This document shows positions 1 to 64,000 of a stretch of DNA of 64,000 nt, in pieces. Source of the DNA: Muribaculaceae bacterium (GTDB taxonomy: Bacteria; Bacteroidota; Bacteroidia; Bacteroidales; Muribaculaceae). The stretch is from the NCBI GenBank assembly GCA_022510405.1, contig JAFLTP010000003.1, positions 1-64,000 of the forward strand, in the 5' to 3' direction. Numbering within the stretch: the first letter of the stretch is position 1; each line of letters begins with the position of its first letter. Position numbers and translations under genes: made by a program. The notes under the pieces were generated by a model. That model did no database searches. It saw only the letters and a list, made by a program, of their open reading frames with translations, and was not told the origin of the DNA.

Positions 1-529
1 GATCTTCTTTAGAAATTGGTTTGGCATCAATGAAATCTTTTGGAACAAATACAGTTAAATCTGCTTGTTTACCCTTATCATCCAAAACTGGGAACATATA
101 ACTGAGAGCCATTTTCATAAGTCGCAATGACCTGTCTTTGTCCTTAAAATAACCGGCAGCCTTTATAATTGCATCCACATCTTGCATGTCTTTATAAGTG
201 GTGGAATCCTCTCCATAGAAAGTGGCAAGAGTTTCAAGTTGCTCATCCTTGAATCGGTTTTCTCCTCTTTCCATCCTGTTATATTGTGTCCTCGAACAGC
301 CTAAAATCATAGATAGATGGGTTATCGACATGTGATTTTCGAATCTTTTAAGCCGTAAATGACGCTGTAAAAGTCCCATATTTTTAATATCAAGACCGGA
401 TACATCTCGGAGATATTTCTGATAGTTTTGATATTTCTTCCTATCGAATCTCCAAATATATTCTGCACTTTCCTTATAATCGAGGGTTCTAATATCAATA
501 TTTTTCCAGTCTTTTTCTTTATTTTCCAT
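1..529 (-). CDS. XRE-type helix-turn-helix regulator (3' end outside window)
   Basis: Reading leftward from the ATG at 527-529, the frame stays open to the window edge (176 codons), so the C-terminus is missing. Residues about 67-95 form a Cro/C1-type helix-turn-helix (HMSITHLSMILGCSRTQYNR followed by MERGENRF). The rest is charged and not recognised. XRE proteins of this kind commonly regulate maintenance or transfer of integrative elements, which fits its place beside an excisionase-like gene and upstream of an integrase on the same strand. The target is unknown. Confidence is high for the coding frame and good for the HTH call. Confidence 0.75.
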   Translation of the reverse strand, partial: MENKEKDWKNIDIRTLDYKESAEYIWRFDRKKYQNYQKYLRDVSGLDIKNMGLLQRHLRLKRFENHMSITHLSMILGCSRTQYNRMERGENRFKDEQLETLATFYGEDSTTYKDMQDVDAIIKAAGYFKDKDRSLRLMKMALSYMFPVLDDKGKQADLTVFVPKDFIDAKPISKED

Positions 530-582
530 GTATTGATTCTTTAAGTTTGTTACTTATTTTTGCCCTACTTTTCAGCTTGCTG

Positions 583-611
583 TGAGCCAAAATCGCGGAT
601 TTTAAGGCTCA
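583..611. repeat. Inverted repeat in the 530-750 spacer
   Basis: TGAGCC-AAAATC and GATTTT-AA-GGCTCA flank a GCG loop, giving a stem of 12 pairs with a 2-nt bulge. It lies between the HTH gene ending at 751 and the XRE gene starting at 529, both on the minus strand. No T run follows on either side, so an operator or mRNA leader structure is as likely as a terminator. A smaller hairpin (GAGTGC/GCACTC, 688-701) lies in the same spacer, which otherwise shows no gene. Confidence 0.45.
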
Positions 612-750
612 AATCCCCGGTTGTAAAGAGCACCGCTATTTAGGTTCGGGGTATTAGGCTACGCTAATGCTTAAAAAGCCTGCTTTCGAGTGCGAGCACT
701 CTTAGTCATTCCAATTTTGCAGGCCAAACCGACTATTTTTTGGAGAAAAT

Positions 751-1149
751 TTAGGTTTGCCAATTCCTTTTATCCGGTTTGCGACGGTTAGAATTAAGGA
801 TGGCTTCGTTTTGTTCTTCTGCCGTAAGGGGCACATTATTCTTCCGATGGCTCTCAAGCCATTTGTCCAGCTCATCACGATAGAGCACATATCTCTTGCC
901 GGGTTTCGTTGCCGGGATCTCTCCCTTGACGAGCTTGTCGTAAAGGGTCGGCAAAGGAATGGTGAGATACTTTGCAGCTTCGGAAACCGTCATCGGCTTG
1001 TGGCGGTCTTCTCTCTGCGGTTTATCTTTTTTGAGAAGGTAGGACACCATCTGTCTGGTCTCGCTGACTTCATCAAGAATTCTTGTCACCATAGACGGTA
1101 GGTCATTGAAGGTGACGGCTCCTTTTTGGTTAGATTTCTGTTCAATCAT
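751..1149 (-). CDS. Excisionase-like helix-turn-helix DNA-binding protein
   Basis: A 132-residue protein. Residues about 52-100 match the MerR-like 'HTH_17/excisionase' fold: MTVSEAAKYLTIPLPTLYDK, then a basic wing (ATKPGKRYVLYRDELDKWLE). The first 45 residues look like a short helical dimerisation region, and the tail is basic. Proteins of this family usually act as recombination directionality factors or small regulators on Bacteroides conjugative and mobilizable elements. It is on the same strand as the integrase at 8.6-9.7 kb and shares a 15-bp upstream motif with it, which supports a role in the same element. Whether it is the functional excisionase cannot be told from sequence alone. 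Confidence 0.8.
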   Translation of the reverse strand: MIEQKSNQKGAVTFNDLPSMVTRILDEVSETRQMVSYLLKKDKPQREDRHKPMTVSEAAKYLTIPLPTLYDKLVKGEIPATKPGKRYVLYRDELDKWLESHRKNNVPLTAEEQNEAILNSNRRKPDKRNWQT

Positions 1150-1221
1150 ATTCCTTAAGTTTTACAGATAAAATTTTTTGATTCGAATTATTTTCGCTGC
1201 AAAACAAATCAATGATACGGC

Positions 1222-1236
1222 GGTGTCAAGATTAAC
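1222..1236 (-). promoter_or_regulatory. Shared upstream motif GTTAATCTTGACACC
   Basis: Read on the minus strand, this 15-mer lies 73 bp upstream of the excisionase-like gene. A copy with one mismatch lies 56 bp upstream of the integrase gene (9786-9800). In both cases a TTTGC-type sequence follows roughly 20-25 bp downstream. A shared promoter -33 element or a shared operator fits both facts. Confidence 0.45.
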
Positions 1237-1267
1237 AGGGGATAACCGAATAAAAATTTCATTTTAT

Positions 1268-2266
1268 CTAAGCAACCTTATAAATGGCAGTCTCTATCCC
1301 GGAAATTTCTTCGTTTGCTCTTTTATGGTAAGAAAAATGGAATGAGTTATCCTTGGGGTTTGGTCGGTCAAGATGTATGCGGTCGTTGCTTGAAGTCTTG
1401 GTCATGTTTTTCAGAGAAGTAACCTCGACATCGGATAAAGCCAAAGCAAAAAGATTCTTGACAAACTTTGCCCGGCATTCACCGTCATAGCCGTTGGATC
1501 TTCCGAGCCGTTCGCCTATGTTCTAGATGAAATGGCAAAGATCGTTTGTGCTGAGCCGTTCTCTCAATTCAATTTGTTTCGGCTCGTATTTTGGATTTTC
1601 ACACCACTTCCTGATCTCTTCACAAAGGTTTTCAAGATTAGTGACCGATATAAATGGTGGCATGCTATTGCAGACATATTCCATGATGGAGTCAACGAGA
1701 TTTCTTTTCCTGACCACCCTCTCAATCTCATAGGCTGTCAACACCTCCTGATAGCGTTCCAAAATTGGTTGTGAATGGAATGTCACATTGTCATGCTCCA
1801 ATGGAATTTTATCGGAGTCTTTACAACAGGAGACCGGCTTATCTGTAGTGTCTATTTCTTCAAAAGAAATTTCCTGAACCGGAGCCTTGACCAGATTATC
1901 GGGATTGGCAGAATTTTTCTCCGTAGTTTCGGCAAGCACGGATATAATTTCAACTCTCTTGTTTTCCAATAAGAATGGAATTGGCATGACACTATCCAAA
2001 TGGCTATTCTCAACACAACTTTTAAGAGGAAATCCGGATACGTTTTTCCGGTTTGAAATTTCCTGACATACCCCGATAAAAAGGGTAAGATAGATGAACC
2101 ACTGGAGGGCGTTCATCCCGACGAATACTCCCGACCTGATGAAGGTGTCATTTCCGAAGTCTTCACCTGTCTTGACTGCCACAAACAAGGAGATTAGAAA
2201 AATGACTGTGCCAGGCAGTCCGTAGATAAGGCTGAAATCCTTGACTGAAAACTTTGTGCTTTTCAT
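1268..2266 (-). pseudogene. Two-TM mobile-element protein with in-frame amber codon
   Basis: One reading frame runs from ATG 2264-2266 to TAG 1268-1270 (332 sense codons) but is cut by TAG at 1523-1525, after residue 247. The frame does not shift: DLCHFI-stop-NIGERLGRSNGYDGEC is continuous and the part after the stop is protein-like for 84 residues. The simplest history is CAG to TAG. The N-terminus has two probable membrane helices (about residues 12-30 and 50-68), then a long charged region. The function is not recognised. It may be a recent pseudogene, a 247-residue truncated protein, or an amber-readthrough product. The region 2267-2780 upstream has no gene. Confidence 0.7.
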
Positions 2267-2402
2267 GATTAACTGTTATTAATGATTATGAATTATTATT
2301 TCTATCGGTTCAAAATTAGAGCCGTTCTAATGACAGTTCCTAATTTCTAATCGTCTTTCAGTCAATTATTAAGCATATTTAAGTTCTCAAAGAAATATCA
2401 TA

Positions 2403-2438
2403 CTCAAAATCATACTCTGATTCCTGATTTTAACATTT
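2403..2438. repeat. 36-bp direct repeat, left copy
   Basis: Bases 2403-2438 recur at 4598-4633 in the same orientation with one mismatch (T/A in CATACTCtGATTCC). The pair frames the papain-like protease gene and its small partner. This left copy runs into an almost perfect 13-bp-arm palindrome at 2425-2452 (TGATTTTAACATT / AATGTCAAAATCA), which the right copy lacks. Confidence 0.8.
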
Positions 2439-2813
2439 GAATGTCAAAATCAAACTACATAATGGTAGGCAAGAGTTTTAAATAAAACTCAAAATAAAGA
2501 ATAGTTTGAGACGTGTAGTAAATTAAAATTATCAGATTAGTTGTTATGGTGAAATCTTCTCTCTTGAAGTTTATGAGTTCTTTTTATCTTTTTAAAATTT
2601 TATATAAGTCAGCAGAAATTCAGAAATTTTAGGTAAATTTGTCATATATGAGAAACCTTCTAATAGATGTATAATATTACTGTTAAACACTAAACTTAGT
2701 TATAATTACAAGTTGATCAGCTAATTAATATAGACAAACAATATGATGATTTATTTTGATGAGAATTTGTCTTCATTATATTGAAAATTACATTAAATAT
2801 AAAATTTGAACAG

Positions 2814-4301
2814 ATGATTAAGATAACTACAATAAACAAGATTCGTAATAATGTGTCAGAAAGGGATGCTATTGTGGATATGCTGAATCTCACATATCCT
2901 ACATGTACCCGAGTTGGAAACATTAAAAGTTCGATATTGAAATACCTCGATAATTATAGGCCAGATCTTATTGTTGTAGTAGAAGATAAATATATTGACA
3001 AGGTATATAGGAACTCATTCTCTCATTTTTATTCAACAAAGCTGTTTGTGTATCCCGAATATTGTGTTAGATTATCATTTCTTGACCCTGCATTTCCATT
3101 GAATAAATTTGGCGAGGACTTAAGTCAAGACCTTGAGTCCCTATATTTAGGATTTATGATTTTACGTCCAATATATCCAGGTTGTGTTGGGAGAACTTGT
3201 ATAAAACCTAATGCTAAAATTAATGGTGATAATCTTAAAATATTTGGAACTCAAATTCGATCTTCTGTTTTAGGATATAAAGCTTTTTCAAATGGATTTC
3301 CACATTCATCCCAAGATGATCAATATTCTACTTGTGCAGAAACATCAGTATGGGCTTTAATGGAATATTATGGGAATAAATATCCTGAATATTCTCCGAT
3401 TTTGCCTTCTGATATTCATAAACTTTTGCATAGCCTTTCAAGAGGGAAGCATGTACCTTCAACAGGATTATTATTTGACGAAATTATATATCTCATTCAA
3501 AACTGCGGTCTGGAATGTGAAACGTATTTTAAACCCAAATCAACTAATATTAACTTTACTGAAAAAGATTTTTATCGTATTTTCTCTTGTTACATAGAAA
3601 GTGGTATTCCTATAATTGTAAAAGTAAGTGGAGATAACGGATTGGGACATGCTATTGTTTGTATAGGTAAGGAAAATTGGCAGAGAAGTGAAATTAACAA
3701 CATTTCTGAATATACAAAAGATGGTGTAAGCTATAAGGTGTGGAATGAGGTCTGTGGAAATTTTATTTTTAATGATGACAACAGAAGCTGCTATGCTTCG
3801 GATTCCTTTTATGCCCCTACTCCTCAGTATACAACTTTACATCCTTATATTTCAGCTTTTGCAGTACCTCTTCATAAAAAGATATACATGAGTGCACCAC
3901 AGGCCATCACCATATCACAAAAAAAGAGTATTGAAGATTTTACCTTTACCGAAAAGATTATTTTCCGAACATTTTTAACTTCAGGAAATTCATATAAAAA
4001 TGCAATAATAAACGATTTGGACCTTGATAAAACCTATAAAACTTTTTTTGCTTCTTATTTGAACTTCCCCAAGTTTGTATGGGTTACAGAAATAGCGGAT
4101 GGTGATTCGTTTGACAATAATAAAGTGGATGGTATTGTAATTTTGGATGCAACAGAAAATGGGAAACATACTCATATTGCACCTTATCCACCTTTGTTTT
4201 CTGCGTATAAAAACGAAAATACTTTTTACTTTGATAACAATTTTAGAAAAAATGCATTATCTTTGCCATTCAGAATGAATACTTATAGCAATTTCAAGTA
4301 A
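2814..4301 (+). CDS. Predicted papain-like cysteine protease, cargo protein
   Basis: The ATG at 2814 gives 495 residues; a TTG 33 bp upstream is the only longer start. The core shows a papain-like (C39/transglutaminase-type) arrangement: nucleophile Cys in QYSTCAETSVWALMEYYG and His in GDNGLGHAIVCIGKE about 110 residues later. The N-terminal 150 residues and C-terminal 150 residues are not recognised. There is no signal peptide, so it should act in the cytoplasm. The gene is strongly AT-rich relative to the core genes further right, is followed 6 bp later by a 51-codon gene, and is flanked by 36-bp direct repeats, all of which suggests acquired cargo. A role in defence or toxicity is inference from context. 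An amidase or transglutaminase activity is equally open. Confidence 0.7.
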   Translation: MIKITTINKIRNNVSERDAIVDMLNLTYPTCTRVGNIKSSILKYLDNYRPDLIVVVEDKYIDKVYRNSFSHFYSTKLFVYPEYCVRLSFLDPAFPLNKFGEDLSQDLESLYLGFMILRPIYPGCVGRTCIKPNAKINGDNLKIFGTQIRSSVLGYKAFSNGFPHSSQDDQYSTCAETSVWALMEYYGNKYPEYSPILPSDIHKLLHSLSRGKHVPSTGLLFDEIIYLIQNCGLECETYFKPKSTNINFTEKDFYRIFSCYIESGIPIIVKVSGDNGLGHAIVCIGKENWQRSEINNISEYTKDGVSYKVWNEVCGNFIFNDDNRSCYASDSFYAPTPQYTTLHPYISAFAVPLHKKIYMSAPQAITISQKKSIEDFTFTEKIIFRTFLTSGNSYKNAIINDLDLDKTYKTFFASYLNFPKFVWVTEIADGDSFDNNKVDGIVILDATENGKHTHIAPYPPLFSAYKNENTFYFDNNFRKNALSLPFRMNTYSNFK

Positions 4302-4307
4302 AGTGTT

Positions 4308-4463
4308 ATGACCGATTTTAATTTATGGACTGGGTACATAGATAGTTCAGACAGAACTATTTATAGATTTAATGAAAACTCCTCAAAAGAAATCAATGAA
4401 AGCTTGCAGAATTTATATGCTGGTATTCAGCAAGCCAAAATAGAAGCAATGAATGGACAATAA
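4308..4463 (+). CDS. Small 51-residue protein, partner of the cysteine protease
   Basis: An ATG at 4308, 6 bp after the protease stop, opens 51 codons ending at TAA 4461-4463. The peptide starts MTDFNLWTGYIDSSDRTIYR and ends in a helical segment (SSKEINESLQNLYAGIQQAK). It is AT-rich like its neighbour and must be co-transcribed with it. It could be a regulator, inhibitor, substrate or adaptor of the protease; nothing in the sequence decides. The coding call rests on operon position and composition, not on homology. Confidence 0.55.
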   Translation: MTDFNLWTGYIDSSDRTIYRFNENSSKEINESLQNLYAGIQQAKIEAMNGQ

Positions 4464-4597
4464 TTAGTTCAAAATTGCTAATTATTAAGAGTTTATCATA
4501 TTTATAAGAGAGCTTAACACTCTCTTATATTTTATTTGAAGATAAGTTCCTAAACATAGTTATAGTCAACAATATATTTAGATATCGTATTTTCATC

Positions 4598-4633
4598 CTC
4601 AAAATCATACTCAGATTCCTGATTTTAACATTT
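4598..4633. repeat. 36-bp direct repeat, right copy
   Basis: Right-hand partner of 2403-2438 (35 of 36 bases identical). It lies 134 bp after the small protein gene and just before the terminator at 4666. Together the copies delimit about 2.2 kb. Confidence 0.8.
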
Positions 4634-4665
4634 CAACCTCTTTTTCATACTCTCATACTCTAAAA

Positions 4666-4707
4666 AAGGTTACCCTAAAAGTTAGAAAAAACTTTTAGGG
4701 TAACCTT
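4666..4707 (-). terminator. Strong intrinsic terminator of the ATPase-protease operon
   Basis: Perfect 18-bp arms (AAGGTTACCCTAAAAGTT and its complement) enclose a 6-nt loop. On the minus strand a TTTTTT run follows. It lies about 120 bp after the protease stop and can also stop transcription from the left module. Confidence 0.85.
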
Positions 4708-4826
4708 CAATTTTAACACACCCTCACATTTATAATAAGTTTTTCAGTTGCGCAATGTTAGGGAGAATACTATTAATTTAAATAATCTGATACTTAATTT
4801 ATAATAAGATGTAAAAAAGATCTTTA

Positions 4827-7279
4827 TTATATCCGTTGTGTGACTCTTGCGGCGGTTTGAATATCCGAAATTTGGACACCTTGAGCTACTAAGGCTTGGC
4901 GCATATCATTATATACATCCGTTTCCTTCAAAGGATCAGAAATGGTCATAATAATAGTAAAAGGTATACCGTCATGGTCAATTATATGGATGTCTCTATC
5001 TTCTCTTCTAACCCTTAATTTCCATGAACTATGGTTAGTGGTACCTTTCTTAATTTCTTTATGATATACCTTTATAGGTTGCCATTTCATATTTTCATTT
5101 ATGAGTTGCCATTCATATTCACCATGACCTTTTGTAGAGTCCTCTTTATAAATTGGATTTAAATAATATTGAGTTGTTCCATCTTCTTTTGTCTGTGATA
5201 AAGTAACATTTATATTAGAACGTACCATTTCATCTCCAAAATTATAATTTAGAGGGGGTGTACTTACCAAAGTGATTTTAATATCTCCATAGCATCTATT
5301 GTTGCGGATTAAACATTGTGGCCATAAAAAATCAAAAATTAATTCTTTTTTTTGTTTAATACGTGAGGCAAAAACCAAATTTATAGAATGTTGATTTCCA
5401 TTTAATATATTATGAGCTGATTTTGGCATTCCATAGCCAATCAAATCTTTTAACATTGATTTATATTCCGGTTTGTTAAAAGTCGAAGGTATAAAGGAAT
5501 TATGAATGATTAGTCCAATAAGAGTTTCTCTTGAAACTGTACCTTCAATTTGTTTTTCTATTAAAGCCAACGTTTTAGATACTAGAGGAGCTGAAAAACT
5601 GGTACCACAATTATAGGTTATTTTACCTTCAGGATTTACCGAATATAGCCCAGTGCCAATTTCAGGATCTTTATAACCTAATCCACCAATATGCACTAGA
5701 TCTGGTTTACAGATAATATAGAACCCCTACCTCTACAACTGTATGAAGTCAACCCTTTATTCGTTGGATTCAAAGCACCCACAGCAATATTACGACAACT
5801 TTCAGCCGGCATATATACAATATCATCATTTCGTTTATTCCATTCCTTTATATTAACTAAAGGATTTTCATTCCATTCTTGACGTGGAACCTTTAAATTA
5901 CCGGCGGAAATTACAAATACAATATTATATTTAACAGCTAATTCATCTAAGACTTTAGCAAACTCTCCATAATCAGAAGAAAGTCTATTACATCTTATAT
6001 TCATACTAATATTAAATATACGTACATTTGTCCGACTAAGAATTGTTGGTATCGCGACGTTAAGTTCATCTAAAAAATCATCTAATGAATTAGGATATAC
6101 AGAAAGATACTTACTTTCTTTTGGAAGCATACATAAATCTATTATTTTACAACCATCTGGATCTTGACATATATCTTTATCATTTAAAATTTGCCCATTT
6201 ACTAATAGCCCGGTAATAAATGTTCCATGCGTACAATCCCTCATTGTTAAGGAAATATTATCCCAATTATCTATTATCCATTTAGAATAGATTCCAGATA
6301 TACCTGAATCAACAACAGCAATAACTGGATAGTCTGACTCTTCTGAGGGAACTGGCACATCTATCTTCTGGGTAGCATTAATATTGAAGGAAGGAATAGG
6401 ATAGTTTTCTATAATGGGTACAATATCAATATTTTTAATTAAAGGATGTTCTGAAAGAAATTTCAATAAAGACTCATATTTATTTAAATCCCGTGTTACT
6501 TCTATTTCAGAACAATTATAAATAGAATCAAATAAAGAAATTACCATATCTTCTTTATTTGTTAATCTTAATATTAGTTTGGCAGAAGAAGAAAATACTT
6601 TGGAACGGTAAATACATATTCCTTTATGACTTTTTAGACCATTAATAAAACTATATTGTAGTTTATATGCTTCTTCTGTTAAAGTATCCCATTTTTGATT
6701 TGGAATCGGCTCATCAAATAATTCTATTATTAATTGACAAGTTCCATATTGATTTATCCATAGTTGAATATCTTCAATTGTAATTTTCAGTTTGTCTTTG
6801 GGTCCATAAGGAATAATATTATCAATAGTCCCAACTTCACATCTCCATTCACTTGGTCTATCAATTAGCTTACCTTCCTTATTCGGACTTTTACGAGGTA
6901 TATTCTCTGCATATTCAATAATATTATTTTTTATATTAACAACTGATTCAGAAGAGAATTTAACTAACATTTCCCCATGATGAATGCCACCAACGACTTC
7001 ACACCCATTCTTAACTGTAAATAATTTGTTTACTGGTCTATGACTTTTTGCCCAAGCATTTGTTATTAATCTAACTTTTGCATATCCTATTGATGAATAT
7101 TTATTTTCCTTTAAGGCCGCACTAATAGAATCAAGTTGTGTCGTAATTTTATCTTTATGGATTTTAAATAATTCATTTTTACCATGATAAAAATCTTTTC
7201 GACTTCCTCCTGGATGAGGTTGGGCTTCTTGAATAAATCTGTCACTATCTAGAATGACTTGTACTGGGAAATTTGCCAT
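4827..7279 (-). pseudogene. Subtilisin-like (S8) serine protease, frameshifted
   Basis: The gene is in two frames: codons 1-527 (7279-5696) and a downstream part overlapping it. The first part holds an unrecognised N-terminal region of about 300 residues, catalytic Asp324 (IAVVDSGISG) and His351 (DCTHGTFITG). The second holds the catalytic Ser in YNCGTSFSAPLV and a C-terminal domain of about 250 residues. Neither piece alone has the triad. One extra G in the minus-strand GGGG run at 5724-5727 restores SYSCRGRGFYIICKPDLVHI and an 817-residue protein. No signal peptide is visible, so this is an intracellular protease. It starts 2 bp after the AAA+ ATPase stop, so the two are translationally coupled. 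The break could be real, phase-variable, or a sequencing error. Confidence 0.85.
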
Positions 7280-7281
7280 TT

Positions 7282-8463
7282 TTATTCTGTTTTATTATTT
7301 TTCTGAATCATTTTACAAAATGAAGATGGAGTCATTTTAAATATCTCAGCTATATCTTTTTGTTTTAGATCCGGTATTGCTGTCTTAAGATTAGTATATA
7401 TATTATCAGGCGTTTGTGAGATTGCCGTCTTTACCTTATCACTTATTCTTCCTGTATTTAGTAGTATATATCTTTGTAATAATTGATATAAACTTTCTTC
7501 TTTATACTCATCTATAATACTCATCCTTTTCAGCCAGTTTGAAAGATTTTTAATATCTGCCCCAGAACTGTCCTGCATACACCAAGATAGAAATGCAATT
7601 TCTGCATCATTATAATTTAATGGGGATATAAAGTTTTGCAATAATATTGGAATAACTGATATTGAAGGTTTGGGAATTTCTATTTGTACATCAAATCTTC
7701 TCCAAATTGCAGGATCTAACAACTGTTCATGATTAGTAATACCAATGGTAAAACCTATTTCATCTCTAAAGTCTAAACATTGTAATAAGGTATTTACAAT
7801 ACGTTTGACCTCTCCGACTTCTTGTGGATCATTTCTCAACTTAGCTATTGCATCAAATTCATCTAAAAGAAGAATGCATTTATATCGGTTTGCAAATGTA
7901 AAAAGACTTCCTATGTTGCGAGAACTAGTTCCTAAGAAAGAAGATACAATGCCATCAAGTTTTGCCTTTACTATAGGTAAACCTAATTTTTTAGCCATCC
8001 ATTTTGCGAGATGAGTTTTGCCTGTACCTGGTAATCCATATATAAGGCATGACCGAGAAGGAACTGCTTCTAATCGTATTAATTTCTCGTAGTTTGACCA
8101 ATCAAGAATAACCGAATTAATAGCATCTTTTATAGGAGTATCAAAAATTGGCTCTTTTAAAGGCATTTCATCAACAAATATTATCTCAACTAATGGCGCT
8201 GATGTCTCTTTGTCAACAGGAATTATAGTTTTAGGAGTTAAAAGCTCCCCGTGTAAATGACTTGAAGATGTAATAATACTAGAATTTATAATTTCTTTAT
8301 TCTTAGTTGTGTGAAGTAGCTTTTCTAATTGTTTTGCTTCCTCAATACATCCATCCTTTCGATAAGCAGTTATTAATCTCTCTATTTGGTGAGCTTTAAC
8401 ATCTGTATCGGAAGAGAAACATGCTCTACATAATGATTGTATTATATTAAAGTATGGAATCAT
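7282..8463 (-). CDS. AAA+ ATPase paired with subtilisin-like protease
   Basis: 393 residues. The AAA+ core has Walker A GLPGTGKT (143-150), Walker B CILLLDEFDAIA (Asp201-Glu202) and a sensor/arginine-finger region around GITNHEQLLDPAIWRRFDVQ, like FtsH/CDC48-type ATPases. The N-terminal 90 residues look like a helical repeat or substrate-binding region; the C-terminus has a helix-turn-helix-like stretch (KQKDIAEIFKMTPSSFCKMI). By analogy with other AAA+/protease pairs it would unfold or deliver substrates to the protease encoded just downstream. Composition is AT-rich and it lies in an integrative element, so a defence role is plausible but is inference. Confidence 0.85.
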   Translation of the reverse strand: MIPYFNIIQSLCRACFSSDTDVKAHQIERLITAYRKDGCIEEAKQLEKLLHTTKNKEIINSSIITSSSHLHGELLTPKTIIPVDKETSAPLVEIIFVDEMPLKEPIFDTPIKDAINSVILDWSNYEKLIRLEAVPSRSCLIYGLPGTGKTHLAKWMAKKLGLPIVKAKLDGIVSSFLGTSSRNIGSLFTFANRYKCILLLDEFDAIAKLRNDPQEVGEVKRIVNTLLQCLDFRDEIGFTIGITNHEQLLDPAIWRRFDVQIEIPKPSISVIPILLQNFISPLNYNDAEIAFLSWCMQDSSGADIKNLSNWLKRMSIIDEYKEESLYQLLQRYILLNTGRISDKVKTAISQTPDNIYTNLKTAIPDLKQKDIAEIFKMTPSSFCKMIQKNNKTE

Positions 8464-8488
8464 TGTCCTTGTTTTGTTAAATTTCTTG

Positions 8489-8496
8489 CAAATATA
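8489..8496 (-). promoter_or_regulatory. -7 box of the ATPase-protease operon
   Basis: Minus strand TATATTTG matches the Bacteroidota -7 consensus TAnnTTTG, 26 bp before the ATPase ATG. This implies a very short leader. Confidence 0.55.
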
Positions 8497-8581
8497 TAAA
8501 AATTTCCATATTTATACATATAATTTCCAAAAATAAATAAAATAATTCTTAAATCTATCTGATTTTGATTTTTAAAGACTC

Positions 8582-9730
8582 CTAATTTATGTTAAAATAA
8601 TGGTTAAACATAGTTTGTTTTACTTTCAGTGTAATCCTGTTTACCGACTCCCGTTTCTGCTCGTCACTCATATCGGCATAGATCTGGGTTGTCTCGACAT
8701 TCTTGTGACCCAACATGTGTTGGACTGTATAAACGGGTGTTCCCGCTTCCACCTGTAATGTACCGAATGTATGTCGGGTACAATGGAAAGAGATATGTTT
8801 GGTTATACCAGCTGCTTTCAGCCATCTTCTCAGGGGAGCCTGGGTCATATAGTCTTCAAAACCGATGAAGACCTTGCCTGTTCCTCTCGGACCTATAAGC
8901 TCCATCGCTTCATCACTGATAGGATTGTTCACAAGATCCTTTGTCTTCTGCATCCTCAGCGTGACATACATTCCTCCGTTTCCATATGGCTGTATATTCT
9001 CCCATGTAAGGTTCTTGATGTCGCTCTTCCTTAATCCCGTCAGGCATGCAAAAAGGAATGCTTTCCTTAAAACAGGTATCTCGCATGGAGTGTCAGCCAA
9101 TCTTATCAGTTCCTCTTGGGAAAGATGCTCCTTCATGGTGGGTATGGTGTCGATCCTGTCAAGGAAGCCGTTGGGGTTCTCTCTTATCTTACGTTCCTTA
9201 TAAGCTGTATGCAAACATGCCCGGAAAGTTGACCAGTATCCGGCTACCGAATTGATATGGAGTTTCTGCTCCTTGTGACGGTATTGCGGGGCGTTCAAGA
9301 GGTATTCCATAAACTTACGGCACAAGTCCACGTTCACCTCACCGAAGCGGCATTTGCCGTTTGTGAATCTCTCGAAGTGCTTATAGACGTGTTCCCACTT
9401 GATATTTTTCTTCAAGGCAAGGTTCTTGAAGTATAAAAGGAAGTCTCCCTTCTCTTTCTCCTTGTCGAAGAAGTCATAGCGTTCATTGACGATGCTTTCA
9501 TATCTCCGGCACCTCAATGCCTCGGCTTTCTCCGTCATTCGCTCGTTATATTCCTTTTCCCTACCGTTCTTCGGTTTGGAAAAGATGTATATGCCGAGCG
9601 ATTCATGACGCATTACTTTCATTGTGCTCTCGTCTCGATAGCCGGGATAGTAGTCAAGATAGAAGGACAGCATCGTGCCGTTCTTTATCTTCCGAGTCCG
9701 GAGGTTAACTGTCTTACAGATATTACTCAT
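8582..9730 (-). CDS. Tyrosine recombinase (integrase) of the element
   Basis: 382 residues, typical for Bacteroides element integrases. There is an N-terminal SAM-like core-binding domain (about 90-190) and a catalytic domain with Arg234 (TGLRKSDI), His316-x-x-Arg319 (HCTRHTFG), His342 (GHKNVETTQI) and nucleophile Tyr351. All key residues are present, so it should be active. The N-terminal arm-binding domain of about 60 residues is the ARM-type usual in this family. It lies near the right end of the element, followed by a second HTH gene. No tRNA gene lies near, so the target is probably protein-coding or intergenic DNA. Confidence 0.93.
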   Translation of the reverse strand: MSNICKTVNLRTRKIKNGTMLSFYLDYYPGYRDESTMKVMRHESLGIYIFSKPKNGREKEYNERMTEKAEALRCRRYESIVNERYDFFDKEKEKGDFLLYFKNLALKKNIKWEHVYKHFERFTNGKCRFGEVNVDLCRKFMEYLLNAPQYRHKEQKLHINSVAGYWSTFRACLHTAYKERKIRENPNGFLDRIDTIPTMKEHLSQEELIRLADTPCEIPVLRKAFLFACLTGLRKSDIKNLTWENIQPYGNGGMYVTLRMQKTKDLVNNPISDEAMELIGPRGTGKVFIGFEDYMTQAPLRRWLKAAGITKHISFHCTRHTFGTLQVEAGTPVYTVQHMLGHKNVETTQIYADMSDEQKRESVNRITLKVKQTMFNHYFNIN

Positions 9731-9785
9731 ATTTTAAGTGTTTTTAATTGTTATTTCGTGATGCAAAGAAAAATGATTATTCAAT

Positions 9786-9800
9786 GGTGTCAAGGTTAAC
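9786..9800 (-). promoter_or_regulatory. Shared upstream motif GTTAACCTTGACACC
   Basis: Second copy of the motif at 1222-1236, here 56 bp upstream of the integrase ATG, 14 of 15 bases identical. Confidence 0.45.
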
Positions 9801-9882
9801 CAACAATAATCACTGATTAATCTTATTATAATTGGGAATAGTGAAAAGATATAGAAGGTAGGGGAATAAAAAAGGATAATTA

Positions 9883-10839
9883 TTACATACCCAAGGCTGC
9901 TCTTTCAGCCATCACCCTCTCCACATCTTCTCGGCTTAGCAGATTTCTTACTCCGACTTTTACCTTCCTTATCCCTTTTACATTGACAATATGGTGCAGG
10001 TTAGCTTTTGTCAGGCCGTATTTTTCTGCCGTTTCCTCTACGGTGCAATATCTATCATCTGCTATCAGGTTGGGTCTCCTTAATTCTTCAAGATGGCTCT
10101 TTGAATAATATGCAATACCATATTCTTTCTTGGTAGGTATGTTGTGCCGGTAAGCGTATGCCCTGATAGCGGTGGCTCCCATATTGAATTGTTCCTCCAC
10201 TTCTAACGTGGTGAGCCAATCCGTTATGTTGGAGTAATCGGTCTGTATCCCGAAATGCTCATCTATATCATGTTTGTTGAAATATAGTTTACCAGCTATT
10301 TTGCAGACACGGATATGGTATTTCTTGGCACAGGTATAAAGCCATCCCTGACCTATCTTGAACCTTGACATTACATCCTCTCCGGTATAATATTCTATAG
10401 GGTCGGTTAATTCGGAGGAGAAGGATTTTGCAGAAATGGATTTGCCCTTTGGTTGCAATTGGCTCTTTGGCTTGGATTCCGGTTTTCTTATAACAGGGAT
10501 AACTCTTTCATAAGGATTAGATGACAGGAGTTTTTCAATATCTGCCTTACGGATCAGCGACATCCGGTTGCTAAGTCTCGATGCTTGGAGTTTCCCTTGT
10601 GCAACGAGCTTATAAATATATTGACGTGTGCAACCCATCAGGAGGGCTGCCTTTGAAAAAGTAAAATACTCCTGTTGTCGGAGGTCTATAAGTGGTTCGA
10701 CCGCTTTGATGAAATCATTGCGTCTTTTCTTCCTGGCAATTTTGGCACTTTCGGCACAAGACTCGGAACAATAGTGTTGGTTTCCGCTCCGGATTGTAAA
10801 TGTGTTGCCGCAGATTTCACATTTTCTTTGGATTCTCAT
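9883..10839 (-). CDS. Zinc-ribbon/multi-HTH DNA-binding protein of the element
   Basis: The ATG at 10837-10839 (MRIQRKCEICGNTF) is preferred over one 66 bp upstream because it starts directly at the zinc ribbon; it gives 318 residues. A CxxC-x(12)-CxxxC zinc ribbon (about 7-27) is followed by an excisionase-type HTH (FTFSKAALLMGCTRQYIYKL) and two more HTH-like segments (about 145-185 and 205-300). Such proteins are regularly encoded beside integrases on Bacteroides integrative elements and probably bind the element ends or regulate excision. Repeated palindromic sites just upstream (10911-11005) are candidate targets. Confidence 0.8.
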   Translation of the reverse strand: MRIQRKCEICGNTFTIRSGNQHYCSESCAESAKIARKKRRNDFIKAVEPLIDLRQQEYFTFSKAALLMGCTRQYIYKLVAQGKLQASRLSNRMSLIRKADIEKLLSSNPYERVIPVIRKPESKPKSQLQPKGKSISAKSFSSELTDPIEYYTGEDVMSRFKIGQGWLYTCAKKYHIRVCKIAGKLYFNKHDIDEHFGIQTDYSNITDWLTTLEVEEQFNMGATAIRAYAYRHNIPTKKEYGIAYYSKSHLEELRRPNLIADDRYCTVEETAEKYGLTKANLHHIVNVKGIRKVKVGVRNLLSREDVERVMAERAALGM

Positions 10840-10910
10840 GATAGCATATTTTTGATTGAAAATTCGATTTCCGGTGTATTCCTGCCGAAAGTCAATAGGA
10901 GTCAATCCTC

Positions 10911-11005
10911 GTTAATCATTGTAAACTGATTATCCTAAATTACGGACTTGGAATCTTTCCTGTGGCTCTTGTCAATGTAGGTAATCCATCGTAAACCGAT
11001 GTCAA
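10911..11005. repeat. Pair of related 20-bp sites upstream of the HTH gene
   Basis: GTTAATCATTGTAAACTGAT (10911-10930) and GTAATCCATCGTAAACCGAT (10981-11000) agree at 15 of 20 bases and are spaced 70 bp apart. The second contains a perfect palindrome CATCG-TAAAC-CGATG. Candidates are operators of the adjacent HTH protein or arm-type integrase sites near the element end. Confidence 0.45.
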
Positions 11006-11190
11006 CTGCCCTTATAAAATGACGAAAGCGGAAAATCTTGACTTCTCCGCGGTAGAAATACGTAGCAAAAATATGCTTAAAAAGGGGTATTACAAAACAC
11101 CAACCCCGAAAGTGTTAAAACCTATAATATACTAATATTCAATGCTCTTATAATAGTTATTCCCCATTCTTCATAATCTTTCATACCTCT

Positions 11191-11619
11191 CTAAATACAA
11201 TTAGCGAAAGCATAAGATCCTATAGATCTAAGATTAATAGGTAAATTGATTGTAGTTAAAGAAGAACAACCATTAAAACAGTAATTCCCTATTTCAGTAA
11301 TACCCTTCATCCCCAAAATCTCATAAAGAGATCCGCATCCGGAAAAGGCATTACTGCCTAATGAAGAAATGCAATCAGGAATGACAACAGATGTTAAGGC
11401 TCCACAATTATTAAATGCACCATTAATAGATACTATTGAAAACGTTCGCTCCTTATATACTACTGTCTCCGGTATAATAATATCACCGGAATAAGGAATA
11501 TCTCCTGCTACTATTGTGGCAGTCATATTCGAAAGGTTAGTTTCGTAATAGAAACCATCCACTTCAAAATCATAAGCCGAAGCTGAGAGGAAGGATATTA
11601 TTATACCTCCCAAAATCAT
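11191..11619 (-). pseudogene. BspA-like leucine-rich-repeat surface protein, truncated
   Basis: 142 codons encode a hydrophobic signal-like start (MILGGIIISFLSASA), a short beta region, then about three TpLRR/BspA repeats (SVVIPDCISSLGSNAFSGCG, TINLPINLRSIGSYAFANC). BspA family proteins normally have many more repeats and a C-terminal anchor; this one stops right after AFANC, at about 11,195, next to the integrase end of the element. In frame upstream lies ATTAAACAGAAATTTAAA (encoding IKQKFK), which looks like the basic start of the signal peptide with its ATG changed to ATT. It is a remnant, probably cut by the element's insertion. Confidence 0.7.
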
Positions 11620-11638
11620 TAATTTTTTAAATTTCTGT

Positions 11639-11999
11639 TTAATGATTATTTGAATTATATTGAATTTCTTTGATTAGTTGAGAACAAATCTCTGAAAGAA
11701 TATCATTGGGAATCATATTCCAAGGTACCTCAATAATATTTTTATTCTCCTTACATGGTATAATGTTCTTGATCTTAACAGTTAAAGAAGTAAGCCATTT
11801 TCCATGAGTACATATTCTTATCCCGGATTTGTTAGCAAAAAATAGTAGTGTCTTTTAATCCGATTTGATCTGGTTTAGGAATAAGCAAGAATAATTCATC
11901 TCGATCTAAAAATGAATATATCTTAAATGGAGATAAAATTTTTTTATAGGAGATAAATTCACCAGAAGGGAGTTGTAACAAAAATTCAGCTTTTAACAT
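11639..11999 (-). pseudogene. Frameshifted small protein upstream of the LRR remnant
   Basis: ATG at 11997-11999 opens MLKAEFLLQLPSGEFISYKK and runs 55 codons to TAA 11832-11834. The coding pattern then continues in another frame (LLFFANKSGIRICTHGKW) to TAA 11639-11641, which overlaps the LRR gene's lost start. A one-base slip near 11,840 would join them into about 120 residues. No family is recognised. With the LRR gene it formed a two-gene transcript downstream of the structured RNA. Confidence 0.5.
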
Positions 12000-12045
12000 T
12001 ATTATAATGGGTCTCTGACTCCCAAGAGATCCTCGGATTATAAAT

Positions 12046-12360
12046 AAAAAAGCGTAGGAGCCTGAACCTTGGTGCTCGTCCTACAACTTGAGGCTCTGGT
12101 ATTGCCCGATATGGTTGAACGAGCAACATGCAGAAGCCTACGCTGAATATGAATAAACATCAAGATATGACGTTCCCACATCATATCAAAACGAATATAA
12201 CATATCCGCTTGGCATCTACCGTTGCCACATCCTTGACCATATCAAAGAAATTTACCAGATTTCAAGTTGTCAAGAAGATGCGTCTTGGTAAATACGCCT
12301 TTATGTCTTGCAGACCCTCCCGCTTATTCCCTTGACCGGGCTTCTGCGTTTCGGTCTGCA
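12046..12360 (-). ncRNA. Candidate structured non-coding RNA, about 300 nt
   Basis: On the minus strand a -7 box (12359-12366) is followed by about 300 nt with several separate perfect helices: TGCAGACC/GGTCTGCA (12353-12360 with 12309-12316), CCCG/CGGG (12337-12340 with 12319-12322), ATTTACCA/TGGTAAAT (12287-12294 with 12251-12258), GGCA/TGCC (12224-12227 with 12212-12215), GATATGA/TCATATC (12181-12187 with 12164-12170), and a nested 3' hairpin AGCGTAGG/CCTACGCT (12137-12144 with 12051-12058) containing TGCTCGT/ACGAGCA and CAAC/GTTG. A TTTTTTATTT run follows, as in a terminator. A 67-codon frame inside has no coding look. It lacks signatures of tmRNA, RNase P RNA or SRP RNA. The family is not recognised. 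Confidence 0.5.
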
Positions 12361-12366
12361 AATGTA
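12359..12366 (-). promoter_or_regulatory. -7 box of the candidate RNA gene
   Basis: Minus strand TACATTTG fits TAnnTTTG, placing the transcript start near 12,352-12,355. An AT-rich stretch lies upstream. Bases 12,367-12,570 show no gene. Confidence 0.45.
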
Positions 12367-12588
12367 AAATTAATCATTTTGTAAGAAATATTATATCAGG
12401 CATATAATAAAATTTCATTCAATTATCTCCGATAAGATTTCTTAATTGGAGTTTTTACATATTTGATAGCGGCTAACAAGCATCGTTGTCTATAGTCTTC
12501 TTTGAGGTCGGCATTTTGAGGTCGATAACTTTTCTTCGAACCGCTACCCGGGCTATCTTTTCACAAAGCAAAAGATGCCCGACGTACG

Positions 12589-12702
12589 CTAAGTTTCGAC
12601 ACTCGATTGTTAATTGCCTTCGGCAACGAGCACCAGCTTGGTTTTTCATATCTCATAATCCACAAAAGCCGCTGACGTTTCTCTAAATGCCGACACTCGA
12701 TT
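12589..12702. repeat. Diverged duplicated segment
   Basis: CTAAGTTTCGACACTCGATT (12589-12608) and CTAAATGCCGACACTCGATT (12683-12702) agree at 17 of 20 bases, 94 bp apart. Read on the minus strand both encode NRVS followed by a basic/serine tail, so the 3' end of the small gene at 12646-12843 seems to have been duplicated. Confidence 0.4.
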
Positions 12703-12843
12703 ATCCAATTCTTCTTCCTCGGGTCTTCGTCCGTCCCAACGGAAATCGGATTCAGACCCTCCACCTCCACTGGAAGTTATAACAGGTTTTCCACCTATTA
12801 ATGAACCTGAATTATAAATATATTTAGTCGAATATTTTGTCAT
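12646..12843 (-). CDS. Small uncharacterised protein
   Basis: The ATG at 12841-12843 opens 65 codons (MTKYSTKYIYNSGSLIGGKP). The middle is a glycine-rich linker (SSGGGGSE), then an acidic/basic segment ending in NRVSAFRETSAAFVDYEI. It lies 31 bp after another small gene on the same strand. No family is recognised, and the gene is in a region full of remnants, so it may be non-functional. Confidence 0.35.
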   Translation of the reverse strand: MTKYSTKYIYNSGSLIGGKPVITSSGGGGSESDFRWDGRRPEEEELDNRVSAFRETSAAFVDYEI

Positions 12844-12874
12844 AGTCACCGTGTACCAGACTGGCTTTGTTACG

Positions 12875-13120
12875 TCACTTTGTTTTGTACAAGCCGTCTG
12901 ACATCCTTAAATATTCTCCTCGAATTCGCATAGCTTCATTTCGCGAGTTTTCAGGATTCACCAATTTATCAAATATGTTAATCAGTTCATCTTTTAGAAT
13001 CTGATTTGTTACTGATAGTCTTTGGTTCTCCTCTCTTAATGACCAAAGTTCTTTATAGTCTGCAATGGAGATAATAGAAATTATATTGAGGTGAATTGTT
13101 TTACCTTCGGGACCGCCCAT
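12875..13120 (-). CDS. Small coiled-coil protein, uncharacterised
   Basis: 81 codons from ATG 13118-13120. Residues about 22-55 (YKELWSLREENQRLSVTNQI onward) form a probable coiled coil; the N-terminus has a short hydrophobic stretch (IHLNIISIISIA). The central pattern resembles phage- or element-type regulatory proteins but nothing more can be said. It is the upstream member of a two-gene set with 12646-12843. Confidence 0.4.
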   Translation of the reverse strand: MGGPEGKTIHLNIISIISIADYKELWSLREENQRLSVTNQILKDELINIFDKLVNPENSRNEAMRIRGEYLRMSDGLYKTK

Positions 13121-13169
13121 CTAACATGGTTTTTCTTTACTACGTTCCCCCAAATCCGTCAGACATTCA

Positions 13170-13285
13170 CTAAACCTTCACCTCGATTTCACGCTTTGGT
13201 GCAATTGCGATGGTCTTGATGGCTTTGACACTGAGTCCCAGACTGGCAAAGAGAATTTCTTGTCGGAAATTATCAAAATCTGAGA
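13170..13285 (-). pseudogene. Possible C-terminal remnant of a lost gene
   Basis: An open minus-strand stretch without a start codon encodes FDNFRQEILFASLGLSVKAI then a basic tail ending KREIEVKV at TAG 13170-13172. It begins inside or right after the dnaK terminator. The composition looks protein-like, but with no start and no recognised family this is a weak call. Confidence 0.22.
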
Positions 13286-13290
13286 CATAT

Positions 13291-13323
13291 AAAAAATCCC
13301 GAAAGAAATTCTTTCGGGATTTT
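13291..13323 (-). terminator. dnaK intrinsic terminator
   Basis: AAATCCCGAAAGAA paired with TTCTTTCGGGATTT, followed on the minus strand by TTTTTTAT, 20 bp after the dnaK stop. Confidence 0.9.
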
Positions 13324-13342
13324 GCAATTCATTGATTTATAA

Positions 13343-15241
13343 TCATTTTACTTCTTCGAAGTCTACGTCGGTTACTTCTGGTTCGTTCGGATGTGAAGGG
13401 CCTGCTTGTGCTCCGGGTTGAGGACCGGCCTGTGCACCTGCTGCCTGAGCGTTGGCGATGTCTTGTGCGGCTGCCTGGAATGCATCGTTCACTGCCTTTT
13501 CTGCTGAGTCGATGTCTTCGAGAAGCTGTGCTTTGTGAACTTCTTTTAGTCTGTCGATTGCAGCCTGGATGGTAGCTTTCTTGTCTGCCGGAATCTTGTC
13601 GCCGAGTTCGCTGAGCTGTTTCTCGCTTTGGAAGATCATGGAGTCAGCGTGGTTGAGTTTGTCTGCACGTTCCTTAGCCTTCTTGTCGGCTTCCTCATTA
13701 GCCTTAGCCTCATCGCGCATTCTCTGGATTTCCTGTTCGCTCAAACCGCTGGAAGCTTCGATACGGATGCTCTGTTCCTTACCTGTAGCCTTATCCTTTG
13801 CTGATACATTGAGGATACCGTTGGCGTCAACTTCAAATGTAACTTCAATCTGTGGAACACCACGTGGAGCGGGTGCGATACCGGCAAGATTGAATTCACC
13901 GAGAAGTTTGTCGTCAGCTGCCATAGGACGTTCACCTTGGAGAACTCTGATGGTCACTTCAGGTTGATTGTCGGCTGCTGTTGAGAATGTCTCGCTCTTA
14001 CGGGTAGGAATAGTAGTGTTGGCTTCGATAAGCTTGGTCATCACGCCACCGAGAGTCTCGATACCGATTGACAATGGAACAACGTCGAGAAGAAGTACGT
14101 CTTTAACGTCACCGCTAAGAACACCACCTTGGATTGCTGCACCGATTGCTACAACTTCGTCAGGGTTAACGCTCTTGTTGGGTTCCTTACCGAATATTTC
14201 TTTTACCTTAGCCTGGATAGCGGGGATACGTGTTGAACCACCAACCAAAATTACTTCATCAATTTCAGCTGCAGTGTATCCTGCATCTTTAAGGGCGCTT
14301 ACACAAGGAGCTGCAACTGCATCAATAAGTTTGGAAGCGAGTTGTTCAAATTTAGCACGAGTAAGAGTAGTTACCAAGTGCTTCGGACCTGATGCGGTGG
14401 CTGTGATATAAGGAAGATTGATTTCAGTTGAAGTTGAACTTGAAAGTTCTACCTTTGCCTTTTCAGCTGCCTCTTTGAGACGTTGCATAGCCATAGGATC
14501 CTGACGGAGGTCTACTCCCTCATTCTTCTTGAATTCATCAGCAAGCCAGTCGATGATAACGTTATCGAAGTCATCACCACCGAGGTGAGTGTCACCATTT
14601 GTTGACTTAACTTCGAATACACCGTCACCAAGTTCAAGGATTGAGATATCGAATGTACCACCACCAAGGTCGAACACTGCTATCTTCTGTTCTTTGGTTG
14701 ATTTATCAAGACCGTAAGCAAGAGCAGCTGCTGTAGGTTCGTTAACGATACGTTTAACCTTAAGACCTGCTATTTCACCGGCCTCTTTTGTGGCCTGACG
14801 TTGAGAATCGTCGAAATAAGCGGGCACTGTAATAACGGCTTCAGTCACCTCCTGGCCAAGATAATCCTCAGCAGTCTTCTTCATCTTTTGAAGAATCATT
14901 GCGGAGATTTCCTGTGGAGTATAGTCACGACCGTCTATGTCAACTTTAGGCATATTGTTCTGGCAAACCACTTTGTAAGGAACACGTTTGATTTCGTCCT
15001 CAACCTGGCTGCAAGTTTCGCCCATGAAACGTTTGATACTGTAAATAGTTCTTGTAGGATTTGTAATAGCCTGACGTTTTGCAGGATCACCGACTTTACG
15101 TTCGCCACCGTCTACAAATGCAACTACAGAAGGAGTGGTGTTTCTACCTTCATTATTCGGAATAACCACCGGGTCTTTACCTTCGAGAACAGCAACACAA
15201 CTGTTGGTGGTTCCTAAATCGATACCAATTATTTTTCCCAT
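13343..15241 (-). CDS. dnaK: Molecular chaperone DnaK (Hsp70)
   Basis: 632 residues, the normal length. The nucleotide-binding domain shows the Hsp70 signatures [15 protein letters not shown] at the start, [14 protein letters not shown] (about 190) and [14 protein letters not shown] (about 330). The substrate-binding beta domain and helical lid follow, ending in a Gly/Ala/Gln/Pro-rich linker and the C-terminal tail [11 protein letters not shown] that binds co-chaperones. It folds and refolds cytoplasmic proteins using ATP with DnaJ and GrpE, neither of which is nearby. It stands alone as a single-gene transcript with its own terminator. Confidence 0.99.
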
Positions 15242-15619
15242 AATTTTTGTTTTTATAATTTCGTTAATAATGTTTTCTATGTTATTAACAAATTGCGTGC
15301 TAAAAGTTTCACTTTATCCCTAAATAAATTTTCAATCAACTGCAAATTATTGATATACAGATAAATATTTAAATTATAAAAAATTAAAATAAAACTGTCA
15401 AAAATGGCGAATCAATCAAAAATATTAATCTTACCCCTATACATGCCCCAAAAACAAATGATGATTCCTCTACCGGACAATTCCTAAGAGCAGGATTTTA
15501 TAATTTTTGTTTTTCGGTTCCGTTAAATATCTATATATTTGCAATTAAGACAAAAGCCGTTACCAACGGCCATTTGTTTGTTTTCAACTAACCTGATCCC
15601 AATATATTCAACCAACTAT
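15242..15619. other. Divergent intergenic region between dnaK and the metalloprotease
   Basis: AT-rich spacer of 378 bp holding the promoters of both genes. No gene seen. On the plus strand TATATTTG at 15534-15541 fits the TAnnTTTG -7 box, about 80 bp before the metalloprotease ATG. This excludes the in-frame upstream ATG at 15539, which would overlap the promoter. Confidence 0.6.
15534..15541 (+). promoter_or_regulatory. -7 box of the metalloprotease-SusC-SusD operon
   Basis: TATATTTG, with a T-rich -33 region 19 bp upstream (TTTTT at 15511-15515). Confidence 0.55.
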
Positions 15620-18232
15620 ATGATTGCAAAGAAAGCCATCCCCATAGCTGTTGTCTCGTTGATAATGGCCCTCCCCTTTCAAAGTCGAGCCGGATTTTCC
15701 GAAGAAAAGTCAACAGACAAAATTAATTCCGAGCAAAAAGATAAAAAAGAGGAAAATGACAGTGATTCTTTTAATAAATCATTATCAGAAGCAGAAGTGT
15801 TCCAAGGGCTGATGGATATTTACCTCAAGAAAGACGGTAAACTTTATCTTGCGTTGCCGGACTCAATTTATGGTGCCGACCTTATGCTTGTGAGCCGGGT
15901 CAACGCAATATCCCACACCAAAGATCTTGTAGCGGGTGAGATGAATGTGAATCCCATCGTGATTAGATTCACAAAAGATACCAATAATGTATATATGCAC
16001 ATAGTGCAAGACAAGGCTGAAATAAATTCTCAGGATCCCATCGCAGCCTCCTACAACCGGAATTTCATAGATCCCATTGTAAAGGGATTCAAAATAAAAT
16101 CCAGTGAAGACGGGAAAGATTTCATAGAAGTGACTGATTTTTTTAAAGGGAATGAAAAATTGATCTCCCCCATCAAGGATTTGAGTCCGATAGCCATGCT
16201 GCTGAGCGGGAAAAAGAGTATCGACGCCACGTATTATGAAGACGGGTCGGCCATCACATCCGTCAAGGCCTTCCCTGACAATGTCATGATAGAGAGCCGT
16301 CTTGCCTTCACCACGGATAAGGTTTATGAACCCTACACGGTTTCTATGGCCCGTTCTATCATAAAACTGCCTGAGACACCAATGAAATCACGATTACAGG
16401 ACAACAGGGTTGGATATTTCTATGAAACAAAAAAACTTTATTCCTCAGAAATCGATGGCATTAAGGATTATCAAATCATAGATCGCTTCAGGTTAGAACC
16501 AAAAGATGAAGACCTTGAGGCATATTTTTCAGGAGAACTTGTTGAACCAAAACAGAAAATCATTTTTTATGTGGATTCAGCCTTCCCTGACAAATGGAGA
16601 GGAGCCGTGAAGGAAGGTATAGAATACTGGAACCGAGGATTCGAGGCTGCAGGGTTCAAAAATGCCATAGAGGCAAGAGACTTCCCCAAAGACGACCCAA
16701 CGTTTGACGCTGACGATATCCGAAAGAACTGTGTGAGATATTGCGTCACCCCCACTGCCAATGCCATGGGTCCTTCTTATGTGGATCCACGCACCGGTGA
16801 GATTCTCGGAGCCGACGTGATATGGTACCACAACGTGCTTCAATTGCTTCATGACTGGAAATTCACACAGACAGGCGCAGTTGATCCCCGAGTGAGGACT
16901 AATGTGTTTCCTGATTCAGTGATGTATGAATCCCTCACCTATGTCACCGCCCATGAAATCGGCCACTGTCTTGGGCTCATGCACAATATGGGTGCAAGTT
17001 ATGCTTACACGATAGAGAACCTCCGTGACCCTGAATTCACGCAAAAATATGGCACCACACCTTCAATAATGGACTATGCCCGCAACAATTATGTGGCCCA
17101 ACCCGGAGATTTTGAACGTGGAGTAAGATTGACTCCTCCCGACATTGGTGTCTATGACATTCATGCCATCAACTGGGGTTACCGGCTTATTCCCGGAAAT
17201 CCTGATTTGTTCGAAGAAAAACCTTCCTTAGATGCATGGATACGGGAACACGACGGTGATCCTATGTATGAGTTCGGTGCACAACAAGTATTGGGACTCA
17301 TGGACCCGACCGATCAGACAGAAGATCTATCCAACGACCATATAAGAGCCGGTGACCTTGCGATTTCCAACCTTAAGATTATAATGGATAACTTCGAGGA
17401 GTGGGCCGGAGAACCCGGAGAGAATTATGAAACCTTAGAAAAGAAATACATGGCAGTTGTCAACCAGTTCGGACGCCATATAGGCCATGTGATTCCATAT
17501 ATAGGAGGAGTAAGGTTTAAAGAGGTGAGACAGGGCAAAGGAGATGGCCAAGCCCGAAATTATTTCAGCAAAGAAGACCAGAAAAGGGCCATGGAGTGGC
17601 TTATGGCCCAAATAAGGAATTGCGGTTGGCTCGAACCGAAAAATCTTACTGCTAATTTTGAAGAGCCGCCGTCCTGGAGAAGGAAAATAGAAAGGAGCGT
17701 ATTGGGCTGTTTCACTTCTCCGGTAGTGCTCGGAAGAATGAAAATGGGTTATGAAAGTGATCCTGCCAACGGATATAAGGTGGAAGACTTCATTGACGAT
17801 GCCATGGCTTCTGTTTTTGATGCATCATATAAAAACCAATCCCTTGACGACACCGAACTCAATCTCCAGACAACCGCAATAGCTGCATTGGCCAAAGCTT
17901 CCGGTCTGGATAACCTCAATAATGTGAAGTTGGCTGATTCAGCTTTTGACGCGTCTGTTGATTTCAATGAGTTTATCATGAATGTTTCCTCGCCCACGAT
18001 AGCTTGTTCCCAATCCTGCGGCAATGACATTTCCATAGAGAACCAAAGGTCATTTTACAGGATTGCATTGGGCGACAATCCTATGCCTCAGTCGGAGATG
18101 AAACCTTTGATGACACGCCAATTGCAATTGATTCGCTCATTATATAAGAAATGTGCCTCAAAAGCTCCGGATTTTAAGACGAAAGAATATTACAAATATC
18201 AGCTGCGTGTTCTTGACCAGCTGTTGAAGTAA
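15620..18232 (+). CDS. Zinc-dependent secreted metalloprotease (DUF5117/DUF4953 type)
   Basis: 870 residues from ATG 15620, which places a signal peptide (MIAKKAIPIAVVSLIMALPF) at the start. The zinc site is HEIGHCLGLMHN (His445, Glu446, His449), an extended metzincin-like motif with a third ligand at His455. A downstream Met (PSIMDYARNNY) matches a Met-turn. The region before it (60-330) corresponds to DUF5117. These large Bacteroidota proteins are exported to the periplasm or cell surface. It is the first gene of an operon with susC (13 bp gap) and susD, so it probably cleaves proteins or peptides whose fragments the pair imports. Substrate not known. Confidence 0.88.
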   Translation: MIAKKAIPIAVVSLIMALPFQSRAGFSEEKSTDKINSEQKDKKEENDSDSFNKSLSEAEVFQGLMDIYLKKDGKLYLALPDSIYGADLMLVSRVNAISHTKDLVAGEMNVNPIVIRFTKDTNNVYMHIVQDKAEINSQDPIAASYNRNFIDPIVKGFKIKSSEDGKDFIEVTDFFKGNEKLISPIKDLSPIAMLLSGKKSIDATYYEDGSAITSVKAFPDNVMIESRLAFTTDKVYEPYTVSMARSIIKLPETPMKSRLQDNRVGYFYETKKLYSSEIDGIKDYQIIDRFRLEPKDEDLEAYFSGELVEPKQKIIFYVDSAFPDKWRGAVKEGIEYWNRGFEAAGFKNAIEARDFPKDDPTFDADDIRKNCVRYCVTPTANAMGPSYVDPRTGEILGADVIWYHNVLQLLHDWKFTQTGAVDPRVRTNVFPDSVMYESLTYVTAHEIGHCLGLMHNMGASYAYTIENLRDPEFTQKYGTTPSIMDYARNNYVAQPGDFERGVRLTPPDIGVYDIHAINWGYRLIPGNPDLFEEKPSLDAWIREHDGDPMYEFGAQQVLGLMDPTDQTEDLSNDHIRAGDLAISNLKIIMDNFEEWAGEPGENYETLEKKYMAVVNQFGRHIGHVIPYIGGVRFKEVRQGKGDGQARNYFSKEDQKRAMEWLMAQIRNCGWLEPKNLTANFEEPPSWRRKIERSVLGCFTSPVVLGRMKMGYESDPANGYKVEDFIDDAMASVFDASYKNQSLDDTELNLQTTAIAALAKASGLDNLNNVKLADSAFDASVDFNEFIMNVSSPTIACSQSCGNDISIENQRSFYRIALGDNPMPQSEMKPLMTRQLQLIRSLYKKCASKAPDFKTKEYYKYQLRVLDQLLK

Positions 18233-18245
18233 GAAAAAAAATTAG

Positions 18246-21200
18246 ATGAAACAAATTTTACTAATAACTTTATTGTTGCTCGCCTGTGGAATTTCTCAAG
18301 CAGTGAACGCCACACGCCAAATCACAGGCACCGTTGAAGACGAACAGGGTGAGCCCCTTGTGGGAGCCACTGTGAAAGTGGAAAACGAACTCATAGCGGC
18401 ATCAACTGACATCGACGGAAATTTTTCCCTTAACATACCTGTCAATCAGGATGTGGAGCTTTCGGTCACATATGTAGGATATTCCCCCAGGCTTATAAAA
18501 GTTGAACCCGGAGAGACATCCTTAAAAATCAAGATGCAGGTTAATGCAAGCGAAATAGAGGAAGTAGTGGTGATAGGGTATGGCACTGCAAAGAAAGCGA
18601 GCCTTACATCCTCGGTAGAGGTTTTGAAAGGATCTGACCTTGCCAAAATACCATCAATGAACCTTGACCAGAGTCTTGCGGGACAAGTTTCAGGTCTTGG
18701 AGTTTCAATGACATCAGCTGACCCATCCTCAGCGAAGGAATCAAGGATTAGTGTGAGAGGTAACACGGGTGAACCCTTGCTTGTTATTGACGGTATTCCC
18801 CGCCTGGGAACAAACACCAATGACGGAGAGATGCGTCTAAGCGATCTTAACCCTGACGACATCGAAAGCATTTCCATATTGAAGGATGCCGCTGCGGCAG
18901 CTGTTTATGGTGCCAGAGCTGCCAATGGTGTGATTCTCGTGCAGACAAAACGTGGTAAGACATCTTCGAGGGCACGTGTGACCTACAGAGGTCAATTCAA
19001 TTTTGAACAGGCCACTAACCTTCCCAAATTCCTAAAGGCGCGCCAGTTCGCAGAGCTTTACAACCGTGCCGTGGCCGAATCTGCCTCCGACACTTATTCT
19101 CCCTATAATCTTGATTTGATCGGTAGTGATCCTAATTTATACGGAGATGAAAACATAATGGACCACTTGAACAAATGGGGACATTCACAGCAACATTCCA
19201 TCTCTATTTCCGGAGGAGGCAATGCAGTGAGATATTTTCTCTCAGGAGCATATTCCGAGTCAAAAGGTCTTTACTCCAATATCGGGAGAAGCCGTTACAA
19301 CTATTCGGGAAAGATAGATGCCGACCTTCTGCCCGGGCTCACCGCCTCAGTAGACTTCAATGGTTCGGTATCAAACTATAAAAACTCCAGCTATGCAACC
19401 CTCGACGAAGCATACAGCTATTCTCCACTCCAGGTTCTAAGATTCACCGATGGAAGTCTGGCAAGTATTGAAGGATACAACCCCCTGATCGATATCGAAG
19501 GAATCGGAGGATATACCAAGCAATCGAGTGATTTTCACACAGTGATGGGTGTTCTCAGATATGACATACCTTTTGTCAAAGGTCTCAACATCTACCTTCA
19601 AGGGTCAATAGATTTCAACAACAACAACACGACAATCAGCTCGAATCCGGTGACATTATATATTTATGACGAAAGGACGGGCAATTTCACTATAGATGAG
19701 AACACCGTTTATCCCAAGGCCAATATAACGATGTCTGACCGTTTTCAAAAAGTTAATAACAAGCTGATAGAATTCGGAATAAACTATAACCGCACATTCA
19801 AGGAGAAACACGATGTTGCCGCCACAGCGGTATTCAATTATCAGGATTATCACAACCGGTACCTCAACGGCACCAACAATAACAGACCGGGGCTTTATCC
19901 GGATGTAATGGGCAGCACATCCTCCGGGTCACTCACAGGCAGCGAATACTATACCCAAAGAGCTTCTGTGGTTGGAAGGGCAACATATGGTTTTGCCAAC
20001 CGATATTTTGCTGAATTCAGTTTCAGAGTGGATGGCTCTACACGATTTGCTCCCGGGAAAAGATGGGGATTCTTCCCTACCGGATCTGCATCCTGGGTGA
20101 TAAGCAACGAATCATTCTTCCAGAAGATCTCACCGGCAGTGTTGTCGTTTGCGAAAATAAGGGCCTCGGCAGGTATTTTAGGAGATGACGGGGCTATTTC
20201 CGATTACGCCTATCTGCAAAACTATAATTTCACAAATGGCGAAGGCTATAACTTCGGTGGAGTCTGGAGCCCCACGCTTATACCATCTATTTCCGGTTTC
20301 CCGAATCCCGATCTCACGTGGGGTAAGTCGAAAGATTTCAACGTGGGTCTCGACGGAGGTTTCTGGGACAATCGAATATCCTTTTCATTGGAATGGTTCC
20401 AGCGCACACGCACAGATATGGTCACCAACGCCAGGGCTCAATTGTTCCCGCCCTCTGTAGGAACCGGAGGAGTTTCGGCCAACGTAAACGTCGGTAAAGT
20501 TAGATACCGCGGCTGGGATTTCTCCATACGCCACGTCAACAATATCGGAGACTTCAGATATAATCTAAACTTCAATATTGGTACCAATGACGATATAGTG
20601 CTGGATTGGGGTGATGAGTCCTCACTTCCGGAAAACCAGAGATACGCAGGTAATCCATATAGCGTATGGTTCCTGTATGAAGCTGCCGGCCTTTTCCAAA
20701 ATGAAGAAGAAATTAAGAACTGGCCTCTTGACCAAGACGGTAATAAAAATCGCACATTGAAACCCGGGGATATCAAATATGTGGATCAGGATGGCGACGG
20801 GAAACTGACCGTAAACGACATGATAAATGTCAAGGATTCATCTCTGCCCGATGTAAGCTATGGCTTTGGTGTAGGTGCCGAATGGAAAGGAATATATTTC
20901 AACGCCCAGTTTATGGGCTTTGGTGGCTACAACCAAAAAATAACAGAACTCTATACACTTGAAAACGGATCGCTTCAGAGATTTCAGGATTATCACATGT
21001 ATGATTCCTGGACTCCTGAAAACCCGGATGCAAGTTATCCACGAATCAAATTCGCCACTACAGGCGACAACAATCGTTTTGACAGCACCTTTTGGATAAA
21101 GAAATGTAATTTTTTGAGATTTAAAGCCCTCACCGTAGGATATCATTTCCCTGCAAAAGTTTTGGGTCATTCCGGAGTCAAGACATTGGATATTGCATTC

Positions 21201-21314
21201 CAAGCTTCCAACCTTTTCACATGGTCGTCGCTTGAAAACGGAATGGATCCCGAAGTGCTTCGAGGATATCCCATCACAAGAGGTTATGGCGTCTCACTCA
21301 CATTTGGTTTCTAA
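18246..21314 (+). CDS. SusC/RagA-family TonB-dependent outer-membrane transporter
   Basis: 1022 residues. Signal peptide (1-22), a carboxypeptidase-like regulatory domain (25-100, GTVEDEQGEPLVGATVKVEN), a TonB-box region (EEVVVIGYGTAKKASLT), a plug domain (110-230, with LLVIDGIPRLG and SISILKDAAAAAVYGARAAN), then a 22-strand beta-barrel ending in SLTFGF with a terminal Phe for BAM insertion. It imports oligomeric nutrients with its SusD partner using TonB energy. Linkage to a metalloprotease and absence of glycan enzymes suggest peptide substrates. Confidence 0.95.
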   Translation: MKQILLITLLLLACGISQAVNATRQITGTVEDEQGEPLVGATVKVENELIAASTDIDGNFSLNIPVNQDVELSVTYVGYSPRLIKVEPGETSLKIKMQVNASEIEEVVVIGYGTAKKASLTSSVEVLKGSDLAKIPSMNLDQSLAGQVSGLGVSMTSADPSSAKESRISVRGNTGEPLLVIDGIPRLGTNTNDGEMRLSDLNPDDIESISILKDAAAAAVYGARAANGVILVQTKRGKTSSRARVTYRGQFNFEQATNLPKFLKARQFAELYNRAVAESASDTYSPYNLDLIGSDPNLYGDENIMDHLNKWGHSQQHSISISGGGNAVRYFLSGAYSESKGLYSNIGRSRYNYSGKIDADLLPGLTASVDFNGSVSNYKNSSYATLDEAYSYSPLQVLRFTDGSLASIEGYNPLIDIEGIGGYTKQSSDFHTVMGVLRYDIPFVKGLNIYLQGSIDFNNNNTTISSNPVTLYIYDERTGNFTIDENTVYPKANITMSDRFQKVNNKLIEFGINYNRTFKEKHDVAATAVFNYQDYHNRYLNGTNNNRPGLYPDVMGSTSSGSLTGSEYYTQRASVVGRATYGFANRYFAEFSFRVDGSTRFAPGKRWGFFPTGSASWVISNESFFQKISPAVLSFAKIRASAGILGDDGAISDYAYLQNYNFTNGEGYNFGGVWSPTLIPSISGFPNPDLTWGKSKDFNVGLDGGFWDNRISFSLEWFQRTRTDMVTNARAQLFPPSVGTGGVSANVNVGKVRYRGWDFSIRHVNNIGDFRYNLNFNIGTNDDIVLDWGDESSLPENQRYAGNPYSVWFLYEAAGLFQNEEEIKNWPLDQDGNKNRTLKPGDIKYVDQDGDGKLTVNDMINVKDSSLPDVSYGFGVGAEWKGIYFNAQFMGFGGYNQKITELYTLENGSLQRFQDYHMYDSWTPENPDASYPRIKFATTGDNNRFDSTFWIKKCNFLRFKALTVGYHFPAKVLGHSGVKTLDIAFQASNLFTWSSLENGMDPEVLRGYPITRGYGVSLTFGF

Positions 21315-21335
21315 TTATAATATCAGAAAGTAACG

Positions 21336-23105
21336 ATGAAATTTATTAAATATATTGCAGCAGCATTGTTCTCGTTTTCCCTATTTTCATGCGACAGCAT
21401 TTTCCGAGATGAGCCCTTCGACAAATTGGCCGAAAACCAGATATGGGGAGATGAACAACTGCTTGACGAATACACAGCCCGCTGGTATCGAAACATGGAT
21501 AACGGTTTCTATATCCTCGTATCCACTATCATCAAAAATTTGGGTGAGGAATTTGAACCATGGTATGGCGACCAGATCACAGTTGGCCGCAGCGATTGGT
21601 ACCAAGCCGGCTATGGAGATATGCTCAAAGGGTCGCAGACCCTCTATAACAGCCGGGGCAAGTTGCTGTGGGAAAATTATTACTCCATGATTCGTTCCAT
21701 CAACACCCTGATGGAACATGAATCGGAACTTCCGGCATCGATAAGGACAAGACTTATGGGTGAGGCTCATTTCTTTAGAGCCTGGTACTATTATAAGCTT
21801 CTACGTCAATTCGGTGGTGCCTTGATAATAGACCACACTTATAATCCTTTGGAAAATGCGGAGACCTTCCCGAGAGCAACGTATGAAGAAATGGTGGAAT
21901 TTATCACCAACGATGCAGAGCAGGCGGCTTCTTTATTGGAGACAGACCTGCCTGAAGCAATGACCGGCAGGGCAACTAAAGGTGCGGCTCTTATGTTGAA
22001 AGCTAAAACTTATTTTTGGGCTTCAGGCGAGCATTTCCAGAATGTGGAACTGCCCTATTTGGGCTTTAAAGAAAACCGGAATCTTGAAATGCTTGGTTTG
22101 GCAGCCAAGGAATACGACCGAGTCATAGCCTTGAACAAATACCAACTTATACCCATAAACTCCACCAACAGGGAAGGAGTGGTGAGTGAATACCGCAATA
22201 TTTTTCTCACCAAAAATTCCATGGAATCTATATGGGAAGTTCAGCATAGCGACGACGGCAATTTCACTTCAGCCGGTTTCGGACATAAACTTGACAGGGA
22301 TGCGGCTCCTCCATCGCTCACGGGAGTGAATTGCGCCTATAATCCTACACAAAACCATGTTGATGAATACCGGATGGAAAATGGAAAACCTATTTCAGAT
22401 CCGGATTCCGGTTATGACCCTCAAAATCCATATGATGGAAGGGATTATCGTTTCTACGCCAACATTCTTTATGACGGTGCGGAATGGAAAGGAACGACAA
22501 TAGAAACACATTACACAGCTGTGGATGGAGCTTATATACCCGGGAAAGACATTACCCCTTATGACTCCTCCACAACCTCCTCGATGACACGTACCGGATA
22601 TTATATGGCAAAATTCTTGCGCGAGAGTCAGCAGATCGACCAGGATGAAACCTACGCCAGCTCACAGAATTGCATTCTCTGGAGATATGCGGAACTATTG
22701 CTGGATTATGCCGAAATTGATTTTAAATTCGGCAGAACCGGCGAAGCACTTGAAAAAATCAATCAAATCCGCAGACGAGTACATATGCCGGAACTCACCG
22801 CTATTTCATGGGAAGACATAACCAATGAGAGAAGAGTGGAACTGGCATTTGAAAAGACCACATATTGGGACATTCTTCGTTACGGCACAGCCCAGAAAGT
22901 GATGAACGGGTCCACCAACCCTCTTTACGGAAGCAGGATTATTTTCGAGGAAGACGGTTCGAAGACCGTAATCTTGAATAGAGTTGTAAACGGGAATAAC
23001 AACAACACCCGTTCCTTCTCACCTCGCCAATATTTCTATCCTATAGCTTGGGATGACATCCGTTATCATGGTATAGAACAGAATCCCGAATGGAACGAAG
23101 TGTAA
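21336..23105 (+). CDS. SusD/RagB-family nutrient-binding lipoprotein
   Basis: 589 residues with a lipoprotein signal (KYIAAALFSFSLFSC, lipidated Cys at about 19). The TPR-like alpha-helical N-terminal half (GEAHFFRAWYYYKLLRQFGG) and the C-terminal signature (RRVELAFEKTTYWDILRYGT) are typical of SusD. It caps the SusC barrel on the cell surface and captures the substrate. It follows susC by 21 bp and closes the operon; a hairpin lies just after the stop. Confidence 0.95.
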   Translation: MKFIKYIAAALFSFSLFSCDSIFRDEPFDKLAENQIWGDEQLLDEYTARWYRNMDNGFYILVSTIIKNLGEEFEPWYGDQITVGRSDWYQAGYGDMLKGSQTLYNSRGKLLWENYYSMIRSINTLMEHESELPASIRTRLMGEAHFFRAWYYYKLLRQFGGALIIDHTYNPLENAETFPRATYEEMVEFITNDAEQAASLLETDLPEAMTGRATKGAALMLKAKTYFWASGEHFQNVELPYLGFKENRNLEMLGLAAKEYDRVIALNKYQLIPINSTNREGVVSEYRNIFLTKNSMESIWEVQHSDDGNFTSAGFGHKLDRDAAPPSLTGVNCAYNPTQNHVDEYRMENGKPISDPDSGYDPQNPYDGRDYRFYANILYDGAEWKGTTIETHYTAVDGAYIPGKDITPYDSSTTSSMTRTGYYMAKFLRESQQIDQDETYASSQNCILWRYAELLLDYAEIDFKFGRTGEALEKINQIRRRVHMPELTAISWEDITNERRVELAFEKTTYWDILRYGTAQKVMNGSTNPLYGSRIIFEEDGSKTVILNRVVNGNNNNTRSFSPRQYFYPIAWDDIRYHGIEQNPEWNEV

Positions 23106-23107
23106 CG

Positions 23108-23133
23108 CCGTTATCAAAAAAATGGAGTAACGG
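23108..23133 (+). terminator. Weak hairpin after susD
   Basis: CCGTTA / TAACGG with a 14-nt loop followed by TTTCT. Short stem, so termination may be partial. Confidence 0.4.
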
Positions 23134-23169
23134 TTTCTAAGAATCTGAAAGTCTATATATGTAAAGAAT

Positions 23170-23201
23170 TTTGGCAAATTGAATTATTTATGTTTATTTT
23201 G
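23170..23201 (+). promoter_or_regulatory. Promoter of the 23.2-24.2 kb gene
   Basis: TTTG at 23170-23173, a 19-bp spacer, then TTATTTTG at 23194-23201, close to the Bacteroidota TTTG-N19-TAnnTTTG pattern, with the ATG 44 bp downstream. Confidence 0.55.
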
Positions 23202-23244
23202 CCATTCATTTGTAAATAAAAAGTTTAATTAAAACCAATTGCTT

Positions 23245-24222
23245 ATGAAAAAATCTTTACTTTTTATGGCATTTGTAGGGTTTGCAATAAGCGCAAACGC
23301 CCAAGACGCTACCTACAATTTCTTTGATCCCGCTGATTGCGACGAGGATGGTTGGTTATGGCTTGACACCCAGGAAAAAATCGACAAATATGTAGGCGCC
23401 CTTGACAGTGACAAGAAAATCAAGTTGGTAAACGCCCAATACGAACTCCAGGATCCGAATTTCCCGGATGAATATTACACACCGGAAAGTTATGCAGATC
23501 CTGAATTGAAAGGTTACAACCAGCTTGGTGAAGAGGGAGGCGAAGGTTCAGTGACAGGTGGTATTGTTCTCCCGGCAGCCAAGTATGATCCGGATGAAGA
23601 CTGGTATCCGACTGATGGAGGTGGAATCCTTGTTGCTATGCCCGACTGTGCTGTTTTTGAACTCTACATTTCACAGTCAATGCCTGAAGTCATGACTGAA
23701 ATATATATGGCAAAAAAGGAAACCAACGATCCTGGCGATTGCCAATACCTATGGGATGATGACTATTCTTTCTGGGATGACTCTCTGGGTCCGGTAATCA
23801 AAGATTACGCCGGTTTCTATCATGATATGCAGGATATACAGTTAGATTATAATATGGGAGATGGCGAACCCGATATCTGGACCCTTTATGGAACAAAAGG
23901 TGAGGCAAGAACAGCTTATATAGCAAATTATAGCTATACTGAAGAGGCTACCGACAATACTTGCCCGATGTATATCCAAGGTATCCATATCCTCACTTAT
24001 ACAGATGCTGCCGGGGCAGGCGTGAAGGCACTCCAAGCTGAAAATGTTAAAATCAACATCAAAGGTGGTGTGATCACATTGCAAAACGCAGCTCAGATTT
24101 CAGTTTACACTCCAAGCGGTGCAAAGGTAGCAGCAGCTTATGGTTCATCTCTCGACTGCTCTTCTTTGAAGGGTATATATCTTGTAAGAGTGGGCAACAA
24201 GACTGTCAAAGCCGTTTTTTAA
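23245..24222 (+). CDS. Secreted protein with C-terminal sorting-like domain
   Basis: 325 residues from the ATG at 23245. A signal peptide (MKKSLLFMAFVGFAISANAQ) is followed by an acidic, aromatic-rich domain of about 230 residues that is not recognised. The last 65 residues (VKINIKGGVITLQNAAQISV, then VYTPSGAKV and GIYLVRVGNKTVKAVF) match the type IX secretion sorting domain style, so it should be exported across the outer membrane. It has its own promoter and terminator but lies directly behind a SusC/SusD operon and may belong to the same uptake function as a surface binding protein. Confidence 0.75.
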   Translation: MKKSLLFMAFVGFAISANAQDATYNFFDPADCDEDGWLWLDTQEKIDKYVGALDSDKKIKLVNAQYELQDPNFPDEYYTPESYADPELKGYNQLGEEGGEGSVTGGIVLPAAKYDPDEDWYPTDGGGILVAMPDCAVFELYISQSMPEVMTEIYMAKKETNDPGDCQYLWDDDYSFWDDSLGPVIKDYAGFYHDMQDIQLDYNMGDGEPDIWTLYGTKGEARTAYIANYSYTEEATDNTCPMYIQGIHILTYTDAAGAGVKALQAENVKINIKGGVITLQNAAQISVYTPSGAKVAAAYGSSLDCSSLKGIYLVRVGNKTVKAVF

Positions 24223-24250
24223 ACAGTAATCTATTTTTATAATTTACTTG

Positions 24251-24285
24251 AAGTGTGTCATTATTTTATGGCACACTTTTTTATT
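24251..24285 (+). terminator. Intrinsic terminator
   Basis: AAGTGTGTCAT / ATGGCACACTT arms (one mismatch), 6-nt loop, then TTTTTATTTT. Confidence 0.85.
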
Positions 24286-24330
24286 TTAGGACCCTGTTAT
24301 TTTGGATTTTCCTAAATGCAAAAAATTGAT

Positions 24331-24338
24331 TAACTTTG
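24331..24338 (+). promoter_or_regulatory. -7 box of the serine palmitoyltransferase gene
   Basis: TAACTTTG fits TAnnTTTG, about 100 bp before the ATG. Confidence 0.5.
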
Positions 24339-24440
24339 TAGTCTGAATTGACTTGATCTATCCCAATTGTCAAGAAATTTATCTACGTAAAGTCATCATT
24401 TGCATAAATTTTTCGGATATTGGGGTTAAAACACAACATC

Positions 24441-25628
24441 ATGAGTCTATTACAAGAAAAATTAGCAGTCTACGATGCTCCACAGAAAGCAAAGGCTGCC
24501 GGCGTTTACCCATATTTCCGACCCATATCCAGTGAACAGAACACTGAGGTGATGATGAATGGCCGCAAAGTGCTTATGTTCGGTTCCAACAGCTACATGG
24601 GCCTCACCAATCATCCTAAGGTTATAGAGGCGGCTGTGGAGGCGACAAAGAAATATGGCACCGGAATGGCCGGTTCACCTTTCTTGAACGGCACATTGGA
24701 CATACACAAAAAACTTGAGGAAAGACTTGCCGACTATGTAGGCAAAGAAGACGCAATGCTCTACAGCACCGGTTTCGGAGTCAACTTAGGCGTGATATCC
24801 ACCCTCACAGGTCGTGAAGATTATATCATACTTGACGAACAAGACCATGCGTCAATTATCGACGGACGTCGTCTTTCCTTCTCCAATTATCTGAAGTATA
24901 AGCATAACGATATGGCCAGCCTTGAGGCTCAGCTAAAGAAGGCCGATCCAAACAAAGTGAAACTCATTGTGACCGACGGTGTTTTCTCTATGGAGGGCGA
25001 CGTAGCGAATCTTCCGGAAATTGTAAGGCTTGCCAAGCAATATAACGCATCAGTGATGGTGGACGAAGCCCATGGAATCGGAGTATTCGGAGAGGGCGGC
25101 CGCGGCACTTGCAATCATTTTGGAGTCACAAATGATGTTGAGCTGATAATGGGAACATTCAGTAAATCGTTTGCATCTCTTGGCGGCTTTATAGCAACCA
25201 ACAAAGATATCACGAATTTCCTTCGTCATCATTCAAGAGCCTATATCTTCACAGCAAGTATCACACCGGCCGCCACAGCAGCCGTGAATGCAGCGCTTGA
25301 CATTATGCTTGAGGAACCGGAAAGACAGGCTCACCTTTGGGAAATCACAAACTATGCTCTCGATAAATTCCGTGAAATGGGTTGTGAAATCGGACACACC
25401 TCTACCCCGATTATCCCACTTTTCATCCGCGACGATTACAAGACATTCCATGTGACCCGCGATCTTCTTGACGAAGGTGTGTTTGTAAATCCTGTTGTGA
25501 CTCCGGCAGTAGCACCTCATGACACCTTGATTCGTTACTCACTTATGGCCACACATACAAAGGAACAGGTGGAACGTTCAATCGAGGCGATTCGTAAAGT
25601 ATTCAAGAAGTACGAAATTATACCTTGA
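24441..25628 (+). CDS. spt: Serine palmitoyltransferase (sphingolipid synthesis)
   Basis: 395 residues from ATG 24441; an upstream in-frame TTG is unlikely. It is a PLP-dependent alpha-oxoamine synthase: PLP Lys242 in GTFSKSFASLGGF, the Asp-His pair in MVDEAHGIGVFGEGGRGT, and glycine-rich GTGMAGSPFLNGT near residue 75. The family includes KBL, AONS and SPT; in Bacteroidales the closest single-copy member of this form condenses serine with an acyl-CoA to 3-ketodihydrosphingosine, the first step of sphingolipid synthesis. 2-amino-3-ketobutyrate ligase is the alternative, less likely because no threonine dehydrogenase lies nearby. It is a single gene with its own promoter and terminator. Confidence 0.85.
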   Translation: MSLLQEKLAVYDAPQKAKAAGVYPYFRPISSEQNTEVMMNGRKVLMFGSNSYMGLTNHPKVIEAAVEATKKYGTGMAGSPFLNGTLDIHKKLEERLADYVGKEDAMLYSTGFGVNLGVISTLTGREDYIILDEQDHASIIDGRRLSFSNYLKYKHNDMASLEAQLKKADPNKVKLIVTDGVFSMEGDVANLPEIVRLAKQYNASVMVDEAHGIGVFGEGGRGTCNHFGVTNDVELIMGTFSKSFASLGGFIATNKDITNFLRHHSRAYIFTASITPAATAAVNAALDIMLEEPERQAHLWEITNYALDKFREMGCEIGHTSTPIIPLFIRDDYKTFHVTRDLLDEGVFVNPVVTPAVAPHDTLIRYSLMATHTKEQVERSIEAIRKVFKKYEIIP

Positions 25629-25664
25629 AAGTAGAGATCGAATAAGTTAATAGTCAAAACAAAA

Positions 25665-25700
25665 AAAGCTCTATTTTTCAAATTTGAGGAATAGAGCTTT
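25665..25700 (+). terminator. Intrinsic terminator after spt
   Basis: AAAGCTCTAT / ATAGAGCTTT arms around a 16-nt AT-rich loop. Bases 25,701-25,938 hold no gene and presumably the next promoter. Confidence 0.75.
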
Positions 25701-25938
25701 AATTATATCTAATTTTAATTATCCAAGAAGGCCCTACTTGATTTTTAGATCTTACCTGAAGAGATTAATTTCCTTTCCTAAATGTTAATTAAATTATTAC
25801 CTCACCTGCATAATTTGTCTTTAAAAGAGGAGGAAATGTTAAAAAAAGAATTTTAACATTTTAATATAAACCGAATAAATCTTTTTTTGTTTATCATAAA
25901 GGAAATATACACATAAAGTAAATATTCCTGCAAATAAA

Positions 25939-26277
25939 ATGGTCGACGAACGAGTAATACAGGAAATATATAAGAAATACCGCAAGCCTAATAAAAATGC
26001 TGCAGACTTGCGGCTTGATTATTTTCTACCCATGCTCGGGGAACACCACGCTATTGAAAACGACGGATTCGAAATTATTTTAAAAGATGTGGATGAATAT
26101 AATCCTTTCCGGAGATTTCTGATACGCAGCCTAAATGCCGTATTGGAATTTGATAAGTTGATTGCTTTCGTGTTCAAGAACCATATTCTATTCATGGGCA
26201 AGGAAGACAATCAATTACATGTCCATATAAAGCCCGAAGATAAGCCATCCCTTTTCGGAAGAATTTTCGGAAGATAA
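25939..26277 (+). CDS. Conserved-looking small cytoplasmic protein, unknown function
   Basis: 112 residues, no signal or membrane segment. The sequence is a mix of helix and strand (RLDYFLPMLGEHHAIENDGF, then LIAFVFKNHILFMGKEDNQL) with a basic C-terminus (LFGRIFGR). No family recognised. A shared terminator separates it from the convergent gene at 26313. Confidence 0.65.
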   Translation: MVDERVIQEIYKKYRKPNKNAADLRLDYFLPMLGEHHAIENDGFEIILKDVDEYNPFRRFLIRSLNAVLEFDKLIAFVFKNHILFMGKEDNQLHVHIKPEDKPSLFGRIFGR

Positions 26278-26280
26278 AAC

Positions 26281-26309
26281 AAAAATGAGCTTCCATGAAG
26301 CTCATTTTT
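26281..26309. terminator. Bidirectional terminator between convergent genes
   Basis: AAAATGAGCTTC-CAT-GAAGCTCATTTT flanked by A and T runs, 3 bp from either gene's end. Confidence 0.85.
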
Positions 26310-26312
26310 GTT

Positions 26313-26855
26313 TTATAGATTGTTAATATCGAAACCGTCGGCAATATCCTCTTCGTTGTATTGGTCATCCCCATAAATATCTAAGTCAAGATCATCGGAT
26401 GGTAATAATGAAACCGTTTGATCTATCTTTGAATCAAATTCATCAAGGTCTACATATTGAGCGGGTGGATTACCTCTTTTTAGAGTACACATAGGATCGG
26501 ATAAAGTTCTTCCGGGGAAGGATTCTTTCATTTCCATGAAGAAAGACCTTTCAGTCATATAGTCGAAAACAAAAATGAGACGCTGTCCATCCTCTTCGAT
26601 AAGTTCATTGAGAGGAGTGTCACCCATCACCCAAATATCCTGATCACTTGAACTACCCATATCTTCAAGGGTTATCTCTTCATTTTTCTGCCAATCATCG
26701 TCGCAGAGGAAGAAAGAATTGAAATCGTCTTTAGAGTAACCTACGCTGTCAAGGATTGTATTGCGTAGTTGCAAGAAGGTGGCTGTGGAGTCGATTTCAT
26801 ACTCGCGTGCGAAATTGCTCACCTCATCGCTTACAAGTTTAAATCTATAGACCAT
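26313..26855 (-). CDS. Plasmid pRiA4b ORF-3-like (TnpR-type) domain protein
   Basis: 180 residues. The first 105 match the pRiA4b ORF-3/IS1096 TnpR-like fold: VYRFKLVSDEVSNFAREYEI, a ubiquitin-like beta-grasp pattern, then LIFVFDYMTERSFFMEMKES. The C-terminal 50 residues are strongly acidic (SDDLDLDIYGDDQYNEEDIA). Despite the family name these are common chromosomal proteins in Bacteroidota without a transposase nearby, as here. Function unknown. Confidence 0.7.
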   Translation of the reverse strand: MVYRFKLVSDEVSNFAREYEIDSTATFLQLRNTILDSVGYSKDDFNSFFLCDDDWQKNEEITLEDMGSSSDQDIWVMGDTPLNELIEEDGQRLIFVFDYMTERSFFMEMKESFPGRTLSDPMCTLKRGNPPAQYVDLDEFDSKIDQTVSLLPSDDLDLDIYGDDQYNEEDIADGFDINNL

Positions 26856-26951
26856 GTAGATAGTATGTTGTGTCTTCTTGGTTTTTAATTACGGTGCGAA
26901 TTTAACTTATTTTTCCATATCGCAAAATAAACTTATAAAAAAATGTAAAAA

Positions 26952-26985
26952 AAAGTTGAGTCTCCTGTTTTGAGACCCAACCTTT
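26952..26985 (-). terminator. Terminator of the methylmalonyl-CoA decarboxylase operon
   Basis: Minus strand GTTGGGTCTC / GAGACTCAAC arms, 7-nt loop, followed by eight T. Confidence 0.9.
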
Positions 26986-27024
26986 ATTAAGATTTATTGC
27001 ATTTTAAATATTAGTTATAGCAAA

Positions 27025-28197
27025 TTACCCGAGGAAACTGAGCAATACACCGGCAGCCACAGCTGAACCAATCACGCCGGCCACATTCGGTCCCATCGCA
27101 TGCATGAGAAGATAATTGCTGGGGTCGTATTCCAAACCTAAATTATTTGAGATTCTGGCAGCCATCGGCACTGCGGAAACACCGGCATTACCGATAAGCG
27201 GGTTAATCTTCTTGTCTTTACGAAGGAAAAGATTGAATAACTTCACAGAGCATACACCTGCTGAAGAGGCGATGATGAAAGCCGCGAAACCCAATCCAAA
27301 AATCAAAAGTGTGTCGAGTGTAAGGAATTTGTCACCCTGAGTTGAAGCACCAACTGTGAGACCCAACAGGATAGTCACGATATCGGTCATGGCATTGCTT
27401 GCAGTCTTGGCGAGACGGGTGGTGACACCGCTCTCACGAAGCAAATTACCGAAGAAAAGCATACCGAGCAATGGAATACCTGAAGGCACCACGAAACAGG
27501 TGAGGAGCAAACCCACCACCGGGAATATGATTTTTTCGTTCTGAGTTACCACACGTACCGGTTTCATCTTTATGAGACGCTCTTTTTTGGTTGTGAACAG
27601 ACGCATCAACGGGGGCTGGATAAGAGGTATCAGTGCCATATAGGAATAGGCCGATACAGCCACCGCTCCCAAAAGGTTGGGATTAAGTTTCGAAGTGGTG
27701 AAAATGGCTGTAGGACCATCGGCACCACCGATAATTGCGACACAACCGGCAGAAAGAGGTTCGAAACCGCAAAGCAACGCAAGCATATAAGCGCCGAAAA
27801 TACCGAATTGGGCACAAGCGCCAATAATCATAAGTTTAGGATTGGCCAGCAAGGCCGAGAAATCAGTCATGGCTCCGATGCCAAGGAAAATAATTGGAGG
27901 ATACCAACCGCGTTCCACACCATTATACAGTATGTTGAGCACGGATCCCGGTTCATAGATACCGATCTCCATTCCCTCCTGGAACGGTATGTTACCGATG
28001 AGCATACCGAAGCCTATAGGCACAAGCAACAGGGGTTCAAAATTCTTCTTGATGGCAAGCCAAACAAAGAAACAACCCACGGCAAGCATCACCAGATTTT
28101 CCCATTCGCAATTGTAAAAACCGGTGAACTCCCAGAAAGTAGCCACTGTTTGGCGCATGAATTCGCCAAATGAATATGTAGAGTCTGCTAAGATCAT
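27025..28197 (-). CDS. mmdB: Methylmalonyl-CoA decarboxylase beta subunit, Na+ pump
   Basis: 390 residues, an integral membrane protein of about ten helices. It has the OadB-family features GGADGPTAIFTTSKLNPNLL (region IIIa with the Asp that binds Na+) and the conserved end GNAGVSAVPMAARISNNLGL. It decarboxylates the carboxybiotin carried by the biotin subunit and exports Na+. It is the last gene of the operon mce-mmdA-mmdD-mmdC-mmdB. In Bacteroidales this completes succinate-to-propionate fermentation. OadB (oxaloacetate) is indistinguishable by this subunit alone; the epimerase and carboxyltransferase neighbours decide. Confidence 0.95.
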   Translation of the reverse strand: MILADSTYSFGEFMRQTVATFWEFTGFYNCEWENLVMLAVGCFFVWLAIKKNFEPLLLVPIGFGMLIGNIPFQEGMEIGIYEPGSVLNILYNGVERGWYPPIIFLGIGAMTDFSALLANPKLMIIGACAQFGIFGAYMLALLCGFEPLSAGCVAIIGGADGPTAIFTTSKLNPNLLGAVAVSAYSYMALIPLIQPPLMRLFTTKKERLIKMKPVRVVTQNEKIIFPVVGLLLTCFVVPSGIPLLGMLFFGNLLRESGVTTRLAKTASNAMTDIVTILLGLTVGASTQGDKFLTLDTLLIFGLGFAAFIIASSAGVCSVKLFNLFLRKDKKINPLIGNAGVSAVPMAARISNNLGLEYDPSNYLLMHAMGPNVAGVIGSAVAAGVLLSFLG

Positions 28198-28227
28198 AAT
28201 ATTATGTTTGGTAAATTCCGGCCGTTA

Positions 28228-28677
28228 TTAATCAAGAACCATAATGTCGCCGTCCTGAGGCACGGCATCACCCACACTTACTAAAATTTGTTTCACCACG
28301 CCACCTTTTGGAGTATGGATATCATTTTCCATTTTCATAGCTTCAAGCACACAAACTGTAGCGCCGGCAGCCACTGTGTCTCCCACTTTCACCGGGATGC
28401 TCATTATTGTGCCGGGGAGCGGAGCTTTCACCTTGTAACCACTTGCTGATGTCACTTGCTGACGCACTTCGGCTTTTTGTTCCGATTCCAATTTAGGCAC
28501 TTCAGCCTTCTTTCTTGTAGGTGGTTTGATAACCGGTTTCTCGCCCGGAGTCTTATCAAATTCTACCGTGTAGGGCACACCATTAACTTCCACATGGACA
28601 GTATTGCCTTCAGGGTCGTCGACCGTGACATTGAATTTGGTGCCGTTGATCTTATATTTGTATTCTTTTTGACTCAT
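28228..28677 (-). CDS. mmdC: Biotin carrier subunit of methylmalonyl-CoA decarboxylase
   Basis: 149 residues. The N-terminal 45 form a small beta domain, a Pro/Lys-rich linker follows (about 45-75), and the C-terminal 70 are a biotinyl domain with the biotinylated Lys in VLEAMKMENDIHTP. It shuttles CO2 from the MmdA carboxyltransferase to the MmdB membrane pump. Its start overlaps the end of mmdD by 26 bp, so translation is probably coupled. Confidence 0.95.
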   Translation of the reverse strand: MSQKEYKYKINGTKFNVTVDDPEGNTVHVEVNGVPYTVEFDKTPGEKPVIKPPTRKKAEVPKLESEQKAEVRQQVTSASGYKVKAPLPGTIMSIPVKVGDTVAAGATVCVLEAMKMENDIHTPKGGVVKQILVSVGDAVPQDGDIMVLD

Positions 28678-29329
28678 GGAAATTTATTTCTGTTGAAGGG
28701 TTTCTCTTATGGTCCTGATTCTGACGAAGATTATAGATTTTTGAATTCCAGGGGGAATATACTTTCTGAAGTTTTCTGATTGTGAGATGAGTGTCTTCTA
28801 TATCATGAGGATTACCGAAGTATTCAGACAAAGCCAAAGAAATAGCTGCAATCACCTCTCCGGAGGAAAGTTCAAGATGCTCATCGTTTTCAGGATGGTC
28901 GGCAGCAGCCTTGGCTTCTTTCTTCCTTTTTGTGATAAGGGCTTCTGCAACCTTTCCGAAAATCATGAACAGAATCGAAAGCACCACAAGAGCTGAAATT
29001 ACTATGCACATTGCGATGATTGTGATGGCACCACCCCAACCATCATTTTCTGCAGCATTCTGGTTTTTTTCTGCCTGGGTCATCTTTTTGGCGATCTTAC
29101 TCTCGCCATAATCGGAGGAGAAAACATGCGGTTCCTGTAAAGCCAGAGGAGTATGGTCTTCACCGGCTTGGGCGGGACTCACAGGTGCTTCCACAACCTC
29201 GATCACCTCTTCAGCCTGCTGCGGGGATTGGGCATATGCTGTGACTCCCAGAGGAGCCACAGCTATCAAGCCCATAGTTATTATTTTTAAAAACCCTTTT
29301 GTCATTTTGTTTTTGATTGTAGGGTGCAT
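28652..29329 (-). CDS. mmdD: Delta (OadG-like) subunit of methylmalonyl-CoA decarboxylase
   Basis: 225 residues. An N-terminal hydrophobic segment (about 12-31) may be a signal or anchor; an OadG-type membrane helix (about 97-120, GGAITIIAMCIVISALVVLS) follows, then a cytoplasmic charged region (KRKKEAKAAADHPENDEHLE) and a C-terminal tail. It anchors and organises the complex. It is longer than typical OadG (about 80-100 residues), with an extra N-terminal acidic/Pro-rich segment as seen in Bacteroidales homologues. It follows mmdA by 5 bp. Confidence 0.85.
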   Translation of the reverse strand: MHPTIKNKMTKGFLKIITMGLIAVAPLGVTAYAQSPQQAEEVIEVVEAPVSPAQAGEDHTPLALQEPHVFSSDYGESKIAKKMTQAEKNQNAAENDGWGGAITIIAMCIVISALVVLSILFMIFGKVAEALITKRKKEAKAAADHPENDEHLELSSGEVIAAISLALSEYFGNPHDIEDTHLTIRKLQKVYSPWNSKIYNLRQNQDHKRNPSTEINFHESKRIQI

Positions 29330-29334
29330 TTTGA

Positions 29335-30888
29335 TTATAATGGAATGTTACCGTGTTTCTTAGGAGGATTCGAAAGCTTCTTGGTGGCAAGCATCTGAAG
29401 GGCACGGATGATGCGGAAACGAGTGTTTCTCGGTTCGATAACATCATCAATGTAGCCATATTTCGCAGCCTGGTAAGGATTGGCGAAGAGCTTGCGGTAT
29501 TCTTCTTCTTTTTCAGCGCGGATCTTTGCGGGATCCTCAGCTTCCTTCATTTCCTTAGCGTAGAGCACGCCAACAGCACCTTCAGCACCCATAACGGCGA
29601 TTTCGGAAGTAGGCCATGCATAATTGATGTCACCGCGAAGTTGCTTGCAACTCATCACGATATGTGCTCCACCATAGCTCTTGCGCAGAGTAACTGTAAC
29701 CTTAGGCACAGTAGCCTCGCCATATGCATAGAGAAGTTTGGCGCCATGAAGAATCACACCGTTGTATTCCTGACCTGTACCCGGTAGGAATCCCGGCACG
29801 TCTACCAAAGTGACCAAAGGAATATTGAAAGCATCGCAGAAACGAACGAAACGTGCAGCCTTACGGGATGCATTTGAATCGAGCACACCTGCAAGAACTT
29901 TTGGTTGATTGGCAACGACACCTACGCTCTGACCATTGAAACGGGCGAAACCGATAATGATGTTGCGCGCGAAATCACGGTGCACTTCCAAGAATTCACC
30001 ATTGTCAACGATAGCGCCGATAACATCATACATGTCGTAGCTTTGTTTAGCGCTTTCAGGAATGATGTCGTTGAGGGCGTCTTCAAGACGGTCGATAGGG
30101 TCATCACACTTCACGAGGGGAGTTTCCTCAAGATTGTTCTGAGGGATAAAACTGAGAAGCTTCCGGATCACGAACAGAGCCTCCTCGCCGTTTTCAGCTG
30201 CGAAATGAGTCACACCACTCTTGCAAGAGTGAACAGACGCACCACCCAGTTCTTCCTGGCTAACATCTTCACCGGTGACAGTCTTAACAACAGTAGGACC
30301 GGTCAGGAACATATATGAAATACCCTTCGCCATGATAGTGAAGTCAGTGAGGGCAGGGCTATATACAGCACCACCGGCACATGGACCAAGGATCGCAGAA
30401 ATCTGCGGGATCACACCGGAAGCCATGATGTTACGTTGGAAGATTTCAGAATATCCGGCGAGGGCATTGATACCTTCCTGGATACGAGCGCCGCCCGAGT
30501 CATTAAGACCGATAACAGGGGCACCCATCTTCATGGCCATATCCATTACCTTACAAATCTTCTGGGCCATTGTTTCGGAGAGAGAACCACCGAAAACTGT
30601 GAAATCCTGAGCGAAGATATAAACAAGGCGACCTTCTATTGTGCCGAAACCGGTAACCACACCGTCGCCGAGGATATGTTTTTTGTCTTGTCCGAAGTTT
30701 GTGCAACGGTGAGTCACAAACATGTCGAGTTCCTCGAAACTACCTTCATCAAGGAGCTGAGCGATTCTTTCACGGGCTGTGTATTTGCCTTTGGCATGCT
30801 GCTTTTCGATAGCTTTTTCACCACCACCTACACGAGCACAAGCACGCTTTTCGATAAGTTCGTTTATCTTTTGTTGAGAAACGTCCAT
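29335..30888 (-). CDS. mmdA: Methylmalonyl-CoA decarboxylase carboxyltransferase subunit
   Basis: 517 residues with two crotonase-fold carboxyltransferase halves. Conserved elements are [36 protein letters not shown] (oxyanion hole) and [20 protein letters not shown]. It transfers CO2 from methylmalonyl-CoA to the biotin carrier, giving propionyl-CoA; the same family includes PccB. With the epimerase gene upstream and Na+-pump subunits downstream, the decarboxylase role is the better reading. Confidence 0.95.
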
Positions 30889-30932
30889 AAGGAAAGTTTA
30901 AAGTTAAAAGTTTAAAGATATAAGTTTAAATA

Positions 30933-31364
30933 TTAGCAACCGCAGGATTTTGCAGGATCTTCGCAAAGTTCTGTGAGAACTGCTTGTGTTGATTTCGGAT
31001 GAAGGAATGCGATCTGAAGACCGTCGGCACCTTTACGCGGAGCCTTGTCGATAAGTTGCACACCTTTGTCGGCAGCTTCTGCCAGAGCGTCAGCAACGCC
31101 GTCTTCCACTGCGAAAGCCATGTGGTGCATTCCACCGCGGCCACCGTTTTTCTCAATGAATTTAGCGATAGTGCTGTCGGGAGAAGTAGCTTCAAGAAGT
31201 TCGATTTTAGTGTCGCCTACTTTGAAAAATGCTGTTGTGACCTTCTGGTCTTCCACCACTTCTTGTTTATAGCATTTAAGGCCAAGCACATTTTCATAAT
31301 ACTTGATTGCCTCCTCGAGATTGGGCACTGCGATACCGATATGCTCCAAATGTGAAATTTTCAT
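30933..31364 (-). CDS. mce: Methylmalonyl-CoA epimerase
   Basis: 143 residues, a vicinal-oxygen-chelate (glyoxalase-fold) protein. Metal ligands are visible as His7 in SHLEHIGIAV, His in GGMHHMAFAVEDG and Glu in the last strand (AVLTELCE); IKYYENVLGLKCYKQE is also typical. It interconverts (R)- and (S)-methylmalonyl-CoA so that the mutase product can enter the decarboxylase. First gene of the operon. The gap of 44 bp to mmdA contains an AAAGTTTAAAG repeat. Confidence 0.95.
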   Translation of the reverse strand: MKISHLEHIGIAVPNLEEAIKYYENVLGLKCYKQEVVEDQKVTTAFFKVGDTKIELLEATSPDSTIAKFIEKNGGRGGMHHMAFAVEDGVADALAEAADKGVQLIDKAPRKGADGLQIAFLHPKSTQAVLTELCEDPAKSCGC

Positions 31365-31601
31365 GATTATAGAGAATTAGTTGTTATTGTTGTTGGATAG
31401 TTATCGTTGTTAGTTATAGTGGTTGGGGCTGATGACGTTATAAACCCTATTGCCCTAATTAAATGCAAAAATACACAATAATTTGGAATAGGTAAAGCAA
31501 AATTTCCATAATCTTTTTATAAGATGCAAAATGGCGTTTTAATCGGCTATATTATCTTATAATATGAAAAAAATTACGATATTTGCAGAAAATATGTCTT
31601 G
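31365..31601. other. Divergent spacer between mce and lpxD
   Basis: 237 bp. The mce-proximal half is rich in TTGTTATTGTTGTTGG-type repeats, similar to the spacer in front of the oxidoreductase gene at the right edge. No gene seen; both promoters must lie here. Confidence 0.4.
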
Positions 31602-32606
31602 ATGGAGATAACAGCCAAAGAACTTGCGGCGCTATGCGGTGGCTCGGTCGAGGGCAACCCGGACGCAGTAGTATCAGACTTTGCCAAAATAGAAGAGGCG
31701 GGGGAAGGAGATCTGTCGTTTATCGCCAATCCAAAGTATACACATTTTGCCAACACCACGGGAGCCTCAGTGCTTTTGGTCTCCAAAAATTTCGAGTCTC
31801 CGGGAAATATAAAACCTACCTTGGTAAGGGTCGACGACCCCTATTCCTGTTTGGCCAAACTTATGACCATGGTTGCCGGGATGCAACCCAAACCCAAAGG
31901 AATAGAGAATCCCGTTTCAATCGGTGAAGGCACCAAACTTCCGGAAGACATATATCTGGGTGCTTTTTCATATATCGGTAAAAATGTAAAAATTGGCAAC
32001 AACGTCTTGATTTATCCCCAAGTATATCTGGGCGACGGTTGCACCGTGGGTGATGATACGATACTTTATCCCGGAGTAAAGATATATGCAGGCTGCAAGA
32101 TCGGTTCAAGATGTATTATCCATGCCGGCACCGTTATCGGTTCCGACGGTTTCGGTTTCGCTCCCGTCAACGGTCATTATGAAAAAATTCCCCAGATGGG
32201 AGGGGTGATCATAGAAGACGATGTGGAAATCGGAGCAAACACCACTATAGACAGAGCAACATTCGGCAACACGGTGATAGGCAAAGGGACCAAGCTCGAC
32301 AATCTTATCCAGATAGCCCATAATGTGCGTGTAGGTGAAAACAACGTGTTTGCCGCTCAGGTTGGAGTTGCCGGGTCGACCCATATCGGCGACCGTAACC
32401 GTGTGGGAGGCCAATGTGGATTCGCAGGCCATATATCCATCGGCAGCGACAATGAATTCGGAGCTCAGTCAGGATTCCATGCCAATGTTGGCGACAAGAC
32501 CCGTATGATGGGATATCCGGCGGTAGACGTAATGCAGTTCGCACGAAACACTGTAAACATGAAAAGATTGGCAGAATTTTTGGCCGGTCAAAAAAATAAA
32601 GACTAA
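31602..32606 (+). CDS. lpxD: UDP-3-O-acyl-glucosamine N-acyltransferase
   Basis: 334 residues from ATG 31602. An N-terminal uridine-binding domain (1-100, [20 protein letters not shown]) is followed by a left-handed beta-helix of hexapeptide repeats, with catalytic-type His residues in [19 protein letters not shown] and [18 protein letters not shown]. It adds the N-linked hydroxyacyl chain in lipid A synthesis. It is 2 bp upstream of lpxC-fabZ and forms an operon with it and lpxA. Confidence 0.97.
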
Positions 32607-32608
32607 TA

Positions 32609-33991
32609 ATGGAACAATTAACGCTCAAGAGTCCGTTCACTGTAAAAGGTAAGGGGCTTCATTCAGGAAAGGAAATCACGGCTGAATTCAAGCCGGCACC
32701 GACCAACCATGGATATCGATTCAAAAGAATGGATCTCGAAGGGGAACCGGTGATAGAAGCCCTGGCGGAAAATGTTGTGGACACCACACGCGGCACCGTC
32801 TTGGGCAAAAAGGATATAAGGATAAGCACAGTTGAACATTCCTTGGCCGCTCTCTATGCAGCAGGAGTTGACAATTGTCTTATAGAACTTGACGGACCCG
32901 AAATGCCGATACTCGACGGCAGCAGCATCATTTATGTCGACGAGTTGGAAAGAGTGGGACTCGAGGCACAGGATGCCGACAAGGATTTCTATATCATAAA
33001 GGAAAAATTGAGTCTAAAGGATGAGAAGACCGGCTCAATGATCACCATCTATCCCGACGATCATTTCAGTGTGGAAGTGATGGTGGAATACAACTCCCCT
33101 ATCCTGCCCAATCAATTCGCGATGATCGACGACATTGCTGAATTCAAACAGGAAGTGGCCAGCGCCCGTACTTTCGTTTTTGTAAGGGAAATAGAGCAGT
33201 TGGCTAATGCCGGACTTATCAAAGGCGGCGACCTTGACAACGCTATCGTGATTTATGATCAACCGGCATCCCAAGAAAACATAAATCATTTGTGCGACCT
33301 CATGGGTGTGCCCCATATCAAAGTGGACCAACTTGGCTATATTAATCCTAAACCACTCAAATGGGACAACGAACCGGCCAGACATAAACTTATGGATGTG
33401 ATCGGTGATTTCGCTCTTATCGGCAAACCGATAAAGGGAAGAATAGTGGCTGTGAGACCCGGACATACCATCAACAACCAGTTTACACGTATGATCCGCA
33501 AGACCGTGCGTCACACTGAGATTCAAAGTCCCACTTATAATCCGAATCTTGAACCGGTGATAGACATCAACGGAATCAAGAAACTGCTTCCTCACCGTTA
33601 TCCGTTCCTGCTTATCGATAAGATTATCGAGATAGATCGCAAGCACTGCGTAGCTGTGAAGAATGTCACTGTGAATGAACCTTTCTTCCCGGGACACTTC
33701 CCTCAGGAGCCGGTGATGCCGGGAGTGTTGCAAGTAGAGGCCATGGCTCAGGCAGCCGGCGTGCTGGTGCTTAATTATCTGGAAGAACCGGAAACCTATA
33801 GCACTTACTTTTTGAAAATAGACAATGTAAAGTTCCGTCAGAAGGTAGTGCCTGGCAATACCCTTCTTCTCAACGTAAGCCTCATGACAGAGATACGCCG
33901 CGGTTGCGCAATGGTGAAAGGTTACGCATTCGTGGGAGAAAAGATTGTCTGCGAGGCTGAGTTCATGGCTCAGATTATAAAGAATAAATAA
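32609..33991 (+). CDS. lpxC-fabZ: Bifunctional LpxC deacetylase / FabZ dehydratase
   Basis: 460 residues. The first about 300 are LpxC (UDP-3-O-acyl-GlcNAc deacetylase) with zinc ligands in STVEHSLAALYAAGVDNC and PARHKLMDVIGD. The last about 145 are FabZ, with LLPHRYPFLLIDKI and the catalytic His in FFPGHFPQEPVMPGVLQ. The fusion joins the committed step of lipid A with the 3-hydroxyacyl-ACP dehydratase that competes for the same substrate; it is characteristic of Bacteroidota and not an assembly artefact. Confidence 0.98.
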   Translation: MEQLTLKSPFTVKGKGLHSGKEITAEFKPAPTNHGYRFKRMDLEGEPVIEALAENVVDTTRGTVLGKKDIRISTVEHSLAALYAAGVDNCLIELDGPEMPILDGSSIIYVDELERVGLEAQDADKDFYIIKEKLSLKDEKTGSMITIYPDDHFSVEVMVEYNSPILPNQFAMIDDIAEFKQEVASARTFVFVREIEQLANAGLIKGGDLDNAIVIYDQPASQENINHLCDLMGVPHIKVDQLGYINPKPLKWDNEPARHKLMDVIGDFALIGKPIKGRIVAVRPGHTINNQFTRMIRKTVRHTEIQSPTYNPNLEPVIDINGIKKLLPHRYPFLLIDKIIEIDRKHCVAVKNVTVNEPFFPGHFPQEPVMPGVLQVEAMAQAAGVLVLNYLEEPETYSTYFLKIDNVKFRQKVVPGNTLLLNVSLMTEIRRGCAMVKGYAFVGEKIVCEAEFMAQIIKNK

Positions 33992-34090
33992 AGTTGAGAG
34001 TTGAAAGTTAAAAGTTCAAAGTTGAAAGAAAATTACAAAGCTAATCTCATCTAAACTTTACACTTTAGACTTTAAACTTTAAAAAAGGAA
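33992..34090. repeat. AGTTGAAAGTT-type low-complexity spacer
   Basis: Tandem imperfect copies of AAAGTTnAAAGTT on the left half and complementary ACTTTAAACTTT copies on the right half, so the RNA could fold on itself. It separates lpxC-fabZ from lpxA. Confidence 0.6.
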
Positions 34091-34092
34091 TT

Positions 34093-34866
34093 ATGGAAAA
34101 CATGTATTATGTCGATGCTGGAGCAAAGATCGGCAATAATGTAAAGATAGGAAATTTCACCAACATCTACGAAGATGTAGAGATAGGTGACAATTGTGAG
34201 ATAGCCGGGAATGTAACGATCTATCCCGGAGCAAGAATCGGCAACGGGGTTAAGATTTTTCCGGGGGCAGTGATTGCCGCCATACCCCAAGATTTAAAAT
34301 TCAAAGGAGAAAAGACCGTTGCGATAATAGGCGACGGCACCACCCTAAGGGAATGTGTGACAGTAAACCGCGGCACAGCTTCCAAAGGCAAGACAGTGGT
34401 GGGCGAAAATTGCCTTATCATGGCCTACAACCATGTGGCCCACGATTGCGTAATCGGTAACCGAGTTATAATGTCGAACGCATGTCAGCTTGCAGGGGAA
34501 GTGGTGGTGGATGATTATGCGGTGATTGGGGGCGGTAGTCTGATCCATCAGTTCTGCCATCTTGGCAGAAACATAATGCTTCAAGGAGGCGCGTTGGTTA
34601 ACAAAGACATCCCTCCTTATGTGAAGGCTGCGAGAGAACCGATATCTTACGTAGGACTCAATACGATAGGATTGCATCGCAACGGATTCAGCCAGGAAGA
34701 CATAAATATTATTTCCGAAATTTATAGGGTATTATATCTAAGCGACCTCAATGTTACTAATGCTATAAAATTGATTAGGGAAACCTTGCCGGAAAGCAAA
34801 TACCGGGAAGAGATAATCGATTTCGTAGAGAATTCGGGAAGAGGAGTGATAAGGTCGGCTATATAA
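34093..34866 (+). CDS. lpxA: UDP-N-acetylglucosamine O-acyltransferase
   Basis: 257 residues, usual length. About ten hexapeptide repeat coils (YVDAGAKIGNNVKIGNFTNI) form a left-handed beta-helix with the catalytic His in CLIMAYNHVAHDCVIGN. The C-terminal helical domain starts near NTIGLHRNGFSQEDI. It catalyses the first step of lipid A synthesis. It follows lpxC-fabZ after a 100-bp repeat spacer, probably in the same transcript. Confidence 0.97.
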   Translation: MENMYYVDAGAKIGNNVKIGNFTNIYEDVEIGDNCEIAGNVTIYPGARIGNGVKIFPGAVIAAIPQDLKFKGEKTVAIIGDGTTLRECVTVNRGTASKGKTVVGENCLIMAYNHVAHDCVIGNRVIMSNACQLAGEVVVDDYAVIGGGSLIHQFCHLGRNIMLQGGALVNKDIPPYVKAAREPISYVGLNTIGLHRNGFSQEDINIISEIYRVLYLSDLNVTNAIKLIRETLPESKYREEIIDFVENSGRGVIRSAI

Positions 34867-34990
34867 GTATTAAGTAATAAGTAATAAGTAATAAGTTTTA
34901 AGTTTTAAGTTTTAAGTTTTAAGTTTTAAGTTTTAAGTTTTAAGTATTAAACATTAAATATTATATATTAAATATTAAACAGTGAACTGT
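34867..34990. repeat. Tandem TTTTAAG/TAATAAG microsatellite after lpxA
   Basis: Four copies of TAAGTAA-type units, then seven copies of the 7-mer AAGTTTT, then AT-rich degenerate copies. Low-complexity spacer, no gene. Confidence 0.75.
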
Positions 34991-35051
34991 AAGTAATAAG
35001 CAGGGATAGTAAGGAATTGTAAAAATAGTAAAGTTAGAAAATGATAATAAT

Positions 35052-35075
35052 AAAGCCGCCTGATTGGGCGGCTTT
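35052..35075. terminator. Terminator between lpxA and the C10 protease
   Basis: AAAGCCGCC-TGATT-GGGCGGCTTT followed by ATTATTT; A run on the other side, so it serves both converging transcripts. Confidence 0.85.
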
Positions 35076-35115
35076 ATTATTTGTAGCAGGCAAGGATGCC
35101 TCTGCTACTACTAAT

Positions 35116-37683
35116 TTACAAAGCGAGTTTGAGTGAGGCAGTTTTTCCTTTAGAATCTGTTGCCTTCACAATCACGATGCCTTTACCGAGTGTGGAGAGA
35201 TCAATAGAAGCATTGTCGGCATTCTTTTCAAATGCAGATGATAGTTTCATGCCATTGATTGAATATACTTCCACAGAGGCAACTTCACCAAACAGATAGA
35301 GTTTTTGAGAAGCCTTATCTTGGAAGAAATTAATTTCGGCTTTGTCAGCCCATAATTCGTCTACTCCACTGTCGCCCAATACCAGGAATCTTTCATTTGC
35401 CTTGGATGATTTAGTATTGACATCATAGAAAACCAATCCATATTCATTACCCACCTGTGCGGTCGGGAAATTGATTTTTGTCTGGATTGTAGCCGTTTCA
35501 CCTTTATTTACAATGATCTGTTCGTATGGATAAGTAAGGATCGGATACCAATAACCTCCGGATTGGTAAGCCACCCAAAGCTGTGTTGGAACAGAGAATA
35601 TATTTCTTGAAACTTTAATAGTAGTGGTCACTTCAAAATTAGCGGCATCTTTAACCTGATAAACTCTATTGACCCTTTCAGCATCATCTACTTCCAAGGT
35701 CACGCTATAGGAAGGAGTACCCGGATTAGGCTCCATGGTCACTGCCTCGTTTGAAGTATAATATATGGTGTTGGTAGTAGGATCATATAAAGCCGGATAA
35801 AAATCGGTAGCCTTAGTGACACTTGTTGAAGTCTGGTTATAAAGAGAAGTCACCCATTTTGAGGAGTATTTTTCACCTGCCGCAAGACTCAACTGAGTGC
35901 AGCTGCCCAAGAAATTGATATTCCCTTTATTATCCAACAAGGCAAGACACAAACCTCTTGTCAATTCAGTATCGTTGCTGTTGGTGACCGTAGCGCTCAC
36001 CTCTACTGCGATACCATTATAAAGTTCGGTGTCGAGGCTTAGACTCGAACAAGTGAACTGCATAGGATCGAAGTTTTCGATCTGGTAGTCAGACTGAGAC
36101 AAGCCATCGCCGGTGACAGTTAAATAGAAATAGTTGTAGGAACCGACATCCACACCTACCTCTTGCCAATTTCCACCATCAGAGTTTTTATAGACATTGG
36201 TGACTTTATATTTGGTGTTTTTCTGCAATTGCGGTGCTAAATCTTTATATAGGAATGTAGGCCTAAGATTGGCACCACTGTTTGTGGGAGGCATATATTC
36301 ACCGGGTTCCAGTTCCGCATTAACATTGTATTCATTAGAAGAAGTTAAATAAATCGGAGTCGCATTTGGATTGCTGACCGGTACAAACGAACCACCTAAA
36401 TCCACTACAATCTTATCATATCCGATGAAAGCCCAACCGCAAGGATTTGGTCCTTCAAGACCAATTCTCAATTGGTTGGAAGTGGTGAGACCCTGCACGC
36501 TACCATATATCACCACTTCTTTTTGAGCTGTAGGACTTGTTCCGCTCTTGGCAGGTTGAATACCCAAAACTATATCCTGGCTGTAATTAAATCCACCGGA
36601 ACCACCACCGATACCCAAGGAAGGAGGATTAAGGGCGTCAAGAAGAAAATATCCGTCGCTGGAACCGCCCCAACCCCAGTTGAAATGGAAATATCCGTCA
36701 CCTTGGTAACCGTCACAAATAAATGAGTGGCCTATTGAAGAGGTTCCATCGGGATTAAAAGAAGTACCGTCATAGATCACTGGCCCCACATTAGCAAGAT
36801 TGTTATAAATCATTGTTGCCCACTCAGTATAAGTGAAATTTTCGCGTTTGAGGAAACGCATACTTAAATCGTAGTTGAAGTTATTGATCAAAGCAGACAA
36901 AATCTTACCGCTCTGAGTGCCTGACGTGCCGGTGGAATATTGCATTTCAGTAGCATAACCGGCTGCCATCATGAGGTCAGCAACTGCTTTAGCCTGTGCG
37001 TCGTTATAATTGCCATTGCTATAGCTGTTGAGCATATTGTTCCAATCAAAAGTCAAGGTAGAAAAATCAATAGTCAGTATCTGATTAAGAGAAGCACATT
37101 TATATGAGATGGAGCCTTGACCTTTCGCGGGATAATTGAAATGCTTCATCACCTGAGACATCGAAGTAGCCACACAACCAGTGTTGCAATGCACTCCGTT
37201 ATAAGTGGGACAACTGTTATAATAAGGCTCGCTCTGATTCCATTTAGTCTTTATAATAGGTGCGATAGCGTTCCAATTAGATGGAAGGGAAACCCCGGTT
37301 TCGTCGAAAGATGAATAAAGTGAGGGGTTCTCTCTCATAAATTCGATTTGAGCTGTATACTGGTCGAGCCAATATTCCAAGGCGGGTGGAAGATTATCCA
37401 CATCCAAAGAATTCCAATCCGAGTAGCCTAAGACAGGATTCACAGCGTCATCGGCGCTGAGGATCATGAATCCGGGTTTTTCTGATTCTTGGAAAACATA
37501 TAGAGAAGGAAGACCTGCGGGTGACATTTTTGTCATCACAGGGTCCAAATAATCGAGGCCTCTTGTGCCGGAGACCAAACCATTGTTAGCCACACGGTTC
37601 AAAGCTTGCTCCGGAGAAATAGGGGCAGCCATACAAACAGCTGCGGAAAGCAATGGCAAGGCTAAAAAAAGTTTTCGAGTCAT
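35116..37683 (-). CDS. Secreted C10 (streptopain-type) cysteine protease
   Basis: 855 residues. Signal peptide (1-20), a Spi-type propeptide (about 21-140, ISPEQALNRVANNGLVSG), a C10 catalytic domain with Cys170 (HCNTGCVATSMSQVM) and His319 (SSIGHSFICDGYQGDGYFHF), the W-rich motif FNWGWGGSSDG, then about 400 residues of beta-sandwich domains. The last 70 residues (VEVYSINGMKLSSAF, ending KTASLKLAL) look like a type IX sorting domain. It has its own promoter and lies behind a SusC/SusD locus, separated by a terminator. It probably degrades extracellular protein; gut C10 proteases are related to SpeB and fragipain-like enzymes. Confidence 0.92.
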   Translation of the reverse strand: MTRKLFLALPLLSAAVCMAAPISPEQALNRVANNGLVSGTRGLDYLDPVMTKMSPAGLPSLYVFQESEKPGFMILSADDAVNPVLGYSDWNSLDVDNLPPALEYWLDQYTAQIEFMRENPSLYSSFDETGVSLPSNWNAIAPIIKTKWNQSEPYYNSCPTYNGVHCNTGCVATSMSQVMKHFNYPAKGQGSISYKCASLNQILTIDFSTLTFDWNNMLNSYSNGNYNDAQAKAVADLMMAAGYATEMQYSTGTSGTQSGKILSALINNFNYDLSMRFLKRENFTYTEWATMIYNNLANVGPVIYDGTSFNPDGTSSIGHSFICDGYQGDGYFHFNWGWGGSSDGYFLLDALNPPSLGIGGGSGGFNYSQDIVLGIQPAKSGTSPTAQKEVVIYGSVQGLTTSNQLRIGLEGPNPCGWAFIGYDKIVVDLGGSFVPVSNPNATPIYLTSSNEYNVNAELEPGEYMPPTNSGANLRPTFLYKDLAPQLQKNTKYKVTNVYKNSDGGNWQEVGVDVGSYNYFYLTVTGDGLSQSDYQIENFDPMQFTCSSLSLDTELYNGIAVEVSATVTNSNDTELTRGLCLALLDNKGNINFLGSCTQLSLAAGEKYSSKWVTSLYNQTSTSVTKATDFYPALYDPTTNTIYYTSNEAVTMEPNPGTPSYSVTLEVDDAERVNRVYQVKDAANFEVTTTIKVSRNIFSVPTQLWVAYQSGGYWYPILTYPYEQIIVNKGETATIQTKINFPTAQVGNEYGLVFYDVNTKSSKANERFLVLGDSGVDELWADKAEINFFQDKASQKLYLFGEVASVEVYSINGMKLSSAFEKNADNASIDLSTLGKGIVIVKATDSKGKTASLKLAL

Positions 37684-37714
37684 TTTCGTTTGGTTTGATT
37701 TGATGTTAGAAAAA

Positions 37715-37722
37715 CAAAGGTA
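37715..37722 (-). promoter_or_regulatory. -7 box of the C10 protease gene
   Basis: Minus strand TACCTTTG fits TAnnTTTG, 32 bp before the ATG. Confidence 0.55.
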
Positions 37723-37796
37723 GTAAAAATTTCTGATGATTTTTTTATTTTAAAGAATTTTAATAGGAGTTGTTTGTGTTGTTATTGCAAAAAAAT

Positions 37797-37820
37797 AGGT
37801 GTGCCGGGAACGACACACCT
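37797..37820 (-). terminator. Terminator of the SusC/SusD/lipoprotein operon
   Basis: AGGTGTG / CACACCT stem; on the minus strand followed by ATTTTTTTGC. Confidence 0.75.
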
Positions 37821-37843
37821 AAATTATAGAGAGAAATTAATAA

Positions 37844-39970
37844 TTATCTTTTTACGATAGGTTCTCTCACGAGAGATTTAGATTCGAATTTGCGAAGTTT
37901 GTTGACTCCGAGCATCTTTCTAAGCTGCTTAACAGTAGCCACTTTCTTCGGTCCATGATTCATAGTGTTGGCGAATGGAGCAGCACTGTTGTAAGACGGA
38001 AGAGCTGAACGAGTGCCTACATGAGCGGATCTGGTTTGAGAGATACTATTCATGTCAACACAGAACGGTCCGAAGTAAGTGCCGTCTTCATTGGTGACGT
38101 ATTGCTCTTCGCCATCTGTTTCGTCAAACACATTCACGTCGCTCAAGAGGTTAGCAGGGAAGTCACCTGTGTATCCACCTTGAATATTCGGGAATGTCCA
38201 GTTGGCAATCAACGGCGCGAACCAGAAGTAGTCATCCTCTTCTTCATCATAGAAGATAAATGGATCCGGGAAAGTAATCTTACCATCCTGAAGTGTACCA
38301 TATAGAGTGCTACCTACAAGTTCTTCAGCTGTTGCGCCATCATTCATGAATTGTTGTATCAAACTTGTACAATTATTCAATAGGAAGCTCCAACCGTTTC
38401 CATACCAAGCCAAAGTTTGTTCTGAGTCAGCAATGTAAACAGCGTTAGGATCTGAAGCATTGATATAGAGATAAGAATTCACGGTATCATCCCAATCACC
38501 CGGTTCATTATAAGGATAAGGCTCTCCGTAAGGATTAACAAGTCTGTAAAGACCCTTAACATCTGTGCTTTCCTGAATTTCAACCTCATAAGTGACATAC
38601 CAATCCATCTCAAATATATACATCGGTTGAGATGACATATAACCGTCTGTGTATTCCACATAACCGAGAGAATTCCAACCTTCATTAGGATTGTATTCTG
38701 AAGAAGAAGATATGTAGAAGAATTTACCGGTCACTACATTTTTCACATCATCTTCAACGTAAGCTACAACAGCCCAAGTATAAGTTCCGGTTTCGTTATC
38801 ATTGCCGAAATCAATCTTCACGTTTCCGCTATCGCTGAAAGTTGTGTAAGCAACCTCATCGTTTTCAATAGCTGCTACAAGCGCGTCGGGATCATCCCCG
38901 GCCATTACAGCAGCTCTTGCAGAAGTGATATCCTGACCAAGTTCCACGTTCAACAATACCTGTTGATATTGAGAAGTCGGGGTAAGAACTCCTTCGTAAG
39001 ATGCTTCCAAATTTGTATCAAGCAACACAAAACCGGGGAAGAAAATTTCAACCGAAGGTTGATTCCAATAATTGAAACCACCGGTATTGAACATATAGTA
39101 TAGACCTGCAAGCTGGATGTAACCCGGGGTAACGCCGTCTTCCTGGAATTCGATCACACGGCAATATTGCCAATAAGACGGATCAGCATAGTTGGTGAAG
39201 ATACCGGGGAAACAGAAATACAAATCGTCATTATAATCAGAATAGTATTCACAATACCAGGTTCCGAATCCTACCAAACCGGTTTCCGGCACAACTTGAC
39301 CATTATATGTTTCACCTTCCTGAAGCACCCTGAAACGATATGTAGCTGTTTCATCCTCATTAAGGGCAATGTATGGATTGCTCAATCTATATTCATTCTT
39401 ATCTATGGCAGATTGATAAACGTCTACTTGAACAGGACCTACACTATCATCAGTAACGCCCCAGAAATAGTCATAATATTGACCATATTGGTTGGAAGAA
39501 CCAAGTCTGATCCAAGGAATGGGGTTAACGAGGGTAATCACTACGTTGTCGGGGGCAAAGGGAGACTCCTTAACTTCCTGGAGCACGAGTTCATATTGTT
39601 GTTCGTCACCGATTTCTGCTTTTGTGATGTCATAACCGATAGTGAACTGAGCTTCCCTTGAACCCTCTGCAAATGTTACGGATGAAGGGAATGTGTAGAT
39701 ATCTGTAACTTCATAGTCCTCTATTGGAGTAACAGTGATATTTACTGTTTGCGCGGCACCTGCCACCTCACGATACACCGGATAAGAGATAGTATTGGCG
39801 TTTTCGTCGAGTTCAAGATAAGTATTGGCAGTGACAGAGAAATAAATACTCGGCTGCCCTTCATATTCCTGAACGAAATCATTGTTCTTTGAGTCGTCGC
39901 ATGAAGATAGCCAACCGGCACCTAACAAAGCCACGACAGCCAAAGAAGTATATTTATTGAATTTCTTCAT
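37844..39970 (-). CDS. Surface lipoprotein of a SusC/SusD locus (SusE/F-like position)
   Basis: 708 residues. Lipoprotein signal with LLGAGWLSSC (Cys about 24), followed by an acidic stretch that could be a surface-export signal (DDSKNNDF). The remainder looks beta-rich with many aromatic residues (QYGQYYDYFWGVTDDSVGPV). The N-terminal about 120 residues resemble a Calx-beta/BACON-like sandwich. The C-terminal 70 residues are basic (KKVATVKQLRKMLGVNKLRK), which is odd for this class. It is the third gene after susC and susD, the position of outer-surface binding lipoproteins. No enzyme motif seen. Confidence 0.75.
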   Translation of the reverse strand: MKKFNKYTSLAVVALLGAGWLSSCDDSKNNDFVQEYEGQPSIYFSVTANTYLELDENANTISYPVYREVAGAAQTVNITVTPIEDYEVTDIYTFPSSVTFAEGSREAQFTIGYDITKAEIGDEQQYELVLQEVKESPFAPDNVVITLVNPIPWIRLGSSNQYGQYYDYFWGVTDDSVGPVQVDVYQSAIDKNEYRLSNPYIALNEDETATYRFRVLQEGETYNGQVVPETGLVGFGTWYCEYYSDYNDDLYFCFPGIFTNYADPSYWQYCRVIEFQEDGVTPGYIQLAGLYYMFNTGGFNYWNQPSVEIFFPGFVLLDTNLEASYEGVLTPTSQYQQVLLNVELGQDITSARAAVMAGDDPDALVAAIENDEVAYTTFSDSGNVKIDFGNDNETGTYTWAVVAYVEDDVKNVVTGKFFYISSSSEYNPNEGWNSLGYVEYTDGYMSSQPMYIFEMDWYVTYEVEIQESTDVKGLYRLVNPYGEPYPYNEPGDWDDTVNSYLYINASDPNAVYIADSEQTLAWYGNGWSFLLNNCTSLIQQFMNDGATAEELVGSTLYGTLQDGKITFPDPFIFYDEEEDDYFWFAPLIANWTFPNIQGGYTGDFPANLLSDVNVFDETDGEEQYVTNEDGTYFGPFCVDMNSISQTRSAHVGTRSALPSYNSAAPFANTMNHGPKKVATVKQLRKMLGVNKLRKFESKSLVREPIVKR

Positions 39971-39990
39971 ATAATCACGAGTTTAAATAA

Positions 39991-41610
39991 TTATTTGTAA
40001 GATGAAGGATTACCGGTAGGATTCTGATCCTTATCTGAAAGCTGCTTGTTATAGTCGATTTCAGTGTAAGGTATCTGGCTCAAGAATATAGGTTCACCGG
40101 CCGGAATATAATATGCGTAGTCTTGCATTCTGTAAGATGGATCTGTCCAGTTTGAAGAGGCCATACGATTCATGTCTAAGTTAAGGCGCATGATATCGTA
40201 ATAGTTCATACCTTCTCCCCAGAGTTCCACTCTTCTTTGGAAAAGCACTTCGGTAAGGAAAGATGCCGCATCGGTGGAAGTGGAAGCCCAAGGATTCTTC
40301 TTGTCGAGCCAACGATAAGAGTTCACGAAGTTTTCAAGGGTAGCCTTACCCTCTGCTAAGTTACCGCCCATACCTTGCGCTTCGGCGAGGATAAGATACA
40401 TTTCCTCGATGCGCATCAAAGGTATGTCGGCCTCGTTGTTTGATTGGCCCAAAACATTGTTATAAGGCGCAAACTTGGTGACTGCATAAGGAGGTGCACC
40501 GGCATCGGCGAGATAAGCTGAGGCATCACCGTCAGCCGCTGTATAGAACTGTGCGTTTGAAGCGCCGGTTGTCGGATCAATCCACCACCATCTACGTGGA
40601 TCGTTGGGAGAAATCTGGCTGAAGAGTTCGCTGCTGATGGCTTTCCACATACCAACGGAAGCATAACCATAGGTGTAAGAACCCATGAAACCGGCCAAAG
40701 TGTAAAGACCGTGAACATCCTCAGTGTTGGTATAAATACCCCACACCCAGTTGGATGCAGTAATGTCGATAAATCCCGGGAGACGGGCCTCGGTGGCACT
40801 GAGAGCCGCGAAACTTCCTGAATTGATTACTCTCTGGGCATCTTCGGCAGCCTTTGCGTATTCTTGCATGCAGAGGTAAGTACGGGCACGAAGTCCATAA
40901 AGCACATTGAGGTCAATGTAGCGCTTGTCAGATCTTACAGCAGAAGAATTGTTTGTCATCAACTCGATACCGTTGTTCAAGTCGGAAAGGATCTGGTCGT
41001 AGATTTCCTGTACGGTAGCACGCGGAGCACCGTCTTCAGCAACCTGCGCTTCATTTTCCTCAGTGATCAATGGCACACATGGATCATTCTGATGTCCCAC
41101 ATAATTAAACTGATAAAGCTGTGCGAGCATCCAGTAAGCGAAAGCGCGGTTTCCATAAGCCTGTCCGCGATAGAATTTATAACTCGGATCATCTGTGTCA
41201 GCCTCGATAAAATTGAGCACCTGGTTGGAAGTGAAAATAATGTTGTAAGGCAAACGCCAACGCACGATATTGTAAGCACTTGTGGCTGTATTGTCGAGAT
41301 ATTCAGCCGGGCCTGAGAACCATCCGTAAAGGTCGATGTCTATAGAGAAAAAGTCGGCTGTACGGCAATCCAATTGAAGCATCACGCTCGGATAACCAAA
41401 ATCGAACATATCTCCGTAGCACATTTCCCAGCCATTGTAGTTGCTATAGATACCGGAAGTGAGGGCGTCGATCTTCGCCGGGTCCTTGTCGATAATCTCG
41501 GTGCGTTGCTCCTCGGTGATGACATCGCTCATCGGTTCAGTAGCGAGATCATAGCAGGAAGTCATGAAACCTGCCAAAGCGATCGATGATAATAAATATA
41601 TTTTCTTCAT
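39991..41610 (-). CDS. SusD/RagB-family lipoprotein
   Basis: 539 residues from ATG 41608-41610; an upstream ATG overlapping susC would put extra residues before the signal. Lipoprotein signal (KKIYLLSSIALAGFMTSC). Typical SusD elements: RGQAYGNRAFAYWMLAQLYQ and RRVELWGEGMNYYDIMRLN. Works with the SusC encoded 13 bp upstream. Confidence 0.94.
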   Translation of the reverse strand: MKKIYLLSSIALAGFMTSCYDLATEPMSDVITEEQRTEIIDKDPAKIDALTSGIYSNYNGWEMCYGDMFDFGYPSVMLQLDCRTADFFSIDIDLYGWFSGPAEYLDNTATSAYNIVRWRLPYNIIFTSNQVLNFIEADTDDPSYKFYRGQAYGNRAFAYWMLAQLYQFNYVGHQNDPCVPLITEENEAQVAEDGAPRATVQEIYDQILSDLNNGIELMTNNSSAVRSDKRYIDLNVLYGLRARTYLCMQEYAKAAEDAQRVINSGSFAALSATEARLPGFIDITASNWVWGIYTNTEDVHGLYTLAGFMGSYTYGYASVGMWKAISSELFSQISPNDPRRWWWIDPTTGASNAQFYTAADGDASAYLADAGAPPYAVTKFAPYNNVLGQSNNEADIPLMRIEEMYLILAEAQGMGGNLAEGKATLENFVNSYRWLDKKNPWASTSTDAASFLTEVLFQRRVELWGEGMNYYDIMRLNLDMNRMASSNWTDPSYRMQDYAYYIPAGEPIFLSQIPYTEIDYNKQLSDKDQNPTGNPSSYK

Positions 41611-41623
41611 AATCTTAATTCTC

Positions 41624-44600
41624 TTAAAAAGTAAGTTTAACACCACCGGAAATCAAACGCATGGTAGAGTAAGTTGAAGCGGAGCTTTGCACGAAACTTT
41701 GACGCGGGTCAAGACCCTTGCGGGCGGCCCAGATAGCAACGTTGTCAGCTGCGCCGTAAATACGGAGACCGGTGAGGCCACATTTCTTGATCCACTTGAG
41801 CGGGAAGTTGTAACCTACGGAAATATTGTTGATTGAGAAATACTTGGCTGAAGTCAACCAACGGTCGGATGAAGCAGTCATGTAAGTATAGTACCTGTCG
41901 AGACGAGGAACATCAGTGTTTTTGTTGTTTTCAGTCCACGCGTTCATCACATCCACGTGCATGGCACGACCCGGATAAGTACCGTTGTGCATCAAGTTCT
42001 GATAACCATAGTCCCAGATCTTACCGCCGAGTTGGTAGCCGCATTGGATTGATACGTCAATGCCGAAGAAAGTAACGGTTGTACCGAAACCTCCATAAAC
42101 CGGAGCAAGGATATTGCCGGTGGACTGACGGTTGCCTTCGTATTCATAAATATTACCTTCATCGTCGAGAACTTTACCGCCCTGATAAGCTACGTTCCAG
42201 TTTTCGATAGCTTCCTCTTGGCCTAAAGTCTTGTTATATGCCCAATATAAAGGAAGACCGTTTTCTTCATTCACGCCGGCATATTTAACGAGGTAGAGGG
42301 TATACATTGAGTTGCCTTCATCCCAGAGATAAGAACCGTTGATCCAGTGGCCTTCAAGTTCGGGAGCAAGTTTAAGGATCTTGTTCTTTTGGTAGGTGAG
42401 GTTGAAGTTCAAATCCCATTGCACATCTTTTGTGCGGATAGGAGTGGCGGTGAGCTCGAGTTCGATACCGTTGTTACGCATACTACCAACGTTCATCGGG
42501 AAAGAAGTATAACCCAATGAAGGATTCACAGGCTTGTTGTAAAGCATGTTGGAAGTCTGACGCTGATAGTATTCGAGAGTACCGTTCAATTTGCCTTGGA
42601 AAAGCGCGAAGTCGATACCGACATTGAATGAATTGGATGTTTCCCAAGTCAAATCTGGATTACCTTTATAAGCGAGAGAAGAAACGTTCCAAACACCATC
42701 GACACCTGTCATGGCATATTGGTCCATATAAGCGTAATAGTTTCCTACGTTGTCGTTACCTTGCTGACCGAAAGAAGCTTTTAACTTCAACATGTTCAGC
42801 CATGTGGAAGAATCTTCCATCCAGCTTTCCTTGGCGATGTCCCACGCAGCGGAAACTGACCAGAAGTTACCCCAACGTTTGCCCGGTGCAAAACGAGAGG
42901 AAGCATCACGACGATAAGATACGCTACCGAAGATTCGGTTGTCATAGTCATAGTTCACACGTGCGAAGATACCGCGTGTTGAATACATTTGTTTATAACC
43001 GCCGAGGTCTTTTTGGCTTGAAACGTTGGAAAGGTTATTGTTGCTGTTGCTGTATGTGTCGTAACCTTCGCCCCAAAGGCCGTCATATTCCAAAGAGTAT
43101 GCTTCGTAACCGAGAAGGAAATCAAAGGTATTGATACCCCAAGTATGGTTATAGTTTGCGAGAGCCTGAATATTTAATGTGCGATAGTGTTCAGAAGCCT
43201 GGTAAACATAACCTCCATACTGAGACATCTGACCGTATTGGTTGTTGTTCATGACGTTTGAACGAGAGTTGCTGACATAGTAACCAACATTACCTGAAAC
43301 AGTGAGGCCGTCAACTGGAGTAATGATAGCAGACCATTTGCCATCGAACACGTCGTAGATATATTCATTATAATCGTATACGAAAGTAGCCAACGGGTTA
43401 CCTACGGAGAAGACTCTGTTCAAGTTGGGAGCGCCGAGGCCTCTCATACCATAGTCGTACATCGGGTTGCCTGAATTTTCATCATACATGATCTGACCCT
43501 GTGCGTTTCTCACGTAGAAAGGATAAACGGGAGCCATCATGTCGGTGAAATAGAAAGCATTGTCGGAATAACCTTCTTCAGTCTGACCTGAAGGATAGTT
43601 TTGCTTTTGCCAAGAATACTGCATGTTGGCTCCGACTTTCAACCATTTGAGAAGTTGGTAGTTACCTACGAAACGGGTATTCATACGTTGGAAACTTGAG
43701 TTCTTGATGATACCGTTGTTGTCAAGGTAACTGAAAGACATCATATAGTCGTATTTCTCACCACCGCCTGAAGCTGAAACGTTGTATTCCTGACGGAATC
43801 CGTTTCTGAGGAGCTCTTTGCGCCAATCGTCGGGAGTGAGATAATAGTTGCCATATCTGTAACCTAATGTAGCGTATGGGTTGAAGTTGCCGTTTTCATC
43901 AAACAGTTCCTGGCCATGGCCGTCGAACACCTGATAACCGAAAGCGGTGCTGGAAGGATCGCCTGAAAGAAGACCGTTTGCATATGAATGGGCTTCAGCC
44001 TGTGTGTAATAATAATACTCCATTGTGTCCTGGTCGATCAGGTCGGGAGTATAGAAACGGTAGTTGCGCAAAGCCCAATACATTTTCTGGTAGTTAGCAG
44101 CGGCACCTGTTATTGTTGAGTAATAAGGATTTTCACGTGAACTTGCACCCCAGTTAGCATTCACTGTGATAGTGGCCTTACCTTCTTTACCTTTCTTGGT
44201 TGTAACGAGGATAACACCGTTAGCACCACGGGCACCATAAAGGGCAGCAGCTGCCGCATCCTTGAGCACTGTCATACTTTCCACGTCGCTCGGGCTAAGG
44301 TCGAGCATACCACCTGAACTTGAGGGAACGCCGTCGATTACATAGAGAGGGGCCGAGGATGTGGTGAGAGAACCTGTTCCTCGAATATATACTGAAGGTG
44401 AGCTACCCGGAGCACCATCGTTGCTCAACATCTGCACACCTGCGACCTTACCGTTGAGAGCTGAAGTAACGTCTGTGACGAGGGTGTTTTCGATTTCATC
44501 AGCCTTAACTACAGAAGCAGAACCTGTGTAAGCTGATTTTTTTGCAGTACCGTAAGCCACAACGATAGTTTCGTCGAGGTTGGAGGCACTTGACTGCAGG

Positions 44601-44875
44601 TGCACCACCATACCCTCAGAAAGTGTCACTTCCTGAGTGGCGTATCCCACATAAGAAACGTTAGCTTTCTTTACATTTGCGGGCACGGTAATAGTGAAGT
44701 TACCGTCGACGTCTGCGGCAACACCTTGGCCACCACCGATCGGCATCACTGTAGCACCTACGAGAGGTGAGTTGTCTGACGCATCGAGCACCGTACCATG
44801 GTAAGTGCGGGTCTGGGCCTGCACACTCCATGTACACGCTATCAGCGTCATCAGGATAAGAAACAGTTTTCTCAT
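41624..44875 (-). CDS. SusC/RagA-family TonB-dependent transporter
   Basis: 1083 residues. Signal peptide (1-20), regulatory-like domain (GTVLDASDNSPLVGATVMPI), TonB-box region (DETIVVAYGTAKKSAYTG), plug (LYVIDGVPSSSGG, SMTVLKDAAAAALYGARGAN), and a barrel ending in GGVKLTF. First gene of a three-gene operon with susD and a surface lipoprotein. Neither a SusR/HTCS regulator nor an ECF sigma/anti-sigma pair lies nearby. Confidence 0.95.
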   Translation of the reverse strand: MRKLFLILMTLIACTWSVQAQTRTYHGTVLDASDNSPLVGATVMPIGGGQGVAADVDGNFTITVPANVKKANVSYVGYATQEVTLSEGMVVHLQSSASNLDETIVVAYGTAKKSAYTGSASVVKADEIENTLVTDVTSALNGKVAGVQMLSNDGAPGSSPSVYIRGTGSLTTSSAPLYVIDGVPSSSGGMLDLSPSDVESMTVLKDAAAAALYGARGANGVILVTTKKGKEGKATITVNANWGASSRENPYYSTITGAAANYQKMYWALRNYRFYTPDLIDQDTMEYYYYTQAEAHSYANGLLSGDPSSTAFGYQVFDGHGQELFDENGNFNPYATLGYRYGNYYLTPDDWRKELLRNGFRQEYNVSASGGGEKYDYMMSFSYLDNNGIIKNSSFQRMNTRFVGNYQLLKWLKVGANMQYSWQKQNYPSGQTEEGYSDNAFYFTDMMAPVYPFYVRNAQGQIMYDENSGNPMYDYGMRGLGAPNLNRVFSVGNPLATFVYDYNEYIYDVFDGKWSAIITPVDGLTVSGNVGYYVSNSRSNVMNNNQYGQMSQYGGYVYQASEHYRTLNIQALANYNHTWGINTFDFLLGYEAYSLEYDGLWGEGYDTYSNSNNNLSNVSSQKDLGGYKQMYSTRGIFARVNYDYDNRIFGSVSYRRDASSRFAPGKRWGNFWSVSAAWDIAKESWMEDSSTWLNMLKLKASFGQQGNDNVGNYYAYMDQYAMTGVDGVWNVSSLAYKGNPDLTWETSNSFNVGIDFALFQGKLNGTLEYYQRQTSNMLYNKPVNPSLGYTSFPMNVGSMRNNGIELELTATPIRTKDVQWDLNFNLTYQKNKILKLAPELEGHWINGSYLWDEGNSMYTLYLVKYAGVNEENGLPLYWAYNKTLGQEEAIENWNVAYQGGKVLDDEGNIYEYEGNRQSTGNILAPVYGGFGTTVTFFGIDVSIQCGYQLGGKIWDYGYQNLMHNGTYPGRAMHVDVMNAWTENNKNTDVPRLDRYYTYMTASSDRWLTSAKYFSINNISVGYNFPLKWIKKCGLTGLRIYGAADNVAIWAARKGLDPRQSFVQSSASTYSTMRLISGGVKLTF

Positions 44876-45023
44876 TTTTATTGATTGTTTTGGTTAGTTG
44901 TTCATTAAACCATCCATGCCGCTTACATAATGCCATCGAACGCTTTTATTTAAAAGACATTTGCGTGAGACATGGTTGATAAAAGTGGCCCTTTTGCCTA
45001 AAATTCAGGACTTAAGGGAAAGG

Positions 45024-45031
45024 CAAAATTA
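45024..45031 (-). promoter_or_regulatory. -7 box of the 41.6-44.9 kb susC operon
   Basis: Minus strand TAATTTTG fits TAnnTTTG, giving a leader of about 140 nt. An inverted repeat TTTTGCC (44992-44998)/GGCAAAA (45022-45028) overlaps the box, and CCCTT/AAGGG (44989-44993/45014-45018) lies inside it. The rest of the 442-bp spacer to 45318 has only the operator array. Confidence 0.5.
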
Positions 45032-45215
45032 AAAAAATTTTATTAAAAATAAAAAATGATGGGTAAATTTAACAAAGTTTAGAGTAATAAAAGTGACGTT
45101 TCCGAGAACCGGAGATACCGTATTAGTGCCTTTTACAGAAAAATATTGGCTCCCTCTGTGAATATACAAGGGAGACCAAACGAACCAAAAATATTAGGGA
45201 TAACTATGGATGGTC

Positions 45216-45292
45216 TTACATTTTATGTAATTACATTTTTAGTAAATATTCACTTACAAATTTTGTAATTACAAATTTTGTAAGTAGTTTTG
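45216..45292 (+). promoter_or_regulatory. Operator array of four 15-bp palindromes plus -7 box
   Basis: Four abutting pseudo-palindromes: TTACATTTTATGTAA (45216), TTACATTTTTAGTAA (45231), then after 8 bp TTACAAATTTTGTAA (45254) and TTACAAATTTTGTAA (45269). A -7 box TAGTTTTG follows at 45285-45292 and the ATPase ATG is at 45318. The array covers the -33 region, so a bound protein would repress. Confidence 0.75.
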
Positions 45293-45317
45293 TGATACAA
45301 AAAAATTAAACAAAAAA

Positions 45318-46466
45318 ATGGAGATTCCTTTTATATTCGGCAAGATAGCCATGGGCGAAAACTTCACCGACCGTGAAGAAGAAACCCACCAACTTGAAAA
45401 CAATTTTAACTCCTGTATCAACACAATTATAATTTCTCCCCGAAGATGGGGCAAAAGCTCGTTGGTTCATAAAGCGGCAAAATTAGCGGAAAGAAACAAC
45501 CCGCGCTTGAAAGTTTGTTATATTGATCTATTAAATGTGTTGAATGTAGAAGAATTTTATATCTTATATGCCACTGAAATCATAAAGGCTACATCATCAA
45601 AATGGGAAGAATTTATTGGTAATGCTAAAAAATTCTTATCCTCCTTAATTCCAAAGGTGTCTATGAGTGCACTTCCCGGTGAAGAAATATCTCTATCTTT
45701 TGACATTGAAAGACTTCGGCTGAATCCTGACGAAGTGTTGGATCTTCCGGAAAAAATAGCTGTAGACAAAGGATATACAATAGCCGTGTGCATTGATGAG
45801 TTTCAAAAGGTTGCCGAATGGAAAGACTCAAACTACCTGCAGGGAAAATTCAGGAGTAAATGGCAGTTTCACCAACATGTCGGATATTGTCTCTTTGGCA
45901 GCAAACGTCACATGATGATGGAAATATTCACAGATTCGAGTAAACCTTTCTATCGTTTCGGTGATCTCATTTTCTTAAAGAAGATTCCACGAGCCAACAT
46001 GATTGAATTTATTCAGGAAAGATTTAAGGAAACCCATAAACAAATAAGCGAACCGATAGCCAATCTCATAGTCAGTTATGTGAACGACCATCCTTATTAT
46101 TGCCAACAGTTGGCCCAATTGTCATGGTTAAGGACCCAAGAAATTTGCGATGAAAGGATCGTAAAAGAAGCCCACAAATCACTTGTGGAGCAGTTAAGTC
46201 TATTATTTACAAATCTCACAGAGGATCTGACGGTTCAACAACTTAATTATCTCAAGGCATTATTAAACGGAGAGAAGGGAATAAGTTCAACAGAAACAAT
46301 GGCGAGATACGGAATTTCCTCGGCCACATCAGTCAATCGTTCAAAGAAAGAATTAATAAGGAGGGACATACTTGACAATATCGAAGGGAATGTCCAATTC
46401 TTAGATCCGGTGTATGAATATTGGCTAAAGCATACTTTCTTTAAAATTCCATATTTCGGAGAATGA
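45318..46466 (+). CDS. P-loop ATPase, archaeal-ATPase/STAND-like family
   Basis: 382 residues. Walker A SPRRWGKSSLVH (about 38-49), Walker B AVCIDEFQKV (about 155), and a conserved sensor block YCLFGSKRHMMMEIFTDSSK. The C-terminus has a winged-helix-like segment (METMARYGISSATSVNRSKK region). It is a paralogue of the protein at 55491-56624 (the opening, Walker motifs and G-S-x-R-H-M block agree). Such ATPases are abundant in gut Bacteroidales and archaea; their role is not established. The C-terminal DNA-binding-like domain and the palindromic array suggest autoregulation. Confidence 0.8.
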   Translation: MEIPFIFGKIAMGENFTDREEETHQLENNFNSCINTIIISPRRWGKSSLVHKAAKLAERNNPRLKVCYIDLLNVLNVEEFYILYATEIIKATSSKWEEFIGNAKKFLSSLIPKVSMSALPGEEISLSFDIERLRLNPDEVLDLPEKIAVDKGYTIAVCIDEFQKVAEWKDSNYLQGKFRSKWQFHQHVGYCLFGSKRHMMMEIFTDSSKPFYRFGDLIFLKKIPRANMIEFIQERFKETHKQISEPIANLIVSYVNDHPYYCQQLAQLSWLRTQEICDERIVKEAHKSLVEQLSLLFTNLTEDLTVQQLNYLKALLNGEKGISSTETMARYGISSATSVNRSKKELIRRDILDNIEGNVQFLDPVYEYWLKHTFFKIPYFGE

Positions 46467-46496
46467 AACCTCCGCATTTTAGGGAAATAAACTATT

Positions 46497-47405
46497 TTAT
46501 AATTTGGATTTGAGATCCCTGATATTAAGACCGGTTATATCAGATATTTCTTGAAGAGTCATTCCTTTATTTTTCAATTTGTAGGCTATAATCCAATCCT
46601 CTTCAATAGCACCTTCGGCTCTACCTTCTGCTCTTCCTTCTTCAAGACCCTTTTCTATTGCCTCCCTGCGGACATATTCAAGTTCAAGAAGACGGTCATT
46701 CTCATGTTTGAGCCATCTGTCGTAGGCAAGACGCTCATCCTCATCCAAAGCACTATAGCGGCTCCGTTCGGCTATACGGGAAAAGAAATCACCCTCTCCG
46801 GTGGAGAAAGGAATCTTTTCCATGGTCTGTATACTTTCCATATTCTTCATGCTATAAATTATTTTTTTCAAAATTGTGTCGCATTCTTCCTCTGTGTCAG
46901 GAAAAGCTGGTAAATGCAGGAAAACCAGGCTCAGTTGGTTGCCATAGAGCTCATTGGTTTCTTCTTCACGGAAAGTGTAGTAGTTTATTGCACGATCAGG
47001 TGATTTCTTATTCTTGAAATTACACATTGCAATAGTCACAACCGGATCTAAAGAAAAATCCCATACCTTGTTACTTTCAAGACGTTTATCCTGTCGGTTG
47101 ATAGCCTCCACCCCGTAATAGAATATACGGTTGTCAAAGTTGTTGTGCCAGTTATTCTGCATCTCAACAATTATACGATGACCACCGTCGGTGATACAAT
47201 GCACGTCATAACGTGTCGTCTTCCTCTCGGGATTCAGACCCTTGTTTTCCGTAGGGTTAAGTTTGAGGTCCACGATCCTTTCATAACCCAAGCGTTCATG
47301 CAGAATTGCATTGAGCAACTCGATGAGATTCTCTTTACCTTGCTCGGTACCATAAAGATTATAGAAACCGAAATCCGACAGAGGGGATATAAAGTCTTTA
47401 TTCAT
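46497..47405 (-). CDS. Rpn-family PD-(D/E)XK nuclease / putative transposase
   Basis: 302 residues from the ATG at 47403-47405, where the family start MNKDFISPLSDFGFYNLYGT lies. The PD-(D/E)XK core is visible as RYDVHCITDGGHRIIVEMQN (Asp, then Glu-x-Gln). The C-terminus is a helical tail with Arg/Glu/Gly repeats (EKGLEEGRAEGRAEGAIEED) and an HTH-like end (KGMTLQEISDITGLNIRDLK). This PF12784-type family is called recombination-promoting nuclease/putative transposase and is common and multi-copy in Bacteroidota; some members act in phage defence. Convergent with the ATPase gene, 30 bp apart. Confidence 0.85.
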   Translation of the reverse strand: MNKDFISPLSDFGFYNLYGTEQGKENLIELLNAILHERLGYERIVDLKLNPTENKGLNPERKTTRYDVHCITDGGHRIIVEMQNNWHNNFDNRIFYYGVEAINRQDKRLESNKVWDFSLDPVVTIAMCNFKNKKSPDRAINYYTFREEETNELYGNQLSLVFLHLPAFPDTEEECDTILKKIIYSMKNMESIQTMEKIPFSTGEGDFFSRIAERSRYSALDEDERLAYDRWLKHENDRLLELEYVRREAIEKGLEEGRAEGRAEGAIEEDWIIAYKLKNKGMTLQEISDITGLNIRDLKSKL

Positions 47406-47515
47406 ATCACAAAGATATACATTCGGGATGAGAAAAGCAAATTGTAAGGGTTGGCGGCCTGGTTTTTCGCTTAGCTGAGCGGAATGGCACGGCAAGGGAA
47501 TCATAGGTATAGAAA

Positions 47516-47542
47516 AAGGGCAGCCCCACAAGAGCTGCCCTT
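47516..47542 (-). terminator. Terminator of the 47.6-52.1 kb susC-susD operon
   Basis: AAGGGCAGC / GCTGCCCTT stem, minus strand followed by TTTTC. Confidence 0.8.
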
Positions 47543-47564
47543 GAAATTCCTAATTTTTAAAATG

Positions 47565-49049
47565 TTATTTAGGTCTGGTTGATGACCATCCGTCGTTTTG
47601 TGTCACACCATAGTTAGTGTTAACTTCAGCTGCGGGGATCGGTAATACAACGTCGCCTACCTTTACATTATTTATCATCCACTGAACGGCAGGAGCCTGG
47701 ACAGCATAAAGATTGCAATCGATATTCCAACGACGAAGATCGAAGAAACGGAAACCTTCCTGGAAGAGTTCGCGTGCTCTTTCCTCATAAAGGAAAGACA
47801 TGATACCGTCAGCAGAAGCCGGAAGATCGGCTACAGAAGTGATAGCATTGTTTCTCTTGGCTACTACCAACAGAGCTTCTTGAGCTGCTGGAATATTGTT
47901 AAGCTTAGCGTATGCTTCCGCCTGAATGAGGAACATTTCCGGCGCGTTGATTTCATAACAAGTAGCATAGGAAGGGTTGGTGCCACCATAATACCCGAAC
48001 TTACCACCTGAGAAATTCTTCATATATGGATTTGGAGAATCTTCCGTCGGAGTATAGTATAGGATTGACAGACGGCAATCTTCACTGCCATAGAGGCTTT
48101 CAAGGTAAGGTGAAGAACTATAACCATAAGTGGTGAACAATGTTCCTAAAGAATTTGCACTCCAGCTTGTCTGGGAGTTAAGGCCAAGGGTGAAGAAGCT
48201 TTCCCAGTTGGAATTTCCACCATTATAAAGAGCCTTGTATTCTTCCGGTGAATAAGCAAGTTCATCAATACCCGAAACCAGGATTGCATTTTCAGCCGCC
48301 TCGGCAGCCTCTTTCCAGTTTTCAAGATACATGTTTGAACGCGCATAGAGACCATAGGCTGCAGCAAGACCCATATAGTTCACGTCATCTCTGTCCCAAC
48401 CTATTTCTTCAAAGAGATTTATAGCAGTGGTCAAATCTTTGTTTATATAGGCATAAGATTCGTTGATGGTGCTACGTTCCACTTGAGAGAAAGCCGGTAC
48501 CGGTTTCTCAATAATTACTATACCGGGCATATTTCCGTAAGAAGTGCCGTTAACCATCGCCTGATGACAGAAAACATTAGTAAGCTTAAGGGCAGCAAAG
48601 GCTCTTAGGGTACGCGCTTCAGCCTCGAAAAGCTTTAAAACCTCCAGATCATCCTCTGAAGCTTCTGGAATCAAATCTTCGCAAGCTTCTATAATACGCG
48701 ATGTGTTGTCGATCACTTTGTACCCATATTCCCAAATGTACCTGAGATAAGTGTCGGTATCCTGATATATGAACTGATACAGCTGGTTGAAGTGACCCGT
48801 ATCCTGATTCCAATAAGTGATATCTGAGGCTATATCACCGATAATGGTGGAATAATTACCTGCAAAATAGTAGGTCTGTAGTTGAAAATAAGTACCGTTG
48901 AGTGCATATTCTATCACATTTGGAGTAGTGAGGGCACCTTCGGCTTCCACTCCGGCAAAGTAGTCTGTTTCCAGGAACTTGTCACCGCAACTGGTCATTC
49001 CTGCCACACAAGCTATGCCGATTACTGAATTTATAAATATCTTTTTCAT
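47565..49049 (-). CDS. SusD/RagB-family lipoprotein
   Basis: 494 residues from ATG 49047-49049. Lipoprotein signal (INSVIGIACVAGMTSC, Cys 21). SusD landmarks include LFEAEARTLRAFAALKLTNV and the end ERARELFQEGFRFFDLRRWN. It is shorter than the other two SusDs here. It lies 19 bp after its SusC and closes a two-gene operon. Confidence 0.94.
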   Translation of the reverse strand: MKKIFINSVIGIACVAGMTSCGDKFLETDYFAGVEAEGALTTPNVIEYALNGTYFQLQTYYFAGNYSTIIGDIASDITYWNQDTGHFNQLYQFIYQDTDTYLRYIWEYGYKVIDNTSRIIEACEDLIPEASEDDLEVLKLFEAEARTLRAFAALKLTNVFCHQAMVNGTSYGNMPGIVIIEKPVPAFSQVERSTINESYAYINKDLTTAINLFEEIGWDRDDVNYMGLAAAYGLYARSNMYLENWKEAAEAAENAILVSGIDELAYSPEEYKALYNGGNSNWESFFTLGLNSQTSWSANSLGTLFTTYGYSSSPYLESLYGSEDCRLSILYYTPTEDSPNPYMKNFSGGKFGYYGGTNPSYATCYEINAPEMFLIQAEAYAKLNNIPAAQEALLVVAKRNNAITSVADLPASADGIMSFLYEERARELFQEGFRFFDLRRWNIDCNLYAVQAPAVQWMINNVKVGDVVLPIPAAEVNTNYGVTQNDGWSSTRPK

Positions 49050-49068
49050 ATTATTCTCTTGATTTAAG

Positions 49069-52000
49069 TTAGAAAGTAATCTGTACACCACCTGTGAAAG
49101 TGAACACTGCCGGATATTGCCATGCAATTACACCGTTGGCATAAGTGTCGGGTGAGTAGCCTATGAAATCCTTGGCTGTCCAAGTGTGCACATTATCCAA
49201 TGTTACATAAAGTCTAACCTTGTCGATCAAAGCCTTACGGGTGATTTTCTGAGGAATAGTGTAACCGAAAGTGATGTTGCTGATACGTAGGTAATCTCCA
49301 TTATATACCCAGAGGGTTGAATAGTTACTTGCAAATTCTCCGTATGGGTCACCATATACATATTGCGGGAATCTTGCATTCTTATTTTGCTCTGTCCATG
49401 AATTGTCAACAAATTTCTGGATAGGAGTTCTCAATTGTCCGCCGAGGAAGCCGGTGAAAGCGTGACCGGTGTCGATTACTTTTGAACCTAAACGATAGTT
49501 GAACTGAATAGAGGCATCGAAACCATAGAAATTGGCATTGATTCCAAATGCACCGAACACCTTCGGGTCGGCAGATCCCACATAACGTTTTGCAGCTGCA
49601 GTGTAATCGTCAGTCAGTTCGTCACCTTCCTCTTCCAAGAAATACAATGCACGACCTGTTTCCGGATCTACATGAGAAAATTCGGGAGTGTAGAGCTGAC
49701 GATATGGACGTCCTTCCTCAAGAATCTGATAGGTGTATTCTTCTGTACCGTTAGCAAGCTTGATAATCTTGTTCTTGTTCCAGGTAAGGTTTGCAAAAAC
49801 ATTGATTGCAACATCATTTGTATAGAAGGCTGTGCCGTTGAAGCCAAATTCGATACCGCTGTTACGGATCTTACCGATATTCTGATATAAAGATGAAAGA
49901 CCTGTGGTCATTGACAGAGGCACTTGATAAAGGGCGTCTGTTGTGTCATCGTTATAGTAGTCGAATGTAAAATGCCATCTGTTCTTGAAAGAGAGGTCGA
50001 AACCTACGTCAAATTTCTTTGAAGTCTCCCAAGTAAGGTTTGGATTATTGATACCCGTCGGTACCATACCCGGACTCTGAAGATAGCTATAACCTGTCAA
50101 TTCATAGAAACCTCTTGCCGAATAGTAACCGATTCCTTGGTTACCCACGGTACCATAGCTAACTCTGATATCAGCAGTAGTGATTGTGTTCTGGTCAAGC
50201 ATGAATTTCTCCTGGCTGAGCCTCCATTTTGCACCTACGCTCCAGAAATTACCCCAACGTTTGTCGCTACCGAAACGTGAACTACCGTCCCTACGATAAG
50301 ATGCAGAAAGGAAATATCTGTTGCCATAGTCATAATGAGCGTCAATAAAGTAAGAGGCAAGCTTTGATTCTGCTTTATAATATTCAGAGTCGTCTGCTGC
50401 GGCAGCTGTGGTCAAATCACGCATGCCTATGTCAGCGAATGGGAAATCATATCTATCGTAGTAGGTATAATCATAGAGCTCTTTCTGCATTTCCTGACCC
50501 AGCATGATGTTGATGTTGTTTTCTCCGTAGCTGTGGATCCATCCGAATGTATTTGTCCAGGTCATCAACTGAGTGTTGGAATTATATTGCTGGCCCAATC
50601 CGTTATAAGAAGCTCCCTGAGGATTGTAAATAGCGCTCCAATATGAATATTGATCCTGGTTCATAAGGTTGTAACCGAAGTTTGTTTTAGCCCAAAAACC
50701 ATAAGGAAGATTCAACTTCAACCAAGGATTGGCAACCAATGTGTTGTTCTTTACGGTGTTGAGGTCACCAAGGTTTTTGTCCCACACGGCGAGAGGGTTA
50801 TAATTGCCCACAAAAGCGTAAGAACCGTCTTCGTTATATGGCTTCATGAAAGGATTCATAGAGGTAAAAGCACCTACTGTCGGGTTTGTGTTAGAACCGC
50901 TGGTACTTTGAGAGAAAGCGTTGTTGTTTGAATGTGAATAAGAAACATTCGCTCCTACCTGGAACCATTTGTATTCGCTTTCCAAATTTACACGTCCGCC
51001 ATAACGTTTGTTTCCTGAACCAATCACGATACCGTTGGCATCATTGTAGTTAAGGCTTACATAATAATTGGTTTTACCGTTACCGCCGGATACTGAGAGA
51101 TTGTAATCAGCATAGTAACCTTTGCGTGTCACGAGGTCCATCCAGTCGGTTGACGACTGACCGTCCCAACCATAATTGTTTGTGAGACGTTCATCGATAG
51201 TTGGAGTTGCTTCCGCATAGCTTATACCTTGACGGGCAGCATATCCCTTGATCCAGAAATCTCTTGTAGTCTTGGCATCTGCAAGTTTCATGTTGTTGTT
51301 GGCAACTGAAGTGAAACCCTGGCGAGTTTCGAAAGTGATGCTCATCTTACCTTCCTGGCCTTTTTTAGTTGTAATGACGATAACACCGTTGGCTGCACGA
51401 GATCCGTAGATAGCTGTTGCAGCAGCATCTTTAAGCACTGTTATGCTTTCAATATCGGCCGGGTTATATGCAGACATGGGGTCGAAATAGTTGTTATAAC
51501 TGCTCATAGAGTCATAATCGGAATTTACAGGCACCCCGTCGATTACGTAAAGAGGATCTGAGGAAGTATTTCCCAAAGTACCGTTACCACGGATAAGCAC
51601 CTGGCCCCATTGGCCCGGCATGCTTGTGGAGTTGCTATAGGAGAAACCGGTCACTGTACCTTCAAGACTCTTCACGAAGTTTACTTCACTCTTCTTGTCG
51701 ACTATTTCACCGTCTACAACTGAGGCAGCTCCCGTAAAGGCGGCTTTTTTAGTTACGCCGTAACCGGTCACCACAACTTCATTAAGCATCTGCTGGTTTT
51801 CTTCCATTTCCACTGCAACTTCAGGCTTTACGTCAGTTTCCACCGGGTACATACCTACATAAGTTACAAGAAGTTTTTTACAAGAGGCCGGCACTGTAAT
51901 TGTAAACTTGCCGTCTACATCTGTTGCTGTTAGGACTCCTGTACCTTTACCGGCCACTGTGGCCCCTACTATGGGGTCTTGGTCACTTGCATTTACAACA

Positions 52001-52083
52001 GTTCCTCTCACAGTCACTTCTTGTGCGAGGGCTGAGAGGGAAACCGTCAATGCAAATACTAAAAGTAAAAACAGTTTTCTCAT
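49069..52083 (-). CDS. SusC/RagA-family TonB-dependent transporter
   Basis: 1004 residues from ATG 52081-52083, where the signal peptide MRKLFLLLVFALTVSLSALA starts. Regulatory-like domain (GTVVNASDQDPIVGATVAGK), TonB-box (LNEVVVTGYGVTKKAAFTG), plug (LYVIDGVPVNSDYDS, SITVLKDAAATAIYGSRAAN) and barrel ending FTGGVQITF. Only a SusD partner and no enzyme, so the substrate cannot be inferred. Confidence 0.95.
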   Translation of the reverse strand: MRKLFLLLVFALTVSLSALAQEVTVRGTVVNASDQDPIVGATVAGKGTGVLTATDVDGKFTITVPASCKKLLVTYVGMYPVETDVKPEVAVEMEENQQMLNEVVVTGYGVTKKAAFTGAASVVDGEIVDKKSEVNFVKSLEGTVTGFSYSNSTSMPGQWGQVLIRGNGTLGNTSSDPLYVIDGVPVNSDYDSMSSYNNYFDPMSAYNPADIESITVLKDAAATAIYGSRAANGVIVITTKKGQEGKMSITFETRQGFTSVANNNMKLADAKTTRDFWIKGYAARQGISYAEATPTIDERLTNNYGWDGQSSTDWMDLVTRKGYYADYNLSVSGGNGKTNYYVSLNYNDANGIVIGSGNKRYGGRVNLESEYKWFQVGANVSYSHSNNNAFSQSTSGSNTNPTVGAFTSMNPFMKPYNEDGSYAFVGNYNPLAVWDKNLGDLNTVKNNTLVANPWLKLNLPYGFWAKTNFGYNLMNQDQYSYWSAIYNPQGASYNGLGQQYNSNTQLMTWTNTFGWIHSYGENNINIMLGQEMQKELYDYTYYDRYDFPFADIGMRDLTTAAAADDSEYYKAESKLASYFIDAHYDYGNRYFLSASYRRDGSSRFGSDKRWGNFWSVGAKWRLSQEKFMLDQNTITTADIRVSYGTVGNQGIGYYSARGFYELTGYSYLQSPGMVPTGINNPNLTWETSKKFDVGFDLSFKNRWHFTFDYYNDDTTDALYQVPLSMTTGLSSLYQNIGKIRNSGIEFGFNGTAFYTNDVAINVFANLTWNKNKIIKLANGTEEYTYQILEEGRPYRQLYTPEFSHVDPETGRALYFLEEEGDELTDDYTAAAKRYVGSADPKVFGAFGINANFYGFDASIQFNYRLGSKVIDTGHAFTGFLGGQLRTPIQKFVDNSWTEQNKNARFPQYVYGDPYGEFASNYSTLWVYNGDYLRISNITFGYTIPQKITRKALIDKVRLYVTLDNVHTWTAKDFIGYSPDTYANGVIAWQYPAVFTFTGGVQITF

Positions 52084-52206
52084 ACTTAATTGTTTTTGGT
52101 TAGTTATTATTTGTGTCGTGCCTCTCACGAGTGCCGTACACCTTGTTTAATTAATTCTTTTTTTAATTACTTTCTTTTAGATATGTTAAATTTTATAATT
52201 ATCTTT

Positions 52207-52264
52207 TCACAATTGAATGGGTGTACTTTCCCCATGTGAAATTGTGACAAGTGACGCAAAATTA
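52207..52264 (-). promoter_or_regulatory. susC promoter and structured 5' leader
   Basis: Minus strand -7 box TAATTTTG at 52257-52264. Just inside the predicted transcript is a two-part hairpin: TCACAATT/AATTGTGA (52207-52214 with 52240-52247) enclosing ATGGG/CCCAT (52217-52221 with 52231-52235). The leader is about 165 nt. The remaining spacer to 52,746 is AT-rich with no gene seen. Confidence 0.5.
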
Positions 52265-52746
52265 TGTTTTTTAAAATAAAATAAGGCTGAAATGCTTATT
52301 TTTTAACATTTCAAAATCTTTCTGTATGTAATTTTATACTTGTAAGTCTTCATTTAACGATAACACTTGGAATATAAATTTACCACACAATGAATCATTT
52401 TTACAATAAAAAAGAGGATTTTTGGATATTTACACACCCAATAACCTCTATTTTGCTTTCAAAATGACAGAAATTATGCTTTTAACGCTTTTTCTATATT
52501 TCTATGAAAGATTTTTTCACAATTGATTAACAAAATTTTTAAATAATTTGGCTTTAAGTTAAAATTTTTCCGAATTTAACATTTGAGATCAGGCTTAGAA
52601 AATATATTGTCCCCGACAAGACTTAGGGTATTTTAAAAAATCTGATTTAGACAGTACCTCTACCAAACATGGCAAACATACACGAGAATCAAATGAAAAT
52701 TTGTACAAATAGTATCTTTAGATTAATTTTGTTAAAAATCAATCAT

Positions 52747-53043
52747 ATGAAATTAGAAACCGCTAATTGCATAAAGATATTATTACAGAATGAATCCATG
52801 ATCCATTCTGAATTCCAAGTTTCTTCGCTATCGATTTTTGGCTCCACCGCCAGAGGGGATCAAAATGAAGAAAGCGATGTAGATATTATTGTCGATATGC
52901 CTCCAAAATTAAAATTAGTGGTTGATTTAAAGGAATTTCTGGAAAAATTATTAGACAAACCGGTTGATTTAATCCGAAGACACAGTCATCTTTCTACCGA
53001 ATTTTTAACCTCAGTTGCAAAAGATGAAATATCAATTTTCTGA
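52747..53043 (+). CDS. mntA: MntA-type nucleotidyltransferase antitoxin
   Basis: 98 residues from ATG 52747; an ATG 78 bp upstream is in a less protein-like stretch. The minimal nucleotidyltransferase signature is FGSTARGDQNEESDVDIIVD (GSxxRG...SDxD). In MntA-HepT pairs the antitoxin AMPylates a Tyr of HepT and so blocks its RNase. It overlaps the downstream hepT gene by 20 bp, the usual arrangement. Confidence 0.88.
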   Translation: MKLETANCIKILLQNESMIHSEFQVSSLSIFGSTARGDQNEESDVDIIVDMPPKLKLVVDLKEFLEKLLDKPVDLIRRHSHLSTEFLTSVAKDEISIF

Positions 53044-53410
53044 AACAGATAAAGAAAAGATAATTAAAACTTTGGCATCAATTGAGAAAGTAATCACTCA
53101 ATTGGAAGTTTGGAATAAAGAAATAAATTCCTCCAATGAATATTTTTATAATGACGCAGGGATTCAACTTTTAGCCGCAAACTGTACATTATTTACAGCA
53201 ATAGGAGAAGGCATAAACCGTATTAATAGAATTTCCGACTTTCTTTTTATCGAATTTCCTGAAGTTCCTTGGAAGGGTTTTATCGGGATGAGAAATCAAA
53301 TTGCACATGGATATTTTGAAATTGATGCAGAAATAATTTACGATACAATTCAAAAAGATCTACCGTCTTTACATCAAGCAATCAAAAATGCCTTAAAGTT
53401 AGAATTCTAA
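53024..53410 (+). CDS. hepT: HepT-like HEPN ribonuclease toxin
   Basis: 128 residues from ATG 53024. An all-helical HEPN protein with the RX4HXY active site in GMRNQIAHGYFEID (Arg, His, and the position of the Tyr that MntA modifies). Toxin partner of the overlapping mntA. The pair sits with other accessory genes between two uptake loci. Confidence 0.88.
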   Translation: MKYQFSETDKEKIIKTLASIEKVITQLEVWNKEINSSNEYFYNDAGIQLLAANCTLFTAIGEGINRINRISDFLFIEFPEVPWKGFIGMRNQIAHGYFEIDAEIIYDTIQKDLPSLHQAIKNALKLEF

Positions 53411-53484
53411 CATTCAATCTGTATTTCCGGGTAAAATATAATTCTCCAAATAGTTTTTTGTCAAACACCTGAGTTGTTTGGAAG

Positions 53485-53569
53485 TGCATACTGCATCCGA
53501 CAATTTTTTATTAAATTTGCACACTACACCAGACGAATTTTTATTAAATTTGCATACTGCATCCGACAA
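53485..53569 (+). promoter_or_regulatory. 33-bp tandem repeats carrying two promoter copies
   Basis: Units start at 53485, 53518 and 53551, exactly 33 bp apart. Each begins TGCAyACTrCAyCmGAC and the first two end TTTTTATTAAATT. At the unit junctions TAAATTTG (53512-53519 and 53545-53552) fits the TAnnTTTG -7 box, so the repeat has duplicated a promoter. The third unit is cut 20 bp before the ATPase ATG at 53589. Confidence 0.7.
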
Positions 53570-53588
53570 ATAGATAAAAAACAACGAT

Positions 53589-54785
53589 ATGGAAACCCTT
53601 TTTAATGTTATGGAACGTAGATTGATGTTGACTCAAACTACCACTGTAAGGGAATTTATCAATGAAATAAACTGGAACAAACAATTGATTTCCATAAAGG
53701 GATCCCGTGGAGTTGGGAAAACAACCCTGATGCTCCAATATATCAAGTTAAATTATCCACCGGGGAACAAAGAAGTATTATATTGTTCTTTAGACAGTTT
53801 TTACTTTACCCAACATTCCCTGTTGGATTTGGCTGAACAATTTTATTTAAACGGAGGCAGACATCTGCTTATTGACGAGGTGCATAAGTATCCGGGATGG
53901 AAAAGCGAAATCAAACAAATATATGACAATTATCCTAATTTACGAGTTGTAGTCACAGGTTCCTCTCTATTATCTATCAGGAAGGGCGATGCCGATCTTT
54001 CAAGACGATGCTTCCCGTATTACATGCCGGGATTATCGTTACGTGAATACCTGATTTTTTATAAAAACATCATCCTACCAAAGTATTCTTTAGACTCCCT
54101 CATCAAAAATGCCCCGACAATTTGTCATGAAATACTTGAAAAATGTTCTCCTGTGGCGATTTTTAATGAATACTGTCAAATGGGATATTATCCATTTTAT
54201 GATGGCAATAAGGAAGATTACTATATCTCCATAGAAAATATAGTGAATTATATCATAGAACAAGAATTACCGACCTTGGAAGGGGTTAATCCGGCTTATA
54301 TCAGAAAGTTAAAGGTAATGGTTAGCGTTTTAGCCAACTCATTGCCTTTTGAGGTAGACATCACAAAATTATCGAGGGTATTAGAGATAAACAGAGAAAC
54401 AGTGATGCATTATTTGAGCATACTAAACAATGCTGATATATTGAGCTTGCTATATTCGGATTTGCTATCTGTGAAGAAAATGCAAAAACCGGATAAGATC
54501 TATCTCCACAACACCAATCTTTTGTTTGCCTTATCAAATAAAATAGAAGTGGGCACTATACGTGAAACATTTACAATGAGTCAACTGCGTCCTCTTCATA
54601 AGATTGAATATGGCAAACAAAAAGGAGATTTCCTGATTGATGATAAATGGAGATTTGAAATTGGAGGTGCAGGCAAGGGATTCAGTCAAATATCCGGAGA
54701 GAAGGATTCATATGTTCTGGCGGACAATATTGAAAACCCTTCCGGAAGAAAATTACCCATCTGGCTACTCGGGTTCCTTTATTAG
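53589..54785 (+). CDS. AAA_14/DUF4143-family ATP-binding protein
   Basis: 398 residues. Walker A SIKGSRGVGKTTLML (about 37-51), Walker B RHLLIDEVHKYPGWK (about 95-109), sensor region RVVVTGSSLLSIRKGDADLS, then a helical/winged-helix C-terminal DUF4143 domain including KQKGDFLIDDKWRFEIGGAG, a Rossmann or endonuclease-like fold remnant. Common multi-copy family in anaerobes and archaea with undetermined function. Its stop overlaps the convergent cdd gene by 4 bp. A promoter-bearing 33-bp repeat lies upstream. Confidence 0.85.
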   Translation: METLFNVMERRLMLTQTTTVREFINEINWNKQLISIKGSRGVGKTTLMLQYIKLNYPPGNKEVLYCSLDSFYFTQHSLLDLAEQFYLNGGRHLLIDEVHKYPGWKSEIKQIYDNYPNLRVVVTGSSLLSIRKGDADLSRRCFPYYMPGLSLREYLIFYKNIILPKYSLDSLIKNAPTICHEILEKCSPVAIFNEYCQMGYYPFYDGNKEDYYISIENIVNYIIEQELPTLEGVNPAYIRKLKVMVSVLANSLPFEVDITKLSRVLEINRETVMHYLSILNNADILSLLYSDLLSVKKMQKPDKIYLHNTNLLFALSNKIEVGTIRETFTMSQLRPLHKIEYGKQKGDFLIDDKWRFEIGGAGKGFSQISGEKDSYVLADNIENPSGRKLPIWLLGFLY

Positions 54786-55273
54786 AAATCGGTGAAGGCG
54801 AGCGGAAGTAGGGATTTAATGGATGGGAGGATGTAGGTTTTGTCTCTGCCATAGAGCATGACTTCGATATCGCCATAGAGGTGCTCGTATTCCAGGAGAG
54901 CCTGACGGCAACCACCGCAAGGAGAGACGGGATTTTTCTGGAAGCCTTCTTCCCAATCTTTGTCAACGCCAGGGTCGACCCATGCTGCAATCGCAATTTT
55001 TTTGAAAGCCACGCCCGGATTTGATGAGGATGCAAAGAATGCGGCCGTGCGTTCGGCACACAACCCGGAGGGATATGCGGCGTTCTCCTGGTTGCTACCC
55101 TCCACAATTCTGCCGTTGTCGAGCAGTAACGCGGCTCCTACATTATATTTAGAGAAAGGTGCATAGGCACGGCGAGTGGCTTCCTTGGCCGCTTCCACCA
55201 ATCTTCTGTCGAGTTCATTCAATTCTTCGAAGTCTACTTCCTTTATTAGAGCTTTTATTTCAACCTGTTTCAT
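54782..55273 (-). CDS. cdd: Cytidine deaminase
   Basis: 163 residues from ATG 55271-55273; a -7 box TACCTTTG at 55292-55299 rules out an upstream TTG. The zinc site is complete: LCAERTAAFFA (Cys-Ala-Glu) and SPCGGCRQALLE (Pro-Cys-x-x-Cys). KYNVGAALLLDNGRIVEGSN forms the substrate strand. It converts cytidine and deoxycytidine to uridine in pyrimidine salvage. Slightly longer than the usual 130-140 because of an N-terminal helical extension, as in other Bacteroidales. Confidence 0.95.
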   Translation of the reverse strand: MKQVEIKALIKEVDFEELNELDRRLVEAAKEATRRAYAPFSKYNVGAALLLDNGRIVEGSNQENAAYPSGLCAERTAAFFASSSNPGVAFKKIAIAAWVDPGVDKDWEEGFQKNPVSPCGGCRQALLEYEHLYGDIEVMLYGRDKTYILPSIKSLLPLAFTDF

Positions 55274-55291
55274 AGCGATTTCATTTTGAGG

Positions 55292-55299
55292 CAAAGGTA
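55292..55299 (-). promoter_or_regulatory. -7 box of cdd
   Basis: Minus strand TACCTTTG, 19 bp before the ATG. Confidence 0.5.
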
Positions 55300-55366
55300 A
55301 CTAAAATTTGGGAGATACCTTAAAATATTGCAAACTCCATACTTGGTTTTGAATAATAGGGTTTTT

Positions 55367-55475
55367 GATTATGGTATTTTTATAATGGTCTATGCATTAT
55401 GGTCTAAACAATTATTGCATATACAATTATTGTAAACGCAATTATTGTGTATGCAATAAAAATAAATTAACTTTG
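55367..55475 (+). promoter_or_regulatory. Iteron array with 14-15-bp period plus -7 box
   Basis: CAATTATTG recurs at 55409, 55424 and 55439, exactly 15 bp apart, with a fourth partial CAAT at 55454. Upstream degenerate copies continue at the same spacing (TTATGG 55369, TAATGG 55383, TTATGG 55398). Outer arms TTATTGCATA / TATGCAATAA pair, and TACAATTATTGTA (55422-55434) is a perfect palindrome. The -7 box TAACTTTG is at 55468-55475, and the ATPase ATG at 55491. Confidence 0.7.
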
Positions 55476-55490
55476 CAAAAATTGTTGGAT

Positions 55491-56624
55491 ATGGAAGAGA
55501 ATCCTTTTATAATAACTGAGCACGTAACAAGGCAATACTTTTGTGACAGAGAAAAAGAGACCGAAGAACTCATCAGGTTGGTGACAAATCGCAACAATGT
55601 GGTGTTGCTGTCAGACAGGAGAATAGGTAAAACAGCATTAATACAACATTGTTATCAACAGAAGCCATTAAAAGACACATACCTCACGTTTTATGTCGAC
55701 ATCCTATCAACCACCAACCTTCAAGAATTCACCTTCTTGTTAGGGAGGGCGATATATGAACGATTGGTGCCGCTGGGTAAAAAAATGGTAAATACGTTTT
55801 TCCGGATCGTGAAATCAATAACCTCAAGACTGGGATATGATACCTTGTCAGGTATGCCGACGATCAATCTACAACTTGGAGATGTGGAACGGCCCGACAT
55901 AACCTTACAAGAAATATTCAAGTATCTTAGCGAGGCAGAAAAGCCTTGTGTGGTAGCCATAGATGAATTCCAGCAGATAGCCAAATACCCGGAAAAGGGA
56001 GTGGAAGCACTGATCCGTTCACATTTATTGCAGATAAATAATGTAAGGATTATCTTTTCCGGGAGCGAACGCCATATGTTATCTGAAATGTTTATGCATT
56101 CCTCAAGACCTTTTTACATGAGTGCATCCTTTATTGATTTAAAAGTTATACCTAAAGAAATTTATGTAGACTTTATAGTAAAGATGTTTAAAAAGGGTGA
56201 TAAGACAATATCAAAAGATTTGGCTACAGAAATTTATGAAAGGTTTGACGGCATCACATTTTGCATACAAAAAATCTGCAATATATTATATTCCAAGACA
56301 TTAAGAGGAGAAACCGCCGACAGAGAAAATTACGGGACTGCGATTGAAGAAATACTAAATTCGTATGATCCCTATTTCAGGGAACAATTATCAAGACTGT
56401 CAACTCGTCAAAAAGAGGTGTTGTTTGCGATTGCATCGAAAGGTAAGGTAGAAAATGTAACCTCAATGGAATTTATAAAAGAGCATTCTTTGGCCTCGGC
56501 GAGTTCGGTACAGACTTCGATAAAGTCGTTGATAAAAATGATGATACTGAACACACGGGAGAAAAAATATTGGATAGACGACAGATTTTTTTCTTTATGG
56601 GTAAAAAAGAACTTTTGCCAATAA
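55491..56624 (+). CDS. P-loop ATPase, paralogue of the 45.3 kb protein
   Basis: 377 residues from ATG 55491; the in-frame upstream codons are made of the iteron array and overlap the promoter. Walker A LLSDRRIGKTALIQH (about 38-52), Walker B CVVAIDEFQQIAKYP, and the paralogue block IIFSGSERHMLSEMFMHSSR. The C-terminus contains a winged-helix-like segment (MEFIKEHSLASASSVQTSIK) ending in DDRFFSLWVKK. Same family, size and layout as 45318-46466. Function not established; a DNA-binding ATPase controlling its own array is the simplest reading. Confidence 0.8.
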   Translation: MEENPFIITEHVTRQYFCDREKETEELIRLVTNRNNVVLLSDRRIGKTALIQHCYQQKPLKDTYLTFYVDILSTTNLQEFTFLLGRAIYERLVPLGKKMVNTFFRIVKSITSRLGYDTLSGMPTINLQLGDVERPDITLQEIFKYLSEAEKPCVVAIDEFQQIAKYPEKGVEALIRSHLLQINNVRIIFSGSERHMLSEMFMHSSRPFYMSASFIDLKVIPKEIYVDFIVKMFKKGDKTISKDLATEIYERFDGITFCIQKICNILYSKTLRGETADRENYGTAIEEILNSYDPYFREQLSRLSTRQKEVLFAIASKGKVENVTSMEFIKEHSLASASSVQTSIKSLIKMMILNTREKKYWIDDRFFSLWVKKNFCQ

Positions 56625-56630
56625 TACTTT

Positions 56631-56662
56631 TTTGCATAAAATCTTTTTTTTCTATAATTTTG
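56631..56662 (+). promoter_or_regulatory. Promoter of tRNA-Arg
   Basis: TTTG (56631-56634), 20-bp spacer, TAATTTTG (56655-56662): a full Bacteroidota -33/-7 promoter 52 bp before the tRNA. Confidence 0.65.
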
Positions 56663-56713
56663 CACCGCTGACTTATGCCCTCTCCATTGAGGGTGCTGTT
56701 CAGTATGCGAAAT

Positions 56714-56785
56714 GCCTCTGTAGTTCAACGGATAGAATAGAAGTTTCCTAAACTTTAGATAGGAGTTCGATTCTCCTCGGAGGTA
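56714..56785 (+). tRNA. tRNA-Arg (anticodon CCT)
   Basis: A complete cloverleaf can be drawn. The acceptor stem is GCCTCTG/CGGAGGT with G-U pairs at both ends; the D stem GTTC/GAAT; the anticodon stem GAAGT/ACTTT around loop TTCCTAA (anticodon CCT, 56747-56749); a 4-nt variable loop; the T stem AGGAG/CTCCT with loop TTCGATT. The discriminator is A and CCA is not encoded. It reads the AGG codon. Confidence 0.95.
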
Positions 56786-56804
56786 CTAAAAAATTCTCGA
56801 AAAA

Positions 56805-57341
56805 GTGGGAAAATTTGCGCCTTATAAGATCCAGCTCGCATCTCTCGGAGATGGGAAATTTGAGCAGGATTTCGAATGTGGGACAGAGTTCTTCAAGAAT
56901 ATGGAGAACCCCGACATCATCAGCAGCGATGTGAAAGTACATCTTGATCTTGAGAAAAAGAACGAGACCTACGATTGCACATTCACATGCAAGGGTATGC
57001 TCAAGATACCGTGTGACAGATGTCTTGATCCGATAGATCACGAAGTTGACACAACCTATCACATCACTGTGAAATATGGAGAAGGGTACAACGATGAGAG
57101 CGACGACCTGTTGGTGATCCCCTATTCCGACAGTTACTTGAACGTGGCTTATATGCTGTATGACACCATAGTTCTCACCATACCTCTGCGACATGTGCAT
57201 CCAATGGGAAAATGCAACAGGGCAATGTTGGCGGCTCTTCATAAGAACAGAGCCAACAACACAGGCGACGAAGAGGTGGAGGCAGCCCTCGATGATGTGG
57301 ATGCCGATATCGAAGCCGGAGTTGGAGGAGACGAAGAGTAA
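56805..57341 (+). CDS. YceD/DUF177 family protein
   Basis: 178 residues from a GTG start (MGKFAPYKIQLASLGDGKFE); the first internal ATG would remove a conserved N-terminus. The zinc-like motif KGMLKIPCDRCLDPIDHEVD and the late NVAYMLYDTIVLTIPLRHVH are typical of DUF177. The C-terminus is acidic. Its position directly upstream of rpmF is conserved across bacteria, and a role in 23S rRNA or ribosome assembly has been proposed for the family. Confidence 0.88.
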   Translation: MGKFAPYKIQLASLGDGKFEQDFECGTEFFKNMENPDIISSDVKVHLDLEKKNETYDCTFTCKGMLKIPCDRCLDPIDHEVDTTYHITVKYGEGYNDESDDLLVIPYSDSYLNVAYMLYDTIVLTIPLRHVHPMGKCNRAMLAALHKNRANNTGDEEVEAALDDVDADIEAGVGGDEE

Positions 57342-57405
57342 AGTTTAAAGTTTAAAGTTTAGATTTTAAAGTTTAAAGTTTAGATTTTAAAGTTTAGATA
57401 CAGAT
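57342..57405. repeat. AAAGTTTAAAGTTTAGATTTT low-complexity spacer
   Basis: Four to five tandem imperfect copies of TTTAAAGTTTA-type units between the DUF177 gene and rpmF. No gene. Confidence 0.6.
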
Positions 57406-57459
57406 ACTAAAAGGCTATACGCTTACAATATAAAAGACAACTAATAAAAATAACCAGAT

Positions 57460-57642
57460 ATGGCACATCCTAAACGAAGACAATCACATACCAGAACGGC
57501 TAAACGTCGTACTCACGACATGGCCTTGATCCCCACCATCGCAATCTGCCCGAACTGCGGGGCATGGCATGTATGGCACACAATCTGCGGCGAATGCGGA
57601 TATTATCGTGGCCGTCAGGTGATCGACAAAGTAAAAGCTTAA
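57460..57642 (+). CDS. rpmF: 50S ribosomal protein L32
   Basis: 60 residues with the L32 start MAHPKRRQSHTRTAKRRTHD and a complete zinc ribbon (ICPNCGAWHVWHTICGECGY). Part of the large ribosomal subunit. Sits in the conserved DUF177-rpmF-fabH order. Confidence 0.97.
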   Translation: MAHPKRRQSHTRTAKRRTHDMALIPTIAICPNCGAWHVWHTICGECGYYRGRQVIDKVKA

Positions 57643-57666
57643 ATCACGCGCAATCCATAGAGCAAC

Positions 57667-58809
57667 ATGCTTAACGCAAAGATAAGCGGTATCGCATCAT
57701 ATGTACCCGACGACATCCTCGACAACGAGATGCTCTCAAAAATGGTAGACACCAACGACGAGTGGATCACCACTCGCGTAGGTATCAAGGAGAGAAGGGT
57801 GCTTAAAGAACCGGGTAAAGGATCCAGTTACCTTGGCACCAAAGCCGTGGAGAAACTCCTTGCCGACACCGGCACGAAGCCGGAAGAAATTGAACTGCTT
57901 ATCTGCGGTACTTCGAATCCGGATTACCGATTCCCATCCACAGCCTCCATCATAGCCCACAATTGCGGACTCACCAATTGCTATGCCTATGATATCCAGG
58001 CTGCTTGCGCAGGTTTCATTGTATCAGTGCAGTCCGCCAGGGCCTACATTCAATCAGGTCTCTATAAAAAAATTATAGTGGTGTGTGCTGAGAAAATGAC
58101 AAGTATGGTGGATTATGAAGACAGGGCTACATGTCCCCTCTTCGGAGACGCCGCGGCCTGTGTGCTCATCGAACCGACCGACGAACCGGTGGGAGTGATG
58201 GATGGAGAGTTTCATGTTGACGGTTCCGGACTTCCTCACCTTGTGATGAAAGCCGGCGGAAGCGTAAAACCGACAACGCATGAAACCGTAGCGGCAAGAG
58301 AACACTATGTATATCAGGAAGGTAGAGTGGTGTACAAACATGCCGTGAGAGATATGCTTCAATCCACACTTTCAGTGATGAAGAGAAACAACCTAACCGT
58401 AGAGGAAATAGACTGGTTGGTGCCTCATCAGGCAAACCTCAGGATCATTGAAGCAGTGGCCGGAAGAACAAAAATCGACGACCGCAAAGTGCTGATCGAC
58501 ATAGAGAAATACGGCAACACCTCGGCAGCCACAATCCCTTTGTGCCTCGACGATTTCAAATACCGTCTTAAAAAAGGTGACAAAATCTTGCTTACCGCTT
58601 TTGGAGCAGGATTCACCTGGGGAGCTATGTATCTAATCTGGGCTTTCGATACAAAACCCACTAAAGAGCAGATCAAGCGAGACAAAGAAGAGGAAAAGCG
58701 AAGGGAGAAAGAAAAGAAGGAACGCGAGAAGGCCGAAAAGGAAAAGGCTGATAAAGAAAAGGCCGAGAAGGAAAAGGCTGATAAAGAAAACGAGGAGATG
58801 AAATCTTAA
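57667..58809 (+). CDS. fabH: 3-oxoacyl-ACP synthase III with charged C-terminal tail
   Basis: 380 residues against about 330 for the family. The thiolase-fold core has catalytic Cys114 (DIQAACAGF), His (VPHQANLRIIE) and Asn (KYGNTSAATIPL), so it should condense an acyl-CoA with malonyl-ACP to start fatty acid synthesis. From about residue 333 on, after AMYLIWAFDTKPT, the tail is nearly all Lys and Glu, with tandem repeats of KAEKEKADKE encoded by a 30-bp DNA duplication (58732-58791). The tail is unlikely to touch catalysis. Operon position after rpmF is conserved. Confidence 0.95.
   Translation: MLNAKISGIASYVPDDILDNEMLSKMVDTNDEWITTRVGIKERRVLKEPGKGSSYLGTKAVEKLLADTGTKPEEIELLICGTSNPDYRFPSTASIIAHNCGLTNCYAYDIQAACAGFIVSVQSARAYIQSGLYKKIIVVCAEKMTSMVDYEDRATCPLFGDAAACVLIEPTDEPVGVMDGEFHVDGSGLPHLVMKAGGSVKPTTHETVAAREHYVYQEGRVVYKHAVRDMLQSTLSVMKRNNLTVEEIDWLVPHQANLRIIEAVAGRTKIDDRKVLIDIEKYGNTSAATIPLCLDDFKYRLKKGDKILLTAFGAGFTWGAMYLIWAFDTKPTKEQIKRDKEEEKRREKEKKEREKAEKEKADKEKAEKEKADKENEEMKS
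58732..58791. repeat. 30-bp coding tandem repeat in fabH
   Basis: Two 30-bp units (58732-58761 and 58762-58791), 28 of 30 bases identical, each encoding a Lys/Glu decapeptide. Length changes by slippage would keep frame. Confidence 0.8.
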
Positions 58810-58876
58810 GGTTTTATCTCCTTTTTAATTTGAACCACTCTTCTTCTGTGGTGTTTAATTTATATAGACTTTGCGG

Positions 58877-58893
58877 CAGGAAACATTTTCCTG
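58877..58893 (+). promoter_or_regulatory. Hairpin between fabH and era
   Basis: CAGGAAA-CAT-TTTCCTG followed by TCTTTTATT, 22 bp before the era ATG. It may be a weak terminator of the upstream operon or a leader hairpin of era. Confidence 0.4.
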
Positions 58894-58914
58894 TCTTTTA
58901 TTAAAAGAAAAAAT

Positions 58915-59838
58915 ATGGAAGAAGAAGTTAAAATATTGTCGGAACAACCGGCTGAGCCACATAAAGCAGGATTTGTGAATATAGTGGGTAATCCTAATGT
59001 GGGAAAGTCAACGCTTATGAATGATTTAGTCGGAGAGCGAATTTCCATCATAACATCAAAAGCACAGACCACACGCCACAGGATTACGGGTATCGTCAAC
59101 ACCCCGGAATATCAGATCGTGTTTTCAGACACTCCCGGAGTCTTGAAACCCAAGTATAAGCTACAGGAATCCATGCTTGGATTCTCTGAGGGTGCATTGA
59201 CAGATGCCGATGTTTTGCTATATGTCACCGATGTGGTGGAAGATCCTGAAAAGAACAAGGATTTCCTTGACAGAGTAGCAAAAGAGGAAGTTCCGGTGCT
59301 CTTGGTGATCAATAAAATCGATTTGTTGAAGAATGACACCGAACTTCAGGAACTGGTGGACAAATGGCATGAAAGGCTGCCGAAAGCCGAGATATTCCCC
59401 ACCAGTGCCAAAGAGCATTTCAATATCGCAAACCTGATGAAGAGGATTGTGGAACTTCTGCCGGTGTCACCTCCATTCTTCGGCAAAGACGCTCTGACCG
59501 ACAAACCGGCAAGATTCTTTGTGACAGAGATTATCCGGGAGAAACTTCTTTTGAACTATGAAAAAGAGATTCCTTACAGTTCAGAAGTAGTGGTAGAAAA
59601 ATTCGATGAGACCGAAGGGTCAATCCATATCATGACCGTGATATACGTTGAGCGCGACACTCAAAAGGGTATAATCATCGGTAAAGGTGGAGATAAGATC
59701 AAGAAGGTCGGAATCGAAGCAAGACAAGATATCGAGAGATTCTTTGGCAAGAGAGTTTATCTGGAAATCTTCGTGAAAGTGGAGAAAGACTGGAGAAACA
59801 GAGACAACAAACTTAAACAGTTCGGGTATCTTGAGTGA
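58915..59838 (+). CDS. era: GTPase Era
   Basis: 307 residues. GTPase motifs: G1 [18 protein letters not shown]3 FSDTPGV, G4 VINKIDLL. The C-terminal KH domain has IIIGKGGDKIKKVGIEARQD. Era binds the 3' end of 16S rRNA and promotes 30S subunit assembly. Slightly longer at the N-terminus than E. coli Era. It lies between fabH and der, all on the same strand. Confidence 0.97.
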   Translation: MEEEVKILSEQPAEPHKAGFVNIVGNPNVGKSTLMNDLVGERISIITSKAQTTRHRITGIVNTPEYQIVFSDTPGVLKPKYKLQESMLGFSEGALTDADVLLYVTDVVEDPEKNKDFLDRVAKEEVPVLLVINKIDLLKNDTELQELVDKWHERLPKAEIFPTSAKEHFNIANLMKRIVELLPVSPPFFGKDALTDKPARFFVTEIIREKLLLNYEKEIPYSSEVVVEKFDETEGSIHIMTVIYVERDTQKGIIIGKGGDKIKKVGIEARQDIERFFGKRVYLEIFVKVEKDWRNRDNKLKQFGYLE

Positions 59839-60130
59839 AGTTATTAATTGTAAGTTGTAAGTTGTGTGTTGTGAGTTATTAGTTGTGAGTTGTGAGTTGA
59901 TAGTTATGAGTTGTGAGTTGTAAGTTGTAAGCTATGATAGATGATAACTTAAAACTTAAAACCCACGACTTAAAACTCAAAACCCAAGACTCAAAACTAA
60001 AACTAAAAGCTTAAAACTCAAAACTCAAAACTTTAACCCACGACTCAAAACTAAAACTCACGACTTAAAACTCAAAACTCAAAACTCAAAACTCAAAACT
60101 CAAAACTCAAAACTTAAAACTTTAAACTTT
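59839..60130. repeat. GAGTTGT / AACTCAAAACTC low-complexity spacer
   Basis: About 290 bp without a gene. The first third is tandem AGTTGTGAGTTGT-type units; from about 59,945 it switches to the complementary strand version (AACTTAAAACTCAAAACTC...), so the two parts could pair as a long imperfect hairpin. It separates era and der. Confidence 0.8.
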
Positions 60131-60134
60131 ACCC

Positions 60135-61454
60135 ATGGGAAGGTTAGTAGCTATAGTGGGAAGACCTAATGTAGGGAAATCCACATTATTCAATAGATTG
60201 ACGCAGACACGTTCCGCAATAGTTGACGCCACAGCCGGGACAACCAGAGACCGTCAATACGGCAAGGTAGACTGGTGTGGTCAGGAGTTCTCAATTGTAG
60301 ACACGGGAGGTTGGGTTGTCAATTCCGACGATGTTTTTGAAACAGAAATCAACAAGCAGGTTGAAATCGCCATAGAAGAGGCCGATGTCATCCTGTTTGT
60401 AGTGGACGCCTCTAACGGAGTGACAGACCTCGATGATAAAGTGGCCCAGATATTGAGGAGATCCAAAAAACCTGTAATACTCGTAGCAAACAAGGAAGAC
60501 AAAGGCGACGCACGTTTCAATATACCTGAGTTTTATTCCCTCGGATTGGGAGAACCCGTGGAAGTATCCTCTGCCAACGGTAGCGGTACAGGAGATTTGC
60601 TTGACAAGATAGTGGCCGATATGCCGGAACCGAAGGCCGATGACCAACCTGAAGAAAACATCGCCAAGTTTGCGATTGTGGGTAGGCCGAATGCCGGTAA
60701 ATCTTCACTTATAAACGCATTTATCGGTGAAGAGCGACACATCGTGACCGATATAGCGGGCACGACACGTGATTCCATCTATCACCGTTATAATAAATTC
60801 GGTTTCGATTTCTATCTTGTGGACACCGCCGGTATCCGGAAGAAAAACAAAGTGAATGAAGACATCGAATACTACAGTGTGATCCGTTCAATCCGTGCCA
60901 TCGAGGCAAGCGATGTTTGTATCCTGATGATTGATGCCACCAGAGGAATTGAGGCTCAGGACGCCAATATATTTTCACTGATACAGAGGAACAAGAAAGG
61001 ATTGGTGGTATGCGTCAACAAATGGGATTTGATCGAAGACAGGTCGTTGACCGCCCAGAAACGGTATGAAGAGGCAATCAGGAACAAATTCGCACCGTTT
61101 ACCGACTTCCCGATACTGTTCACCTCAGCGCTGACCAAGCAGAGAATCTTCAAAGTGCTTGAAACAGCCGTAGATGTCTGGAACAACCGCAAACGCATCA
61201 TCCCGACTTCACAATTGAACACCTATATGCTTGAGCAGATAGCGCAAACCCCTCCCCCATCCAATAAGGGAAAGTTTGTGAAGATCAAATATGTGACCAT
61301 GCTTAAGGATTCGGTGATACCGACATTCGTATTCTTCTGTAATCTGCCACAATGGGTGAAAGAACCATACAGAAGATTTTTGGAAAACAAGATCCGGGAG
61401 AAATGGGATTTCCACGGAACCCCGATACAGATATTCATGCGCGACAAGTCATAA
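60135..61454 (+). CDS. der: Ribosome assembly GTPase Der (EngA)
   Basis: 439 residues with two tandem G domains: [16 protein letters not shown] (from about residue 9) and [17 protein letters not shown] (about 180), each with DTAG-type G3 and NKxD G4 motifs ([19 protein letters not shown]). A C-terminal KH-like domain ends [20 protein letters not shown]. It is essential for 50S subunit assembly. The stop TAA overlaps the next gene's ATG by 1 base. Confidence 0.98.
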
Positions 61455-62239
61455 TGGGAAAAGATCAGAGAGTGCTGTTCCACAGCACGATATTCGGACC
61501 GATTCACAGTAGAAGATTAGGCACATCGTTGGGAATCAATTTGAGTCCCAACGATGGCAAAGTGTGTTCATTCGACTGTCTCTATTGTGAGGCGGGTTTC
61601 AACGCCCAAGGCGCTGGTACTACCGGTCTGCCTCCACGTGAAAAAGTTAGAAAAGATTTAAGGGAGAAACTGCAAAAGATGAAAGAATCCGGAGAGAATC
61701 TGGATGTTATCACCTTCTCAGGTAATGGGGAACCCACCATGCACCCCGATTTTCCCGGCATCCTTGATGACGTTATCGCATTAAGGGATGAATTTTTCCC
61801 GGAGGCGAAAGTGTCCGTACTCACCAATTCCACAAGGATTTTCACGCCGGCTATTGCAGAGGCTCTGAAGAAAGCCGACAACAACATCCTGAAACTCGAT
61901 TCGGCAATAGAAGAAACAATGCAATTGGTTGACCGTCCAAATTCTCCTTCATTTACTGTTGAGAGAGTTATAGATAGTTTGAAGCAATTTTCGGGCTCCG
62001 GTATCATCCAGACTATGATTTTGAGAGGCGAACATAACGGAAAACGAATCGACAACACAACTCCGAAAGAAATAGATGCCCTCATAAAGGCTTATAAGGA
62101 AATCAAGCCGAAAGAGATTATGATCTACAGTCTTGACCGCTCCACCCCTGAAGAAAAGTTGATTAAGGTTGAGAAGGATGAGTTGGAAGAAATAGCTAAA
62201 AGGATTGAAAGGGAAACCGGGATAGAGGTGAGGGTTTAA
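61454..62239 (+). CDS. Radical SAM protein
   Basis: 261 residues from ATG 61454, which overlaps the der stop (TAATG). The 4Fe-4S/SAM site is CSFDCLYCEAGF (CxxxCxxC), with the SAM-binding TFSGNGEPTMHP and a TIM-barrel pattern after it. The early GTSLGINLSP and late DRSTPEEKLI segments match a family of small stand-alone radical SAM proteins of unknown function in Bacteroidota. Translational coupling to der suggests shared expression, not necessarily shared function. Confidence 0.88.
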   Translation: MGKDQRVLFHSTIFGPIHSRRLGTSLGINLSPNDGKVCSFDCLYCEAGFNAQGAGTTGLPPREKVRKDLREKLQKMKESGENLDVITFSGNGEPTMHPDFPGILDDVIALRDEFFPEAKVSVLTNSTRIFTPAIAEALKKADNNILKLDSAIEETMQLVDRPNSPSFTVERVIDSLKQFSGSGIIQTMILRGEHNGKRIDNTTPKEIDALIKAYKEIKPKEIMIYSLDRSTPEEKLIKVEKDELEEIAKRIERETGIEVRV

Positions 62240-62345
62240 AGTTTAAAGTTGAAAGTTGAAAGTTGAAAGTTTAAAGAGGAAAGTGGAAATATAAAGTATA
62301 AAGTATAAAGTTTAAAGTTGAAAGTTGAAAGTTTAAATATTAATA
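62240..62345. repeat. AAAGTTGAAAGTT low-complexity spacer
   Basis: Tandem imperfect TTTAAAGTTGAAAGTTGAAAG units with AAAGTATAAAGTATAAAGT variants between the radical SAM gene and the carboxypeptidase gene. Same type as the spacers near lpxA and rpmF. Confidence 0.7.
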
Positions 62346-62374
62346 ATAAATAATTTAACAAGAAGATTGGGAAC

Positions 62375-63322
62375 ATGAGCGAGATGTTTTTCCCGGCACC
62401 TTTGAAAGAGGGCGACAAGATAGCTATCGTATCCCCGGCCTCTATGGTAAAAGATGAATACGTCTATGGGGCAATGTCAAGAATGCTGGCGAGAGGTTAT
62501 GAACCGGTGTTGATGAAATATGCGTTGGGACATGAAGACGGGAATTTCGCGGCCTCAAAGGGTGACAGACTGATGGATCTTTTTTCGGCCTTGGAGAATC
62601 AGGAGTATAAGGCCATATTCTGTTCAAGAGGTGGATATGGATGCGCCCAATTACTTGCAAATTTTTCCAAAGGGATGATAGCAGGGAATCCGAAATGGAT
62701 CATAGGATACTCAGATATTTCGGCCTTGCTCGCTCTTTGGTATTCATCCGGGATAGCTTCGATACATGGACCCATGGCGAAACACTTGGCAATAAATCCG
62801 GCCGATGATCCCTCTACCGAAGCTCTCTTCAATATACTTGAAACCGGCGGCAGATTCGATTACACCGTAGCTCCACATCAATTTAATCAATTGGGGAAAT
62901 CCACAGGGGTGATAAGGGGAGGAAATATGGCGGTGTTGACAGATCTTGCCGGAACTCCCTATGATCTGTTTGATTCAATGAAAAACAGAGATAGCCAGGG
63001 GGTGATTTTATTCTTCGAGGATATAGCGGAACCCATCTATAAGGTGAACCGAATGCTCTGGAGACTGGCCCTCAGTGGCAGCCTCATGATGGTGAAAGGC
63101 ATTATTTTCGGGCAGTTCACAGAATATAAACCCGATAAAAATTTCGACACGATGGAAGATATGATAAAGCATTTTATCGATCAATCCATCGTGCCGAGAA
63201 ATATTCCTATAGTATATAATTTTCCTGTTGGTCACACCGACCTCAATTATCCCATCACTGAGGGAGCCGAAGTGGAATTGGATGTCACAGAAACCCGCGT
63301 AAGGTTACGCACCTTATATTAA
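62375..63322 (+). CDS. ldcA: Muramoyltetrapeptide LD-carboxypeptidase (S66 family)
   Basis: 315 residues. S66 features: start region LKEGDKIAIVSPASMV, nucleophile Ser in WIIGYSDISALLALWYSSGI, IHGPMAKHL after it, catalytic Glu in ILFFEDIAEPIYKVNRM and late His in YNFPVGHTDLNYPITEG. No signal peptide, so it acts in the cytoplasm removing D-Ala from recycled murein tetrapeptides. Confidence 0.93.
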   Translation: MSEMFFPAPLKEGDKIAIVSPASMVKDEYVYGAMSRMLARGYEPVLMKYALGHEDGNFAASKGDRLMDLFSALENQEYKAIFCSRGGYGCAQLLANFSKGMIAGNPKWIIGYSDISALLALWYSSGIASIHGPMAKHLAINPADDPSTEALFNILETGGRFDYTVAPHQFNQLGKSTGVIRGGNMAVLTDLAGTPYDLFDSMKNRDSQGVILFFEDIAEPIYKVNRMLWRLALSGSLMMVKGIIFGQFTEYKPDKNFDTMEDMIKHFIDQSIVPRNIPIVYNFPVGHTDLNYPITEGAEVELDVTETRVRLRTLY

Positions 63323-63329
63323 TCCGATC

Positions 63330-63872
63330 TTATTTTCTAAGTATCGTGCGGCCTTTCTCTATAGCCTGCTCATTGAGTGGGATAAGTTTGTGGTGACGTT
63401 CCGGAAGTGATTTCTTCAAACCCTTCACCACATTCTCCATTGGGAGTTTATAAGACATCGCTTCCAACAAAGCACCCATCACAACCATATTATAGGCTTT
63501 GGGATTACCGATTTCCAATGTGGCTTCCATAGCCTCTATGGGGAAAACGGATATGTCGTCACGTGTGGGCGGATTGTGGATACCATTGGTGTCATAAATA
63601 AGGATACCGCCGGGTTTCACTCTTGGTGAGAACTTGTCAAGACTCTGTTGATTCAGGGCTATCACAATGTCGTAGGCATCGAGAATCGGGGAAGAAATTT
63701 TTTCATCCGAAAGGATAACGGTGACATTTGCTGTACCACCACGTTGTTCCGGACCATAAGAGGGGAACCAAGTCACTTCCTTATCGTCCATAAGACCGGA
63801 ATAGGCAAGAATCTTACCCATTGAGAGGACACCTTGGCCGCCGAAACCGGCTATAATTATTTCTTGTTTCAT
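63330..63872 (-). CDS. 2-oxoacid:acceptor oxidoreductase gamma subunit
   Basis: 180 residues. The PFOR/KOR gamma-subunit fold is evident: IIIAGFGGQGVLSMGKILAY at the start, SYGPEQRGGTANVTVILSDE and YDIVIALNQQSLDKFSP. It is one subunit of a ferredoxin-dependent 2-oxoglutarate (KorC) or related oxidoreductase; in Bacteroidales the alpha and beta subunits normally lie directly upstream, here beyond the right edge. The substrate cannot be decided from this subunit. Confidence 0.9.
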   Translation of the reverse strand: MKQEIIIAGFGGQGVLSMGKILAYSGLMDDKEVTWFPSYGPEQRGGTANVTVILSDEKISSPILDAYDIVIALNQQSLDKFSPRVKPGGILIYDTNGIHNPPTRDDISVFPIEAMEATLEIGNPKAYNMVVMGALLEAMSYKLPMENVVKGLKKSLPERHHKLIPLNEQAIEKGRTILRK

Positions 63873-64000
63873 TGTATGCTTGGTTATTGTTGTCGTTGTT
63901 AATGTTTTTTGATGTTGCGGTTTTATTGTTTTTGTTGATTTTGTTGTTGTTGGTATTGTTGTTATTGATTTTGTTGATTTTATAGATGTTATTGATTTTG
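63873..64000. repeat. TTG-rich low-complexity spacer at right edge
   Basis: Irregular TTGTTATTGTTG repeats upstream of the oxidoreductase gene, resembling the spacer in front of mce. No gene in the 128 bp visible. Confidence 0.55.

Follow-up and report, generated by a model that had tools for sequence, protein, structure and literature searches.

Transcription-attenuating riboswitches and terminator/antiterminator leaders occupy the 5′ end of a transcript whose gene lies on their own strand, and combine crossing folds with a U-run, features that recur in the RNA element described here. Unlike known attenuators, however, this element is ~320 nt long, makes a long-range loop pairing into its predicted terminator, is followed by an extra hairpin before the start codon, and stands ahead of dozens of unrelated genes. 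6S RNA, which has a rod-like fold, resembles it in the rod that the leader can form; unlike 6S RNA, which is one stand-alone gene, the element is a leader in multiple copies, and it has no Rfam match. Among structured RNAs of Bacteroidetes, the portions of a 2010 survey drawn on here describe Bacteroidales-1, Bacteroides-1, and other motifs (PMC2864571); those with Rfam numbers should be present in the library that we searched, to which the leader has no match at cut-offs. The covered portion of a study of human-microbiome candidate structured RNAs likewise includes some upstream of Bacteroidetes genes (PMC8040213), and its examples with a stated length measure 38–132 bp and have other gene contexts, the two features by which alone we set them apart from the leader. 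Limited literature searches (titles and the openings of abstracts) contained no description of the element in what they covered, and none of the terms searched for occurs in the main text of PMC11109978; the novelty of the element is judged from Rfam and from these limited searches.

The element was noticed in a 64,000-nt stretch of a Muribaculaceae genome (contig JAFLTP010000003.1, positions 1 to 64,000; hereafter the window), where a first-pass annotation made from the letters had proposed a structured RNA gene of about 300 nt on the minus strand. We find that this segment is a real structured RNA and a multi-copy 5′ leader. Comparison of its sequences further suggests, with a probability that we put at about 0.62, that the leader acts in cis as a 5′ transcription attenuator ahead of diverse accessory genes. 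If so, much of the optional gene content of Muribaculaceae and their relatives would share a point of control. These bacteria are abundant in the gut, and the literature covered says little about their regulatory RNAs.

A structured RNA and its relatives in Bacteroidales

The minus strand of 12046–12366 folds at −127 kcal/mol, compared with a mean of −83 for shuffled sequences (z −9.6; 0 of 100 shuffles equal it), and the plus strand of the same segment gives z −5.1. The claim that its structure lies far above chance is borne out by this value and by the pairing found in its homologues. The segment matches the family profile over model positions 1–322 of 323, and the leader itself appears intact in the window; its proposed extent stands as far as the RNA segment is concerned, although the functional unit does not end at 12046 but extends as far as the start codon (11999).

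Searching the whole window at the Rfam gathering threshold returned a tRNA-Arg alone, the same tRNA that ARAGORN gives, and seven loci with homologues likewise yielded only tRNA at cut-off. With E up to 10, three sub-threshold snoRNA models appeared (E 0.38 to 3.5), which are taken as chance matches. For the segment there was no covariance-model match at cut-off to tmRNA, RNase P, SRP, 6S, or other Rfam families. The first-pass annotation was therefore right, by both Rfam models and ARAGORN, that tmRNA, RNase P, and SRP are absent, and its RNA of ~300 nt does lie outside Rfam release 15. It had named an Rfam search, a blastn search for homologues, and a look for compensatory changes as ways of checking the proposal; the segment has no Rfam match at cut-offs, of 198 same-family genomes searched by blastn, 135 match, and compensatory changes are present in the helices of the homologues.

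These blastn matches, obtained with a 421-base query, fall in 25 of 30 genera, and the copy numbers that the search gives are lower bounds, since few candidates were scored per genome. A sequence-only profile (R1), built from 38 sequences, matched 38 of 61 relatives, corresponding to 35 of 37 members of the genus (own genome included) and, among 24 further genomes of the order, to 3, of which one matched weakly; congeners have up to 16 copies per genome. In this genome six copies reach E<1e-10, and two more matches fall at E 0.01–0.03, one of the two lying antisense to a copy; the copies are highly divergent, scoring from 45 to 217 bits. The five copies other than that studied here (C5, C1 with two, C40, and C34; L102–L106) head different ORFs; judged by eye, the ORF of L103 resembles a lipoprotein and that of L104 a BspA-type repeat protein.

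At greater distances, 28 of 247 genomes of the order matched, some by short weak matches alone. In the class, 4 of 197 genomes matched: the own genome, two others from its order, and a fourth through a partial match only (8e-4). In the phylum, 2 of 148 matched, namely the own genome and the one with that partial match. Because the class and phylum searches add only members of the own order and one partial match, the leader family is, as far as seen, essentially restricted to Bacteroidales. Titles among the matches listed (80 of 117 stretches) name Muribaculaceae, Muribaculum, Duncaniella, Paramuribaculum, Barnesiella, Porphyromonadaceae, Prevotellaceae, and others. The motif was also seen in contigs titled Lachnospiraceae, Eubacteriales, or Pseudoflavonifractor (L163, L164, L167, L175, and L196); L167 and L175 equal contigs of genome G076 in length, and that genome is placed in the family of the window, so at least that non-Bacteroidales title looks wrong. 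In all, 197 distinct copies were collected, 154 of them full length, and 144 non-redundant full-length copies were aligned. This collection under-represents distant forms, since the profiles and the pattern used to build it came from close relatives.

Position ahead of diverse genes

The leader precedes same-strand genes with great regularity. In a first set comprising 40 fetched regions and the window, every next ORF (41 of 41) shared the strand of the RNA, as called by a mechanical ORF caller that began 6 of the 41 inside the RNA, and upstream ORFs were divided between 18 plus and 22 minus. Across all loci, 155 of 162 next ORFs shared that strand and 7 were on the opposite one, against an upstream control of 95 plus and 74 minus, which places the element as a 5′ leader ahead of a gene on its own strand. 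The distance varies little: measured past the profile end just after the U-run, 125 of 162 ORFs start at 30–80 nt, and 103 of 162 at 39–57 nt.

Among copies with a full 5′ end, 80 of 84 carry TAnnTTTG or TAnnTTCG there, and TT (81–85%) stands ~23 bases before this box, a combination that we take to be the Bacteroides −7/−33 promoter type. The TAnnTTTG box of the first-pass annotation does exist in the window as a perfect copy, TACATTTG, at 12359–12366 (minus strand), but it lies ~6 bases downstream of the conserved family position, 12365–12372 (minus strand), which reads TAATTTTA and is one letter off TAnnTTTG. The terminal T run noted alongside it is real, with a T-rich tail (at least five T in some 8 of the last 20 letters, as a raw count) in 99 of 99 distinct copies. 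In the 80 nt past the U-run, TAnnTTTG, the sole box type scored there, was found in 2 of 97 copies, compared with 2.7 expected by shuffling; as this is no commoner than chance, the gene is left without an evident promoter of its own. The idea of a stand-alone gene fares poorly against this arrangement, in which a gene on the same strand follows at nearly fixed spacing and the interval shows no evident promoter. We also considered a leader-peptide attenuator and rejected it, as a conserved short ORF was not found in the leader: the frame of an invariant AUG in the RNA is not conserved (distances modulo 3 of 29, 29, and 19 among 77), and another AUG, opening ~22 codons, occurs in only 17 of 38 copies.

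To describe the genes served, we defined first proteins as those same-strand ORFs (of 155) that start within 130 nt. The 141 first proteins form 92 clusters, 72 of them singletons. BspA-type LRR_5 domains occur in 19 of 141 (Pfam), Ig-like domains, peptidase C10, DUF3575, PD-(D/E)XK, and SNF2 have two to four occurrences each, and PADLOC helicase models match two members. A single-function regulon was discarded as an explanation, there being no dominant class beyond LRR_5 among the 25 commonest of 66 Pfam and of 60 PADLOC families. By a crude hydrophobicity rule, 81 of 141 first proteins look exported, compared with 107 of 334 control ORFs. One cluster of five is Cys-rich, and the three members examined resemble TIGR04117, a radical-SAM target family, below cut-off. 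Small Cys-rich peptides that are headed by the leader and resemble this family of Cys-Xaa-Xaa-Xaa repeat targets, again below cut-off, were seen at L084:498–779, L126:6519–6827, and L128:7133–7396. On a tree of the RNAs with 106 of 144 leaves labelled, the Cys-rich cluster requires 2 changes for 5 members, and the 13 BspA-headed copies require 9, compared with a mean of 12.4 and a minimum of 10 in shuffles. These counts suggest that BspA-headed copies are somewhat clustered on the tree, yet that leaders have been paired with BspA many times over.

In the window, the RNA had been described as lying upstream of a decayed BspA-type operon, and we confirm this position, both ORFs being shortened. 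The first (11832–11999, minus strand; 55 aa) starts 46 nt after the RNA and is cut short; coding-like sequence continues past its stop in another frame, and it has no NCBIfam match. The second (11191–11619, minus strand; 142 aa) is a truncated BspA-type leucine-rich-repeat gene that clusters with BspA family c0; its NCBIfam leucine-rich-repeat matches fall below cut-off, and most of its listed relatives have several hundred residues. The RNA stands to the BspA gene as leader to gene, and BspA is only one among many families found downstream of leaders. Next to the decayed operon, at 8582–10905, lie a tyrosine recombinase and a protein whose DNA-binding domain is of the excisionase type.

Crossing helices and a hairpin before the start codon

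The helices conserved in the leader fall into two sets that cross: the alpha rod (fold R) and, crossing it, the 3′ terminator hairpin together with the pairing PK1 (fold T). In the window, where all features below are on the minus strand, the rod joins a 5′ strand at 12237–12270 to a 3′ strand at 12084–12115 that lies inside the P9 loop, and its helices covary strongly. In 48 aligned copies, 97.5% of the 2099 cells of the rod structure are standard pairs, compared with 31–43% for slid versions of the rod and 31–45% for slid controls of both structures. In a screen of all column pairs in the same 48 copies, 18 of the top 20 pairs attained at least 81% standard pairing. With 144 copies, 11 pairs (E<0.05) went beyond all 20 null alignments simulated along the tree, and all 11 lie in the alpha rod, with 94–100% standard pairs. 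Cells changed on both sides number 287 in the 44-pair rod, compared with 80 in shuffles; further pair types are not above shuffles (56 vs 59.1; 471 of 500 as high). Support does not extend to the whole rod: there is scarcely any variation at its top (GGUAGAUGCC with GGCUUCUGC) and little at its base. The rod top and the candidate helix P4alt (UUCUUGAC/GUCAAGAA) are nearly always pairable, and with cells changed on both sides numbering 3 and 2, respectively, they are almost without compensatory change and so were not used as evidence. An extension of the rod base (rodbase2) proved to be in the wrong register, with 51.6% pairing, and was dropped.

The terminator structure of fold T consists of standard pairs in 95.8% of 1419 cells (48 aligned copies), and its set of P2, PK1, P8, and P9 holds 40 cells changed on both sides, compared with 10.8 in shuffles (0 of 500 as high). 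P2, a 5′ hairpin (12334–12356; GACCG/CGGUC) with GCAGAAGCC in its loop, is paired in 563 of 676 cells of the 144 copies, with 48 cells changed on both sides and a best pair of E 0.019 against the tree null. PK1 joins this loop (5′ strand GCAGAAGCC, 12339–12347) to the P8–P9 junction strand (3′ strand GGCUUCUGC, 12130–12138), for which the nearly invariant GGUAGAUGCC is an alternative partner. PK1 covaries, with 1200 of 1261 cells paired and 44 changed on both sides in the 144 copies, and its best pair against the tree null has E 0.0063 when only the 97 pairs tested are counted, rising to 3.55 when every column pair is. Its variants are themselves paired: GCAGAAGCC/GGCUUCUGC in 43 copies, GCAGAGGCC/GGCCUCUGC in 13, GCAGAGACC/GGUCUCUGC in 4, and GUCGAAGCC/GGCUUCGAC in 2, and in four copies one base is missing from both strands. 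Length changes in PK1 affect both strands in 9 of 144 copies, the 5′ strand alone in 25, and the 3′ strand alone in 10 (Fisher p 0.017); such co-change of two strands is modest overall (P9, p 0.023; P8, p 0.11).

The 3′ hairpin has an outer stem, P8, and an inner stem, P9, both mostly invariant. P8 pairs GCGUAGG (12137–12143) with CCUACGC, which runs into the T run at the terminator end (12046–12058, from pairing and the window letters); 963 of 983 cells are paired (98.0%), 23 are changed on both sides, and the best pair reaches E 0.066 against the tree null. P9 (UUGCUCGUUC, 12117–12126, with GGACGAGCAC, 12072–12081) is paired in 1409 of 1418 cells (99.4%) and has 28 cells changed on both sides, no single pair being significant against the tree null. 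Together with the T-rich tail, P8 and P9 are predicted to form an intrinsic-terminator-like stem and U-run. Elsewhere in the RNA, the nearly invariant hairpin P3 (12281–12298; GCGU/ACGC) is paired in 694 of 717 cells with 0 changes on both sides, its 5′ strand being an alternative partner of the 3′ ACGC, and the variable hairpin P7 (12145–12207) has a base stem paired in 908 of 1003 cells of the 144 copies. Pairing is weak in P1, an outer 5′ stem: 80.6% in the 48 copies, a value equaled by 20 of 300 shuffles, and 85.2% in the 144. Highly conserved stretches include CAAC.GUAGAUG and GGGCAAU. A G-rich stretch (window 12309–12334, RNA region 38–62) carries at least three GGG runs in at least 104 of 144 copies and could be a quadruplex or a protein site.

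Between the U-run and the start codon, a short hairpin recurs, variable in its stem and capped by a GNGAGYC-type loop. In the window it reads UCUCU[UGGGAGUC]AGAGA (12012–12029, minus strand) and stands 12 nt before the ATG at 11999. A loose GNGAGYC-type core is present in 97 of 132 spacers, and stems of at least 5 Watson–Crick pairs in 27 of 132, compared with a mean of 8.9 and a maximum of 15 in 60 rounds with the flanks shuffled; of 56 hairpins with at least 4 pairs, 38 end ~10–16 nt before the start codon. GNGAGYC, a motif chosen after inspection of the spacers, occurs in 31 of 97 leaders with spacers of at least 45 nt and at 4 of 439 starts of other ORFs, and hairpins of at least 5 pairs in 16 of 97 leaders and at 3 of 439 control starts. 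Taken as a whole, the spacers are no more stably folded than their shuffled versions (mean −7.2 vs −6.9 kcal/mol). Since the stems were picked by search, their variation is suggestive and does not amount to a covariation test.

A proposed switch and its alternatives

Individual molecules keep both sets of helices: at least 18 of 21 alpha pairs and at least 9 of 10 P9 pairs can form in the same molecule in 130 of 144 copies. The alpha 3′ strand is connected to P9 by linkers of 1 nt (135 of 144 copies) and 2 nt (134 of 144), which would have to bridge ~21 base pairs if both helices formed; on this steric argument, the rod and P9 are probably mutually exclusive unless the rod is sharply bent. Mean constrained energies over 48 copies are −131.3 for fold R and −118.3 for fold T, with ~−14.5 kcal/mol for the isolated PK1 duplex, which puts the two folds near balance in a crude sum that charges nothing for the pseudoknot and allows the PK1 strands no competing pairs. 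Helices that are probably exclusive yet kept together, with near-equal energies in that sum, lead us to propose an attenuator in which the 5′ hairpin is the sensor.

In this attenuator, fold R would pair alpha 12270–12237 with 12115–12084, blocking the terminator so that polymerase reads through. In fold T, P8 and P9 would form the terminator, with the junction strand bound to the 5′ hairpin loop through PK1, and polymerase would halt at the U-run, leaving the gene off. The likely sensor is hairpin P2 with the conserved G-rich stretch behind it: a free P2 loop would favor fold T through PK1, and a loop occupied by a ligand, protein, or RNA would let fold R prevail. The GNGAGYC hairpin, which would be present only in read-through mRNA, probably adds a control of translation or stability. 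Since the genes served share no pathway, a metabolite is the less likely input, and a cell-state signal or a protein the more likely. A broader reading, which we hold tentatively and at somewhat less than even odds, is that this large Bacteroidales RNA class is one general, pseudoknot-tuned bistable switch of ~320 nt through which one signal toggles an optional gene repertoire. Gut commensals would then toggle at transcription termination an accessory repertoire of surface leucine-rich-repeat proteins, Cys-rich peptides resembling radical-SAM targets, lipoproteins, and a few restriction- or defence-like proteins. As the alignment specifies the exact helices and two states, the switch is directly testable.

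Crossing helices are common in large RNAs, and the same helices might instead belong to one compact pseudoknotted RNA in which alpha, P9, P8, and PK1 form together and whose bound partner acts either on the mRNA or on RNA polymerase; the RNA might then be a processive antitermination element. That 107 of 144 molecules meet all four helix thresholds is in keeping with such a structure, but the 1-nt and 2-nt linkers are too short for the span of the rod unless it bends sharply, and we regard a single compact fold as unlikely. A metabolite riboswitch in the strict sense would be a special case of the attenuator, in which the 5′ domain or the core formed a pocket for a small molecule; the highly conserved CAAC.GUAGAUG and GGGCAAU and the terminator-like end would suit it, whereas downstream genes without a common pathway (92 clusters, 72 singletons) make it rather improbable.

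The cis position bears on two further explanations. Were the terminated ~320-nt product a stand-alone, trans-acting small RNA and the gene incidental, its own promoter box, terminator-like end, and very stable fold would be expected features; the 155 of 162 same-strand genes at near-constant distance, the lack of an evident second promoter, and the hairpin that recurs past the terminator leave this account little credence, although trans-acting and cis-leader roles could coexist. The many copies per genome ahead of unrelated genes, and the 9 changes needed for 13 BspA-headed members, might also be produced by a mobile or repeat element that deposits promoter and leader before genes, and the first-pass annotation had raised the RNA part of a repeat-type mobile unit. 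The comparison does not support this suggestion: the copies head genes and, within the genome, are very divergent (45 to 217 bits), blastn of phage and plasmid collections with two queries gave no match, IMG/VR contributed two contigs only, and the alignments show no conserved flanks. Near-identical copies or terminal repeats of the kind expected of a mobile element were not found among the copies, the single inverted-repeat pair in 11950–12450 including the RNA's own PK1 pairing, and we consider deposition by such an element very improbable. The attenuator thus remains our preferred reading of the leader.

Several copies are of interest in their own right. Extra insertions in the 5′ domain occur in L048, L049, L051, and L069, either in the PK1 loop (L069) or behind it. 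L069 (2361–2676 and 7889–8241) and L119 (6502–6744 and 17444–17708) each carry two leaders within ~5–11 kb, on opposite strands. The copies of L118, L122, L123, and L124 lie so near the contig end that the following gene is cut off; repeats in the genes behind leaders may break assemblies. The two IMG/VR contigs, L264 and L265, carry full-length copies.
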